Positions 1 to 45,537 of a DNA stretch of 45,537 nucleotides are shown here, piece after piece (positions within the stretch are counted from its first letter, which is position 1; each line of letters begins with the position of its first letter). The stretch is from a virus. The position numbers and the translations under genes are program-made. The notes under the pieces were generated by a model. It was given only the letters and a program-made list of their open reading frames with translations, did no database searches and was not told where the DNA came from. The stretch covers positions 1 through 45,537 of the IMG/VR virus record IMGVR_UViG_3300035698_006541; one strand, 5' to 3'.

Positions 1-2
1 AG

Positions 3-227
3 GAACCCAGCATAAATTTAGTTCCAACTAACCACCCCAGTATATTATCTAGTGAGTGTTTCACCATGATAAAACCTGAACTGGTAGGGGGCTTCCCGTT
101 ATCCAATGTTATCGGAAAAACTAAACCCCGCCCAATCCATTGGTTCAATAGGGGGTCGTTATCCGTACTTGGGTATATGTTCATAGCGATTTTTGTTCTC
201 TATATACTAATCAAAAGGTGTCGTTGA
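3..227 (+). CDS. C-terminal part of a small membrane protein (runs off left edge)
   Basis: An open frame enters from the left edge and ends in TGA at 225-227, giving at least 74 residues. The first internal ATG is at 66, which would give a 53-residue protein. The C-terminus is a clear hydrophobic segment (LSVLGYMFIAIFVLYILIK) followed by a basic RCR tail, like a C-terminal membrane anchor. It converges with the minus-strand gene that ends at 228 with no space between them. Family not recognised. It could be a chance frame, but the membrane segment and the exact abutment of stop codons favour a real gene. Confidence 0.4.
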   Translation, partial: EPSINLVPTNHPSILSSECFTMIKPELVGGFPLSNVIGKTKPRPIHWFNRGSLSVLGYMFIAIFVLYILIKRCR

Positions 228-983
228 TTAGCATGGGGCTGTTTCAATAAGTGAAATCATCTGAACAGTAGCGGCTTCAACTAATGCCTGCTGTGCAACC
301 TGTGCAACTTCCGCCACAATATCCGCAGCCTCTGCTGCAAGGTATGCTGGGTTTGCAGTGGGGAGTGGAGGTGTTGCCATAATTATCTGATGGGCTCTTT
401 GTGCTGCTGATAAAGCTTGAGTTGCTGTTATCTGAGCCTGTATAAGAATATCCTGTGATGTTATTAATACTGCAGCTAAGGATATAGCAGTTGCAAGTAT
501 AGGGCAATCAGTTAATAGATTAGGATTACCTGCTACTGCGCAGTTCCATTGCTCAACCACACTTCTCAAATCCATGTTTGTATGGATAGTGATGCCCAAC
601 TTCTTTCTAATAGCTCTTACCGCTCTTAGTTTTAATTGAGTAGCAGTCTCATTAGCCAACCTATTGGCATCATCTTTTAACCTTGCTCCTACTTCCTCTA
701 AAGTTACAAATAAATCCAACTTACCCATCTCGGCTTTTAAGATACTTAATTCATATTGAGTTAAGCTCATTACCTGCTGAACTATCTGCAACTGTGTTAG
801 CGGTATTACCGGTAAAGTGAAAGCGGGTGTCTCAGGGAAAGCAAGAGTGGGTACAGCTGCAAGTTGAGTCCTTAGTAATACAGTGAGTGCATCAAGCTGG
901 TCGGTCTCATACTGCTGAAGCATATACAGTAATTGGCTTGGTGTATATTTAGGGGGTGTATAAGGGATAGGTGTTCCAGCCAT
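228..983 (-). CDS. Ala-rich helical protein downstream of the baseplate spike
   Basis: A 251-residue protein rich in Ala, Leu and Gln, predicted mostly helical. The N-terminus is Pro/Tyr-rich (TPIPYTPPKYTP). The C-terminal half is a long Ala/Gln-rich helix from about residue 160 to the end. Its ATG overlaps the stop of the spike gene by one base, so it belongs to the tail/baseplate operon. Position suggests a baseplate-associated or spike-accessory role, but no family is recognised and no enzyme motif is visible. Confidence 0.75.
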   Translation of the reverse strand: MAGTPIPYTPPKYTPSQLLYMLQQYETDQLDALTVLLRTQLAAVPTLAFPETPAFTLPVIPLTQLQIVQQVMSLTQYELSILKAEMGKLDLFVTLEEVGARLKDDANRLANETATQLKLRAVRAIRKKLGITIHTNMDLRSVVEQWNCAVAGNPNLLTDCPILATAISLAAVLITSQDILIQAQITATQALSAAQRAHQIIMATPPLPTANPAYLAAEAADIVAEVAQVAQQALVEAATVQMISLIETAPC

Positions 984-1648
984 TATGGTCCTACTTTAAT
1001 TTTGGTTGATACTCCAATCTGGGCTACATCTACAATTGCAGTTAAGCCCGGTACTAAGGAATATAGAACCTCCTTATCCCCACCTATAAATACAGGTAAG
1101 CCTCCTGTCTCTATATTGATACCGGCATTATCCATGCTGATTAGATTGTTACCTGCTAGAATGTCTACGTCCTTAGAGGTCTCTACGCTGATACCCTCAT
1201 TGGTCATGTTAATTATATGTCCTGTTTTATGGGTTATCCTTATTGCTTCTTCACCCAAGGTGTCATCCAATTCAACTATATGCCCAGCTGGAGTTTTGAA
1301 CCAGTGGTTATCATAACCATGTAGCCTATCATCATCCTCACCCTTTCCAAAATAACCATGCTCCCATATAGGAAATCTAGGGTCTCCATGTTCAAAGGTA
1401 ACCCATACAACATCTCCCGTCTTAGGAATAACCTGTGAACCATAACCTTTACCTGCATAATGAATACCCGGTGCCCAATATTCCATAGGCTCCTTTCTTG
1501 TGGTTGTAGGGATAACTAATCTAAGCCTACCTCTATGCTCGGGGTCATTACGGTCATATACAAACCCACGGTACCTTGAGTAGTATCTTCCGAAATACTC
1601 TAAGCCCCGTGTCTTGATAAATATTATTATGGCTTTTACTGCTTCCAT
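983..1648 (-). CDS. Baseplate spike protein (gp5/gpV-like OB-fold)
   Basis: A 221-residue protein. Residues about 20-120 look like the OB-fold of T4 gp5, P2 gpV and VgrG spikes: GFVYDRNDPEHRGRLRLVIP is the characteristic first strand pair, followed by GDVVWVTFEHGDPRFPIWEHGYFG. Residues 120-200 carry short beta-rich repeats (THKTGHIINMTNEGISVET) like the gp5 C-terminal beta-helix. These proteins form the trimeric needle tip at the centre of the baseplate. There is no lysozyme domain, unlike T4 gp5. The gene lies directly after the hub gene with a one-base overlap, the usual order in contractile tails. Confidence 0.85.
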   Translation of the reverse strand: MEAVKAIIIFIKTRGLEYFGRYYSRYRGFVYDRNDPEHRGRLRLVIPTTTRKEPMEYWAPGIHYAGKGYGSQVIPKTGDVVWVTFEHGDPRFPIWEHGYFGKGEDDDRLHGYDNHWFKTPAGHIVELDDTLGEEAIRITHKTGHIINMTNEGISVETSKDVDILAGNNLISMDNAGINIETGGLPVFIGGDKEVLYSLVPGLTAIVDVAQIGVSTKIKVGP

Positions 1649-3375
1649 TATCCGTCTGTTGAAGAATAGTACTGGGTAATGGTTCTTGACCCATCGTCAC
1701 TTTCACCGGTTGAAGTCTTTGCATCATCAGTGGAGGTCTCTTCAACATCTACATCTAACCCTGCTTGACCATCTGTTTTCTTCTTGGCATTACGAGCAAG
1801 TTTTATACTAGTCTTATACCCACCGCCTGGGGTTATAATGTGTTCGCTTTCTAGTATGTAATATTTACCTGAGTATCTTTTACCAACCCCAATCATATTG
1901 ATAACTCCCCCAGCCTCAATGCCGGGGTCACCCTCAATTAATAACTGGGCAGGGTTCATAGCTAATGCCGCTTCAGCCCTTTCGTTCTTTTCCTTGTTGA
2001 AATCATCGTCAGAAATATCTTCCGGCGTTTCCATATAGTCAGTAATATCCAATATCCCTCCAGCGGGCAGCATCACGGCAGTATTATCTATCCCTGTAGT
2101 TTGATTATCTAAATAAATATCTAATCCTCTAGCTGATGAATATTCAACGGAAACTATCTCTTCCCCAGGTACCGCATTAAGGTAGTCATTACCCGATACA
2201 TAGAGACGGCTATCATTTTCTGCACGCATGAAAGGTGCATGGTCTTGGGCTTCGGGGGGTGCAACTCCAGCAGGCAATCCCTCATCAGATTGGTTATCAG
2301 AGATGGTAACACCAAAAGCATTCTCTAGGTTGGCTCCACCTACTACTCCCGGCTGGTCTCTTCTAAAGTTAGAAGCTCCCATCTTCCTAACACTACCTTG
2401 AACTTCATTCCCTAGCCTTGGAGAGTTGTCATCTCCTTCGGTGACATTGGTTTCTACATACTCCTTACTATCCTTGTCCCAGCCTCCGGTGTTTATATTG
2501 GAAGCGGTCTTGGTTTTCTTCTGAGCTTTAGATTTTACCTTGAATGATATTACATTCCTGTCCTCTCTCTGCCATTTGTAAGTTCGGATGGGTGGGGAGT
2601 CCAGCTCTCGTTTCTTTATGATGAGGTTGTCATCACGGGTCTCTACTACGATTGGCCCATTAGGGTCTTTAGAAGCTATCTCCTTTAGAAGTTCAATACC
2701 TGATTTTCCCCCTTGTACCCATTCAACTCCCACTGGGAATATATGGGTGTGTTGGGAACGTGCATTGTCTTGAGCTAATACCTGCTGAGTTAAGAATAGG
2801 TCAGTTACCTCTGCTACATCAACAGTACCCTCTCCGGTAGAAGGGGTGAAGGTAACTTCTTGTGTTACACTTTCTGTTGTTGGAGATGCAACGTCCTTTG
2901 TCATACCTGCTAGTGCATAGACATCACCCTCTGAACTCTGGTATAATTTGTGGGGTCCTACTAATCTAAGACCGTGGTCTATTGCTAGACTGTTTCCAAT
3001 CTCAAATAGGTTCTTTCCTTTATGGAGCTGTTTATCCTTTGACTCTTTTAACCATGACCCTTTGTCAGTTGCCATGATTTCTATAGTCACCCCATTGTTA
3101 TCATAGGTGGGCTCTATCTCTCTAATCCAAATAAGCCTCTTAGTTCTTCGCCCCTCAAGATAACCCCAGTTGATAACCCATTTCATCCCCTCTCTAAAGC
3201 CCTTGGTATCTAATATCCAAGGTGTTTCATATCTTAGGGTAATCTTACATTTGTCGTCCTTCTCTTCTGAGTAAAGGTAACTAAACTTTATTACGTTTAA
3301 GCTTACCTGTGAGCCATCTGATAAGAAGGCTTTTATTACAGGTGATGCATGACCGTCTCTGTTTAGCTCAGACAT
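1648..3375 (-). CDS. Baseplate hub protein (gpD/gp27-like)
   Basis: A 575-residue protein. The N-terminal 150 residues (SPVIKAFLSDGSQVSLNVI, then a GMKWVINWGYLEGRRTKRLIW stretch) resemble the tube-like domain of gpD/gp27 hub proteins, which adapts the sixfold tube to the threefold spike. The C-terminal region is acidic and Thr/Ser-rich (EETSTDDAKTSTGESDDGS). It lies between the gp53-like and spike genes and overlaps each by one base, as expected for translationally coupled baseplate genes. Assignment rests on position plus N-terminal similarity. Confidence 0.8.
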   Translation of the reverse strand: MSELNRDGHASPVIKAFLSDGSQVSLNVIKFSYLYSEEKDDKCKITLRYETPWILDTKGFREGMKWVINWGYLEGRRTKRLIWIREIEPTYDNNGVTIEIMATDKGSWLKESKDKQLHKGKNLFEIGNSLAIDHGLRLVGPHKLYQSSEGDVYALAGMTKDVASPTTESVTQEVTFTPSTGEGTVDVAEVTDLFLTQQVLAQDNARSQHTHIFPVGVEWVQGGKSGIELLKEIASKDPNGPIVVETRDDNLIIKKRELDSPPIRTYKWQREDRNVISFKVKSKAQKKTKTASNINTGGWDKDSKEYVETNVTEGDDNSPRLGNEVQGSVRKMGASNFRRDQPGVVGGANLENAFGVTISDNQSDEGLPAGVAPPEAQDHAPFMRAENDSRLYVSGNDYLNAVPGEEIVSVEYSSARGLDIYLDNQTTGIDNTAVMLPAGGILDITDYMETPEDISDDDFNKEKNERAEAALAMNPAQLLIEGDPGIEAGGVINMIGVGKRYSGKYYILESEHIITPGGGYKTSIKLARNAKKKTDGQAGLDVDVEETSTDDAKTSTGESDDGSRTITQYYSSTDG

Positions 3376-3671
3376 TAGATATAGAAGGCTTGGATTTTAT
3401 CGAAGTCTGGTATTAGCAAATGCTTACCAGGCTCCAAATCAAATGGGTTATGTATCAGATTAGTATCTGCCAAAATCCACCAATACTTACTTTCATTATA
3501 GTATTGGTGGGCAAGGTTAGATAGTGTATCTTCAGTCTTTATCAAGTGAATTACATCTTGCGGACTTTCCGTATAGTCAATCAATTCCCGTTTAAGAAAC
3601 TTGTGACCTGATGGGAAACCATAAACGATGCCTTTTGAATAAGGATTGTTAAGTCTTAGTTGAAGAGCCAT
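3375..3671 (-). CDS. LysM-like baseplate protein (gp53-like)
   Basis: A 98-residue protein. Residues about 40-90 read as a LysM-like fold (IKTEDTLSNLAHQYYNESKYWWILADTN, then PFDLEPGKHLLIPD). This pattern is typical of T4 gp53-like wedge proteins and short LysM baseplate proteins, which in tails usually bind other tail parts rather than peptidoglycan. It sits one base before the hub gene in a compact baseplate cluster. The alternative is a generic tail LysM protein; either way a structural role is likely. Confidence 0.78.
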   Translation of the reverse strand: MALQLRLNNPYSKGIVYGFPSGHKFLKRELIDYTESPQDVIHLIKTEDTLSNLAHQYYNESKYWWILADTNLIHNPFDLEPGKHLLIPDFDKIQAFYI

Positions 3672-3672
3672 C

Positions 3673-4152
3673 TTAGGTTAGTTGAGGAAATACAGTAGAT
3701 TTAATCTCGTGGTGTCTAGGGTTGTGGTCAGTGATTTCAGCTAGGGTTATTTTTACCTTAGCTCCCATAGGGTATGCATCATACTGGCCATTGAATTGAT
3801 GCCATGTATATTCAGCCTCCATAACTAAGAACCTTCTACCTGTGTATAGAGAGTCACCCCATAACAGTAGTACCGGATGCTTCTTTCCATAGGCTCCATC
3901 ATTCTTAGATAAAGCTTCCAGCTCTCTACAGGTCTTAACTACATCGTCTCGAAAGCCGCTATCACAATATAGGGTGAACTCAAACTTTAATAAATATTCA
4001 CCCCCTGTATAATGGTACTTGGGGATGTTAGCCCCCATTGATTTAATTGCAGCGTGGGTGGTAGACGGTTTAACTTTAAGCTCCAGAGGTATAGTCTGTA
4101 ACGCAATTGATAACCTTGTTACCGTGTCGAGTATCTGAATTTTTGCTGGCAT
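3673..4152 (-). CDS. Tube-initiator/CIS tube-like baseplate protein
   Basis: A 159-residue beta-rich protein (EYLLKFEFTLYCDSG; RRFLVMEAEYTWHQFNGQ; AKVKITLAEI). The pattern resembles the contractile-injection-system tube-like domain that connects the tail tube to the hub, a role played by gp54/gp48 in T4 and Afp7-type proteins elsewhere. It sits between tape measure and LysM protein, the expected slot. Its start codon overlaps the tape-measure stop by one base. The family call is from memory of pattern and order, so moderate. Confidence 0.65.
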   Translation of the reverse strand: MPAKIQILDTVTRLSIALQTIPLELKVKPSTTHAAIKSMGANIPKYHYTGGEYLLKFEFTLYCDSGFRDDVVKTCRELEALSKNDGAYGKKHPVLLLWGDSLYTGRRFLVMEAEYTWHQFNGQYDAYPMGAKVKITLAEITDHNPRHHEIKSTVFPQLT

Positions 4153-6173
4153 TATCCGAAACCTAGTTCTTGGTAAATGTCCTCATCATTAGCTGAGTTA
4201 ATCTTCTTACTCATGGCTAACTCCCCATCCACATGTATGTTTATAACCTGAGCCTGTGCAACTGGACCTTGACCATCGGCATCTGCACCGGAGCCCATAA
4301 AGCCATCCCATGTTTTTCCAAATCGGATTGTATTATCATGGTTGTATGCGCCTGAGTTCTTCTTGTACTTATCTATGCTGATTTCCTTTGAAGGGTCAAT
4401 ATTAAAGCTAGGCTCTTCTGGCCCATCCATTATACCTAACCAAACTAATTTATCAACCACCCAATCAAGCAGCAAATCAAACTGGTGTACAATCCATGCA
4501 AAGACTATAGCTATACCGGTGAATAGAACCATTGCAGCGGTTAATATAGCTGCACCGATTGCAACTGCTGCTGCCATCTCTGCCACCCCTGTTAGGATAG
4601 ACCCAACTACATAGGTTATCTTAGCCATTAAACCCATAGTACTCCACATATAAGCTGCACCTCCAGCTGCACCTCCATAGGAAGCCCCAGCTGCAATTCC
4701 GCCAGCTGCAGTGGCAGCACCTGCAAGGTTAGATGCAGTGGCAATAGCATAGAGTGTTCTAAGATAAGCAAGAGCTCCAGTGTTAGCTGTAGCCCAAGCC
4801 CCAGTTGCAGTTGCCGCAAAGGTGGCTTGCATACCGACCAGAACTGTATAAGCCATGTGTATCTGAGTTAGGAAGAAGGCAAAGGTTCCTACCACTACTA
4901 AGACTGTTCCCACTACCAGAAGAAGGGCTCCGAATAATCCCACTATACCAGATATAATATTACCTAGTATGGGTATCTTCATAATCCAGCTGATAAAGTT
5001 AATCATGTATCGAGTAGCTGTAAGTATCGGTCTAACTATCCAACCCATACTTTCTGATACCGCATCTTGAAAGTCAGACCAAGCTGAAGTCAATAGTAGT
5101 ACATCACCATGAACGTTGTCCAACCTCTTCCTTGCAACCTCTAGGGCATAACCTGGCTCAATGTTGTGGAGGTCATCAATAAAGTCTTTGTAACTATCGA
5201 GCTCTCTAAGAAGTAGGGAACCAGCTCTCTTACCCCTTACCCCGAATATCTCTTGTAAGATAGCTTGCTTCTCAATCGTACCCATCCCTTGAAGGCTAGA
5301 CTTCATCTTTGTAAGAATTTCAGCAATAGGTAGTAGGTTTCCATGAGCATCAGCAAGGTCTCCCTTACCCATACCAATAGCATCTAGTGCCCATAAATCT
5401 CCTTTGGTTGCTCGTTCAGATGCTGCGGTAGTTAAATACCTCATCATGTTCTCCGTAGCGGTACCTGCCATAGAGGACTGAATACCCGCATTACCCATAG
5501 CCATAATCATAGCTGTAGTTTCCTCCAGTCCTACATTCAAGTCCATTGCAGTAGATGCAGTATACTTAATTGCTTCACCAAGGTCAAAGATGTTCGTGTT
5601 AGCACCTAATGTACCAGCAGCAAGGACGTCCGCAACTCTTGCAGACTCTGTGGCTGCAATATTATAGGACTTCATTATGTTGGTCATAATATCTGCAGTT
5701 CCACCCTTACCCTCAATCATGTGGTCAGTTGCTGAACCCAGAGCCACTACCGCATCCATTGTACCTATGATGTCTTTTCTGTTTACCCCAGCCATACCCA
5801 TGAACTTCATGGAGTCAGCTACTTGGTTCAGTGTGAAGATAGAGCTCTTTGCAACGGATGACGCCTTGCTTTCTAATTGCTCAGCTGTTGCAGTTGTATC
5901 GGAGGCAATTGCATATACTCCAGCCATTGTATACCTGTAGGTGGCTGCTGCTTTAATCATGGAACCCAACCCTCCAACTATACCTGCACCGGCAGCTGCC
6001 ATCATAGCACCCCCTGTCATCAAAGCCATCTGCTGTTGGCGTTGGAGGTTCATTGCTGATACGCCCATTTGAACCATAGCGCCATCAACAGCACGGGCAC
6101 CTGCCGTGAAGTGGTCGATTAACGAAACCGTTAACCCAATACCCATACGTGATGAACCTGAAAATATTGGCAT
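4152..6173 (-). CDS. Tail tape measure protein (TP901-like)
   Basis: A 673-residue protein. The N-terminal third contains the TP901-type core with repeated Ala/Gly/Met-rich helices (TMAGVYAIASDTTATAEQLE, QVADSMKFMGMAGV, ETTAMIMAMGNAGIQSSMAG). Two strongly hydrophobic stretches follow at about residues 398-440 and 515-565, the segments thought to insert into the host membrane on DNA injection. It sets tail length. By the usual scaling of about 0.15 nm per residue, the tail would be near 100 nm (inference). It starts two bases after the stop of the chaperone frameshift product, the canonical arrangement. Confidence 0.92.
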   Translation of the reverse strand: MPIFSGSSRMGIGLTVSLIDHFTAGARAVDGAMVQMGVSAMNLQRQQQMALMTGGAMMAAAGAGIVGGLGSMIKAAATYRYTMAGVYAIASDTTATAEQLESKASSVAKSSIFTLNQVADSMKFMGMAGVNRKDIIGTMDAVVALGSATDHMIEGKGGTADIMTNIMKSYNIAATESARVADVLAAGTLGANTNIFDLGEAIKYTASTAMDLNVGLEETTAMIMAMGNAGIQSSMAGTATENMMRYLTTAASERATKGDLWALDAIGMGKGDLADAHGNLLPIAEILTKMKSSLQGMGTIEKQAILQEIFGVRGKRAGSLLLRELDSYKDFIDDLHNIEPGYALEVARKRLDNVHGDVLLLTSAWSDFQDAVSESMGWIVRPILTATRYMINFISWIMKIPILGNIISGIVGLFGALLLVVGTVLVVVGTFAFFLTQIHMAYTVLVGMQATFAATATGAWATANTGALAYLRTLYAIATASNLAGAATAAGGIAAGASYGGAAGGAAYMWSTMGLMAKITYVVGSILTGVAEMAAAVAIGAAILTAAMVLFTGIAIVFAWIVHQFDLLLDWVVDKLVWLGIMDGPEEPSFNIDPSKEISIDKYKKNSGAYNHDNTIRFGKTWDGFMGSGADADGQGPVAQAQVINIHVDGELAMSKKINSANDEDIYQELGFG

Positions 6174-6175
6174 GA

Positions 6176-7119
6176 TTATCTTCGTTTTTTAGCCTCAGCT
6201 TCTCTGAACTCAGCTAGGCTTTTAAATAAGTTGAAATACTGCAAACGCCGGCTTAAAGGCATCTGAAAGAACTCTGTCTCCGTGAAGCTTAAGCCGGCGT
6301 CTGATAGGACTACTATGTCTATAAGGAGCCGATGGTCGTTGGAAAAAAAAACTCTTCTAAAGCAATAGCTGGTATTAAGTCGGTCTTTCCTTTTGGAGAA
6401 GTTATAGATATAGGCATTGCAAAGCTGGTATCATATAGCTTGAACTGGCCTCTTATTTCAGATAGTTCCCTTGCAGTAAACTCCGCAAAGTTTTCAAGAG
6501 GTATGAATTTATCCTGTCTACGGAGTTCCATCTTTCTCATGGTGAACTCATCATTCTTACTGAGCAGCCCCCGGACCTTCTTAAGCATTGTTTTCTCTCC
6601 ATAGGAAGTCATCAGTGACCATCGTATGAATTTCCCACTAGTAGTCTCATATTCAAACTCAATCTGTTGGCCTTTAGGGTAAGGTCTTATAGATACTGAG
6701 CTAAGGGATTGTAATTCCTCTTCGCTTAAGTCACCCCATCTTTCTAATGGAGCTATAAACTTATTCAAATCCTCTGTGTACTCAATACCGGCAGGGTCAG
6801 CTGTAAACTCTCCATCGTGTTTGTACTTGAAGTTAAGCTCACTTCCTAATGATAAGATACGGGCTCTAAGAGCAGCATAATATTTATCAGCAATAGGCCA
6901 CTTAGCAATATCATCCGCAGTGTATAGCTTCTTGGGTTCCCCATTACTATCCACGTGAAGAGGATTAGTAGAGCCTGTAATAATCCTAGAAAGGAATATA
7001 TTAAGGTGGGTACCATTTTGGATGTGCTCTGTTTGAGACAGTGCAACCTCATCTTCACCATTCATCTCCCGTATAGAGAGGTCATAGCCAGAGGGTAATC
7101 TAAAAGTTTCTGTGTTCAT
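6176..7119 (-). CDS. Predicted -1 frameshift fusion of the tail assembly chaperone (G-GT type)
   Basis: If ribosomes slip back one base on the nine-T run at 6343-6351, translation continues for 55 further codons to TAA at 6176-6178, two bases before the tape-measure ATG. The added peptide begins SNDHRLLIDIVVLSDAGL and ends in a charged helix, SLAEFREAEAKKRR, like the T part of known G-GT pairs. Without the shift about 145 bases would be noncoding inside a gap-free operon. Seen: slippery run, open frame and exact fit. Known: programmed -1 shifts are widespread at this locus in tailed phages. Inferred: that the shift occurs. Confidence 0.72.
6242..6303 (-). repeat. Inverted repeat downstream of the slip site
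   Basis: ACGCCGGCTTAA and its exact complement flank a 32-base loop. The stem extends to 15 pairs if one G-T pair is allowed. It is far more GC-rich than its surroundings and starts about 40 bases after the slip run, inside the frameshift-only coding part. It may act on frameshifting or message stability, though the spacing is longer than in classical stimulators. Confidence 0.6.
6319..7119 (-). CDS. Tail assembly chaperone, short (zero-frame) product
   Basis: A 266-residue soluble, charged protein lying between tail tube and tape measure, the invariant position of tail assembly chaperones (lambda gpG, P2 gpE). These bind the tape measure during tail assembly and do not enter the virion. Its last codons read through a run of nine T on the coding strand, then CCA ACG ACC and end in TAG. 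The frame shifted by -1 at that run stays open to the tape-measure gene. The N-terminus (TFRLPSGYDLSIREMNGEDE) resembles phage-tail proteins that bind the tube or tape measure. Confidence 0.75.
   Translation of the reverse strand: MNTETFRLPSGYDLSIREMNGEDEVALSQTEHIQNGTHLNIFLSRIITGSTNPLHVDSNGEPKKLYTADDIAKWPIADKYYAALRARILSLGSELNFKYKHDGEFTADPAGIEYTEDLNKFIAPLERWGDLSEEELQSLSSVSIRPYPKGQQIEFEYETTSGKFIRWSLMTSYGEKTMLKKVRGLLSKNDEFTMRKMELRRQDKFIPLENFAEFTARELSEIRGQFKLYDTSFAMPISITSPKGKTDLIPAIALEEFFFPTTIGSL
6343..6351 (-). promoter_or_regulatory. Slippery run for -1 ribosomal frameshifting
   Basis: Nine consecutive T on the coding (minus) strand, read as three Phe codons in frame 0 after GAG. Slippage by -1 keeps the Phe pairing and places TCC next. 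The zero-frame stop lies seven codons further on, and the -1 frame stays open for 55 codons. Confidence 0.7.
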
Positions 7120-7139
7120 GTTTCGTTATCTATTAAACT

Positions 7140-7170
7140 GAAAAAGGGTAGAGTAATAAAACTCACCCTT
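7140..7170 (-). terminator. Rho-independent-type terminator after the tail tube gene
   Basis: On the minus strand AAGGGT-GAGT pairs with ACTC-ACCCTT (one bulged base) around a six-base loop, followed by TTTTT. It lies 35 bases past the tube stop codon and before the chaperone gene, so it probably attenuates read-through from the abundant tube message into genes needed in small amounts. Confidence 0.7.
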
Positions 7171-7204
7171 ATTCAATAATAGTATATGGTATTAACCCGT
7201 CAGA

Positions 7205-7663
7205 TTAGATTAACTTTGCTGGCTGGTCTACGCACCATTCGATTTCTTCAAGAGTATTCTCCGAGGCCATTCTATCAAGTTCAATAGCACCCAATTTGCA
7301 AGGCCAAGCTCCCTCATATCGGTAGTGGTCTAAGGGAGTTACTCCATCGGGTGCAAAATGTGTCACTGTGATAGTGGTCTTATATACTGAAGGTAGTTGA
7401 CCACCTGCAGTGTATACATCTTGAATATCATTCAGGTATTGGAAGAACTGGCTATCATTACCATCAGCAACGGATAGCTTAGTCATTACTAACCTACCGA
7501 ACTTAGCTCGGCCTCCGGTCTTAACATCGAAGTTAAAATCCCCGTGAGTTACCTCATCAATCTCGAAAGATGGAAGTGTTACCTTCTGGCATAGAAATGC
7601 ATTCATGCCGGGTATGTTGATTGTGAAGTTAAACTTCTTCTTAGGGTTAGCTATTTGTGCCAT
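7205..7663 (-). CDS. Tail tube protein (gp19-like)
   Basis: A 152-residue protein of typical tube length. The N-terminus KKKFNFTINIPGMNAFLCQKVTLPSFEID and the later FGRLVMTKLSVADGNDSQFF match the T4 gp19-like tube family, which stacks as hexameric rings inside the sheath. The C-terminus LGAIELDRMASENTLEEIEW is also typical. It is 26 bases after the sheath gene, the standard sheath-tube order, and is followed by a terminator hairpin. Confidence 0.9.
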   Translation of the reverse strand: MAQIANPKKKFNFTINIPGMNAFLCQKVTLPSFEIDEVTHGDFNFDVKTGGRAKFGRLVMTKLSVADGNDSQFFQYLNDIQDVYTAGGQLPSVYKTTITVTHFAPDGVTPLDHYRYEGAWPCKLGAIELDRMASENTLEEIEWCVDQPAKLI

Positions 7664-7689
7664 TGCAGTTTAATATTTTCAGGTTATAA

Positions 7690-9555
7690 TTACTGGCTTA
7701 CTGAGAAAGTTACATTACTCGGTGTAACGGTAATGTTCAAGGTGAACTCAGTCATACTCGGTATTGCATTGATGTAAAGCTCAACCTTATACTTACCTAA
7801 TCCGACATCAGTGGCATTGTTTACCTCTAAATCCTCAAGTGAAGTTTTGTATTGGTCGCCCTTCCATTCGTAGTCATAAAGAGCCCGAGCATTCTTGGAC
7901 TTAAGGAAGTCTAGGAATGGTTTAACCTCATTATACATATTCTCCCATGTAAGGAAATCGTTGGGTTGTTCTAGGTATCTTTCAAGAGTTGGTCGTAGGC
8001 TTTTCTCAATAAAGATGATTAACCTTACAATAGAGTTCTGTGAAAGTTTAGAATAAGACTGTTGGGCAGAATGATTACCCCATAGCAACGTTTTGTTGTA
8101 TCGGTCTATAACCATGTTAATTTCCCTGTTCGCAAGTCCATTCAATGCACTAAGCTGTCCATTTCCTCCAAAGTTATTCACTACTCCTACTACTCCATCA
8201 ATTGGCCCTAGCTCAGGACCTGCAAAACTTCTCCATGCTCCATATTGGTTCTCCGCTCTAGTGGATAAAGCCATTACATCTGCAAGCTCAGAAATTTCAG
8301 TTAGGATATTTGTGTTTGGGTGGTTAATCTTTAATCCACCTGCATATACTGCAGCATAAGGAGTGTCAATGGATGTCGCAGCTCTCGCAGCAATCAACTG
8401 AGCCTCAGTAGCATTAGAGTTTGCAAGGTGTGCAAAGAATTGAAGGTCTTTCCTAGAAGCGGCATATACTGCCCCAGCTTGGTTGTAGGTTGCATCTGAA
8501 ATCTCCGGTGCTGCTATTACCATACTATCATTGTGGCCAGAGAAAGCATGAATACCCGTACCTACGGAGTTTCCAACATAGTCAGTTACCGCAACTGAGG
8601 TTCCATCTGAGCCTCCAACGAATTGGTAGGTTTGGTTATAAGGTCTTACAGGTGCAGTTAAAAGGCTAAGGTCTGCATAGACTACATTTAAGAATACAGA
8701 GCCCGTCACCACATCATCCAAGTAGTGGCTTTCCGAAGTTAGGGGTGTTCCATCTATAAGAATGTTTTGATAAGTCTCAGAAAGGCCTGGCTCAGCAAGA
8801 TGGTCAATGGTTAAGTTAAATGCATTGGTGTTTCCATTGCTTGCAGCGGAGATGGTTACTGATACGTTATTATAATCAGCCCCTTCGTGTTTCATGGTAA
8901 ATCCGAAGATTAACTCTCCAGCGGCATTCACTACCCCTTGAACTGATGCCTTAGCAACTGTTGCCTGTGAAGCTCCAAGGGTTACTACCCCAGCACTACC
9001 TCCACCGGTGGTTAGTACGTTGGTTGCCTGTGTTGATACAATCACAATCTGCCTTACCAAACCTGGCCCTGCAGCTACTACCCATGCATCAGCAATTGTA
9101 GGTTGGAGAAGGAGCTCAGTTACAATGTCATCCATTGTTTCATCTGAACCTACCGCATAAGTAACTGCATTTATAGGTGTACCATCAACAGTCAGGTCAT
9201 ATTCATTCAATGCTACCAAGGCAGCAGAGAAGGTTAATAACTGAGCATATCCAATTGAGGCTTTGGTTGCAGTTAAAGTAGAAGGAGTGGTTACATCAGT
9301 ATAGTGTGCAACCCTTGATACTCTCAGTGCAGCTCCTTTATCTAATGCTCTCATCGCAAGCAATGGGAAGTCAGAAGATGTAAGTAGGCCCCCAAACAAT
9401 CTCTTGAATTGTGAAGAGTTACGAATAACAGTTGATGGGTCAGCAACTGGCCCTCTCTTGGTTATCCCTTGCATGAAAACAATCCCCTTTACCAGCTGTG
9501 CAACTGAGAAAGAGAGGTCGGTAACATTGATGTTTAGTTGAGCAGTATTAGGCAT
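7690..9555 (-). CDS. Contractile tail sheath protein
   Basis: A 621-residue protein. The N-terminal region (ITKRGPVADPSTVIRNSSQFKR, then GGLLTSSDFPLLAMRALDKGA) is the conserved start of phage sheath proteins. The middle is beta-rich and variable. The C-terminal domain (INMVIDRYNKTLLWGNHSAQ, VRLIIFIEKSLRPTLERYLE and the final YINAIPSMTEFTLNITV) is the conserved core that interlocks neighbouring subunits. The sheath contracts around the tube to drive it through the cell envelope. It defines the virion as a contractile-tailed type. Confidence 0.95.
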   Translation of the reverse strand: MPNTAQLNINVTDLSFSVAQLVKGIVFMQGITKRGPVADPSTVIRNSSQFKRLFGGLLTSSDFPLLAMRALDKGAALRVSRVAHYTDVTTPSTLTATKASIGYAQLLTFSAALVALNEYDLTVDGTPINAVTYAVGSDETMDDIVTELLLQPTIADAWVVAAGPGLVRQIVIVSTQATNVLTTGGGSAGVVTLGASQATVAKASVQGVVNAAGELIFGFTMKHEGADYNNVSVTISAASNGNTNAFNLTIDHLAEPGLSETYQNILIDGTPLTSESHYLDDVVTGSVFLNVVYADLSLLTAPVRPYNQTYQFVGGSDGTSVAVTDYVGNSVGTGIHAFSGHNDSMVIAAPEISDATYNQAGAVYAASRKDLQFFAHLANSNATEAQLIAARAATSIDTPYAAVYAGGLKINHPNTNILTEISELADVMALSTRAENQYGAWRSFAGPELGPIDGVVGVVNNFGGNGQLSALNGLANREINMVIDRYNKTLLWGNHSAQQSYSKLSQNSIVRLIIFIEKSLRPTLERYLEQPNDFLTWENMYNEVKPFLDFLKSKNARALYDYEWKGDQYKTSLEDLEVNNATDVGLGKYKVELYINAIPSMTEFTLNITVTPSNVTFSVSQ

Positions 9556-9591
9556 GACTGGTTTCTTTATGAATTAATGACTATGGTATTG

Positions 9592-10050
9592 TTATGGGTT
9601 ATCCCTCTTAATCTTACCGAAGAGCTTTTCCCAATCTACGTAATTTGCAAAGGCGGTCCAAACATCTATACCCATCAACCTTCCAGCGTTCTGGATTAAC
9701 CCTTTAAATTCGTTTATCGTTAATAAGCCAGCAATAAATGACGCTATTGGTAAGTTTATATCATATATGTTCCTCATTGCCTTGGTGGATAGTATAAGGA
9801 TAGCGAACCAAAGGAACTTCATACAGGTCTTAAACCATTTCTCACTATCCCAGCCGGTTCTGTATTTCCACATTACAATCCAACCAGATAAAATGTGCAA
9901 TACTAATATACCATAGGCTAGAGATAATACAAAAGCACTTTGGTCTACAACCGCTAATAAAAGTGCCCCCAAAGCAAAAACAAAGGCATTAAATGTAGCT
10001 TGTATTTTGGTAAGTAATACCATTAAAATTTCGGGTATATGGTTTTCCAT
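9592..10050 (-). CDS. Phage holin (phage_holin_4-like)
   Basis: A 152-residue membrane protein with about four hydrophobic segments: residues 23-37, 42-58, 78-90 and 100-112. The ending LLTINEFKGLIQNAGRLMG resembles the conserved C-terminal motif of the phage_holin_4 family (E-x-x-S-x-x-E-N-x-x-x-hG). Such proteins form the inner-membrane lesions that release the endolysin. It is unusually placed between sheath and fibre genes rather than beside the amidase about 12 kb upstream. A membrane protein with another role remains possible. Confidence 0.62.
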   Translation of the reverse strand: MENHIPEILMVLLTKIQATFNAFVFALGALLLAVVDQSAFVLSLAYGILVLHILSGWIVMWKYRTGWDSEKWFKTCMKFLWFAILILSTKAMRNIYDINLPIASFIAGLLTINEFKGLIQNAGRLMGIDVWTAFANYVDWEKLFGKIKRDNP

Positions 10051-10109
10051 TCCTTATTATGTATTGAGTTCCAGTTTCCATAGTAAGGAAATATGGGTGT
10101 TGTGCTGGG

Positions 10110-12338
10110 CTATGGCGATTTAAGAAGGGTAGTATTTATACCCATACCTTGTACAGTTAAAGCATCCTCTAAAAACCAGTTCAGAATAATAAGCTTTAAG
10201 TTATCAATTGAATATGGAATAGAATTTGAACCAGTATGTACAGCATAACTCCAACATTCGGATGTGTCAGTGGATAGAGTGGTCCATAGGCCGGGTCCAG
10301 TTGGGTCCTGGCCGGTGGCAGCTGGGTCTATCTTAGTAAGGCAAAATTTAGTTCTCACATAGGCCGAGGTATTATTAAGACCTACTCCTGTATAATAATC
10401 TCCCCTAGTTATGGTTATATCAAAGTCTATAAAAGCATCGCTGTCTATAATTACAGTGTCTAAGAAAAACACCCAAGACTCCCCTCCATCTGAAGCTAAC
10501 TTAACCTGAATTGCTAATGTATCATTAGTTCCTGAGTGGTCTAATTTCCAAGTACCTGACATTTTAACAGCCTCCCCTTCTACTACTAATAAGGAAGGGT
10601 CTACCTCATAGTAGTATAAAGTATCTGCATGGTGTATTGAGTCTGTTAATAATTGCAGTGTGCTTACAGTTTCCAGTGAGGCATCTCCCTGTGCCCCAGT
10701 TGGGCCAGTAGCCCCAGTTGGGCCAGTAGCCCCAGTAGGTCCAGATGTAGCAGCAGTCCATGATAAGTTACCCAACCCGTCTGTTGTAATTACCTCGGTG
10801 TCAGCTCCATCACTCATGGGTAATATATAGGAAGAGTTTACCCTTACGCCAGAAGCAGCTTCAAGCTCAATCCTGTCAACCATTGAGGTAATTGTAACAT
10901 CTCCACCATTTGCGGTTATATCAGTAGTACCCGCATCTACATTAATATTATTGGTGCTTACAATATCTACATCACCCATAAATGAGGCAATGGTAACATC
11001 ATTCATTGGGAAGAGGGTTGCGGTACCACTATTGTTAGTAACCTCAAAACTAGCCTCCACTATCAAGGGTTCATCTATAAAAACAGTATCTGAATTTAAT
11101 AACCCTATCTTATTAGCATCTAACCTTTGCCAGAATAAGGCCGGACCAGTGGGTCCTGTTGGTCCTGTTGGTCCTGTTGGTCCTGTTACTCCCATTATAT
11201 TGAATGAGAAATTCCAGGCCATACCCCCATAATAGAATATATCTCCTTGTGACCTTGCACAACCTGTATTATATACCAGCATATAATCTCCGTCCACCAT
11301 ACCTGTTGGGGGTGTACAGGCATCAGCATAAAACCAGGTTGACCCATCATCTCCATCTGCCCCATTAGTACCAGCAGTACCATTAGCTCCTTGAGGTCCC
11401 ATCGGGCCCATAGCTCCTGTAGCTCCCGTATAAGTGGTAGTGTCTATGTGTAGTTGTCCAAAGTTATCAATCCTAATATAGCCTGTGTCATTAACTTGAA
11501 CCCCCGCAATGGAGGCTAACTCAGGTAGAAGGTAGGTACTATTTGTATTTATTCTTAGGTAATCCCGTCCTGTTTGGTGGTTTGCTACTGCAAAACTTCT
11601 TTCTTCTCTAATCCCATTTATAGTGTCATGCTCGATACGTGCTATAACCCCCTCATCTCTTTTTACAAATAAGGTTTGTTCATTCTTACTATTACCATTT
11701 GCTAAATTACCAGAGCGTATTAAGACCCCTCCTGGCCATGTAGATACTTGGGATGAGTTGGTATTAGAGGTATCTAAACTTAACATTAAGGGGTATGACT
11801 GACTGGACTGACCATCATCAATTATACCCATTACATGAAGTATAGTGTCATTCTGGTCAGTACTATAAAAAGAAGAACCCGTTAAAGTTAAGGAGCCCCC
11901 AAGTTGGGGTATGCTTATATTTTCTGAGCCTATTCTTAACCAATCTTCTGTCCCACCTATTCTTATATCACCATGGCTTACAACAAAACTCCCTGTACTA
12001 GTATTAGGTTTAAGCCCCCCGCCACTATCTGACCATAGGCTACTACCCCCACCTCCAGTCAGAGGAACATAAGCTGCTCCGTTCCAAACATAAGGAGGGT
12101 TAACTAGAAATATAGTGTCGGTTGAAAACAGCCTATCCCGCATGTAATTCTCATCCAATAATAGGGCTGAGTTATTAATGATGTCATGTAATGCTTCTCT
12201 TAGTACACTAATCTTTAGCTTCTGGTTAGAGGCCAACTTCGTGTCTATCATAGTGTTTAACTGACTTCGTACGGGTTGAGCTGTTGCACATCCGGCTATC
12301 AATACAGTTAGTAGTAGAAAGCTTAATATTCTTTTCAT
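10110..12338 (-). CDS. Collagen-like fibre protein with a lipoprotein signal peptide
   Basis: About 742 residues if started at ATG 12338. This start is chosen because it begins an ideal signal peptide, MKRILSFLLLTVLIAGCATA, with lipobox I-A-G-Cys17. A longer frame upstream lies inside the previous gene and is rejected. Three G-x-y collagen blocks lie at about residues 302-330, 383-398 and 531-551, separated by beta-rich Ser/Thr/Asp sequence as in fibres and host-binding proteins. The gene follows the tail-terminator-like gene and precedes the holin. It may be a virion fibre or a lipid-anchored surface protein made in infected cells. The lipobox is unusual for a virion protein. Confidence 0.75.
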   Translation of the reverse strand: MKRILSFLLLTVLIAGCATAQPVRSQLNTMIDTKLASNQKLKISVLREALHDIINNSALLLDENYMRDRLFSTDTIFLVNPPYVWNGAAYVPLTGGGGSSLWSDSGGGLKPNTSTGSFVVSHGDIRIGGTEDWLRIGSENISIPQLGGSLTLTGSSFYSTDQNDTILHVMGIIDDGQSSQSYPLMLSLDTSNTNSSQVSTWPGGVLIRSGNLANGNSKNEQTLFVKRDEGVIARIEHDTINGIREERSFAVANHQTGRDYLRINTNSTYLLPELASIAGVQVNDTGYIRIDNFGQLHIDTTTYTGATGAMGPMGPQGANGTAGTNGADGDDGSTWFYADACTPPTGMVDGDYMLVYNTGCARSQGDIFYYGGMAWNFSFNIMGVTGPTGPTGPTGPTGPALFWQRLDANKIGLLNSDTVFIDEPLIVEASFEVTNNSGTATLFPMNDVTIASFMGDVDIVSTNNINVDAGTTDITANGGDVTITSMVDRIELEAASGVRVNSSYILPMSDGADTEVITTDGLGNLSWTAATSGPTGATGPTGATGPTGAQGDASLETVSTLQLLTDSIHHADTLYYYEVDPSLLVVEGEAVKMSGTWKLDHSGTNDTLAIQVKLASDGGESWVFFLDTVIIDSDAFIDFDITITRGDYYTGVGLNNTSAYVRTKFCLTKIDPAATGQDPTGPGLWTTLSTDTSECWSYAVHTGSNSIPYSIDNLKLIILNWFLEDALTVQGMGINTTLLKSP

Positions 12339-12357
12339 ACTTGGGTATTTAATTATA

Positions 12358-13197
12358 CTATAAAAAATCTGTGTCAAAATCATCCTTGTCGAAGTCCTCA
12401 TGGCTGAAGTCATAATTACTCCCACTAGAGCCTGAGCCGGAACTTCCGTCGGGTGTTTTATCACAACTACCAACTTTCATAGTTGATACCTGTTGAGGTA
12501 GTACCCCCATAAGGGTATCAACTGTGATACACTGAATAGGTTGCACAGTTCCAATCTCTTCTGGTACGGATAAGCAAAGGTCAGGTATCTTAAAAGTAAC
12601 GATGTAGTTATTCACTCCATCCTTTGGTTCGTTCTCTTCTATGTGTCCTACTAGCTCCATGACAAACCTGTCTTGGTTGCCGTCTTTGTCATAGTAATCT
12701 ACATATCCAATACTAGGAAATCCTTGAGCAATAATAGCGTTCATAACCCTATCCTGTTTTGCCGAGCGGTTAGATAGGATAAAATCATAGTAGGCATCTA
12801 CTATGCTATTCTTTTGCTTCTTGACTACATATCTAGTGATGGGGTTTCCAGAACCAGAACCACTCCCTTCTCCCTCAGTTGCATATACCGCTTCATTATA
12901 AGGATTAGGAGGTAAGCCTATTTCTAAGCTGGGTAGAAATCTTTTCTTAACAATAACAATCCGTGGTACTCTCTTTAAGTTCTTGTTGTCTGAGCTTCCA
13001 ACTCCAAAGAGGTCTATAGCAAAACCCTTATCAGCAGAGACTGCATCTATAGCTCCTTGCCACGTTGCTTCGCCCGCAGCATCATTAGTAATACCCACAA
13101 TATCAGGCAAATAACCATAGCTTACAAGTAATAGCCGCAGGGTCTCAAATAAAGACCTCTCCAATCGCTCCTGTGATATGGATAGTGGTGCTGGCAT
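12358..13197 (-). CDS. Tail terminator/neck-type protein
   Basis: A 279-residue protein. The first 50 residues are helical (RLERSLFETLRLLLVSYGYL), followed by alternating beta strands (VPRIVIVKKRFLP; RFVMELVGHIEENEP; NNYIVTFKIPDLCL). It has Gly/Ser linkers near residue 112 and near the C-terminus, and a very acidic tail (DKDDFDTDFL). It follows the gp10-like gene and lies upstream of the sheath, where tail-terminator (gpU/gp15-like) proteins sit. The function is inferred from position and the alpha/beta pattern only. Confidence 0.5.
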   Translation of the reverse strand: MPAPLSISQERLERSLFETLRLLLVSYGYLPDIVGITNDAAGEATWQGAIDAVSADKGFAIDLFGVGSSDNKNLKRVPRIVIVKKRFLPSLEIGLPPNPYNEAVYATEGEGSGSGSGNPITRYVVKKQKNSIVDAYYDFILSNRSAKQDRVMNAIIAQGFPSIGYVDYYDKDGNQDRFVMELVGHIEENEPKDGVNNYIVTFKIPDLCLSVPEEIGTVQPIQCITVDTLMGVLPQQVSTMKVGSCDKTPDGSSGSGSSGSNYDFSHEDFDKDDFDTDFL

Positions 13198-13198
13198 G

Positions 13199-13711
13199 TT
13201 AATATGGTAAATCGACTCTCCAACCTTCCTTGGCTAATCTTCGTTCAACGGTTTCTTTAACTATGGAGTTCATACCCTTTCCTCTTCCACCCATCTCTCT
13301 AACTGAAGGACCCCATATAGGCCTTTCTTTCATTTTAGAAGTTCCGTACTCCATCCAAGAAGCTATCTTCCAAACCTCAACCTTCTTCTTAGAGTGGGGG
13401 TGGATAATACCTTTCTTAATACCAATGTTAACGGAATAGCCTTCTTGCCAAAATGATATAGAGTTAATGTATATCCTCTTGTCAAGGTAGATTAAGGAGT
13501 TACCTTTCTTATTAGCTACCGTCCTTGCAGTTAATTTCTCCCAAGGTAAGTCTTGGTTCATTATATGACCCTTAACTATTTTAATCAGCTTCTTTGCTAT
13601 CTTTTCTTCGGCAGCTCGGATTGACCGTTTAATAGATTTATCTAAGGTGGAAGTCATGTTTCTCGCCCCAGCCCAGTTTCCAAAGGGCTTGACGGTTACT
13701 GCTCTAGGCAT
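13199..13711 (-). CDS. Neck/tail-completion protein (HK97 gp10-like)
   Basis: A 170-residue basic protein. The helix of residues 25-50 (KSIKRSIRAAEEKIAKKLIKIV) and the motif WMEYGTSKMKERPIWGPSVRE at about 117-138 match HK97 gp10-like proteins, where an E-x-G-T turn is followed by RPF/RPxxxP. These act at the head-tail junction or in tail completion. It overlaps the preceding gene by one base and is one base from the next, within the head-completion cluster. Confidence 0.75.
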   Translation of the reverse strand: MPRAVTVKPFGNWAGARNMTSTLDKSIKRSIRAAEEKIAKKLIKIVKGHIMNQDLPWEKLTARTVANKKGNSLIYLDKRIYINSISFWQEGYSVNIGIKKGIIHPHSKKKVEVWKIASWMEYGTSKMKERPIWGPSVREMGGRGKGMNSIVKETVERRLAKEGWRVDLPY

Positions 13712-14211
13712 TACACGGTTCTATCTGTCATATCTAATTGTACCCATGCTCTCTCTTGGCTAGTGGCAACTGGGGTTCTCCTTACAATAATCATTACGTG
13801 GAGAGGGTCTTTAGATGCTTGTGCAATAAGTGTGTCGCCTTCTATTCTGTAGAGAGTTCCCCTATGTATAAAGGCATCCTTATTAGGCTCAATATTAAAA
13901 TTACCATATATATCAAGTAAACCCTTCTCTTTAAGATGGGTTCTGTTGAATAGCAATACAGCGGTCTGACGGTCAATGGTTCCTTCGTCCTTCTCTACGT
14001 TTGTAGGCCAGGTATGGAATACATTATATTGAATGAGTACATTTAAGGTGTGCATAGACCACCCACTATCCTCATTGGTATCTTCTTTCCACCTATCAAT
14101 AGAATGCTCTACCCTAGCATAGGTAACTAACTCTTGGTTTACACTATCACCAAAGGAGTTAATTAATCTCTTGTACTCTTTCCACTGAGCATCGCTTATA
14201 GGGCCGGGCAT
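13711..14211 (-). CDS. Head closure (stopper)-like protein
   Basis: A 166-residue protein. The second half is beta-rich: DAFIHRGTLYRIEGDTLIAQ followed by DPLHVMIIVRR. This matches the pattern of head-closure/stopper proteins (SPP1 gp16, HK97 gp9), where a 'required-before-use' strand pair is followed by a PLHxxxxxR strand. Such proteins seal the portal after packaging and bind the tail. Position between the adaptor-like gene and the gp10-like gene agrees. Confidence 0.6.
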   Translation of the reverse strand: MPGPISDAQWKEYKRLINSFGDSVNQELVTYARVEHSIDRWKEDTNEDSGWSMHTLNVLIQYNVFHTWPTNVEKDEGTIDRQTAVLLFNRTHLKEKGLLDIYGNFNIEPNKDAFIHRGTLYRIEGDTLIAQASKDPLHVMIIVRRTPVATSQERAWVQLDMTDRTV

Positions 14212-14212
14212 T

Positions 14213-14767
14213 TTATCTTAACCAAGATGGATAATTCGGGTTGGTACTTCCAGTAGCACATCTTGCAGTCTGAAATAGAACCCCTAGGTTTTTACTATCA
14301 CAGAAAGGTAATTTGAACCCAAGTCGTTGAGCGGTTGTACATAAGTGTTCTTGGAATTTTTCAAGAGCCCCCCTCTCGGTCATAAGCTCTTTGAAGAAGT
14401 CAACTTGATTTCCTTGATTATCCCACCACTCTACTTCGTCAGGTCCTGTCTTGATGTTTTTAGTCCCAGTTCCAGCGGATGAAGATGGATTGAAGATAAG
14501 ATTAGACGAAGCCATATACTTAGCCCCTTCTGACATAATAGTTTCGTATACCGCAAGTTCTCCAATAAGAACGTTCTCAAGGTAACCCCATTTAGATTGG
14601 TCTACTATGTCATCACCTAGAAGCTCAGGGTTCTTTTGATTAGCCAACCAATGCTGCCATTTTGTAACTGCATGAGTGGCGCAAGGAGTTCCGCACAGAC
14701 TAGGTGGTAGCTTACAACATATAGTCGTAGCTACCACCCCTCCTACCAAATCAATACTAGAGCCCAT
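14213..14767 (-). CDS. Head-completion region protein of unknown family
   Basis: A 184-residue protein with a Cys-rich N-terminus (Cys at about 17, 18, 25 and 29) and two more Cys pairs near the C-terminus. It has helical stretches (EELL-type DDIVDQSKWGYLENVLIGE, FFKELMTERGALEKFQEHL). It is located where head-tail adaptor proteins usually lie, after the capsid genes and before the stopper-like gene. No family recognised; an adaptor role is only positional. Confidence 0.6.
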   Translation of the reverse strand: MGSSIDLVGGVVATTICCKLPPSLCGTPCATHAVTKWQHWLANQKNPELLGDDIVDQSKWGYLENVLIGELAVYETIMSEGAKYMASSNLIFNPSSSAGTGTKNIKTGPDEVEWWDNQGNQVDFFKELMTERGALEKFQEHLCTTAQRLGFKLPFCDSKNLGVLFQTARCATGSTNPNYPSWLR

Positions 14768-14775
14768 GTTATAGG

Positions 14776-15345
14776 TTATTGGGCAGCGTTCTCAATCTCA
14801 GCCGCAAGGTCAATAAGGTCAGCTCTCGTCATCTTCATAAGGTCAGCTCTCTCATCTTCGTCTGTGTCCACATCCTTATCAACCATCCAGTCGATAATTT
14901 GAGCTTTTGACATCCCTTCAAAGGTTCCGCCCTCATTATTATTATCATCCTCGCCATTCAGATTTACAGACAGGGGTTTAGGGCCAGAGGGTTCATCTCC
15001 ATTTCCATAGCGTTTACCCAATACCTCTACTAGATTGTCCTTACCGAATTTCTTTTCCAATATCTCTACGGCATTAGAAATCTTTTTGGCATTAGCGGTA
15101 TTGGACTCTTCAGTTACCTGCTCATGTACCGCTTGTAGAGAATTGAACTCTGCAAGGTTTATCAATACAAAGTGGGTACCCATCCTTTTTGATAGGTCGC
15201 TGTTCTTATTCTTAAGTGCAGCTTCAAACCTTTTCTTGTTAACGGCTTGTGGTACATCTCGTACTAATTTGATGCCGAGGCTTCGGTCAACAAATACACT
15301 TGCATCATTAGCAAGTCTTAGGTAAACATTCTCATCTTGTGCCAT
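14776..15345 (-). CDS. Head-region protein with C-terminal HeH/SAP-like motif
   Basis: A 189-residue protein. The N-terminal 120 residues are of mixed alpha/beta type. After an Asn/Glu/Gly linker at about 125-140, residues about 143-189 form a helix-extension-helix pattern (MSKAQIIDWMVDKDVDT, then MTRADLIDLAAEI). This is the small motif often appended to phage head and gpFI-like proteins and able to bind DNA or protein. It is the first gene after the capsid terminator, so it is read through or has its own promoter; no clear promoter box was found. Confidence 0.6.
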   Translation of the reverse strand: MAQDENVYLRLANDASVFVDRSLGIKLVRDVPQAVNKKRFEAALKNKNSDLSKRMGTHFVLINLAEFNSLQAVHEQVTEESNTANAKKISNAVEILEKKFGKDNLVEVLGKRYGNGDEPSGPKPLSVNLNGEDDNNNEGGTFEGMSKAQIIDWMVDKDVDTDEDERADLMKMTRADLIDLAAEIENAAQ

Positions 15346-15497
15346 ACTGTTTTTGATTTGTTAGAGTTTATGGATTTAATCTCATTGGATATTATAATAG
15401 TCCCATTGCGGGGCTACTTAATCATATTACTAGTGGAATATCCAAGTGAATTGATAGGATATACGATTTTGAAAGTGATAATGAAACTTATGGATAT

Positions 15498-15528
15498 TAA
15501 AAAAGCCCCACCCAAGAGGGTAGGGCTT
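15498..15528 (-). terminator. Rho-independent terminator after the major capsid gene
   Basis: On the minus strand AAGCCC-ACCC pairs with GGGT-GGGCTT (one mismatch) around a four-base loop and runs into TTTTTT. It lies about 30 bases past the capsid stop codon, a classical arrangement for a highly expressed gene. Confidence 0.85.
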
Positions 15529-15556
15529 CCTTAAAAATCAATGTTAATAGAACCTT

Positions 15557-16660
15557 TTATTCAAAGTTTACTTGTTCCGCAGCATCAACGTCCATGTAAG
15601 ATGGGAAGCCATTACCTGAAAAGGCAAGTGACTCATCAATGATTACTCTGGCATCTCTGTAGATGATTGACCAGCCTGAAGTAAGTGTTGCATAGAACTC
15701 TTCAGTTTGGTTCTGAACGATTTTGTCGCTTTCAACTTTCAGTGGTTGGCTGTTCAATTTGATAATTGAAGCAGTACTGTCAATAACCATTGCTTGGTCA
15801 GAAGGCATAGCCCCATGAATGTAATAGTTAGCGTTCTTTGGAACCGGAGTTTTCAAATCAATCGTTGCATGGGTTGTACCAGCGTTCTTATCTTTGAACT
15901 CGCTCAATTCAAGAGTGGTCAATCCCATAGCTTCACCTGAAAGAATAGAGTCAGCCTTTCTTCCGATACGGGCCATTCTAATCCAGCATCTCAAGTAGTC
16001 GATGTATTGAATACCTGCAAGAGTGTCATCAACTCCAATTACTGGGGCAGACTCAGAACCCGAGTCTTGCTCTCCATTAATCAATACGTTAATCAGCTGG
16101 CTATCAAGTCCAAGTCCAAGCTTGATACCGAAGTCTTGCATATAAATTGAAACGATGTTGATGGCAACGTATTGGCTAATCTCATAAGGGATTTTAATAC
16201 CTCTACCCATCTTACGAGTGGTAACGGTCTTTTGTCCGAAGTCAACTCCACCTGTTGGGATGGTTTCAGCAATTCCAACAAATCTTGGAGTTGCATCGCT
16301 CATTTCCCAGTGAGGCATTGTAACCGATGTACCAGAGATAGATTGCTCTACTGCGGTAAGGTCTTTCCAAATTGGAGACTTACGAAGTCCAAGTCGAAGA
16401 GCCTCACGGATAATCTCAGGGATGAGCCATCTAACACTCTCATCTGGCATAGAAACCAAATTCTCAATTGTGTCAATTCCAGGCTGTACTCCCAAATCCT
16501 CAAACAAAGCTGACATCGAGATACCCCAAGTCTTATTGATGAATTGAGCGAACGTTACGTCCGTTGGGTTGTCAGGGTTATTTCTAAGTCCCTCAACAGC
16601 TCTCACTGTATTTTTGATTTCCCCTTTGTACTTCGATTTTTTATACTGTTCAGTATTCAT
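15557..16660 (-). CDS. Major capsid protein (HK97-fold)
   Basis: A 367-residue protein of normal size for an HK97-fold capsid. The N-terminal arm is helical and charged. The beta-rich core includes AVEQSISGTSVTMPHWEMSD and PRFVGIAETIPTGGVDFGQ, followed by KMGRGIKIPYEISQY; the spine-helix region contains SIYMQDFGIKLGLGLDSQLI. The C-terminus has ATLTSGWSIIYRDARVIIDE, a typical capsid ending. Placement after the protease-scaffold and decoration genes, and a strong terminator behind it, support the call. Confidence 0.9.
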   Translation of the reverse strand: MNTEQYKKSKYKGEIKNTVRAVEGLRNNPDNPTDVTFAQFINKTWGISMSALFEDLGVQPGIDTIENLVSMPDESVRWLIPEIIREALRLGLRKSPIWKDLTAVEQSISGTSVTMPHWEMSDATPRFVGIAETIPTGGVDFGQKTVTTRKMGRGIKIPYEISQYVAINIVSIYMQDFGIKLGLGLDSQLINVLINGEQDSGSESAPVIGVDDTLAGIQYIDYLRCWIRMARIGRKADSILSGEAMGLTTLELSEFKDKNAGTTHATIDLKTPVPKNANYYIHGAMPSDQAMVIDSTASIIKLNSQPLKVESDKIVQNQTEEFYATLTSGWSIIYRDARVIIDESLAFSGNGFPSYMDVDAAEQVNFE

Positions 16661-16699
16661 GGCTGTGTTTTGCGAGTTTGTAAATTTTGGTTAATCGGT

Positions 16700-17128
16700 T
16701 TAGCTCATTGCAACTAGAACCCGAACCTTATCATATTGGGCAGTGGCAACATCCAAAGACCATCCCGTCATGTCCACGTCAGTGGCAACGGCTTGGATAT
16801 AGAGAGTTCTGTTTCCAGCAACATAGAACCCATCAACTTGAACGGGCCCAGCATTAAGAGCAGCATTAGCAAAGGCAAATACAACTCCCAGTCCTTTTGT
16901 TACTACGGTTACCAACTCTCCAATTGCAGCATCGGCATGTGCATAACCGATACATAGGTTTCGGTTGTCTCCAGCGGCAAGTGCAACAATGGTTCCAGCA
17001 GCATCAAGCTTTACTGGTTGTCCTTTCTTCACTTCAGTCTTTGCTTCAAATTCTACATGTGTGAAGTGGTTACTAAATCCTTGAAGGAAGATAGTTACGT
17101 CTGCTTCGGTTCCTAATGTATTTGCCAT
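16700..17128 (-). CDS. Capsid decoration/stabilisation-like protein
   Basis: A 142-residue, almost all-beta, Ala/Val-rich protein (VKKGQPVKLDAAGTIVALAA; CIGYAHADAAIGELVTVV). The pattern resembles the decoration family sometimes labelled DUF2190, which binds the outside of HK97-type capsids. It sits between the protease-scaffold gene and the capsid gene, the standard place for such a protein. The call rests on fold pattern and order. Confidence 0.65.
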   Translation of the reverse strand: MANTLGTEADVTIFLQGFSNHFTHVEFEAKTEVKKGQPVKLDAAGTIVALAAGDNRNLCIGYAHADAAIGELVTVVTKGLGVVFAFANAALNAGPVQVDGFYVAGNRTLYIQAVATDVDMTGWSLDVATAQYDKVRVLVAMS

Positions 17129-17182
17129 CTTGGTCTATTCTTTTTGCTGTTCGATTATAATAAAAAATACGAGGCTTGTTTG

Positions 17183-18685
17183 TTAGTCCTCTTTAACTTC
17201 TTCCATGAAAGACCCAGTAGCTGAGGCCTGGCTTTTTCCTCTAAAGAAATCAGCAGTGGCACTTAGGTCATTGGTAGGCTTATCTCCCTTACCTCCTTTG
17301 TCCTCATCCTCATCCGTGTTCTCAACGGTAGACCGTCTTGAAATATCAGTTGAATGGCAAGCTCCACATTCTAGTGGGAACTTACTCTCAAGCTCAGCAG
17401 TGTAAGCTACTTTAAGAACTTTCAATGCGGCAAGGTCAGAAACCTCTAAAGCAGCAGTCAAAGCCTCTGGTGGCTTGCTGTCGTGGATTTTATTAAGGAT
17501 AGAGGCAACCTCACCTTTCAATTCCGTTTTTGATACTGCACCTGCAGCTTTCAATTCAGTAACGGTAGTGTTAGCTGTCTCAAGCTCACCTGTCAACCGA
17601 GTTACCTCAGTACCGGAAGTTTCCAATTCACCTGTCAATCGAGTTACCTCGGCTGTGGTGTCCTTTCCTTTTAGCTCAGCAATGCCGGCTGTTAATGCTG
17701 CTTCCATCTCTGGCTCAGTCATTCCTTCTTTTACTGTCAGGGCCATAACGGCCATCAATGCTGTAAGATGCTTCTTCATTTCAGGTGTGTCTTTAGTATT
17801 AGATTTTTTAGGTGTCGTTTGATTGGACACCGTTTCAGTTCGATAATCGTAGGCAAAATTATGGATAGTATGACCCTCACCTATTAGGGTTGAGTTCATA
17901 ACTCTATCCGCATACTCAGCGTTTCCAATCTCACCATTATCTCCTACCTTCTGAGCAAAAGGGTCAGCCCCATGATGGACTGTGGAAATCTCATGGAAGT
18001 TTTTAACCTTGGTAACAATCCTTCTAATCTGAGTACCGTCCTCATGCATCTCACCAAGCTTACCCCAAAAATCATTAGGGTTATCAGTGAAGGCATGTGA
18101 AGGCTCCCATTCAAAGGAAACTGTTACAGATACAGAGTGAATTGATGGTGGTGTCATCATCATTGCTCGGGCAACGTGAGGATTGGATTTACCGTCAATC
18201 TTTAGCTTTGCATTAATACCAGCTGGTACATTCACACCAGAGTTGGTGGTATAAGCTTCTTGCCAAGCAACCTCAACAATAACCCCAAGTTCATTACCCA
18301 CTACCATCTCATGATTGGCATAGACCGTCTGGCCTACCAATAGATGCATGGAGTCTTTTAAAACTGCAGCCTCAGCTCCGAAGTCAATTGGGTTGTATTC
18401 TTTATGGACTGTTACCATACTTAAAGCCCGGTAGATTGGATAGATAAAGCTATCCTCATCAAGGTCAGGGTTTAAATCCTTAGCGGTAACATCGGGGTGG
18501 TAGCTTGAGAAGTTAGGAGCTGCATTATCAAAGAACCCCATTTGGGTAATGTCCTTTCTTTCTGAAGCCATCTTATCAGCAACATTACCCATAGTTAACT
18601 TTGATGGACAGTGTCCAATGATAAGGCTATGGGGCATACCCAACCTTATCGTAGCTAAATGTTTGTCGCTTGTCTGAAATTCCAT
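17183..18685 (-). CDS. Prohead protease-scaffold fusion
   Basis: A 500-residue protein. Residues 1-230 have the pattern of an S78-like prohead protease, with a candidate His in VYANHEM (about 125) and a candidate Ser in SIHSVSVTV (about 184-186). Residues about 300-430 form a coiled coil with a repeated TRLTGELET element, as expected for an internal scaffold. A C-x-x-C (CGACHS) near 437 and a disordered acidic tail follow. It would template head assembly, then cleave scaffold and capsid. It lies between portal and capsid genes. The catalytic residues are proposed by eye. Confidence 0.68.
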   Translation of the reverse strand: MEFQTSDKHLATIRLGMPHSLIIGHCPSKLTMGNVADKMASERKDITQMGFFDNAAPNFSSYHPDVTAKDLNPDLDEDSFIYPIYRALSMVTVHKEYNPIDFGAEAAVLKDSMHLLVGQTVYANHEMVVGNELGVIVEVAWQEAYTTNSGVNVPAGINAKLKIDGKSNPHVARAMMMTPPSIHSVSVTVSFEWEPSHAFTDNPNDFWGKLGEMHEDGTQIRRIVTKVKNFHEISTVHHGADPFAQKVGDNGEIGNAEYADRVMNSTLIGEGHTIHNFAYDYRTETVSNQTTPKKSNTKDTPEMKKHLTALMAVMALTVKEGMTEPEMEAALTAGIAELKGKDTTAEVTRLTGELETSGTEVTRLTGELETANTTVTELKAAGAVSKTELKGEVASILNKIHDSKPPEALTAALEVSDLAALKVLKVAYTAELESKFPLECGACHSTDISRRSTVENTDEDEDKGGKGDKPTNDLSATADFFRGKSQASATGSFMEEVKED

Positions 18686-18708
18686 AAGTTATAATTGCTT
18701 AGTGTCGT

Positions 18709-20223
18709 TTACTTCTGGTCCTTCTTACGGGTCTTATTATCTCCGTCAGGGTCTTTAACCCCATCCTTACGAACCTTCTTCTTTTTACGGTCACCCTCAT
18801 CTTCTTTCTCCTTCTCCTTCTTTTTAGCCTCACCTGCAAGGTCAACCTGTTCTCTAGGCTCGGGTTGGTCAGGCTTCTCATATCCTAAGATGTCTGCAGC
18901 TTTATCCTGTCCGATAATACCCATGTTATAAAGGGAGTTAACGTTTCGGATAAGAACCTCTCGGCCTTGCTGCATCTTCATCTCATCCATCAAGGTAGAA
19001 CGTTTGAACTCAACCTTAAGATATTTAAAATCAAAGCCTGCAAGGGTAAGCTCCATACGGTAAATCCTCTCTAATGCTGCTTGTACCATATTCTGAATGG
19101 CAACAAACTCAGAAAGCATCTTCATAAAGATAATACCTACGTGTTCTAAGCCTGAGCTGTAATCTCGTCCCATCAGTGCACCGTCCATATTGAGGGCTGA
19201 TAAAATTTGAAGTTCGTTCTCCTTAAATATCTCGGCAACTCCACTCGCATTCGTAGTAGGGTTCTCGAAGTTAAACTCAGTCTCATCCTTGAAACCGACA
19301 TTAACTCCATCTCGCATACCCCCTTGAACTCTATTGACTGCTTCTGATAGATATTGCTCTAATCGAGCTTTGTATTTTTCATCACTCTCACCCTTTGCAA
19401 TATCTTGTTCAGGCTTAGCAACCATTACTTGAAGGAAGCCTACTAACCCAATCTGTTTTACAATGAACTTGATATTGTCCATCATATAGTTTTGGGTCTC
19501 CAGTGCACTGAGTGCGGATAGATAAGGGGGTACCCCATAAGGAATATCTGTGTCTCCCAGTATACCATAGTAGATAAAGGTACTTGGGTTCAACTTAACA
19601 TGTTGCTTATCGAGTAGCCTCTTATTACGGGGTATAAAGGAGTTGTCCTTTGGGATTTTTTGGTAGGGGTGGTATCTTCCTGACTTATACTTAAATCTGA
19701 TGTTCTCAGGATTTACCGATACAATGTTGTCAATGCCGGTTAGTTTGGTATTAACAATCATCTCTTGTGATAGAGCCCCAGCAATTGCAGCTTGTGCAAA
19801 CATCTTGCTTACCACCCCATCCATACCCGCAACTCCCGAACCCCAATTCTCACTAACCGTCTCTAGGTGCTTTCGCATCTTATCAACTTGGTCAGGTTTT
19901 AAACTCGGGTCAAATTCTATGCGGTGTCCTGTGTTTCCTAAGTATACAAGGTTCTTAAATGCCTGACTTACATCAGGATTAAGCATAGTGAGTTTCCGTA
20001 TTACCGGTATTACATTAAAAATGAATTGGGGTAGTACAATGTCAGTGGTTGACTTATTCCCTAATATGCTTTCAGTGGCTGGGTGAGATGGTTGGGATTG
20101 ACGTCCCCGTCCGATTGGGCTTGAAATTGAGGGGCTAACATGCTTCCTACTTTTTCCACGGTAGTCGTCTATTCCAGCTTTTGCCCCGTCATATAAGCTT
20201 CTTAAAAATCCTTTTTCTTCCAT
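18709..20223 (-). CDS. Portal protein
   Basis: A 504-residue protein of usual portal length, next to the large terminase with a one-base overlap. The pattern VIRKLTMLNPDVSQAFKNLV near the N-terminus, AQAAIAGALSQEMIVN and NPENIRFKYKSGRYHPYQK in the stem/wing region, and the long C-terminal helices (KMLSEFVAIQNMVQAALERI) fit portal proteins. The last 60 residues are highly charged (Lys/Glu/Asp-rich) and probably disordered. The portal forms the dodecameric DNA entry ring and binds the terminase. Confidence 0.88.
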   Translation of the reverse strand: MEEKGFLRSLYDGAKAGIDDYRGKSRKHVSPSISSPIGRGRQSQPSHPATESILGNKSTTDIVLPQFIFNVIPVIRKLTMLNPDVSQAFKNLVYLGNTGHRIEFDPSLKPDQVDKMRKHLETVSENWGSGVAGMDGVVSKMFAQAAIAGALSQEMIVNTKLTGIDNIVSVNPENIRFKYKSGRYHPYQKIPKDNSFIPRNKRLLDKQHVKLNPSTFIYYGILGDTDIPYGVPPYLSALSALETQNYMMDNIKFIVKQIGLVGFLQVMVAKPEQDIAKGESDEKYKARLEQYLSEAVNRVQGGMRDGVNVGFKDETEFNFENPTTNASGVAEIFKENELQILSALNMDGALMGRDYSSGLEHVGIIFMKMLSEFVAIQNMVQAALERIYRMELTLAGFDFKYLKVEFKRSTLMDEMKMQQGREVLIRNVNSLYNMGIIGQDKAADILGYEKPDQPEPREQVDLAGEAKKKEKEKEDEGDRKKKKVRKDGVKDPDGDNKTRKKDQK

Positions 20224-21746
20224 TATCTTGGTAGTACGGTGACTGTTGAACGTGGGTTCTTACGAACGTAATTTGTAATGGACTTACCCATTATAGCATC
20301 GTCAGAGTAGACTTGTTCCTCCATGTCCCCTTCGCTGCTACCCCCCTTCCCTTTACCCATAGCCACTGGCCTGTTTGCACCATCATAAATGAATGTGTAT
20401 GCTTCACGGATAAACTCGGGGTCTTTAATGATAAGCCCACCTTGTCTTATGTCCTCTTCTAACCCATCAATAATAACAGGTCTGTTTTTCTTAGTTGTAT
20501 ACCATCCAGGTACATCTGTTTCAATCTTCTTGCTAGACTGTCCTTTTTTCTTAATAAAGGTTTTAGTAAAGTATAGGTTAGGATAACCATTATCCATAAG
20601 CTTATCAGTAACGGCTGCTCCAATATCATTCGCTTCTGGCGCAAGTAAAGCTCGTCCGTATTCCATCCCTAAATCTCCTAGAGTGGTCGCTAATGCTGAT
20701 GTGGGTATCTTTCCTTTGAATGATGCATACTCCTCACCGAACTGGTCCATAATGGAATAACCTGAACTGTCATTAGCCCGCCCTGTTGAAACGTCACTCC
20801 CAATACTAAACTTTTTAAGGGGGTCATATTCCTTGTAAATACGAATGTATTGCTGACCTCTTGTATGAATTGACCGAACTGGTTTGTAATCTGGTAGCAT
20901 ATCCTCCATTGCCTTAATATCCTCAAGGTCGAATACTGTAAGACCTGAGGCTAAGAAGTCACCATCAATCTCCTGTGCAGTTCTCCGTGGTCCAAGTTCA
21001 GCGGACATCATATCATACCATGCTTGGTCACGCTCAGGATGCATTTGCCATCTCAATCTGATAGCATTGAATTGAGAGTTACCGGATAGAGCATCTACCC
21101 AGGTCTTATGATACCAGTTTCCAACTCCATAAGGGGTTGAATTTACGATTGCTCTACCCCCAGTGGATAGTGTAGGGAAGGCAGAAGCCCAAATTGTCCC
21201 CATCCATCTAACGATTGCCGCCTCATCAATTACTAATAGAGATACAGCCTCTGAACGTCCAGCCTCTTCCGTTGTAGGGACTGAGGTAATCATCGAACCA
21301 TTTGCAAATTCAAGCTCAGTGGAGGTTCCTAAATCATCACCTCTACCATTAATAATTGGTTGTTTGAGATAATCGGGTAAGTGTGTGTATATACCTTTAA
21401 TTCTTCTAAGAACCCTCTTGGCAACCATATCCTTGATGGAGATGATTTGGATGTTTTTATAGGGTTGATACATTGCAAACCATAAGCAATACATCGCAAT
21501 CAACTCTGTTAACCCAGCCTGTCTGAACTTTAGAACTATATTAAACCTATGATGCATAAAGGCATGTAAACAACCTTTCTGATAACCGTATAGATTAAAG
21601 GGAACTCTACCTCTAAGTGGGTGGACTACTTTAGCAAACTGGGAAAAGAAGAAGGGGTCTACGCTGGCCTTCTTTAAGATGTCAAACTCTTTAAGTGAGA
21701 GCTTTCTATCAAATACCTTTTTTGTTTTGCTCTCCTTAATTATCAT
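20223..21746 (-). CDS. terL: Terminase large subunit
   Basis: A 507-residue DNA packaging motor. ATPase domain: adenine/Q region near residue 55 (GYQKG), atypical Walker A FRQAGLTE at 74-81 (the R-Q-x-G-x-T form common in TerL), Walker B LLVIDEAA at 170-177 with catalytic Glu, and coupling motif NSTPYG at 202-207. The RNase H-like nuclease domain has acidic residues in IGSDVSTG (Asp 318), LAPEAND (Glu 371) and SDDAIMG (482-483). All required residues are present. No clear small terminase is adjacent. Confidence 0.95.
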   Translation of the reverse strand: MIIKESKTKKVFDRKLSLKEFDILKKASVDPFFFSQFAKVVHPLRGRVPFNLYGYQKGCLHAFMHHRFNIVLKFRQAGLTELIAMYCLWFAMYQPYKNIQIISIKDMVAKRVLRRIKGIYTHLPDYLKQPIINGRGDDLGTSTELEFANGSMITSVPTTEEAGRSEAVSLLVIDEAAIVRWMGTIWASAFPTLSTGGRAIVNSTPYGVGNWYHKTWVDALSGNSQFNAIRLRWQMHPERDQAWYDMMSAELGPRRTAQEIDGDFLASGLTVFDLEDIKAMEDMLPDYKPVRSIHTRGQQYIRIYKEYDPLKKFSIGSDVSTGRANDSSGYSIMDQFGEEYASFKGKIPTSALATTLGDLGMEYGRALLAPEANDIGAAVTDKLMDNGYPNLYFTKTFIKKKGQSSKKIETDVPGWYTTKKNRPVIIDGLEEDIRQGGLIIKDPEFIREAYTFIYDGANRPVAMGKGKGGSSEGDMEEQVYSDDAIMGKSITNYVRKNPRSTVTVLPR

Positions 21747-22483
21747 TAAAACGGCTTATATCCTAATCCAATCCGACCCTCTAATATAGGGCTTCTTTCG
21801 AGGCTAACTGCAACGTGTGTAGCAATTGTAATCCTTCTCCAGTTTAGATAATAGTCCGCCCCTAAGTATGCCGCTTGTAGGGGTATGTCATATCCTGAGT
21901 GGACGAATACATCGTGTTCCAATGAGGATAGAAACTTATATTGCTTCTTGGGTGGAGGTACTCTATATGTTGTGAGAGTTCCATCTGACCACTCATAGCT
22001 GTACTTGATATAATTAGTCATCCATAAGTGGGAAGATACCGTGCCATCTGTATTTAGGAAGTCTAGCTTCAAGGTATCATTCGTGAACTTACCTGATAAT
22101 ATCTTGGGGTTAGTTCTAAATCTTGTGAGAAACCTCGTGTCGATTTCTTGCAGTCTATTCCCTAGGCTATCCGATAAAAGTATTAAGCTATCCTTATCTA
22201 AGGCTAACTTCAGGTTTAAGGGGTTTACCGAGTTATTTGTAAAGATTTGAATCTCCTTCTCGGGTACAACGGTATTGTATTTTGGCTTAAACTCCGTAAA
22301 CTTCTCATAACTAACTTGTAAGCTATCCATAAAGGTTCTAAAACCTGGAGTCTCCCAATACTCTACTTTATTAACTTCCGCCTTTAGAGCTTTTGTATCA
22401 GTTATATACTTCCCTATACCTACCCCAAATAAAGATAGGATTATACCTACTAACACCCATGCTCCTACTTCTCTTAGCTCCAT
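21746..22483 (-). CDS. Membrane-anchored protein upstream of terminase
   Basis: A 245-residue protein with an N-terminal membrane anchor (AWVLVGIILSLFGVGIGKYI, residues 8-27). A mostly hydrophilic region follows, then beta strands at the C-terminus ending in Phe (SPILEGRIGLGYKPF), reminiscent of the end of an outer-membrane beta protein. A spanin-like role, linking inner and outer membrane in lysis, is possible because the endolysin is just upstream, but no family is recognised. A candidate promoter and palindrome precede it by about 17 bases. The stop overlaps the terminase start by one base. Confidence 0.7.
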   Translation of the reverse strand: MELREVGAWVLVGIILSLFGVGIGKYITDTKALKAEVNKVEYWETPGFRTFMDSLQVSYEKFTEFKPKYNTVVPEKEIQIFTNNSVNPLNLKLALDKDSLILLSDSLGNRLQEIDTRFLTRFRTNPKILSGKFTNDTLKLDFLNTDGTVSSHLWMTNYIKYSYEWSDGTLTTYRVPPPKKQYKFLSSLEHDVFVHSGYDIPLQAAYLGADYYLNWRRITIATHVAVSLERSPILEGRIGLGYKPF

Positions 22484-22499
22484 CTTCTTGTCTTTAAAC

Positions 22500-22536
22500 C
22501 AAATATAATCTATTCCCCTTTAAGGGGGATATAGAT
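22500..22536 (-). promoter_or_regulatory. Candidate late promoter with overlapping palindrome
   Basis: On the minus strand TATATTTG (22507-22500) is an exact match to the Bacteroidota -7 box TAnnTTTG, 17 bases before the ATG at 22483. Immediately upstream an imperfect palindrome (ATCTAT, CCCCTT, AAGGGG, ATAGAT at 22508-22536) occupies the spacer where RNA polymerase would bind. It may be an operator or a terminator for the amidase upstream. No clear -33 TTG is visible. Confidence 0.5.
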
Positions 22537-22544
22537 AAATATAT

Positions 22545-23300
22545 TTAGTCAGGTTTTTGGGTTATATATTTTAAAGTCCTTCCTAAAGCTTGCTCTAGGT
22601 CTTTTTGAGGGAACAAATCAACCTTGTCTTTTCTTACGTTACAATGGCTCCATAACCCCCCTTTAGCCTCATCTGTAATAGAGGGGTCAAACTTTTGGAG
22701 GTTGGGTAACTTCTCTGGCAATTCAAGGGTAGGGAAGTCTCTTTTAAGCTTAGCAATCAGCCTACAAACACTATCTATCTGTTCATTGGTATATCTGTGC
22801 CATTCTTTAAAACCTCTATGCTCTACCCTCACAATATCATCCTCTGGTATCTTTCTCCCAGCTACCTTGCTAGGCCATAATGGGTAGAAAACGCCATCTC
22901 TTAATTGCCCAGCCGATACAATCTCAATATTGATGGTTTCTTTTTCAAGCCGGTTATCATCTCCTTTAACCCCCAAGTGATATGCCCACATCTTAGGGTC
23001 AAAGCACTCATAGATAGTACCATCTCTATCAATCACATAGGGAGTACCAACTCTATCGGGGGTCTGGTCCCACCAAGAGATAGCCCCCTCAGCACTTGTA
23101 CCTGCTGTATGGTGGAGAAATATACCCCTCTTAGGATGTATTGAAGATAGGTACTGACCATTACTTAAGTACTTCTTAACAATAACGGGCTCTTTTAGAT
23201 AGAAGTTTCTTTCCGCAGTTTCTACCATATCAATGGTTTTCTTGACTTCTACTTTAGATAACCCCTTCTTTTTGCTCTTCTTATCGCTCTTTCTAGCCAT
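22545..23300 (-). CDS. N-acetylmuramoyl-L-alanine amidase (endolysin)
   Basis: A 251-residue protein of the amidase_2/PGRP type, which hydrolyses the amide bond between N-acetylmuramic acid and L-Ala of peptidoglycan. Zinc ligands: His in GIFLHHTAG (63/64) and His in LWSHCNVRKDKVD (about 219), with Asp or Cys nearby as the third. The core contains WAYHLG and INIEI. The N-terminus is unusually Lys-rich (RKSDKKSKKK). The chosen start overlaps the methyltransferase gene by 52 bases; starting at the Met near residue 25 would remove the overlap. There is no signal peptide, so release would depend on a holin. Confidence 0.88.
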   Translation of the reverse strand: MARKSDKKSKKKGLSKVEVKKTIDMVETAERNFYLKEPVIVKKYLSNGQYLSSIHPKRGIFLHHTAGTSAEGAISWWDQTPDRVGTPYVIDRDGTIYECFDPKMWAYHLGVKGDDNRLEKETINIEIVSAGQLRDGVFYPLWPSKVAGRKIPEDDIVRVEHRGFKEWHRYTNEQIDSVCRLIAKLKRDFPTLELPEKLPNLQKFDPSITDEAKGGLWSHCNVRKDKVDLFPQKDLEQALGRTLKYITQKPD

Positions 23301-24250
23301 TTTGATATTTCATAAGGTGGGCACTTTGTAACAGAGGTTCGTCCCTTGTTAATCCAATACCCTTGTTTATCTTCGTCAATGTGAATTTTAAATGAGTCAG
23401 GCAGTCCCTGTATGATAGCCCTCTCACGGGGGCTCATCATCAATCCATCGGGGTTAAATTCTCTGTTTCCCTTCCTGACTGTGTTAGGAGGTTTACCTGG
23501 CATATTCCTATAAACGCCTGGTGCGGTTGTAAACTTACGGTCAAACACTTTCCATCGGCTATCACCCCGCTCTTTCCAGGTTCTTTGGATATCAAGAACT
23601 CCCATCTTCTTACCTGCATATATGGTAATTACAGTATCGTCTGGTTCTCTTACATGACCAATCTTAGCATCATCCCAAAGCGGTAAGTCTTTGAATAACT
23701 GCTTGGTAGTTTTAATTGGGTAAGTTCCCTTGGGTAATGTGAAAAAGCAACCATGTACCTCCCGGGTGTTCAGGTCTTTTCTAACTCCCACTATAATCAA
23801 TCGAACCCTATTTAATTGTGAGTTGCCCCATAAGGTGACTGACCCCTTGAATATCTTGAGCTCATACTCTGGGAACAACTCATCAAAATTACCCAGTGTC
23901 TTTTCTAATGCTGGGAGGTTCTCCATGACAAAGAGGGATGGACGATAGGTATTGACTGAGGTTATATAGGTATCTAAAGAAGCGTTTTCCTTTGGATTTC
24001 CCAGTGATTTCTTACGGGAGTAGGATAAAATACTACTATGTCCACAATCTGGATGCCCAATAATTGCATCTAGTCCCTTAAACCCAAGTCCAGCTGTTTG
24101 CTTATATAGAGGTATAGCTCCAAAGTTAGCTTCCCATTGTTCTTGATGGGCGGTATGGAATACGGAACGGGGTTCTATATTCGCAACGAGGTGTTTTTTC
24201 ATTGCTAATACCATAACTCCGTTCCCCGCACAAACTCCCAATATCTCCAT
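23249..24250 (-). CDS. DNA (cytosine-5) methyltransferase
   Basis: A 333-residue protein with the ordered motifs of C5 methyltransferases: motif I LGVCAGNGVM (4-13, AdoMet binding), motif IV with the nucleophilic Cys in GHPDCGHSS (Cys 69; usual form is PPCQ), motif VI MENLP (109-113, ENV form), motif VIII SQLNRVRLIIVG (144-155; usual QxRxR), motif IX ERAIIQGLPDSF and motif X KCPPYEISKWLE. It adds a methyl group to C5 of cytosine, probably to protect phage DNA from host restriction. No partner endonuclease is seen. The motif IV form departs from the norm, but Cys is kept. Confidence 0.85.
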   Translation of the reverse strand: MEILGVCAGNGVMVLAMKKHLVANIEPRSVFHTAHQEQWEANFGAIPLYKQTAGLGFKGLDAIIGHPDCGHSSILSYSRKKSLGNPKENASLDTYITSVNTYRPSLFVMENLPALEKTLGNFDELFPEYELKIFKGSVTLWGNSQLNRVRLIIVGVRKDLNTREVHGCFFTLPKGTYPIKTTKQLFKDLPLWDDAKIGHVREPDDTVITIYAGKKMGVLDIQRTWKERGDSRWKVFDRKFTTAPGVYRNMPGKPPNTVRKGNREFNPDGLMMSPRERAIIQGLPDSFKIHIDEDKQGYWINKGRTSVTKCPPYEISKWLERAIRRAKRRGYLK

Positions 24251-24269
24251 AGTAAAAGATTTCTTGGTA

Positions 24270-24300
24270 TTGCATATACAGGTTCAAGGGTTTACTATTG
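24270..24300 (+). promoter_or_regulatory. Candidate promoter for the 24.3 kb plus-strand genes
   Basis: TTG at 24270-24272, a 20-base spacer, then TACTATTG at 24293-24300 (7 of 8 bases of TAnnTTTG). This matches the Bacteroidota -33/-7 spacing of 19-21 and lies about 20 bases before the ATG at 24320. Confidence 0.5.
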
Positions 24301-24319
24301 ATAGGAAAGAGATTAAAAG

Positions 24320-24721
24320 ATGGATTTACCATACAAATTAACCCCTGAAATTAAGAAGGATATAGCAGAGTTAGCTGCAGCCCTTCCACCTATGCTTGAT
24401 AAATCAAAACCGCAAACTATGAGGCGGTATTTTGGAAGTCAGCTTATTAGAAACGGGATTACAACTTGTGAACTTACCACCAAGAATAAACATGGCGGTG
24501 AAACCACTAAAACAGTTAAGATTAAACCCCGTAAGAAGTATGTGGGGCCCCCCGAATATCCCCACATCATTCACAAAGACGAATTGGAGTTTGCCTATGT
24601 AAGATGGGGCTGGGATGCTTGTGATGCTTATAAGAAGAAAGTACAAGAGGCATATAATACAGCAGCCCAGAATTTAGTAGCAACCGGAAAAGCAGAAGAT
24701 GATGAGCCAGATAACAAGTAG
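24320..24721 (+). CDS. Protein of unknown function
   Basis: A 133-residue soluble protein. It starts with a helix (TPEIKKDIAELAAALPPML), has a Lys/Thr-rich middle (TTKTVKIKPRKK) and a Tyr/Lys-rich helical C-terminus with an acidic tail. It is the first gene of a three-gene plus-strand run and is preceded by a candidate promoter. No family recognised. Its orientation opposite to the late genes suggests an early or accessory role. Confidence 0.7.
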   Translation: MDLPYKLTPEIKKDIAELAAALPPMLDKSKPQTMRRYFGSQLIRNGITTCELTTKNKHGGETTKTVKIKPRKKYVGPPEYPHIIHKDELEFAYVRWGWDACDAYKKKVQEAYNTAAQNLVATGKAEDDEPDNK

Positions 24722-24905
24722 AATAGATGCTACCCATCAATCGGTAGACTTTGTAAGAACTCTAATCAAGCGTCACCTAAGGGATAACCCCGAAGAACCA
24801 TTGGAAATTATCTGTACCGACAAGTGGATGATTTTTTGGGAGAATGAGAGAGCACACATGCCAGAGGAAGCAAAGCAATGGGTGAAGGTAGTATTAGAAA
24901 ACTAA
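24699..24905 (+). CDS. Protein of unknown function
   Basis: A 68-residue helical protein overlapping the end of the previous gene by 23 bases, in a different frame, and overlapping the next gene by 28 bases. Features: TDKWMIFWENE and MPEEAKQWVKV helices, no Cys pairs. The mutual overlaps suggest translational coupling in one message. No family recognised. Confidence 0.6.
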   Translation: MMSQITSRIDATHQSVDFVRTLIKRHLRDNPEEPLEIICTDKWMIFWENERAHMPEEAKQWVKVVLEN

Positions 24906-25210
24906 AGCTAGCTGAGAAGAGCTGTAGAGATAAGGGTATTGATTACAATCACCTTATTAATTTACGCTTTCTAGCTGAAATTCCCTATATAGACAACCAT
25001 GTAGCATCACATTGCCCTAACTTTGTTGTTGCATCTCTAGCTGTTGGAAGAATACCCTTCTTTTGCGCAGGTAATCAGGTAATGAATGTTCTTAGATATA
25101 GGCTTGATATAATTAGCAGAGATGCTAATACCATGGATACGGTCAGGAAAGAGCTTAACCGTTTTTACCAGGCTTTAAGTATGCAGCCCGTCTCGGAACA
25201 CTTGGAATAA
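24878..25210 (+). CDS. Protein of unknown function, convergent with a glycosyltransferase gene
   Basis: A 110-residue protein with helical segments (LKLAEKSCRDKGID, QVMNVLRYRLDII, TVRKELNRFYQAL) and a hydrophobic centre (FVVASLAVGRIPFF). Its last 56 bases overlap, on the opposite strand, the C-terminal codons of the glycosyltransferase gene that ends at 25155. No family recognised. Confidence 0.6.
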   Translation: MGEGSIRKLKLAEKSCRDKGIDYNHLINLRFLAEIPYIDNHVASHCPNFVVASLAVGRIPFFCAGNQVMNVLRYRLDIISRDANTMDTVRKELNRFYQALSMQPVSEHLE

Positions 25211-26621
25211 AGTTATTGTAGACGGTCTTTATGGGGTTAAAACCCTCAACAGGTTTTTCCTCTTCCACCTTCTTTTTAGGAAGCACCTTCTTAACTGGGG
25301 GTACGGCATCTATAAAATGCGTATTTATATGGGTATCGAAGTTTCGGTGGGACTTATTAATATCACTAAAACCTGCCTCTGCTTTAATCAACATCGGCAT
25401 CAGCGCATAACAATTGTAATTGGGTTGTACCTTCTGAGCTATTATTCTATCTATTGCAATGGGGCTATTGTTTAATAGCTCTATAAGAATGTTATACATT
25501 CTCTTGTAAACGATATATCCGAAGCAACCATAACTCTCAATTACTTTACCAACCCCGTTACGAATATGGGTCATTGGAGCTTTAGGAAAGTGGCCTAGGT
25601 AAAGTATATCAACATTCTTTGGTACTACCCTCATAACGCTATCCAACCTAAGGTCAAAATCCTTACACAGTTGTATATCGTCCTCGAAGATGATTACATG
25701 GTCTAATTTACGCCGTTTAGCTTCTCTAATAGTATTTAGATGGGAATAAAGTGTTGCAAACTCCCCTGTATTATTCCCGTTGAAACTTAGTGGAGTTTTT
25801 GGGATGGTGTTTCTATCTATAGCCTCGAACCTAACGATGTTATGTCGGGAGCTTGATAGGTTAGCCTCCATCTTCAATTTTCTATCAGTCCGCCTATCAA
25901 GGTTAATATAATAACCCTGTGATATGTTCTTGTTAAGTTTGCCTCTCAACTGGAACTGAGGCTTAGCCTCACCCCACTTAAGCCTTATAGACTTCATATA
26001 AGCTATTCTTTCGGGGCTTCCCAATGGATTAGTCTTGGTTAGATTGTTACCTGTATAATAGGCAAACGCTAAAGACTCTTGAAGCTCTACTATCCTGCCG
26101 TTGAATAGGTTACAGAGTTTATACATGTACCCTGTATCAGCCCCATGTCTAACCTCGTCAAATAGACCCGCCACTTTATAAGCCTCTCTGCTTACACACA
26201 TCATGGAGTGTCCCATCATGCTATACGCTACCTTACCTGTTTTCAAGTCTATTCTAGTGTACAAGCAATTAGATACAACATATTTAGTTCCCATAAGAAC
26301 TGAAACCTGTTTTCGTATTCTGTCAGGGTGGAACTGATCATCAGCTCCTAATATCATAAAGAAATCCCAGTCGCCTTTGTACGTTAACCCCACGTTAAGG
26401 GATTTATATGTTCCTTGGTTTTTTGGGCTATGGATTACGATTACATCGCTTCTTTTGAATGGAGAAAGTACTTTTCGGGTATCATCTGTACTACAATCAT
26501 CTACTACGATAATCTCCACTAACCCAAAATTTTGATTAAGACAACTTCGGATTGCAGCTAAAATAGTGTCTTGCGCATTATAGCAGGGTATTATAACCCG
26601 TATCTTAGGCTCTTCTTTCAT
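25155..26621 (-). CDS. Bifunctional glycosyltransferase (GT2 + GT25)
   Basis: A 488-residue two-domain protein. Residues 1-220 form a GT2 family domain: IRVIIPCYNAQDTILAAIRS start, nucleotide-binding VVDDCSTDD (39-47) and GADD (92-95) in place of the DxD site. Residues 236-420 form a GT25 (LPS glycosyltransferase) domain: GYYINLDRRTDR (236-247), HVIIFEDDIQL (308-318) and a C-terminal region ending near 430. A Lys/Glu-rich tail follows. It probably adds two sugars in sequence to a glycan. It follows a GT2 gene by a 17-base overlap. Confidence 0.85.
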   Translation of the reverse strand: MKEEPKIRVIIPCYNAQDTILAAIRSCLNQNFGLVEIIVVDDCSTDDTRKVLSPFKRSDVIVIHSPKNQGTYKSLNVGLTYKGDWDFFMILGADDQFHPDRIRKQVSVLMGTKYVVSNCLYTRIDLKTGKVAYSMMGHSMMCVSREAYKVAGLFDEVRHGADTGYMYKLCNLFNGRIVELQESLAFAYYTGNNLTKTNPLGSPERIAYMKSIRLKWGEAKPQFQLRGKLNKNISQGYYINLDRRTDRKLKMEANLSSSRHNIVRFEAIDRNTIPKTPLSFNGNNTGEFATLYSHLNTIREAKRRKLDHVIIFEDDIQLCKDFDLRLDSVMRVVPKNVDILYLGHFPKAPMTHIRNGVGKVIESYGCFGYIVYKRMYNILIELLNNSPIAIDRIIAQKVQPNYNCYALMPMLIKAEAGFSDINKSHRNFDTHINTHFIDAVPPVKKVLPKKKVEEEKPVEGFNPIKTVYNNFIPSVPRRAAYLKPGKNG

Positions 26622-27258
26622 ATCTCTTCTTAATTATTTGAAGCCTCTTACTACTACTTAATTTATTGGATTGGCTGTTATGTCCCTTACCTTTAAAGAT
26701 AGCCTGATATAGTACTCTAGGAACCTCCACCATGTATTCCATTCCTATATAAGCTCTAAACCTCTCCATGTAATCCGTATCACTACCCGACCTGTCCTTG
26801 TAGAATAATCCCAGCCTCAGAAATGCAGCTCTACTAAACATTACCATAGAGTCCCCATACTTAGCTGGCTCTCTGATACCTGTATAAATGTGCTCCCTGT
26901 AATATCTACAACGGCTACAATAGATTGGCCACTTCCCTTCAAGTGGTTTTAGTTGCCTCTCTAATCTGTCGGGTGTCATATAATCGTCCGCATCGAGTTT
27001 CGTGAAGTAATCCCATGATATATCAAGCAGAAGGGCATCGTTTAAGCATCCGTAAGTTCCCTTATTGACAGTATTTGGAAGAATGATAACGTTTGGAATA
27101 TTAAGTCCACTAAGAAGTTCAGATGTCCCATCGGTTGAGGCATCATCCACAATAACTAAAGTCCAATTCTTATAGGTTTGATTTAATACGCTGGTTATAG
27201 CATATAGGATGTTGTGCCTATCATTGTATACTGTGATGATTACTAATACCTTCTTCAT
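26605..27258 (-). CDS. Family 2 glycosyltransferase
   Basis: A 217-residue GT2 protein: KVLVIITVYNDRHNILYAI start, VIVDDASTDGT (36-46) for UDP-sugar binding, and LDADDYMTPDRLE with DADD at 89-92 for the metal-diphosphate site. The predicted acceptor region has a Cys pair CSRCRYYR. It is shorter than typical bacterial GT2s, lacking a large C-terminal part, yet all key motifs are present. It overlaps the upstream gene by four bases (ATGA) and the downstream fusion gene by 17, so all three are translated together. Confidence 0.88.
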   Translation of the reverse strand: MKKVLVIITVYNDRHNILYAITSVLNQTYKNWTLVIVDDASTDGTSELLSGLNIPNVIILPNTVNKGTYGCLNDALLLDISWDYFTKLDADDYMTPDRLERQLKPLEGKWPIYCSRCRYYREHIYTGIREPAKYGDSMVMFSRAAFLRLGLFYKDRSGSDTDYMERFRAYIGMEYMVEVPRVLYQAIFKGKGHNSQSNKLSSSKRLQIIKKRYERRA

Positions 27259-27899
27259 TCTAGGGATTGTACAGGGGTTTTTAGACCAACGCTTTGTTGG
27301 AAAATGGTATTATCTCCAGTGTAGAGGACTTTTAATTCCTTACCGGTGTGAGGGATAACATGGATATTGAGACCCTGCTCTTTAGCAGCGGTTCCTACCC
27401 AGTAGTCAGCCATGTTGGCTTTCTTAAAAGTCTTTTTGGGGAGTCGGATAATTCCGTTGGGTATGCACATAACCCCAGTTCCTCCATAATCCACCCTGTG
27501 AACAATTGGAACGGGCTTTAAGCAATGGATTACCCCTGTTCTCTTATAGAGGGTAGTATGTCCATTGTTAAGTTCATACCGACCATGAAGTGTTACTATG
27601 CCAAGCCTATCGGCATAGCTGGTCAGAAGTGTTACGTAATAAGGAGGGTAAGCAATATCATCGTCACAGGTAAAGAAATACCCTTTCTTATTAACTTTAT
27701 ACCCCTTATACTTGAAAGCATCCCCAATACTGTTGTCTGTGTGATAGACCGCAATACGGGGATGCTTTAAGAAAGGGGGAGTATGGGGGTAGTTGTTAAG
27801 AGATATGTGTATCTTGTCAACTTGGGGTAATAGACTAAGAACTGTGTGTTCTAAGTATTGCTCCCTACTGGGGATGGAGGCTATTCCTACTTCTATCAT
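27255..27899 (-). CDS. GT-A type glycosyltransferase
   Basis: A 214-residue protein starting MIEVGIASIPSREQYLEHTV. FFTCDDDIAYP (75-85) is a DxD-like metal site of GT-A folds, and LHGRYELNNGHTT and GGTGVMCIPNGI fit an acceptor region. The first gene of the glycosyltransferase block, with no family-level assignment. It probably acts in the same glycan pathway as the two genes after it. Confidence 0.68.
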   Translation of the reverse strand: MIEVGIASIPSREQYLEHTVLSLLPQVDKIHISLNNYPHTPPFLKHPRIAVYHTDNSIGDAFKYKGYKVNKKGYFFTCDDDIAYPPYYVTLLTSYADRLGIVTLHGRYELNNGHTTLYKRTGVIHCLKPVPIVHRVDYGGTGVMCIPNGIIRLPKKTFKKANMADYWVGTAAKEQGLNIHVIPHTGKELKVLYTGDNTIFQQSVGLKTPVQSLE

Positions 27900-27922
27900 A
27901 AGATAGGATAGTATTCAGCCCT

Positions 27923-28582
27923 CTAGAAAAGTGGTAAGCAACCTCCCCCTAGAATTACTTGACCACTACCTGAAGTATTATCCTCAATAGGTATAGCAAG
28001 CAAGGTTGCACAGTACTCACACCCCGTTTCGGGATGTATTAAAGAAAGATATAGGTTATAACTATCTCCACTGTCTGGTGCAGTTATTAAACATTCAATT
28101 GGACCTCCATTATTACTAAAGGCCTCTGCCGTCCAAGCTCCAACATCAGTATCGGGTGTTGATTGAATATGGGCTTCCCATTTTACATTGGAGGGTGAGA
28201 ATACGGTAAGTTTGTTACCCAGTAAACCATAGGCAATAGCGATTTCTGGGTCGCAACTAGAACCCCCTAGCTCGCTTATCTCATTCATTACGAATGCTAT
28301 ATCCTTTAGGAATACCCAGGTGTGTGGGGGGTCGCCCGGTGCCGGTAACGCTGCACCTTCATTAACTTGCTCAAGAACAGAGTGGATTTTATAAACACCT
28401 CTTCCAAGGTAGTTTCCCTTAATATCAGTAGTACGGATAGTATTACCCTTGCTATCAGCTATACCAAATAGGGATGGGCCTTGCTCTGTTACTAAGAGAG
28501 GAGCCGGTCTATTAGTTGGGTCTGTTACTAAGAGAGGAGCCGGTCTATTAGTTGGGTCTGTCCCGATGTAGTAGTAAATCAT
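27923..28582 (-). CDS. Protein with a tandem 12-residue repeat
   Basis: A 219-residue protein. The N-terminus carries two exact copies of TDPTNRPAPLLV encoded by a perfect 36-base tandem repeat. The rest is beta-rich (THPW-type HTWVFLKDIAFVMNE, NLYLSLIHPETGCEYCATLL) with several Cys and an ending rich in Gly. It may be a virion surface or receptor-binding protein, or the glycosylation target of the adjacent enzymes, but no family is recognised. Confidence 0.65.
   Translation of the reverse strand: MIYYYIGTDPTNRPAPLLVTDPTNRPAPLLVTEQGPSLFGIADSKGNTIRTTDIKGNYLGRGVYKIHSVLEQVNEGAALPAPGDPPHTWVFLKDIAFVMNEISELGGSSCDPEIAIAYGLLGNKLTVFSPSNVKWEAHIQSTPDTDVGAWTAEAFSNNGGPIECLITAPDSGDSYNLYLSLIHPETGCEYCATLLAIPIEDNTSGSGQVILGGGCLPLF
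28485..28561. repeat. Perfect 36-base tandem duplication plus 5 bases
   Basis: Two identical 36-base units (28485-28520 and 28521-28556) plus the first five bases of a third. It is in frame and encodes the duplicated 12-residue block near the N-terminus of the gene ending at 28582. Confidence 0.9.
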
Positions 28583-28684
28583 GTTTAAGTCCTTTAGGAT
28601 AAGGTGTCGTAGTGTTGTTTTATTAATAGCAAGGCTTTCTTTCTCACCTAAAAATTAAGTATTCACTATTCCTTTAAATATCCT

Positions 28685-28692
28685 TATATTTG
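28685..28692 (+). promoter_or_regulatory. TATATTTG promoter box for the plus-strand membrane genes
   Basis: An exact TAnnTTTG match 17 bases before the ATG at 28710. About 20 bases further upstream is TTC in place of the -33 TTG. This is consistent with a Bacteroidota promoter driving the 28.7-32.7 kb plus-strand run. Confidence 0.55.
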
Positions 28693-28709
28693 AATAAATA
28701 ATTGATGAG

Positions 28710-28997
28710 ATGAATATAGCCCCGGTAATTGCACTAACTTATCTTGCAGCCTACGTATTCTCTAGTATCTCTATGAACGAGTTTATAAAGCAAGATTACC
28801 TCTCCAGTATTTCTGTGAGGCGGGTTCCTAGTTGGTACTTTTACCTGGCTATATTCTTACTTACCTGGATTTTAGCTCCACTGTTCTTATTATCTTGGCC
28901 TTTATTCTTTATCTTATGGGTAAGCAATGGGTTTAAGTATGATACTACATGGCAACAATTACTGGAACGTAAAAAACGTAGAGACCAGAAAAAATGA
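28710..28997 (+). CDS. Small multi-span membrane protein
   Basis: A 95-residue protein with an N-terminal hydrophobic segment (PVIALTYLAAYVFSSI) and two tightly spaced segments (WYFYLAIFLLTWILAPLFLL and WPLFFILWV), then a very basic C-terminus (ERKKRRDQKK). It overlaps the next gene by four bases. No family recognised; possible membrane-remodelling, holin-like or superinfection role, not shown. Confidence 0.7.
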   Translation: MNIAPVIALTYLAAYVFSSISMNEFIKQDYLSSISVRRVPSWYFYLAIFLLTWILAPLFLLSWPLFFILWVSNGFKYDTTWQQLLERKKRRDQKK

Positions 28998-29197
28998 AAT
29001 CACCCATCAGTTTTAAGGAGTTTAAAGATAGCCCTATTGCTGGGTTACTTTTTCTAGTAGTATGCTTTACAGGGTACATGTATTTTGATAAGGAGGCCTT
29101 CTACAACAAGATTATAGACGAGAAGACTGCTACAGTGGTTACACTCCGTGAAGAAGTCAAGAGGTTAAACGACTACATAATTGATATACTAAAATGA
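28994..29197 (+). CDS. Single-span membrane protein with coiled coil
   Basis: A 67-residue protein: one membrane segment at residues 16-32 (AGLLFLVVCFTGYMYF), then a helical, charged stretch (KTATVVTLREEVKRLNDYI) compatible with a short coiled coil. Its start and stop both overlap neighbours by four bases. The type II anchor plus coiled coil layout resembles small spanin-like or division-interfering proteins; the function is unknown. Confidence 0.65.
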   Translation: MKSPISFKEFKDSPIAGLLFLVVCFTGYMYFDKEAFYNKIIDEKTATVVTLREEVKRLNDYIIDILK

Positions 29198-29613
29198 AGG
29201 TACTAAAATGGATGTTTTTTGTTGGGTTAGTGTGTTGGGTTAGTTTCATCTTGTATGAGAGTAACCACAACCGCTCAGCGGCATTAAAGAAAGTAGAGTT
29301 CTCTGATAGCCTAGGTGTTGAGAAGTTTTTGGATAGTATTACCGAAGGACTGCAACGGGTTGAGGAAGCCTACATGATGAAGGAAAGGGATAAGATGATG
29401 TATGTAGATAGCCTTGACTCAGTTGCTAAGGTAGAGTCTTATGAGAACCAGTTGCTTTGGGAAGAAAACAGCAGACTTAAGAAAGCCCCCGATACGATTA
29501 TAATCCGCAGACCCCGCCCTATGAAATCAATGGCACCCCGCAAAGTTAAATCCATAGGATTAGAGGGTAAACTATTAGATATAAAGGAAGATGAAGAACA
29601 AACAGCCGAGTAA
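29194..29613 (+). CDS. Membrane-anchored coiled-coil protein (i-spanin-like layout)
   Basis: A 139-residue protein with an N-terminal anchor (KWMFFVGLVCWVSFILY) and a long charged helix (residues about 40-100, including QRVEEAYMMKERDKMMY and ENQLLWEENSRLKK). The C-terminal tail is basic and Pro-rich, then acidic. The shape, N-anchor plus periplasmic coiled coil, is that of Rz-type i-spanins, but no outer-membrane partner with a lipobox is seen next to it. Confidence 0.6.
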   Translation: MKVLKWMFFVGLVCWVSFILYESNHNRSAALKKVEFSDSLGVEKFLDSITEGLQRVEEAYMMKERDKMMYVDSLDSVAKVESYENQLLWEENSRLKKAPDTIIIRRPRPMKSMAPRKVKSIGLEGKLLDIKEDEEQTAE

Positions 29614-29752
29614 ATTCTGTATTAAATGGAAAGCCTTTTGGAAATGTGTAGCTAGTCTATTCACTCCCAAACCCCCAGTAACTCCCGACCCTCCATCTTC
29701 TAATAAGATGGACACGGATGTTCACTTCGATAATGGGAACAGCTATGATTAG
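29591..29752 (+). CDS. Small Pro-rich protein nested after the spanin-like gene
   Basis: A 53-residue frame starting at ATG 29591, overlapping the previous gene's end by 23 bases and ending in TAG at 29750-29752. Basic N-terminus with Cys and Trp residues, central TPKPPVTPDPPSS, acidic C-terminus. Nested position and Pro-rich linker recall o-spanin genes embedded in i-spanin genes, but no signal peptide or lipobox is visible. The overlaps with both neighbours support its reality. Confidence 0.5.
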   Translation: MKNKQPSKFCIKWKAFWKCVASLFTPKPPVTPDPPSSNKMDTDVHFDNGNSYD

Positions 29753-30080
29753 TTTAGTAGAGCTATACAAAGAACTTAAACCCATATACGAACCCATATT
29801 AACCAGAAGATACAAAGGCTTGATACTTGAGGTGTTTGAGTATGAGGATGACATTCCTTATAGACTGGGGCCAGCCCCTCTATATGTTATTTATGTTGGA
29901 GGTAATCCAATTGCAAAGTATCAAAAGATAGTCAGAAAGTCTGCTACATGGGATTGGATGTGGAGCCCAATTATATACCCCCAAAATGCTGAGATACTTA
30001 ACTGGGCTCCTTCTAAAGGTTTAGCTAGAAAACAAGCCATGAGATTTGTTAAATCATTCTTAAAACAACTTAAACAATAA
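29745..30080 (+). CDS. Protein of unknown function
   Basis: A 111-residue protein; the start at 29745 (MISLVELYKELKPIYEP) is chosen over an earlier ATG because it overlaps the previous stop by eight bases and starts a good helix. The centre is beta-rich with Trp (YVIYVGGNPIAKYQ; WDWMWSPIIYP), the C-terminus a basic helix (RKQAMRFVKSFLKQLKQ). No family recognised. Confidence 0.6.
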   Translation: MISLVELYKELKPIYEPILTRRYKGLILEVFEYEDDIPYRLGPAPLYVIYVGGNPIAKYQKIVRKSATWDWMWSPIIYPQNAEILNWAPSKGLARKQAMRFVKSFLKQLKQ

Positions 30081-30397
30081 TGTACTACAACATTGAGCCC
30101 GTTTATAATCACAGAAAGACTGGGTATGTTATGTCTTTCAAGGTTACACTGGTTTTAGCCTTTGGAGAAGTGATTATTAAGCACTCTGATACTGACTACC
30201 AAAAGTGCTTAGAAGAGTTTGAGAGGTTAAAGAAACAATATAAGGCTAGTGGGCCTCCACCGGATAGGATGGTAAGGTATTGTCTCAAATGTGCAAAGCC
30301 CACTTTAGTAGATTTATTCTGTCCCGAACATTCAGACACTAAGTTAGGAGGCTTCCACCACATATCAGAATTTAAAGCTAAACACCCAAATGACTGA
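30080..30397 (+). CDS. Small protein with a Cys/His zinc-ribbon-like motif
   Basis: A 105-residue protein. The N-terminal part is beta-rich (YVMSFKVTLVLAFGEVIIK). Residues about 66-85 contain C-x2-C (YCLKCAKP) then C-x2-H (FCPEHSD), a candidate zinc site. The start overlaps the previous stop by one base (TAATG). Function unknown. Confidence 0.6.
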   Translation: MYYNIEPVYNHRKTGYVMSFKVTLVLAFGEVIIKHSDTDYQKCLEEFERLKKQYKASGPPPDRMVRYCLKCAKPTLVDLFCPEHSDTKLGGFHHISEFKAKHPND

Positions 30398-30923
30398 TAA
30401 AGAAATATACGACTATATGAATACCTTAGAGGGTTTTGTAAATACTGATGGTAACCTTGTCCATGAGACAGCCACCATCTTTAAATGTGTAACTATCGGA
30501 GTGGGTAACTATATTGGGCCAGGGGTTGTACTCGGGTCAATAGGTGAGATGAGAGGGGTTAACCCAAGGGATTTCAAGGGTAGGGTTATCATTGGTGATG
30601 GTAATTCCTTCTATGACCATGTATCTGTTACACAACCCCTAGATAAAGCCCATGCAACGGTTATAGGTAACAACAACATTCTTATGGGTAAAACTCATAT
30701 AGGTCACAATGCCATCATTGGTAATGATAATGAACTATGCTTATGTACCATGGTGGGAGGTTATGCCCGTATACACAACCGGGTTAAGATTAAACTAGGA
30801 TGTACCATAAGGAATAGGATAACTATCGGTGATGGTGCCTTAATTGGTATGTGCAGTGCCGTCCTTAATAATATTGATGCAGGAGCCATTGTCTATGGTA
30901 ACCCTGCTAAACCTCGTAAATAA
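30390..30923 (+). CDS. LpxA-like left-handed beta-helix acyltransferase
   Basis: A 177-residue protein made of hexapeptide repeats (TIGVGNYIGPGVVLGS, RVIIGDGNSFYDHVSV, ATVIGNNNILMGKTHIG, NAIIGNDNE). The stretch LMGKTHIGHNAIIGN closely resembles the region around the catalytic His of LpxA (HIAHD), placing the candidate catalytic residue at His 106. It ends GNPAKPRK like sugar O-acyltransferases. It is shorter than LpxA (about 262), lacking the C-terminal helices. Likely to acylate or acetylate a sugar in a glycan or lipid A-type molecule, matching the nearby glycosyltransferases. Confidence 0.82.
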   Translation: MTDKEIYDYMNTLEGFVNTDGNLVHETATIFKCVTIGVGNYIGPGVVLGSIGEMRGVNPRDFKGRVIIGDGNSFYDHVSVTQPLDKAHATVIGNNNILMGKTHIGHNAIIGNDNELCLCTMVGGYARIHNRVKIKLGCTIRNRITIGDGALIGMCSAVLNNIDAGAIVYGNPAKPRK

Positions 30924-30929
30924 AAAGAC

Positions 30930-31052
30930 ATGAGCTCACTAAATCCGCAACGACCCGAAGATGAAGATAGAAAGTTACTATGGGCAGGTATAATTCTCTT
31001 CTCTCTAGTATTTTTTCTTCTTAATCTTCTATATTCTCTATCCATCCAATGA
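30930..31052 (+). CDS. Small single-span membrane protein
   Basis: A 40-residue frame starting seven bases after the acyltransferase stop: an acidic/basic N-terminus (QRPEDEDRKL) then a hydrophobic helix (LLWAGIILFSLVFFLLNLLY). Typical of tiny phage membrane proteins. Family unknown. Confidence 0.5.
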   Translation: MSSLNPQRPEDEDRKLLWAGIILFSLVFFLLNLLYSLSIQ

Positions 31053-31126
31053 TGCAAACCACTGGCATAATGGAATTAACCCCCAGTTATGCCTTAATCT
31101 ATATTAATTCCCATGAAGAAAGATAA
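31049..31126 (+). CDS. Possible very short peptide linking two genes
   Basis: A 25-codon frame starting with two Met codons that overlap the previous stop by four bases and ending inside the start of the next gene. It would make the message fully overlapping, but the peptide has no distinctive feature and may not be a real gene. Confidence 0.25.
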   Translation: MMQTTGIMELTPSYALIYINSHEER

Positions 31127-31343
31127 AGAACCAGAAGTAAGGCTGAACTTCGACCAATGGTATAGCCTCAATGAAGAGGCCATCAGTATCGAACTAGCCG
31201 AGAGCGGAAGAGACCGTGAGATGGGCTTCGATAGTGGGCAAGAGTTCGAGAACCGTTACATTAAGTACCTAAAGGAATTTGAAAAGCACAAGTCAGTACC
31301 TAATCAAGGTGACTTCGGTACCCCCTATAAAAGAAGATTTTAA
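31113..31343 (+). CDS. Protein of unknown function
   Basis: A 76-residue charged protein (LNFDQWYSLNEEAISIE helix; QEFENRYIKYLKEFEKH helix). It starts in the tail of the preceding short frame and is three bases from the next gene. No family recognised. Confidence 0.6.
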   Translation: MKKDKEPEVRLNFDQWYSLNEEAISIELAESGRDREMGFDSGQEFENRYIKYLKEFEKHKSVPNQGDFGTPYKRRF

Positions 31344-31346
31344 GCC

Positions 31347-31979
31347 ATGAAACACATTAAAGACTACCCACTAAAGGCTTGCCTCCAAATGCATTATGTG
31401 GGCTCAGAGAATAAATGCTCATGCCATGGTACCTGTGTTGATATATGGAATCCCATTAAACCCAACCTTGTATGGGGAAAGCAAACCCTGGTATATAGGA
31501 CTAGACAGATGGGTATGACATTCCTTATAGACTGTGGACAGCAAACCCTGGTATATAGGACTAGACAGATGGGTATGACGGCCCTTCAAGCAAAGATGGT
31601 ATCTGAGCGGATGGCAGCCCATTATAAGGACGTACCTATAATGACTGAGGATGGCACAATCCTAAGCTCAAGGGGGCACATGGACAAGCCTGTCGATGAG
31701 GCCTCATCGGGGGTTAATAATGCCCCTTTCCTAGAGGCCATGGATAAGGCAACTGATATTATGAAGGCAACCTATTGCTTTGCCTGTCTAAGGCCTATTG
31801 GAAATGGTTGCCAATGCAAGGTACCTTTCTCTTATGATTGTGGTGCGGCTATTAGGATGCGTAGAGAGGCCGTTATTGACGATTTCGCAGATGATTTCGT
31901 TGCTCATCATTTGGGTGCCTGTATGGATGAGTTATGCCCTAAATGCGGGCCTCAAATATTAAAAGATAAAGAGCCATGA
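31347..31979 (+). CDS. Cys-rich protein with an internal duplication
   Basis: A 210-residue protein. Possible zinc sites: CSCHGTC (24-30), CFACLRPIGNGCQC (about 143-156) and CMDELCPKCG (about 192-201). Residues about 44-83 contain two copies of a 20-residue unit sharing QTLVYRTRQMGMT, from a 60-base near-tandem duplication. It overlaps the next start by four bases. Function unknown; could bind nucleic acid or protein through zinc. Confidence 0.6.
   Translation: MKHIKDYPLKACLQMHYVGSENKCSCHGTCVDIWNPIKPNLVWGKQTLVYRTRQMGMTFLIDCGQQTLVYRTRQMGMTALQAKMVSERMAAHYKDVPIMTEDGTILSSRGHMDKPVDEASSGVNNAPFLEAMDKATDIMKATYCFACLRPIGNGCQCKVPFSYDCGAAIRMRREAVIDDFADDFVAHHLGACMDELCPKCGPQILKDKEP
31480..31579. repeat. 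60-base-period duplication with 40 identical bases
   Basis: Bases 31480-31519 and 31540-31579 are identical and the period is exactly 60, so the reading frame is kept. The 20 bases between the copies differ, suggesting an older duplication than the perfect one at 28.5 kb. Confidence 0.9.
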
Positions 31980-32164
31980 AAGAACATTACGCAGTATTTA
32001 GAATGGGTACCGGAAGCTCTATGGATGGTATGGCAACCGAAATGCAAAGGCATGGCCCATTGCTGGATAGTAAGCTTGATGCAATAGTTTTAATGTATGA
32101 GGAAGCCCGAAAGAGGCAACATGCCAGTAACCAATTCATTATCTTAACGTGCAATTGCTTATGA
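31976..32164 (+). CDS. Protein of unknown function
   Basis: A 62-residue protein beginning MKEHYAVFRMGTGSSMDGMA, with a helix DAIVLMYEEARKRQ. It overlaps the previous stop by four bases. The C-terminal ILTCNCL carries two Cys. No family recognised. Confidence 0.5.
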   Translation: MKEHYAVFRMGTGSSMDGMATEMQRHGPLLDSKLDAIVLMYEEARKRQHASNQFIILTCNCL

Positions 32165-32245
32165 TGAAAAGTACCGAACTGAACTAAATTATTAACCTAC
32201 GACCTGTCCACTTTTAATTATAGGCAGCGTTGTGAAATCGTTAAA

Positions 32246-32437
32246 ATGAAGAAGAAACTTGAAGAGTGTAATGTAGGTGACTACGTGAGATTATGGTGTA
32301 TCGGAACATTATGTTGGGATGATGAGATTGTGAAAATTGTAGACAATGGCGTTTCCACGTTAGTGAAACTTGAATATAGAAACGGGTCGAAAAGGGAGTT
32401 TTCATCATGTGCAGAATGCATGGTGGTTAGCTTTTAA
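32246..32437 (+). CDS. Small beta-rich protein
   Basis: A 63-residue protein with alternating strands (NVGDYVRLWCIGTLCWDDEI, STLVKLEYRNGSKREF), an SH3-like barrel pattern, and Cys residues at about 8, 18, 23, 54 and 57. It is separated from the previous gene by 81 bases. Function unknown. Confidence 0.55.
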   Translation: MKKKLEECNVGDYVRLWCIGTLCWDDEIVKIVDNGVSTLVKLEYRNGSKREFSSCAECMVVSF

Positions 32438-32477
32438 TGTTTTACAACGTGCCTCAGATATGAAAAGATAAAGAGCC

Positions 32478-32678
32478 ATGAGTAGGTTTATAGATAACTG
32501 GTGGGCAGCCTTTCAGAAGTTGTGGTTGCCTTGCATAATCTTCTTTTGGCTGGGCTTTTGGGTTACGGGGGATGAGGTACCTACCCTATTCTTCTTTACG
32601 GCCTTCCTTACAATAGTAGTTGTAGCCTTCTTATCGACAGCTTACTCGGGGTTACGTCACTGGGCACTTAATCCGTAA
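32478..32678 (+). CDS. Small two-span membrane protein
   Basis: A 66-residue protein with two hydrophobic segments (LWLPCIIFFWLGFWVTG and TLFFFTAFLTIVVVAFLST). It is the last plus-strand gene, followed by terminator-like hairpins. Function unknown; a holin-like or superinfection-immunity protein is conceivable. Confidence 0.6.
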   Translation: MSRFIDNWWAAFQKLWLPCIIFFWLGFWVTGDEVPTLFFFTAFLTIVVVAFLSTAYSGLRHWALNP

Positions 32679-32700
32679 ATCATAGAGTTACATTTCCTTT

Positions 32701-32733
32701 ATTACGTAAGCCCCCTTTCCCGTAATTTTTTTT
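32701..32733 (+). terminator. Terminator for the plus-strand membrane gene run
   Basis: ATTACG pairs with CGTAAT around a 14-base loop, followed by eight T. It lies 22 bases after the stop codon at 32678. Confidence 0.55.
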
Positions 32734-32771
32734 AGTTATGCGCTCTGAGTCAAGTACTTAGGGTTGCCATG

Positions 32772-32802
32772 CTGTCACAAATGTATTCTATAACTGTGAC
32801 AG
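32772..32802. repeat. Inverted repeat, possible operator
   Basis: CTGTCACA and TGTGACAG, exact complements, separated by 15 bases. The half-site spacing (two helical turns) suits binding of a dimeric regulator, though it could also be a hairpin in RNA. Confidence 0.5.
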
Positions 32803-32907
32803 ATGTTTGAGTCATGGGTCGTAGGTGAAGGGTGAACCTTATCACGTATGCGGGTATTCAGGCACCTCTTATCGTGTGCGGGGAAAATCTGGTAGCTATG
32901 ACCTGGG

Positions 32908-32930
32908 CATACGGTATGCATATATGCATA
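32908..32930. repeat. Overlapping palindromes around ATGCAT
   Basis: GCATACGGTATGC (6+1+6) overlaps the perfect 16-base palindrome TATGCATATATGCATA (32915-32930). Confidence 0.6.
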
Positions 32931-32989
32931 AAATAAGGAATAAGGAATTGAGGGATAAATCCCAATTCCCTATTCCGAATTTCTTATTT
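32931..32989. terminator. Long AT-rich hairpin, probable bidirectional terminator
   Basis: GGAATA-GGAATTG-GGGA pairs with TCCC-CAATTCC-TATTCC around a TAAA loop, with outer arms AAATAAG and CTTATTT extending the stem. It overlaps the last codons of the minus-strand gene ending at 32984, so it would end transcription in both directions. Confidence 0.5.
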
Positions 32990-33502
32990 CTTGCAATAAT
33001 TCAAAAGAGAATTAAGATTTTCGATTTTCGGGATGTTTTTCGATTTTTCTGCATCCCCATGGAAAAAAATCTCTCTATGATTATAATCGACATTTGCATA
33101 AGTTGACTCTGCAAAATCCTTAAATTGATTTGCAATCTTCTCTTTCATCTCTTCATCATTTTTGAGATTTGCAAGATAAAATTTATCAACTAAATTAAAT
33201 AAATCTCTTCTTTTCTTTCCTCTAAATTTCCTTTGTGCATCTCTTGACATTGCAGAATAATCTATCAAATATTTCCTTTCTAATCTAATAGAAACATTTG
33301 CATTATTTTTAGAAGATAGGGAATTTTCTTTTTCCTTTGCATCCTTTGCATCCTTTGCAATCTCTTTAGATTCCTCTCTAGATTTTAATTCATCCTTATA
33401 TAAAGGAATCAATTTTTTTAATGTCATTGGATTAATAAATTCCATCTCAAATCCCCAAGAAGATAATTCCGAAAGAATGAATTTTTTTGATAATTTTTCC
33501 AT
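32984..33502 (-). CDS. AT-rich Lys/Glu-rich protein of unknown function
   Basis: A 172-residue charged protein (KDAKDAKEKENSL linker; SAMSRDAQRKFRGKKRRDLF; helix LVDKFYLANLKNDEEMKEKI). Codons are conspicuously AT-rich compared with the structural genes and the upstream region is extremely AT-rich, which suggests recent acquisition. A TATATTTG box lies 65 bases upstream. The basic helix at about residue 88-105 could bind nucleic acid. No family recognised. Confidence 0.7.
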   Translation of the reverse strand: MEKLSKKFILSELSSWGFEMEFINPMTLKKLIPLYKDELKSREESKEIAKDAKDAKEKENSLSSKNNANVSIRLERKYLIDYSAMSRDAQRKFRGKKRRDLFNLVDKFYLANLKNDEEMKEKIANQFKDFAESTYANVDYNHREIFFHGDAEKSKNIPKIENLNSLLNYCKK

Positions 33503-33566
33503 AATATATGATTTTTTTTGTTATGCATCTAAATCGGGATTATTCCTTCTTTTTGCAATGCATATT

Positions 33567-33574
33567 CAAATATA
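33567..33574 (-). promoter_or_regulatory. TATATTTG promoter box for the AT-rich gene
   Basis: An exact TAnnTTTG match on the minus strand, with a TTG about 22 bases upstream. It lies 65 bases before the ATG at 33502. Confidence 0.45.
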
Positions 33575-34366
33575 CATCTTTATTATTGATTTAATCCAAT
33601 TATTTTCATTTATTTTTGATAATCATCTAATTTATAATCATTCTAAATAAGATGCATATATCATTATTTTTGAGATAAAAAAATGAAATTTCGAGGTCGG
33701 TCGTGTATAGGCAAGGTCGTTGTGGTTTTGGGTGTGGTTCTCGGTCAGTTGCGCCCACGGGCCCGTCGCTCTGGCCTAAGGGCCTGTTTTAAACCTAACG
33801 GCCTGTTCCCCCGCAGGCACGGTCGCTCTGACTTACTAACCCACTTTAAACTCCATGGGTGCCTAAGGGCCTATGGTAAGTGATGTAAGGTGCCATAGAG
33901 TACCTACCCATAGTGAGGTACCATAACCAAAGGTAAGTGGGTACAAAGAAGGGCACCCAACCTAATGAGTACCCCTCAATCATGGAAAAAGCCTATATTA
34001 GATATGGGTGCCTATAATGGCCCCTATAGTAAGTAGGGTGCCCAATAGGTAAGTTGTAGCCAGAGTGGTCAGTGGGTTAGTCTCTAGGTAAGTAGTGAGC
34101 TTTCTCATAGTGAAGTGCATAGTATAATGGTTAGTAAGGTGCCAAGGATATAAGTAATCTTTCCAAGGTTTTCTGATAAAAAGGTGTTCATGTTTTCCAT
34201 ATCTAGTGATTAATTGATTTGTTTCCCTAAAGATATGCATCTATTCCCTATTATAAAAACTTATTAATGCGGTTGGCACACTGATTAAACCCTTAGGAGT
34301 GGATTAGTTAGTTGAATAGTTGAGTGGAGGCTTACAGGCCCTTGAGCGCACTAAGCTCACACACGG
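33575..34366. other. Long noncoding stretch with repeats
   Basis: No convincing gene on either strand. It holds three copies of the GTCGYTSTGRC motif (33715, 33764, 33821), a cluster of seven GGYRCC sites (33858-34143), repeated GGTAAGT strings and two ATGCAT sites. The plus-strand frame 33683-33883 runs through the repeats and looks spurious. Confidence 0.6.
33998..34240 (-). CDS. Doubtful small membrane protein frame
   Basis: An 80-codon frame with a C-terminal hydrophobic stretch (LTTLATTYLLGTLLTIGAII). Much of its sequence comes from the GGTAAGT/GGTGCC repeats and it has no convincing promoter, so it may be chance. Confidence 0.2.
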   Translation of the reverse strand: MHIFRETNQLITRYGKHEHLFIRKPWKDYLYPWHLTNHYTMHFTMRKLTTYLETNPLTTLATTYLLGTLLTIGAIIGTHI

Positions 34367-34390
34367 GAAAAGGATAATTAAATCCTTCTC
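34367..34390 (-). terminator. Hairpin ending the 34.4 kb gene unit
   Basis: On the minus strand GAGAAGGAT pairs with ATCCTTTTC (one G-T) around TTAATT, followed by CCCGTGTG. It is the first of four hairpins sharing a trailing TTTCC-x-GTGT. Confidence 0.55.
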
Positions 34391-34398
34391 CAGGCCGA

Positions 34399-34602
34399 TT
34401 AATCTTCTTCTGAAATAATCTCTAAGATGAGGCTGTCCAAATCATCCATCCCATAAGGATATTCATTTGCATCCAAGCCGTCTCCTAAGAGATAATTTAG
34501 AATTTTAATCTTATCGAGCTCTGTGAGCTCTTCTAATTTCCAATTGCATATTCCCCAAAGAATATCCTGAGCTGTGAAGATTTTATCTTTTGATTTTTCC
34601 AT
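34399..34602 (-). CDS. Small acidic protein, MEKS cassette 1
   Basis: A 67-residue acidic protein (MEKSKDKIF start; ELTELDKIKILNYLLG; LDSLILEIISEED end). The start at 34602 is chosen because the earlier frame extends into the conserved promoter repeat. It shares its start context (TTTAAATATGGAAAAATC) with the genes starting at 35164 and 35966. Function unknown. Confidence 0.65.
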   Translation of the reverse strand: MEKSKDKIFTAQDILWGICNWKLEELTELDKIKILNYLLGDGLDANEYPYGMDDLDSLILEIISEED

Positions 34603-34648
34603 ATTTAAAGATAGACATATTAAAAGGATATATCTAACAGGCCCCAAT
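34603..34648 (-). promoter_or_regulatory. Promoter repeat module, copy A
   Basis: On the minus strand: ATTGGGGCC, TTAGATATATC, CCTTTT, then TATCTTTA before the ATG. Shares ATTGRGGCY, TTAGATWTATC and TATCTTTA with copies B, C and D. Spacing to TATCTTTA is five bases longer than in B and D. Confidence 0.6.
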
Positions 34649-34739
34649 ATTAAATATACAGGCCTATGAGCTTATCTTTAGGCCTGTTCCTTAGGCCTAC
34701 ACGTCGCTCTGACTCTTAGGCCCCAAAACCCTAGACACA

Positions 34740-34762
34740 GGAAAATCCAATTAAGGATTTCC
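34740..34762 (-). terminator. Hairpin ending the 34.8 kb gene unit
   Basis: On the minus strand GGAAATCC pairs with GGATTTTCC around TTAATT, followed by TGTGTC. It lies 15 bases past the stop codon. Confidence 0.6.
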
Positions 34763-34777
34763 TTTGCGCCCTATTCT

Positions 34778-35164
34778 TTATGAATTATAATGGATGGCCG
34801 ATATATCCTTTAAAGGAATTAAGATTTCCTTTTCGGCTCCATCTATTCCATCTTCCATAATCATAATATTTAAGGCTTCCCCTCCTTCTTCAATATAGAG
34901 GAGCCCTTCCATTTGTTCATCTGATGAAAGATGACCCCATAGGATAGAAGGATAGCCGGGAAATGAATTTTTAATATCCCCATTATTCAAATGAATTGAG
35001 ACGGATAAATCCCAATCATTTGAATGCTCTATATCTCCTAATTCATCCACGCCATCTATAATTAGATTGCATAGGGAGATAATCTGCGCCTTATCCTTAT
35101 TCCCTTTTGGGAGAATTATCGGGGCGCCCGATAATATTTTAAATATTTTTATTGATTTTTCCAT
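34778..35164 (-). CDS. Small acidic protein, MEKS cassette 2
   Basis: A 128-residue acidic protein (MEKSIKIFKILSGAP start) with beta-rich parts (DLSVSIHLNNGDIKNSF; ALNIMIMEDGIDGA). Start at 35164, directly after the promoter repeat. Function unknown. Confidence 0.68.
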   Translation of the reverse strand: MEKSIKIFKILSGAPIILPKGNKDKAQIISLCNLIIDGVDELGDIEHSNDWDLSVSIHLNNGDIKNSFPGYPSILWGHLSSDEQMEGLLYIEEGGEALNIMIMEDGIDGAEKEILIPLKDISAIHYNS

Positions 35165-35210
35165 ATTTAAAGATAGGGAAAAGGAATTGATAAATCTAAT
35201 AGGCCTCAAT
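35165..35210 (-). promoter_or_regulatory. Promoter repeat module, copy B
   Basis: On the minus strand: ATTGAGGCC, TTAGATTTATC, CCTTTT-CCC, TATCTTTA, then ATG. Nearly identical to copy D (35967-36013). Confidence 0.65.
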
Positions 35211-35311
35211 AATATAAATGGGCCCTTAAGCTTCTACTCCTACAACAGGCCTTTAAGCCTACCAGCCTGTTCCCGCACCCCTGCGGTCGTTGTGGCCCTA
35301 AACACAGGAAA

Positions 35312-35328
35312 GGGAGCCTGATGCTCCC
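35312..35328 (-). terminator. Hairpin ending the 35.4 kb gene unit
   Basis: On the minus strand GGGAGC pairs with GCTCCC around a five-base loop, followed by TTTCCTGTGT. It lies about 24 bases past the stop codon. Confidence 0.7.
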
Positions 35329-35351
35329 TAATCCCTAATCATGGAAAAACC

Positions 35352-35576
35352 TTATATTCCTCTGCCTCTTATATGAGACCTCATCATATCCCTATCCTTG
35401 CAAACCTGCAATAATTCTGCCATCCTAATCTTATCGGCCTCATTTGCAATTTCTCTTAGAGCCTTTGATTTCTCTAATCTTGCATTAATACTCTCATTGC
35501 TTCTTGATTCCCATTCATTCTGACTGATATGAACCGGAGATGCAATTCTTACTCTTCTTTTTTCTTTACTTTCCAT
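35352..35576 (-). CDS. Small basic helical protein
   Basis: A 74-residue protein (MESKEKRRVRIASPVH start; ARLEKSKALREIANEADKIRMAELL helix; basic GRGI end). It may bind nucleic acid through its Arg/Lys-rich ends, but no family is recognised. It is preceded by promoter repeat copy C. Confidence 0.65.
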   Translation of the reverse strand: MESKEKRRVRIASPVHISQNEWESRSNESINARLEKSKALREIANEADKIRMAELLQVCKDRDMMRSHIRGRGI

Positions 35577-35604
35577 GATATATGTTTTTAGATGATTAAT
35601 TATG

Positions 35605-35650
35605 AAATAAAGATAAAGAATAGATAATGATATATCTAAAGAGCCTCAAT
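35605..35650 (-). promoter_or_regulatory. Promoter repeat module, copy C
   Basis: On the minus strand: ATTGAGGCTC, TTAGATATATC, CTATTCTT, TATCTTTA. The ATG follows about 29 bases later, further than in the other copies. Confidence 0.6.
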
Positions 35651-35697
35651 CTTTATTTAGTGGGCTCACAGGCCCTTGGGCCGGTTTAAAGGAATAA

Positions 35698-35720
35698 AGA
35701 AAACCCCCTAGCTCTGGGGG
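35698..35720 (-). terminator. Strong hairpin ending the 35.7 kb gene unit
   Basis: On the minus strand CCCCC pairs with GGGGG around a seven-base loop, followed by TTTTCTTT. It lies 13 bases past the stop codon. Confidence 0.75.
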
Positions 35721-35732
35721 CTCTCTCGTTAA

Positions 35733-35966
35733 TTATAGAATATCATCCATATCCTCTCTATCGGCTCCATCCGTCAATTCATCTTCATGCAATGATTTTA
35801 GGCTCGACAGTATCATAATCATAATTTGATTCATTCTCCATCGTCTACAGCCTGTCCAATCAATTGAATTGATTATTGACTCGTGGAGCTCGTTGAGCTC
35901 GTCCGTTGATAAATCAGAAGATGCTTCTAAAGCCGTTTTCCAATTAATTTTATTTGATTTTTCCAT
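35733..35966 (-). CDS. Small acidic protein, MEKS cassette 3
   Basis: A 77-residue protein (MEKSNKINWKTALEA start; STDELNELHESIINSID helix; GADREDMDDIL acidic end) with a Cys/Arg-rich centre. It shares the leader and first three codons with the other MEKS genes. Function unknown. Confidence 0.65.
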   Translation of the reverse strand: MEKSNKINWKTALEASSDLSTDELNELHESIINSIDWTGCRRWRMNQIMIMILSSLKSLHEDELTDGADREDMDDIL

Positions 35967-36013
35967 GCATTAAAGATAGGGAAAAGGAATTGATAAATCT
36001 AAAGAGCCTCAAT
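35967..36013 (-). promoter_or_regulatory. Promoter repeat module, copy D
   Basis: On the minus strand: ATTGAGGCTC, TTAGATTTATC, CCTTTT-CCC, TATCTTTA, then ATG. Confidence 0.65.
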
Positions 36014-36308
36014 CTTTATTTTAGTCGGTCCTTGGCCTTTAAGCTTATAGGCTCAGCTTACCGTGCCCACGTCGTTGTGACTCTGGGTCGATAAGTATTT
36101 TCAATCTATCCATCCCTATCTATTATGCGGGATAATGACCCCAGGTCCATTTAGAATTGCCCCTATTATGCCTTATTGGATATTCCTATCATGCATCTTT
36201 TAATATAAGCTGGTCCTGGGCCTATAGGCCTTTAAGCTATTAGGCCACACAAGAAAGGCCAGCGGTTAAGCCAGCCTATCGTTGTACCCCGTTGTAGGGT
36301 AGGGTGCT
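36014..36308. other. Noncoding spacer with repeat motif
   Basis: About 295 bases without a gene. It holds the last GTCGYTSTGRC copy, an ATGCAT site, GGCCTATAGGCC-type strings and, near 36287-36301, a small TACCC/GGGTA hairpin. No promoter box is clear. Confidence 0.5.
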
Positions 36309-36377
36309 TTACTTATTAGTTACAAACCTGTAGGCTGCAACGCAAAGGGCACCTAGAAGTATTAGGAATATTATCAT
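36309..36377 (-). CDS. Tiny membrane peptide
   Basis: A 22-residue frame, ATG at 36377, of which residues 1-16 are hydrophobic (MIIFLILLGALCVAAY) followed by RFVTNK. It starts 30 bases after the stop of the 37.2 kb gene. Such short membrane peptides occur in phages, but length alone leaves this uncertain. Confidence 0.35.
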   Translation of the reverse strand: MIIFLILLGALCVAAYRFVTNK

Positions 36378-36406
36378 GGTATATAGTTTAGGGTATGGTA
36401 CATTAC

Positions 36407-37225
36407 TTACTCAACTTCCACTTCATCGGCACCTTGCCTATCAAGGCCTCTTCGCTCACTGTGTGATGGCTCGGGTTCAGGTAGGTGGTCCTTAAGGTCT
36501 AGTATAACTGAGCCATCGCTCACACCCTCTTGGAGCCTAGCTGTTATCTCTGGTATATCGCCTACCAGGTGTTCTCTACCTAGATTGGCAATGTGTTCGG
36601 GGCTGAAGGGTTCGGTACCATCATTAGTAAGGCTTATGGCCTTCTCTACTGTAATGTACTCTACGCTCTTATCGCCCTCTACCTTGTCGCCATTGATGTT
36701 GTCGCCCTGGTGGAGGTTGATGGTGTTGGTAGGGCCTATCAAAGTCTTTAAGAGCTCCATGCCATTCTTATCGGCCTTAAGGAAGAGGTCTAGTGCCTTA
36801 CCTACCTCACCTGAGATGAAGGGCTTATAGCTTTCCCCTTGCGATTGGGCCAACAACTCATACTGCTTAGTAATTCTGGCCCTGGTTTGCTGGGTATTCT
36901 GGATGGCATGGGTTGTAATGAGTTGTATGGCATTGCCCATACTCTCTTGAGTTCCCATAACCCCACTAATCCGGCTTGTTTCCTTCGTAATGAGCCTTAG
37001 TAGCTTATCCTGCTTTAAACCTAGGAAAGCCCCAAACTCAAACATGTTCATTACCTCACCGTTTAACGTATATCCATTAAGTAGATATTGTCGGATAGTA
37101 TGATTTAAGAGGAGAGTTTTGTGTTTTTTCCTCAGTACGGGTTCTTTGGCTGTGTTGTACTGTCGGGCCATTGTTGTCATCCCTAGAGGCCTTGCCTGTC
37201 TGTTGATTACTCTATTGTTATCCAT
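36407..37225 (-). CDS. Putative DNA-binding protein, possible terminase small subunit
   Basis: A 272-residue protein. The N-terminal 60 residues are basic; MFEFGAFLGLKQDKLLRLITKE (about 61-82) looks like a helix-turn-helix. The middle is a long Gln/Thr-rich helix (NTQQTRARITKQYELLAQ) of a kind that oligomerises. The C-terminal third is acidic. A small terminase has this layout (DNA-binding N-terminus, coiled coil, ring), but the gene is 14 kb from terL and no family was recognised. Alternative: transcription regulator of the early genes. Confidence 0.5.
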   Translation of the reverse strand: MDNNRVINRQARPLGMTTMARQYNTAKEPVLRKKHKTLLLNHTIRQYLLNGYTLNGEVMNMFEFGAFLGLKQDKLLRLITKETSRISGVMGTQESMGNAIQLITTHAIQNTQQTRARITKQYELLAQSQGESYKPFISGEVGKALDLFLKADKNGMELLKTLIGPTNTINLHQGDNINGDKVEGDKSVEYITVEKAISLTNDGTEPFSPEHIANLGREHLVGDIPEITARLQEGVSDGSVILDLKDHLPEPEPSHSERRGLDRQGADEVEVE

Positions 37226-37457
37226 GCATAGGGTTCTTTAGGTGTGGTTATGGTTATTATGATTTATTTATGTTTTGAGGTGGTGGTCTCCTATCCTATT
37301 ATAGCATTAGGCTTGTAGTGTATTCCGCCCTCTATGGTAAGGTAAATAAGGTACAATCTCTGTGTTGTAGTGGTGACGGGCCTTTCAGGTGCTACCTATG
37401 AAGTATTACGGAGTCTTTAGGATATGGAATAACTCCAGTCGTATTGGAGATTATACT

Positions 37458-37631
37458 TTAGGAGCCTGCATCACCCCCCCAGCCTGGGAACTTAGATAGG
37501 TCAACCCTTAACTCTCTCTTACACTTGGTACACCTCTTGTGTATATAGTATTTAGTGTCGGGTACATCCTTGTCATCATGGATGCAAAGTAGTTCCTTAA
37601 AGATTAGATATAGTATGTGGTATGGATGCAT
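37458..37631 (-). CDS. Small Cys-containing protein
   Basis: A 57-residue frame with ATG at 37631: a hydrophobic start (HPYHILYLIFKELLC), then HDDKDVPDT, and KRCTKCKRELRVD with a C-x2-C. The His and Cys distribution suggests a zinc site. An opposite-strand frame at 37398-37499 overlaps its C-terminus and is considered less likely. Confidence 0.45.
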   Translation of the reverse strand: MHPYHILYLIFKELLCIHDDKDVPDTKYYIHKRCTKCKRELRVDLSKFPGWGGDAGS

Positions 37632-37771
37632 GGTTTCTTTGTTTTTAGTTGTTAATTTTCATCCTGGTATGCCATCAATCATTTGTAGGCTTTTTCTGTA
37701 TAGGTTATAATTCCAGTAGCGTCCTCTAGTATAAGACCCACTAGCCCACTTTTGGAACCATACTTGGTAGG

Positions 37772-38095
37772 CTAATGTTTATGGTGTTCTATGCAGTCAT
37801 GGGCGTTATCGAATACTTTATCCTTGCCCTTGAGCTTCAGTTTAATCTTTAACCTCTTTGCCAGACGATAGAAGCCGTTTCCTTCCTTCCTTATTATCAT
37901 GTGTCCAGCACATTGTAGTTTGGGGTTCTTATGGCATACAAAGCTCTCTTGTAAAAGAATTTCCTTTATTCTTGTTTTTCCCAGCCATCCCTTGGTACAG
38001 CCCTTGGTCATTGGGCAGTCCTTGCATGGGCTATGCCTGTAGAGGCCTCCTATTTCTTTATCCTTATCCATGGCTTCTTTGTAATAGTGTTCCAT
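37772..38095 (-). CDS. Cys-rich protein resembling DUF6283
   Basis: A 107-residue protein with CKDCPMTKGC near the N-terminus, a separate SFVCHKN, then CAGHM and NGFYRLAKRL. This pattern, C-x2-CP, then FxCH, then CAG, then N-x-x-R-A, resembles the phage/bacterial family DUF6283 (from memory). Probably a zinc-binding protein of unknown role. A coding-like -1 frame continues past its stop. Confidence 0.65.
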   Translation of the reverse strand: MEHYYKEAMDKDKEIGGLYRHSPCKDCPMTKGCTKGWLGKTRIKEILLQESFVCHKNPKLQCAGHMIIRKEGNGFYRLAKRLKIKLKLKGKDKVFDNAHDCIEHHKH

Positions 38096-38169
38096 CCGAA
38101 ATCTTTAATGGCTGGGCGGATGTCTCCCTTCTTAGGCTTTCCGGGCTTTTGAATGTCTTTATCTTTCAT
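38050..38169 (-). CDS. Possible short basic protein
   Basis: A 39-residue frame (MKDKDIQKPGKPKKGDIRPA) with ATG at 38169, overlapping the start of the DUF6283-like gene by 46 bases. Basic and Pro-rich. Real or chance cannot be decided by eye. Confidence 0.35.
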   Translation of the reverse strand: MKDKDIQKPGKPKKGDIRPAIKDFGWNTITKKPWIRIKK

Positions 38170-38189
38170 GGCTTAATAGTTCATGGTAT

Positions 38190-38438
38190 TTATTTATCAT
38201 AATTAGAGCCTCTTAATCCTATCGGGTAGCCATCCTCATCAAAATCAAAGCATTTAGGGTCTACCTGATACCCCCCGGCTATTGCAGTATATAGAGCCGT
38301 CATAGCCCTAGCATGTGATATGGTAGGAGTCATGCCTTCCATGGGTTCAGTGTTCTCTGAGTTCCATCTTGTAAGAAGGTGGAATAAGCATACCCTTTTA
38401 TGAAAGGTTAGGTGTTTAATGTTTTCCATGTTTTCCAT
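38190..38438 (-). CDS. Protein of unknown function
   Basis: About 82 residues if started at 38438 (MENMENIKHL); the earlier frame runs through a Lys/Asn/Glu repeat overlapping the upstream gene, so this start is preferred. Another Met three codons on is possible. It contains HKRVCLFHLLTRWNSE and TAIAGGYQVDPKCFDFDEDGYPIG. No family recognised. Confidence 0.55.
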   Translation of the reverse strand: MENMENIKHLTFHKRVCLFHLLTRWNSENTEPMEGMTPTISHARAMTALYTAIAGGYQVDPKCFDFDEDGYPIGLRGSNYDK

Positions 38439-38460
38439 GTTTTCTTTGTTTTCTTTGTTT

Positions 38461-39003
38461 TTAGTCCTCAACATTATTGGCAAGGATTAATAGGTATTCA
38501 GCCTGTTCCGTGTTTCCGGTCATATTCAATAGGGATGCAACCATGCAAAGGTAATTAGGCATATAGTCGAAGAAATCATCATCGCCTGATGCAGTGTATC
38601 TTACCCGAATAGCATCGAAGAATAAATCCTTTAGGTATCTTGGTATTCCCCATTTGACCTGCAATTCATCTTCTCCCCTAAAATCAATAGTAATGATATT
38701 GGTCGGTTCATCGGAGTCATTGGCATGGATTTCCTTTTGGTTTTCCGGTTGCATCCTTGAGATATGAGCCTCATATATCATCTTATTCAATGCATCTGCA
38801 TCCTCATTTCCCATAACCATCTCAAGGTTATTCTCATTCTCAAAGGCATCAAATAAGGTTCTTATAGAGATATTTGGGTCTTTCGGTAATGAGTGTTCCT
38901 TATGGTGGTCTACCAGATGAAATTCATATCCCTTCCAAGCATTGGGGGTTATCTTCGGTTCAAAGATGAAATTAGTTTCATTTAATTCGGCAAGAGTTTT
39001 CAT
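38461..39003 (-). CDS. Protein of unknown function, helical
   Basis: A 180-residue acidic protein. The start at 39003 (MKTLAELNETNF) or three codons upstream is preferred because the longer frame includes the promoter element at 39035-39057. Motifs: EFHLVDHHKEHSLP, IDFRGEDELQVKW, CMVASLLNMTGNTEQAEYLLI. The HxxDHHKEH run could bind metal. No family recognised. Confidence 0.62.
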   Translation of the reverse strand: MKTLAELNETNFIFEPKITPNAWKGYEFHLVDHHKEHSLPKDPNISIRTLFDAFENENNLEMVMGNEDADALNKMIYEAHISRMQPENQKEIHANDSDEPTNIITIDFRGEDELQVKWGIPRYLKDLFFDAIRVRYTASGDDDFFDYMPNYLCMVASLLNMTGNTEQAEYLLILANNVED

Positions 39004-39034
39004 TTTTCCCATTCTTTTGATTGATTTGATTGAT

Positions 39035-39057
39035 AGGATAAATATAATCAAAAGGTA
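39035..39057 (-). promoter_or_regulatory. Early promoter element, copy a
   Basis: On the minus strand TACCTTTTGAT-TATATTTATCC; the A-rich leader CAATCAAATCAATCAAAAG follows before the start. Fits CCTWTT-N3-TAWMTTTR. Confidence 0.6.
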
Positions 39058-39098
39058 TTGATTTCCTAACCTAATTTTCTCGGTATCAAGTAGTTAGG

Positions 39099-39533
39099 TT
39101 AATAGTTCATTGTGTATTTGTCAGGGTAGAGGTTGGCAATTATATGCATGAGCTCTTCTGTTTGAAAGTCCTTTCCTACCTCCCTAGCAATAGTAATTGG
39201 TGTCATCCCTGAATAATCCTTTTCTGAGTAATCCTCTGGCCCCTCATTCTTGTAGAAGGTGCAAAGCTTTAGGTTTTGCTCTTCGGTTAAAGGTATCTTA
39301 ACCTCATACAATCCATATAGGGTTTCAGGTGTTACCTCTATCTTGTCTCGGGTCATGGTGACCTCCAATTCCTCATCTCGGCCTTGGGCATCTGCATAGA
39401 GTTCTTGTAGCCTTTCCATTTTATCAGGTGGTCCAGCCATCAATTCTTCATATTCCTCTAAGGTTATAGAGGCACTCACCTCGCAGGTGACATTAAGGGT
39501 AATATCTACCCATTCTATTTCAGGCTTTTCCAT
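39099..39533 (-). CDS. Protein of unknown function
   Basis: A 144-residue acidic protein with a beta-strand opening (IEWVDITLNVTCEVSASITL) and helices (EEYEELMAGPPDKMERLQEL; TEELMHIIANLYPDK). It is three bases after the upstream gene. No family recognised. Confidence 0.65.
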   Translation of the reverse strand: MEKPEIEWVDITLNVTCEVSASITLEEYEELMAGPPDKMERLQELYADAQGRDEELEVTMTRDKIEVTPETLYGLYEVKIPLTEEQNLKLCTFYKNEGPEDYSEKDYSGMTPITIAREVGKDFQTEELMHIIANLYPDKYTMNY

Positions 39534-39536
39534 TGC

Positions 39537-39923
39537 TTATATATGAGAGTGTAGTCCCGACCCCCCAGCTGGGTCAGTAAAGTTATCACCTGGGCATTGT
39601 TGTTCAATGTAATCCAATATAGTAGTGCCCCAAGGAGCCTTCCCATGTACAAGAGTCCCGGCTTGGGTTATGCAGTAGGGGTCAAGGTGGTCCATATCCT
39701 CAATGGAGAGCCTTCCCTCTTGGTAATCATGGTCCCAATATTGAACGGGCTCCCTCTTCTTTAGGTCAAAGATGGTCACTCGGTCGAAATTGCAATTCTC
39801 CCATGTGTCCTCGGCTACATATTGAGCCTCTTCAAAGGTTTCATGTTGGCTAATGGGTGTCGGTCCCATATCATATATGGTGCCTTCTCCTTCGATAATT
39901 CTGATTTGGTATCTCTTTCCCAT
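39537..39923 (-). CDS. Protein of unknown function
   Basis: A 128-residue protein. An opening beta strand (RYQIRIIEGEGTIYDMG) is followed by ETFEEAQYVAEDTWEN, a motif common in short phage proteins that pair a strand with a helix. Gly/His-rich C-terminus (PAGGSGLHSHI). No family recognised. Confidence 0.65.
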   Translation of the reverse strand: MGKRYQIRIIEGEGTIYDMGPTPISQHETFEEAQYVAEDTWENCNFDRVTIFDLKKREPVQYWDHDYQEGRLSIEDMDHLDPYCITQAGTLVHGKAPWGTTILDYIEQQCPGDNFTDPAGGSGLHSHI

Positions 39924-39924
39924 T

Positions 39925-40233
39925 TTAAAATTCCATTATTTTAAGCCTCTCCAATAGGTCATATTCTCTATTGATATAGGCTAGTTCTTTCTTACCTTCC
40001 ATCCAGTCTGACCATAAAGCAGTGGGGCAATCATTCATATCTGATATACCTAATTCCTTCATGAATCTGTCTTGGGCTTTTATCTCTATTTCGCAAAGGA
40101 AATAATCACCTACTAGTTTCTCACCTTCTTTAAATCTTTCCAACCCCTTTAGCAGGTAGTCTTTGACCTCTTGAAGGTGGGTGTCTTCAGTCTTAAATTC
40201 CTCTAAGATTTTGATACCCTCTTCTTTATTCAT
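39925..40233 (-). CDS. Protein of unknown function, helical
   Basis: A 102-residue protein started at 40233 (MNKEEGIKILEEF); the longer frame would include the promoter element. Helical throughout (HLQEVKDYLLKGLERFKEGE; YINREYDLLERLKIMEF). First gene of a unit of three; the next starts one base after its stop. Confidence 0.65.
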   Translation of the reverse strand: MNKEEGIKILEEFKTEDTHLQEVKDYLLKGLERFKEGEKLVGDYFLCEIEIKAQDRFMKELGISDMNDCPTALWSDWMEGKKELAYINREYDLLERLKIMEF

Positions 40234-40254
40234 TTTCCATTCTTTTAATTGATT

Positions 40255-40276
40255 AGGATAAATATAAATAAAAGGT
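40255..40276 (-). promoter_or_regulatory. Early promoter element, copy b
   Basis: On the minus strand ACCTTTTATT-TATATTTATCC, about 22 bases before the ATG at 40233. Confidence 0.55.
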
Positions 40277-40623
40277 TTTAAAAGTTTCCAATGAATTTCT
40301 AGGTCCTTATTCCGGTTGACCCACGGCACGAAAGTATTATTCAATCATATCATTGCATCATTTATTATTGAAAATGACCCAGTGTCCCCTTAAAATTGCC
40401 CATATTAGACCTTTTATCCCTTTTCCTTCTCCATCTATTAGAGTTGCATATATTACAACACACGGAAAGAGCCCTGTTAAGAGCTCTTCCCTATCATGGA
40501 AAACTACCCGAGGCAATCACCCCTCAGGCTTCAAAATCTTATCTTCCTTAGCTCTGTACCGATTGGTAAAGAATTGGAATTGAAAGTCTTTATTATGCCA
40601 TAATTACTTCCTTTTAAAGGTTA
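40277..40623. other. Intergenic stretch with a terminator-like hairpin
   Basis: About 347 bases, no gene recognised. It contains the hairpin at 40464-40490 and a TCATGGAAA string shared with 33980, 35340 and 44711. Confidence 0.55.
40464..40490 (-). terminator. Hairpin downstream of the 40.6 kb gene
   Basis: On the minus strand GGAAGAGC pairs with GCTCTTTCC around a ten-base loop, followed by GTGTG. This trailing string is shared with the hairpins at 34367, 34740 and 35312. Confidence 0.55.
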
Positions 40624-40971
40624 TTATCCGAAGCAGTGAACCCCAATCCATTGAACCAAATCCTCCCCATATTCAAGGCAAGCTATCTGGTAAAGGTCAT
40701 CTGCATTTGAGGGCCCATCCAATGATGAGCTTGGAGAAGTACCCGTCATGTAGTATGTGTATAAGATAGTCCATGATACTGCTAAGAATATGGGGTCATT
40801 ATCGGCTTGTTCAACCCATTCTTTCAGCCTTTCATTTCCATAATTGATATGCAAATTGCCATCCTTGGCATGATGCAATAAGTGTCGGGGGCTTTCTATG
40901 CATAAGAAAGAACTTTCAAGGGGTTGCCCTCTACTAATTAAACCTCCTACAAATTCTCTTGAGTTTTCCAT
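40624..40971 (-). CDS. Protein of unknown function
   Basis: A 115-residue protein (MENSREFVGGLISRG start). Contains PRHLLHHAKDGNLHI, then a hydrophobic helix LAVSWTILYTYYMTG and a Cys/Gly ending. Unknown family. It forms a single-gene unit between promoter copy g and a hairpin. Confidence 0.6.
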   Translation of the reverse strand: MENSREFVGGLISRGQPLESSFLCIESPRHLLHHAKDGNLHINYGNERLKEWVEQADNDPIFLAVSWTILYTYYMTGTSPSSSLDGPSNADDLYQIACLEYGEDLVQWIGVHCFG

Positions 40972-40995
40972 TATTTTATTTCCTTTGATTAATTA

Positions 40996-41018
40996 TGATA
41001 TAAAGATAATCAAAAGGT
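40996..41018 (-). promoter_or_regulatory. Early promoter element, copy g
   Basis: On the minus strand ACCTTTTGAT-TATCTTTATATC, 25 bases before the ATG at 40971. Confidence 0.55.
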
Positions 41019-41047
41019 ATTTATCTCCTAATTTTTATTCGTGGCTT

Positions 41048-41353
41048 CTAATTTTCAAATATCATTACTGTGCCTGCATCATACCATTCAAAGTACCAGC
41101 CATTTCTTTCAGCCCAATCATGGAGGTGTTTTACAATCCCCATCGTGTATAGGTTGTTGTCCATATCGTATTCAAATAGGGGTATTCCATCCTCATCAAC
41201 TAAACCCTCTTCAGTTCCCCTGAGCCAAATTCCATCTGAGTAGTCAGAGCTAAATTCCTCTACATTAACAGCATTTAAGCCTGGGTATGCTCTATTAAGC
41301 CTTCCTATAATTCTCTCTCTTGGTAGTATTTTTGCTTTTCCTGTGTATGCCAT
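41048..41353 (-). CDS. Protein of unknown function
   Basis: A 101-residue protein (AYTGKAKILPRERIIGRLNR start; HLHDWAERNGWYFEWYDAGT). The final beta strand is VMIFEN. It lies 21 bases after the upstream gene. No family recognised. Confidence 0.6.
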   Translation of the reverse strand: MAYTGKAKILPRERIIGRLNRAYPGLNAVNVEEFSSDYSDGIWLRGTEEGLVDEDGIPLFEYDMDNNLYTMGIVKHLHDWAERNGWYFEWYDAGTVMIFEN

Positions 41354-41374
41354 GATTGATTTTTTCCTTTTGAT

Positions 41375-41581
41375 TTAAGTGTCCCAGTTTTTATCAAGTG
41401 ATGAGGCATTTACGAAGGGTGTGATAGTATGCCTAGTTCCATTAAAGGATAGCCATACTTCCGTTTTATATTTAGTAACGTATTGGATAGCCTCTATGAT
41501 ACAATCCAGTCGTGTGTCTCCCGCCATCCCCACTAGAGTTATCTTTGGGGAGCCTTCTGCTATTGTTAAATGTGATGCCAT
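41375..41581 (-). CDS. Protein of unknown function
   Basis: A 68-residue mixed alpha/beta protein (GSPKITLVGMAGDTRLDCII; KTEVWLSFNGTRHTITPF). The ATG lies about 26 bases after promoter copy c. No family recognised. Confidence 0.6.
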   Translation of the reverse strand: MASHLTIAEGSPKITLVGMAGDTRLDCIIEAIQYVTKYKTEVWLSFNGTRHTITPFVNASSLDKNWDT

Positions 41582-41606
41582 GATTGATTTTTTCCTTTAA
41601 TTAATT

Positions 41607-41629
41607 GATAAAACAAATATAATAAATAG
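41607..41629 (-). promoter_or_regulatory. Early promoter element, copy c
   Basis: On the minus strand ACCTATTTAT-TATATTTG: an exact TAnnTTTG. The surrounding 28 bases are identical to those of copy f at 44.3 kb. Confidence 0.6.
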
Positions 41630-41632
41630 GTA

Positions 41633-41857
41633 TTAAAGTCCTTTATCTTTATTAAAGGCTTCCTTGTTCATTCTGTCTCTAGTAGCCGTAGCCTCCATCC
41701 TATCCATCCCAGTGTAGAATGGTTTAGCTTCTCCATATAGGATTGGCGGCCTGCACCCTTTGATGTCTTTGGATAGAAAGATAGCATAACTTAGGCTATC
41801 ATCTCCATCATATTTTGCCATACGATATTTCATCGGTATTCTTGGATTGCTTCCCAT
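41633..41857 (-). CDS. Small protein of unknown function
   Basis: A 74-residue protein (MGSNPRIPMKYRMAKYDGDD; ATATRDRMNKEAF helix). Its last codons overlap the repeat carried by promoter copy c. It starts two bases after the upstream gene. No family recognised. Confidence 0.6.
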   Translation of the reverse strand: MGSNPRIPMKYRMAKYDGDDSLSYAIFLSKDIKGCRPPILYGEAKPFYTGMDRMEATATRDRMNKEAFNKDKGL

Positions 41858-41859
41858 GA

Positions 41860-42576
41860 TTAATTGGTTTTTCTGGTTGTTATTCGTCTTTTTCCTTTGC
41901 CCTTCATTAACTCCTCAAACTTAGGCCTTAAATAAGTCTCTTGTATGGGCTCTACTAAATTGTTTAATTTATAGTGTAGGTTATTGTAGTCCCCTTTCAT
42001 TCTTTCTAATATCTGTATTAGCCCTACTTCCCCCTCTATTATACTCGCTAGACTTTTAATTAGTTCCTTAAAGCCTACCTCATCATCCAGTACTGAATCC
42101 AATCCCTCAAGGTCGAGTTTTATATAGAGGTCTCCGTAGATATAGAGGTCTAGGCTATTATCATACTCTGTATGGGCTATTCTCCATTGATTACCTAGTA
42201 CATCCAATTGGAACCCAATAAGTCTTTGTTTAAAGTCATTATTGGTATCGGTGATTTCCTCAATGTACTCATCAAACTCATCTACCCCTTTTGGGTAATC
42301 CTTTGGTTCAAGAGGTATCAAAGCATAGAGCTTCTGCATCTCTCTATTGATTAAGGCTACATTCACATAACCCCAGTTCCAAGTAAATCCTTTACCCTCT
42401 TGGGCTTTGATAATTCCCATAGCCTGTCCTTGCTTCATAAAGGTGTCATAGAAGGCATCGGACTCAATCATGTCATCGAGCTCGAGTTCCAATTTAGGAA
42501 AGGCACCGGGGTTTGTCCAGTCTAAATCAAGATAACTATCTAAGATTGCTCTGGCACTTTTTTCAATCGCATCCAT
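41860..42576 (-). CDS. Larger acidic protein of unknown function
   Basis: A 238-residue acidic, helical protein (IEKSARAILDSYLDLDW; LIKSLASIIEGEVGLIQILE; basic end KGKGKRRITTRKTN). One of the largest early-region proteins. Acidic body and basic tail. No family recognised. Confidence 0.65.
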   Translation of the reverse strand: MDAIEKSARAILDSYLDLDWTNPGAFPKLELELDDMIESDAFYDTFMKQGQAMGIIKAQEGKGFTWNWGYVNVALINREMQKLYALIPLEPKDYPKGVDEFDEYIEEITDTNNDFKQRLIGFQLDVLGNQWRIAHTEYDNSLDLYIYGDLYIKLDLEGLDSVLDDEVGFKELIKSLASIIEGEVGLIQILERMKGDYNNLHYKLNNLVEPIQETYLRPKFEELMKGKGKRRITTRKTN

Positions 42577-42594
42577 GTTTTGATTTTTAATTAT

Positions 42595-42617
42595 AGGATA
42601 AATATAATGAATAGGTA
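42595..42617 (-). promoter_or_regulatory. Early promoter element, copy d
   Basis: On the minus strand ACCTATTCAT-TATATTTATCC. The following 30 bases are near-identical to copy e. Confidence 0.65.
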
Positions 42618-42634
42618 AATAGGGTATTCAATTA

Positions 42635-42847
42635 TTAATCAGGTGGGAGGTTATCTCCATGCACCCTTTTCAGGTTCTCCATATCCTTAAAGGCTTTGTA
42701 CTCATTTGTCCTTTGCTCCGAGTAGTACCTCTCTTTTCCAAAATTAATATAGTACCAGTTCTCTTCCCAAAAAACCTTCCATACCTTGGTAACATTCCAT
42801 GCAGCTGGGTTACCTTTTACTAACCTCTCTGTTGTAGATTTTGCCAT
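42635..42847 (-). CDS. Small Trp/Tyr-rich protein
   Basis: A 70-residue basic, aromatic-rich protein (AAWNVTKVWKVFWEENWYYI). Single-gene unit between promoters e and d. No family recognised. Confidence 0.6.
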   Translation of the reverse strand: MAKSTTERLVKGNPAAWNVTKVWKVFWEENWYYINFGKERYYSEQRTNEYKAFKDMENLKRVHGDNLPPD

Positions 42848-42867
42848 CTTTGATTGATTTGATTGAT

Positions 42868-42890
42868 AGGATAAATATAATGAATAGGTA
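42868..42890 (-). promoter_or_regulatory. Early promoter element, copy e
   Basis: On the minus strand ACCTATTCAT-TATATTTATCC, then the leader CTATCAATCAAATCAATC, 21 bases from the ATG at 42847. Confidence 0.65.
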
Positions 42891-42897
42891 AATAGGG

Positions 42898-43221
42898 TTA
42901 TTTAAGCCATTTTAAAAATATAAACCTCTTTTTCAGGCGTTCTTTGATGGTTATAAATCCGTACTCCTCTTTGTGGTATTTGGGCTCTATAAGAGACCAG
43001 TTGGGTTCCCAATAAGGGCATTTAATGCAGCCGGGTATTGCTGTACGTCTTGCCCTTATTGCTTTTTGATTTCTGCACCATAGGCTTACAACCTTCTTAC
43101 AATGTATGCAGTCATAACAGCTCTTCTTTTCAAAAGGTGGTACAGCTTTAAAGGCCTTTTTACTCATCATCTCTATTTCAGATGATGTCATCTCTAAGAA
43201 GGGTTTAGTATATTGTTTCAT
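42898..43221 (-). CDS. Cys-rich zinc-type protein
   Basis: A 107-residue basic protein with CYDCIHCKKVVSLWC (35-49) and PGCIKCPYWEP (64-74): five or six Cys suited to one or two zinc sites. The C-terminus is basic (KERLKKRFIFLKWLK). It overlaps the upstream gene by 17 bases. Related in style to the DUF6283-like and other small Cys proteins here, but not recognisably homologous. Confidence 0.62.
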   Translation of the reverse strand: MKQYTKPFLEMTSSEIEMMSKKAFKAVPPFEKKSCYDCIHCKKVVSLWCRNQKAIRARRTAIPGCIKCPYWEPNWSLIEPKYHKEEYGFITIKERLKKRFIFLKWLK

Positions 43222-43522
43222 CTTTCTTAATTATGAACCTCATCCAGCCCAAGAACTCCTTCCATGTAATTTTGAACTCTACATTCAATAGAAGGTGCTG
43301 GTTGTAGTGTGTCATTCGGTTAGCAACAAGCATTTGATAGTCCAGCCTATTGAGTTCCTCCATGTCCTCTGTAGTGTGAATTTCCTCCTTAACTATGATT
43401 TCCAATGCATCATGGTAATTATCTGCTTTGACTAATCGTAGGCGGTACTGCTGGTCAAGTGAGGGGGGTGAAGTGATGTTATTCTGCACTCCAATCTTAA
43501 ATATAGCTATTATCAGGTTCAT
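43205..43522 (-). CDS. Protein of unknown function
   Basis: A 105-residue protein. Contains YRLRLVKADNYHDALEIIV and ITWKEFLGWMRFIIKKDE. The ATG overlaps the previous stop by four bases. No family recognised. Confidence 0.6.
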   Translation of the reverse strand: MNLIIAIFKIGVQNNITSPPSLDQQYRLRLVKADNYHDALEIIVKEEIHTTEDMEELNRLDYQMLVANRMTHYNQHLLLNVEFKITWKEFLGWMRFIIKKDETIY

Positions 43523-43773
43523 CCTTTTAGTAGATTAGTGATTTTATAATGTAAGGGCTCAGCCCATTTAAGCTTATCTTTTGGGTATTCCTCCAAAAAT
43601 ACCCATCCTACACAATAGGCTTCTTGATATAAGCCTATCATATCCTCAGCCCACTCTTCTGTGGCTTCCTCTGTTGGGAGTTTCATAGCCCCTAACAAAG
43701 CATGTATAGTAGCATTACCCTCTAAGTCGAAGGTTATATTCCCAATTAAAAAAGTAGTGTGTTTCCTAGCCAT
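43519..43773 (-). CDS. Protein of unknown function
   Basis: An 84-residue protein with a beta-strand start (HTTFLIGNITFDLEG) and helical remainder (WAEDMIGLYQEAYCVGWVFL). It is in a tight operon with neighbours two to four bases away or overlapping. No family recognised. Confidence 0.6.
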   Translation of the reverse strand: MARKHTTFLIGNITFDLEGNATIHALLGAMKLPTEEATEEWAEDMIGLYQEAYCVGWVFLEEYPKDKLKWAEPLHYKITNLLKG

Positions 43774-43775
43774 GA

Positions 43776-44060
43776 TTATCTTAGTCTACAGGTTAATCGG
43801 AACTTTCCTTTTATCTCGGCTGAGAAATAGGTTTCCCCTACATATCTTTCAAGGGCTGATTTCTGGTCCTCATCCAAATACATTTCGCAGGCTACAGCAC
43901 TCATCGAGTAATCATGGACAGTGGGACTAATTTGATAGCCGTTGTTCACTGCAACATTCCAAAGCAGCCCTTTGATGTATCTTCGGATAGTGAGGTCATC
44001 TTTCATCATGTCCCAGCCATCCTTTATCTCCAATATCGGTACTAATAATTTCTTTGCCAT
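43776..44060 (-). CDS. Protein of unknown function
   Basis: A 94-residue protein (LLVPILEIKDGWDMMKDD; IRRYIKGLLWNVAVNNGY; CEMYLDEDQKSALERYVGE). It starts two bases after the zinc-ribbon gene and ends in a basic strand. No family recognised. Confidence 0.6.
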   Translation of the reverse strand: MAKKLLVPILEIKDGWDMMKDDLTIRRYIKGLLWNVAVNNGYQISPTVHDYSMSAVACEMYLDEDQKSALERYVGETYFSAEIKGKFRLTCRLR

Positions 44061-44062
44061 GA

Positions 44063-44257
44063 TTAATGTAATCTACTGGTTAGTATATTTGTTAGGGTGA
44101 AGTCAGGGAAGTGGTAGTCGTACCATTCATGTCCGCAACTCTTGCATGAGTTATGAGCTCTGAAATCCCAATCTACTGTCGGGTATTTCCTCTTCTGTTT
44201 TTGAACCTCTGCACCTGCATTATCTTGGCACTTGGGGCATTGTTTTCCTCCTTCCAT
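44063..44257 (-). CDS. Zinc-ribbon protein
   Basis: A 64-residue protein with CPKCQD (7-12) and CKSCGHEWYDYHF (38-50): a classical C-x2-C...C-x2-CG-x-x-W zinc ribbon like those in transcription-associated proteins. First gene of a five-gene unit driven by promoter copy f. A role in transcription is possible but not shown. Confidence 0.68.
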   Translation of the reverse strand: MEGGKQCPKCQDNAGAEVQKQKRKYPTVDWDFRAHNSCKSCGHEWYDYHFPDFTLTNILTSRLH

Positions 44258-44286
44258 CTTTGATTGATTTGATTGATTTGATTGAT

Positions 44287-44309
44287 AGGATAAATATAAT
44301 CAATAGGTA
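44287..44309 (-). promoter_or_regulatory. Early promoter element, copy f
   Basis: On the minus strand TACCTATTGAT-TATATTTATCC. The leader has three tandem AATCAAATC-type repeats (two in copies a and e) before the ATG at 44257. Confidence 0.65.
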
Positions 44310-44328
44310 TTAAAGTCCTTTATCTTTA

Positions 44329-44673
44329 TTATCGGTCTTGGAAGTCATCATAATCTTCAAGAATAAACTCAATTTCCTCTACCCCGTACTCATCTAGGAG
44401 CTCTTTAAACTCTTCCATCTCTGTCATGGGTAAATCATTAGACTTTCGCCTAGGTATGTACTTGTAATCCTTCTTTAGTATCCAGCCCCGTGCATAAGGG
44501 TTTCTCATCATGGTAGCCGTATCACAAGGGCATATTTGACGCTGATTAACCCAATCAAAGTCGATTGGGTCAGTGCAACCCCTTGTATAAGGGGCTTCAA
44601 TAGGTTGGTTCATTGGGTCTGTCACATAGGCAAATATCAATAAGCCTATGATGATAATAGCTGCAATTCTCAT
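44329..44673 (-). CDS. Membrane-anchored or secreted Cys-containing protein
   Basis: A 114-residue protein with a hydrophobic N-terminus (IAAIIIIGLLIFAYVT), either an anchor or uncleaved signal. Following: three Cys (RGCTDPIDFDW, ICPCDTATM) and an acidic tail (EEIEFILEDYDDFQ). It may act at the cell envelope. No family recognised. Confidence 0.62.
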   Translation of the reverse strand: MRIAAIIIIGLLIFAYVTDPMNQPIEAPYTRGCTDPIDFDWVNQRQICPCDTATMMRNPYARGWILKKDYKYIPRRKSNDLPMTEMEEFKELLDEYGVEEIEFILEDYDDFQDR

Positions 44674-44689
44674 TGTTTTTTTAAAAGAA

Positions 44690-44748
44690 GGGCTGCGGGT
44701 GGAGGTAAAATCATGGAAAGAAAACCCCCCACCCTGTATGTGCAGCCC
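44690..44748 (-). terminator. Long-stem hairpin after the basic coiled-coil gene
   Basis: On the minus strand GGGCTGC and GGGTGG pair with CCACCC and GCAGCCC around a long loop containing GGGGTTTTCTTT, followed by TTCTTTT. It lies seven bases past the stop at 44755. Confidence 0.6.
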
Positions 44749-44754
44749 TAATTA

Positions 44755-45159
44755 CTACCCTTGCAACTTAGTAAGATGCGAAGCAGAATAGACTTCCTCT
44801 CGGTATTCGGAAATTGCAGCCTTTAATTCCTTCAGCTCTTTCACGGCTCCCTTTTCCTTTGCATCAACTGAAACTTGTGCTTTGGCGAGGTTTTTCTCCA
44901 TTCTTGCAATAGTCTTTCTAACCTTCTGACGGAAGCCTTTTCTTGCGATAAGGATATCATCTTTGGTTTTTCCAACCTCCGCTTCTGCTGGGTAGTTATA
45001 CATCAGCTCTTTTTTCTCTGTAATCTTGGCCTCAACATCCTTATGGGTGTTTTCTTGCACTTTCTTTGGTGCAGCCTTCTTAGTAGTCTTCGCAGTTGGA
45101 TTTGTTCCTGTTGCGGTAGTCTTTGTAGAGCTCTTAACTCTTTTCTTTCTAACTCCCAT
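44755..45159 (-). CDS. Basic Lys/Ala-rich protein with coiled coil
   Basis: A 134-residue protein. The N-terminal 35 residues are Lys/Thr/Ala-rich and disordered (RKKRVKSSTKTTATGTNPTA, KKAAPKKV), like histone H1 tails and bacterial Hc-type proteins. The rest is helical (RKTIARMEKNLAKAQVSVDA, KELKELKAAISEYREEV). It may bind DNA or RNA. Start has promoter copy h upstream. Not assigned to a family. Confidence 0.65.
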   Translation of the reverse strand: MGVRKKRVKSSTKTTATGTNPTAKTTKKAAPKKVQENTHKDVEAKITEKKELMYNYPAEAEVGKTKDDILIARKGFRQKVRKTIARMEKNLAKAQVSVDAKEKGAVKELKELKAAISEYREEVYSASHLTKLQG

Positions 45160-45190
45160 CTTTCTCTATTTTTAGGGATTAATAATTAAT

Positions 45191-45216
45191 TGATAAATCA
45201 AATATAGATAAAAGGT
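45191..45216 (-). promoter_or_regulatory. Early promoter element, copy h
   Basis: On the minus strand ACCTTTTATC-TATATTTG: an exact TAnnTTTG, 41 bases before the ATG at 45159. Confidence 0.6.
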
Positions 45217-45247
45217 CTCTAGGGTATTCGTTACCCAATTCTTTTAT

Positions 45248-45517
45248 TTATAGGTCTAAGAAGGTTACTCTCTGAACCGCCTCTGCCAGGCTCATAGTGG
45301 GGGGTATAGTATTACCGTCCATGTCATAAGTTATAATCATGGCATTTCCAGTGATGGGTCCCCCATATCCCCTTATCTTAAAGAAAGCCTGCTTTGACTT
45401 CAGTAAGCCTTCCTCATCACAATGAAACCAATCTCCATTAGGAAGGGGTACTGCTTGAAACATCTGACAATCAAGTAGTTTGTATATATCTTCGAGCTCT
45501 CCATTGTGCTCTTCCAT
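45248..45517 (-). CDS. DUF3846-like small protein
   Basis: An 89-residue protein with FQAVPLPNGDWFHCDEEGLL and GPITGNAMIITYDMDGNTI. The arrangement, a beta core then a 'NEEG'-type turn and a G-x-hhhh strand, resembles the phage family DUF3846 from memory. Function of that family is unknown. The frame remains open to the window edge, so a slightly longer start outside cannot be excluded. Confidence 0.55.
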   Translation of the reverse strand: MEEHNGELEDIYKLLDCQMFQAVPLPNGDWFHCDEEGLLKSKQAFFKIRGYGGPITGNAMIITYDMDGNTIPPTMSLAEAVQRVTFLDL

Positions 45518-45537
45518 GGTTACTGTTCTTTGCCATG

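Follow-up and report, generated by a model that had tools for sequence, protein, structure and literature searches.

The tail gene cluster of the window (the whole stretch of DNA analysed, 45,537 bases, positions 1 to 45,537 of IMG/VR virus record IMGVR_UViG_3300035698_006541) raises the question of whether the open reading frame that precedes the tape-measure gene is continued in a second, overlapping frame and, if so, whether the ribosome or the RNA polymerase makes the shift. Profile matches give the minus-strand order sheath, tube, chaperone ORF (7119-6319) and tape measure, and the chaperone gene therefore sits between the tail tube and tape-measure genes, as in G/GT-type systems:

7690..9555, minus strand: tail sheath gene (contractile tail)
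7205..7663, minus strand: tail tube gene, T4 gp19-like, directly upstream of the chaperone
6322..7119, minus strand: zero-frame ORF of the putative tail assembly chaperone, short form, T4 gp26-like, 266 aa, stop codon at 6321-6319
6343..6351, minus strand: slip site, nine T's read as TTT TTT TTT, with the heptamer T TTT TTT at 6349-6343
6179..6343, minus strand: -1 frame extension, like the C-terminus of T4 gp51, 55 codons, stop TAA at 6178-6176
4152..6173, minus strand: tape-measure protein gene, 673 aa (phrog_1533, E 3e-43; PF10145, E 7e-29)

Direct reading confirms two elements of the initial annotation, namely a nine-T run within the chaperone ORF (6351-6343) and a -1 frame that stays open for 55 codons, its stop (6178-6176) being separated from the tape-measure ATG (6173) by two bases. 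A third element has to be corrected, as the run does not end the zero frame: seven sense codons (CCA ACG ACC ATC GGC TCC TTA) intervene before TAG at 6321-6319. The run is the sole one of at least nine identical bases in the window, and it supplies an in-frame X_XXY_YYZ heptamer (T_TTT_TTT) near the end of the short ORF. The fusion protein, or long form, has 314 aa, compared with 266 aa for the short form, and the peptide of the extension reads SNDHRLL...AKKRR. A -1 frame open for at least 55 codons is met from 31 of 6631 random codons in the window's genes (0.5%), so that the opening alone is only moderately surprising; its conservation in relatives and the profile match of the extension, both described below, place it beyond chance.

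Relatives of the window chaperone were recovered from three sources: three human-gut records matched by tblastn at 28-30% identity, 27 IMG/VR loci found by an alignment-based scan, and two further loci from a genome collection, on contigs binned into a Dysosmobacter and a Spirochaetaceae MAG. Identity to the window chaperone is about 24-33% where measured. In all 30 relatives from phage and viral collections, T TTT TTC stands in frame at the corresponding codons, the zero frame stops 4-6 codons past the slip, and the -1 frame is open and homologous; the two MAG loci share these features (32/32 in total), and in one relative (L019) the extension ends early at the contig end. The heptamer is invariant even though Phe codon use in these genes is mixed (TTT 222 : TTC 193). 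The -1 frame is conserved as protein, and the comparison of both frames that had been proposed as a check came out in favour of the shift, the extension being stop-free in 31 relatives and in 80 cyanophage-type contigs. Moreover, a profile of the extension built without the window finds the window's own extension (E 1.1e-4) as the sole credible match among 1213 six-frame ORFs. A codon-position test within the window group gives a weak signal (15/7/14; L002 versus L003, 12/3/16), with one equal-length pair. Overall, the conserved heptamer, zero-frame stop and homologous extension in 32 relatives, together with the gene order, support a real -1 fusion of the chaperone, as far as comparison of sequences can indicate it. 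Viral contigs searched with the single sequences of the window's chaperone, sheath, tube and tape measure gave no match, these searches found no near relative carrying T9, and the plasmid collection gave no match.

The same relatives bear on a technical explanation, in which the run is really T10 and the gene one uninterrupted ORF, or in which the -1 opening is accidental. Homopolymers are error-prone, and the record of phage IME-SM1, from the same family, seems to be one T short of the six of phage Bhz51. However, the relatives (T TTT TTC TTT CC) have the window's 9-base length, and the window keeps in its zero frame the Pro codon that is conserved behind FF(Y/F) (FFFP vs FFYP), which makes an assembly or sequencing artefact very improbable.

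On its own, the window chaperone falls below the Pfam and PHROG thresholds in profile searches. Its relatives match weakly PF12322 and phrog_150, the family of T4 gp26 and gp51; phrog_150 was searched in the records of 22 relatives, and 7 of them match it at the chaperone gene (E 1e-6 to 1e-3). T4 gp51 covers phrog_150 positions 3-281 and T4 gp26 only 10-236, and the two are therefore a long (gp51) and a short (gp26) paralogue. In cyanophage S-PM2 the phrog_150 profile is split across two frames: gp26 ends in CAG TCT TTT TTC GCA TAA, and its -1 frame enters the annotated 58-residue 'gp51'. A search of IMG/VR for relatives of S-PM2 gp26 found 276, of which the best 80 were fetched; among these best 80, T TTT TTC lies one codon before the stop in 80/80, and the -1 extension is 'gp51' in 80/80. 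In the cyanophage extensions past the zero-frame stop, substitutions fall 1263/845/3599 on -1-frame codon positions 1/2/3, counted over pairs that are not independent. The arrangement seen in S-PM2 also occurs in the T4-superfamily phages phiN3, Astolliot, avDM12, ValKK3, RHph_N34 and P-SSM2.

Profile-profile comparison of the fused window group with the cyanophage fused set plus gp51 and gp26 gives E 2.7e-9, with the fused proteins of the two groups aligned end to end and their slip points coinciding; it is through this cyanophage alignment that the long form's C-terminal extension is homologous to that of gp51. Significance in hhalign is reached only with the cyanophage fused set, comparisons with single T4 gp26 or gp51, or with six-member sets, without cyanophages being not significant, as is that of the extension alone with T4 gp51 as a single sequence. 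An AlphaFold2 model of the short form (266 aa) has pLDDT 89 and resembles predicted proteins labelled 'T4-like baseplate hub assembly' or hub at a TM of about 0.63, the best fold match with a T4-like name reaching E 2e-12. A fold search of the PDB returned no solved structure at E <= 0.001, its top row being the HK97 tail assembly chaperone at an E of 0.39, which was not counted. As part of the overall explanation, the window gene very probably encodes a tail assembly chaperone of T4 gp26/gp51 type, in a phage with a contractile tail.

The cyanophage data also speak to a reading in which two genes are translated separately and no fusion is made, the downstream stretch having its own start, as annotated for cyanophage gp51. 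The window extension does hold an in-frame ATG (CAG ATG CCT), and in databases the cyanophage counterpart is entered as a gene of its own that starts at an internal ATG. An internal start would nevertheless leave only about 30 residues and lose the conserved first part, homology reaches the slip point in all relatives, T4 gp51 is a single long protein spanning both parts, and the heptamer would not be expected to stay invariant under the mixed Phe codon use noted above. Two unfused genes are accordingly hardly credible here.

Three observations were made on annotated records along the way. The cyanophage 'gp51 baseplate hub assembly catalyst' (L051:1691-1864, L143:2223-2396, L052-L131) corresponds to the -1 extension of gp26, and because that extension lies behind T TTT TTC in 80/80 of the best 80 of 276 relatives, it is probably mis-annotated as a gene of its own, judging from these sequences; an earlier study described cyanophage gp51 as missing ~200 residues at its start, with no mention of a frameshift (Sullivan 2010, PMC3037559). 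At the slip, Stenotrophomonas phage IME-SM1 (L137) shows five T's against six in its near relative Bhz51 (L144:1317-1335; GAT TTT TTC GGC TGA); a sequencing error in the homopolymer is the probable cause, and it makes the annotated gp26 longer. Finally, in two Ackermannviridae phages, phiMAM1 (L139) and BX-1 (L142), and in Cygsa01 (L140), the -1 extension is open and the slip candidate is GTT TTC, GTT TTT or ATT TTC with no preceding T, a different shift signal.

How the window came to have nine T's is suggested by alignment of the slip region. The relatives read GAT TTT TTC TTT CC or GAT TTT TTC TAT CC and the window GAG TTT TTT TTT CC, so that two changes, the synonymous TTC to TTT and GAT to GAG, convert the one site to the other; on this alignment, T TTT TTC TTT CC has drifted into the nine-T form. 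The relatives' T TTT TTC starts one codon upstream of the window's T TTT TTT, whose site has moved one codon downstream because a G (GAG, not GAT) precedes the aligned first slip codon. In Sinorhizobium phage phiN3, the related chaperone has AAT TTT TTT ACT at the slip, and U_UUU_UUU therefore occurs elsewhere in the T4 gp26/gp51 family. The homopolymer slip site, called less usual in the initial annotation, is an unusual nine-T version that still reads as a normal X_XXY_YYZ heptamer. A limited literature search found no earlier report of the nine-T slip site or of the structured RNA, which lies just downstream:

6206..6337, minus strand: structured RNA predicted by folding, directly after the slip site
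6303-6289 / 6256-6242, minus strand: inner 15-bp stem, strong
6337-6327 / 6215-6206, minus strand: outer closing stem, weaker

The 138 nt after the window's T's fold at -40.8 kcal/mol (z -4.19, with 0 of 200 shuffles as stable), and the sole perfect inverted repeat of at least 12 bp (loop <= 60) in the window lies in this structure. A local peak of stability is seen in both groups: in 95-nt segments directly after the slip, the window group has a mean z of -2.48 (-0.11 to -1.12 at ten other offsets) and the cyanophages one of -1.94 (+0.09 to -1.26 at the other offsets). Stems of at least 8 bp starting 4-12 nt downstream are found in 16 of 26 sequences vs 23% of controls (p 3e-5, 125-nt folds), the window itself showing one only with 145-nt folds. 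In a subgroup of five sequences, a small set, 9 of 24 pairs show a compensatory double change, the outer stem lying ~6 nt past the heptamer. In the window, the strong stem stands ~40 nt downstream, inside a weaker outer stem from ~+6, and its layout therefore differs from the commonest one. An Rfam search returned no real match.

These features have to be weighed against transcriptional slippage, in which RNA polymerase would add one U (or drop two) on T9, so that a fraction of the mRNA encodes the fusion and the ribosome reads it unslipped. The window's run exceeds the at least 7 T's required by E. coli RNA polymerase, an enzyme that prefers T runs for insertion, T9 in mxiE being an established example (PMC6260861); the window is also the only chaperone-family member here with a run longer than 7, and its run has the length of an mxiE-type homopolymer (about nine or more A/T). 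A long homopolymer is not conserved in the relatives, however: the run at the slip is six T's then C in all 112 relatives counted (30/30 of the window group and 82/82 further ones), and the window keeps a very stable downstream RNA structure for which transcriptional slippage has no need. Six T's and a C are too short for transcriptional slippage, which argues that the ancestral mechanism was ribosomal, and we regard slippage of the polymerase in this phage as unlikely. The related proposal that the drift of U_UUU_UUC into T9 has moved recoding in this phage, in whole or in part, from the ribosome to transcription, with the ratio of products set at the mRNA, is to be given an equally low probability.

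The best explanation, which we hold to be very likely, is instead a ribosomal -1 slip on U_UUU_UUU, aided by downstream structure, in a T4 gp26/gp51-type chaperone made in a short and a long form. It builds on what was observed, namely the anatomy of the sequence, the order of the genes, the conservation of heptamer and -1 frame, the homology of the two parts and the peak in RNA structure; from these we infer that the shift is ribosomal in this phage, how frequent it is and that the protein acts as a chaperone. Most ribosomes would read the zero frame and yield the 266-aa short form, while a minority would slip one base back where the U9 run ends, on U_UUU_UUU, with the aid of the RNA structure just downstream, and yield the 314-aa long form, whose C-terminal domain has 55 residues. 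If lambda gpG/gpGT is taken as the model, the tape-measure protein would then be coated by many short molecules and a few long ones, with tube subunits recruited by the additional domain of the long form; the part that both forms play in controlling tail length is borrowed from that system (review PMC5009743). Counting against this explanation, U_UUU_UUU shifts less than A_AAA_AAG in E. coli (PMC5009743), the slip site of the window has moved by one codon, the T9 run also favours slippage of RNA polymerase (PMC6260861), the window protein alone stays below the profile thresholds, and the searches returned no near relative with T9.

Chaperones made by a -1 frameshift are established in tailed phages (Xu, Hendrix and Duda 2004, as cited in PMC8008677 and PMC9024508), in agreement with the initial annotation on the conservation of this device. 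A 2016 review names T4 as the exception (PMC5009743); chaperone genes of T4-like phages were identified later (Vladimirov, Gautam & Davidson 2022, Virology 566:9-15, as cited in PMC10885494 and PMC12846349), with one short and one long chaperone gene in some of them according to the same citing papers, which also describe T-rich slip sites in other phages. The window is a further case of this known tail-chaperone frameshift.

The closest likeness is to T4 gp26/gp51 (PF12322 / phrog_150) in fold family, in short and long forms and in action beside the tape measure, the C-terminal extension of the long form being roughly 45-60 residues in T4-type proteins as in the window. T4 has two separate paralogous genes, whereas the window, cyanophages and several T4-superfamily phages have one gene and a -1 shift. 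The window protein also shares no more than about 25-30% identity with its nearest relatives. With the gp26 and 'gp51' of cyanophages (Kyanoviridae, e.g. S-PM2 and P-SSM2), the window shares the end-to-end homologous -1 extension, a putative tape-measure gene next to it and the local RNA-structure peak; it differs in that their zero-frame stop follows 1 codon after the slip instead of 7, their heptamer ends in C instead of T, and their genomes are much larger. Lambda gpG/gpGT is similar in its site between tube and tape measure, its -1 shift shortly before the short ORF ends and a low-abundance long form, but its slip heptamer differs, and the likeness is one of arrangement, no sequence relation being seen. 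The gpG-type short form is moreover a small protein, compared with about 260 aa in the window. Compared by description, Vandenendeviridae / Andersonviridae (phage Adele, PMC12846349) resemble the window in a T-rich -1 shift and in short and long chaperones, with a different slip motif (GTTTTT in Adele).

An uncultured group of contractile phages is hereby placed in the T4-type chaperone family, in which one heptamer is kept among very divergent phages, namely the window group, cyanophages and phages of Rhizobiales, Pseudomonas, Aeromonas and Vibrio, while T4 keeps two genes. Cyanophage 'gp51' is indicated to be the frameshifted tail of gp26 and not a stand-alone gene, and the structured RNA after the slip makes the frameshift directly testable with a reporter.

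As to the host, SD-like motifs stand upstream of only 3 of 27 window genes (minus strand), a low count that is compatible with a Bacteroidota host and not specific to it. One promoter-like site, TTTG-N21-TANNTTTG, lies at 42771 on the minus strand, and a tRNA scan of the window found none. An ORF at 25155-26621 has GtrB-like and glucosyltransferase profile matches (phrog_841, phrog_2835) and is possibly a surface-sugar-modifying gene. The 787-aa tail-fibre ORF at 10110-12473, with a TTG start, overlaps the upstream ORF at 12358-13197 by 116 bases, and its real start probably lies further in.
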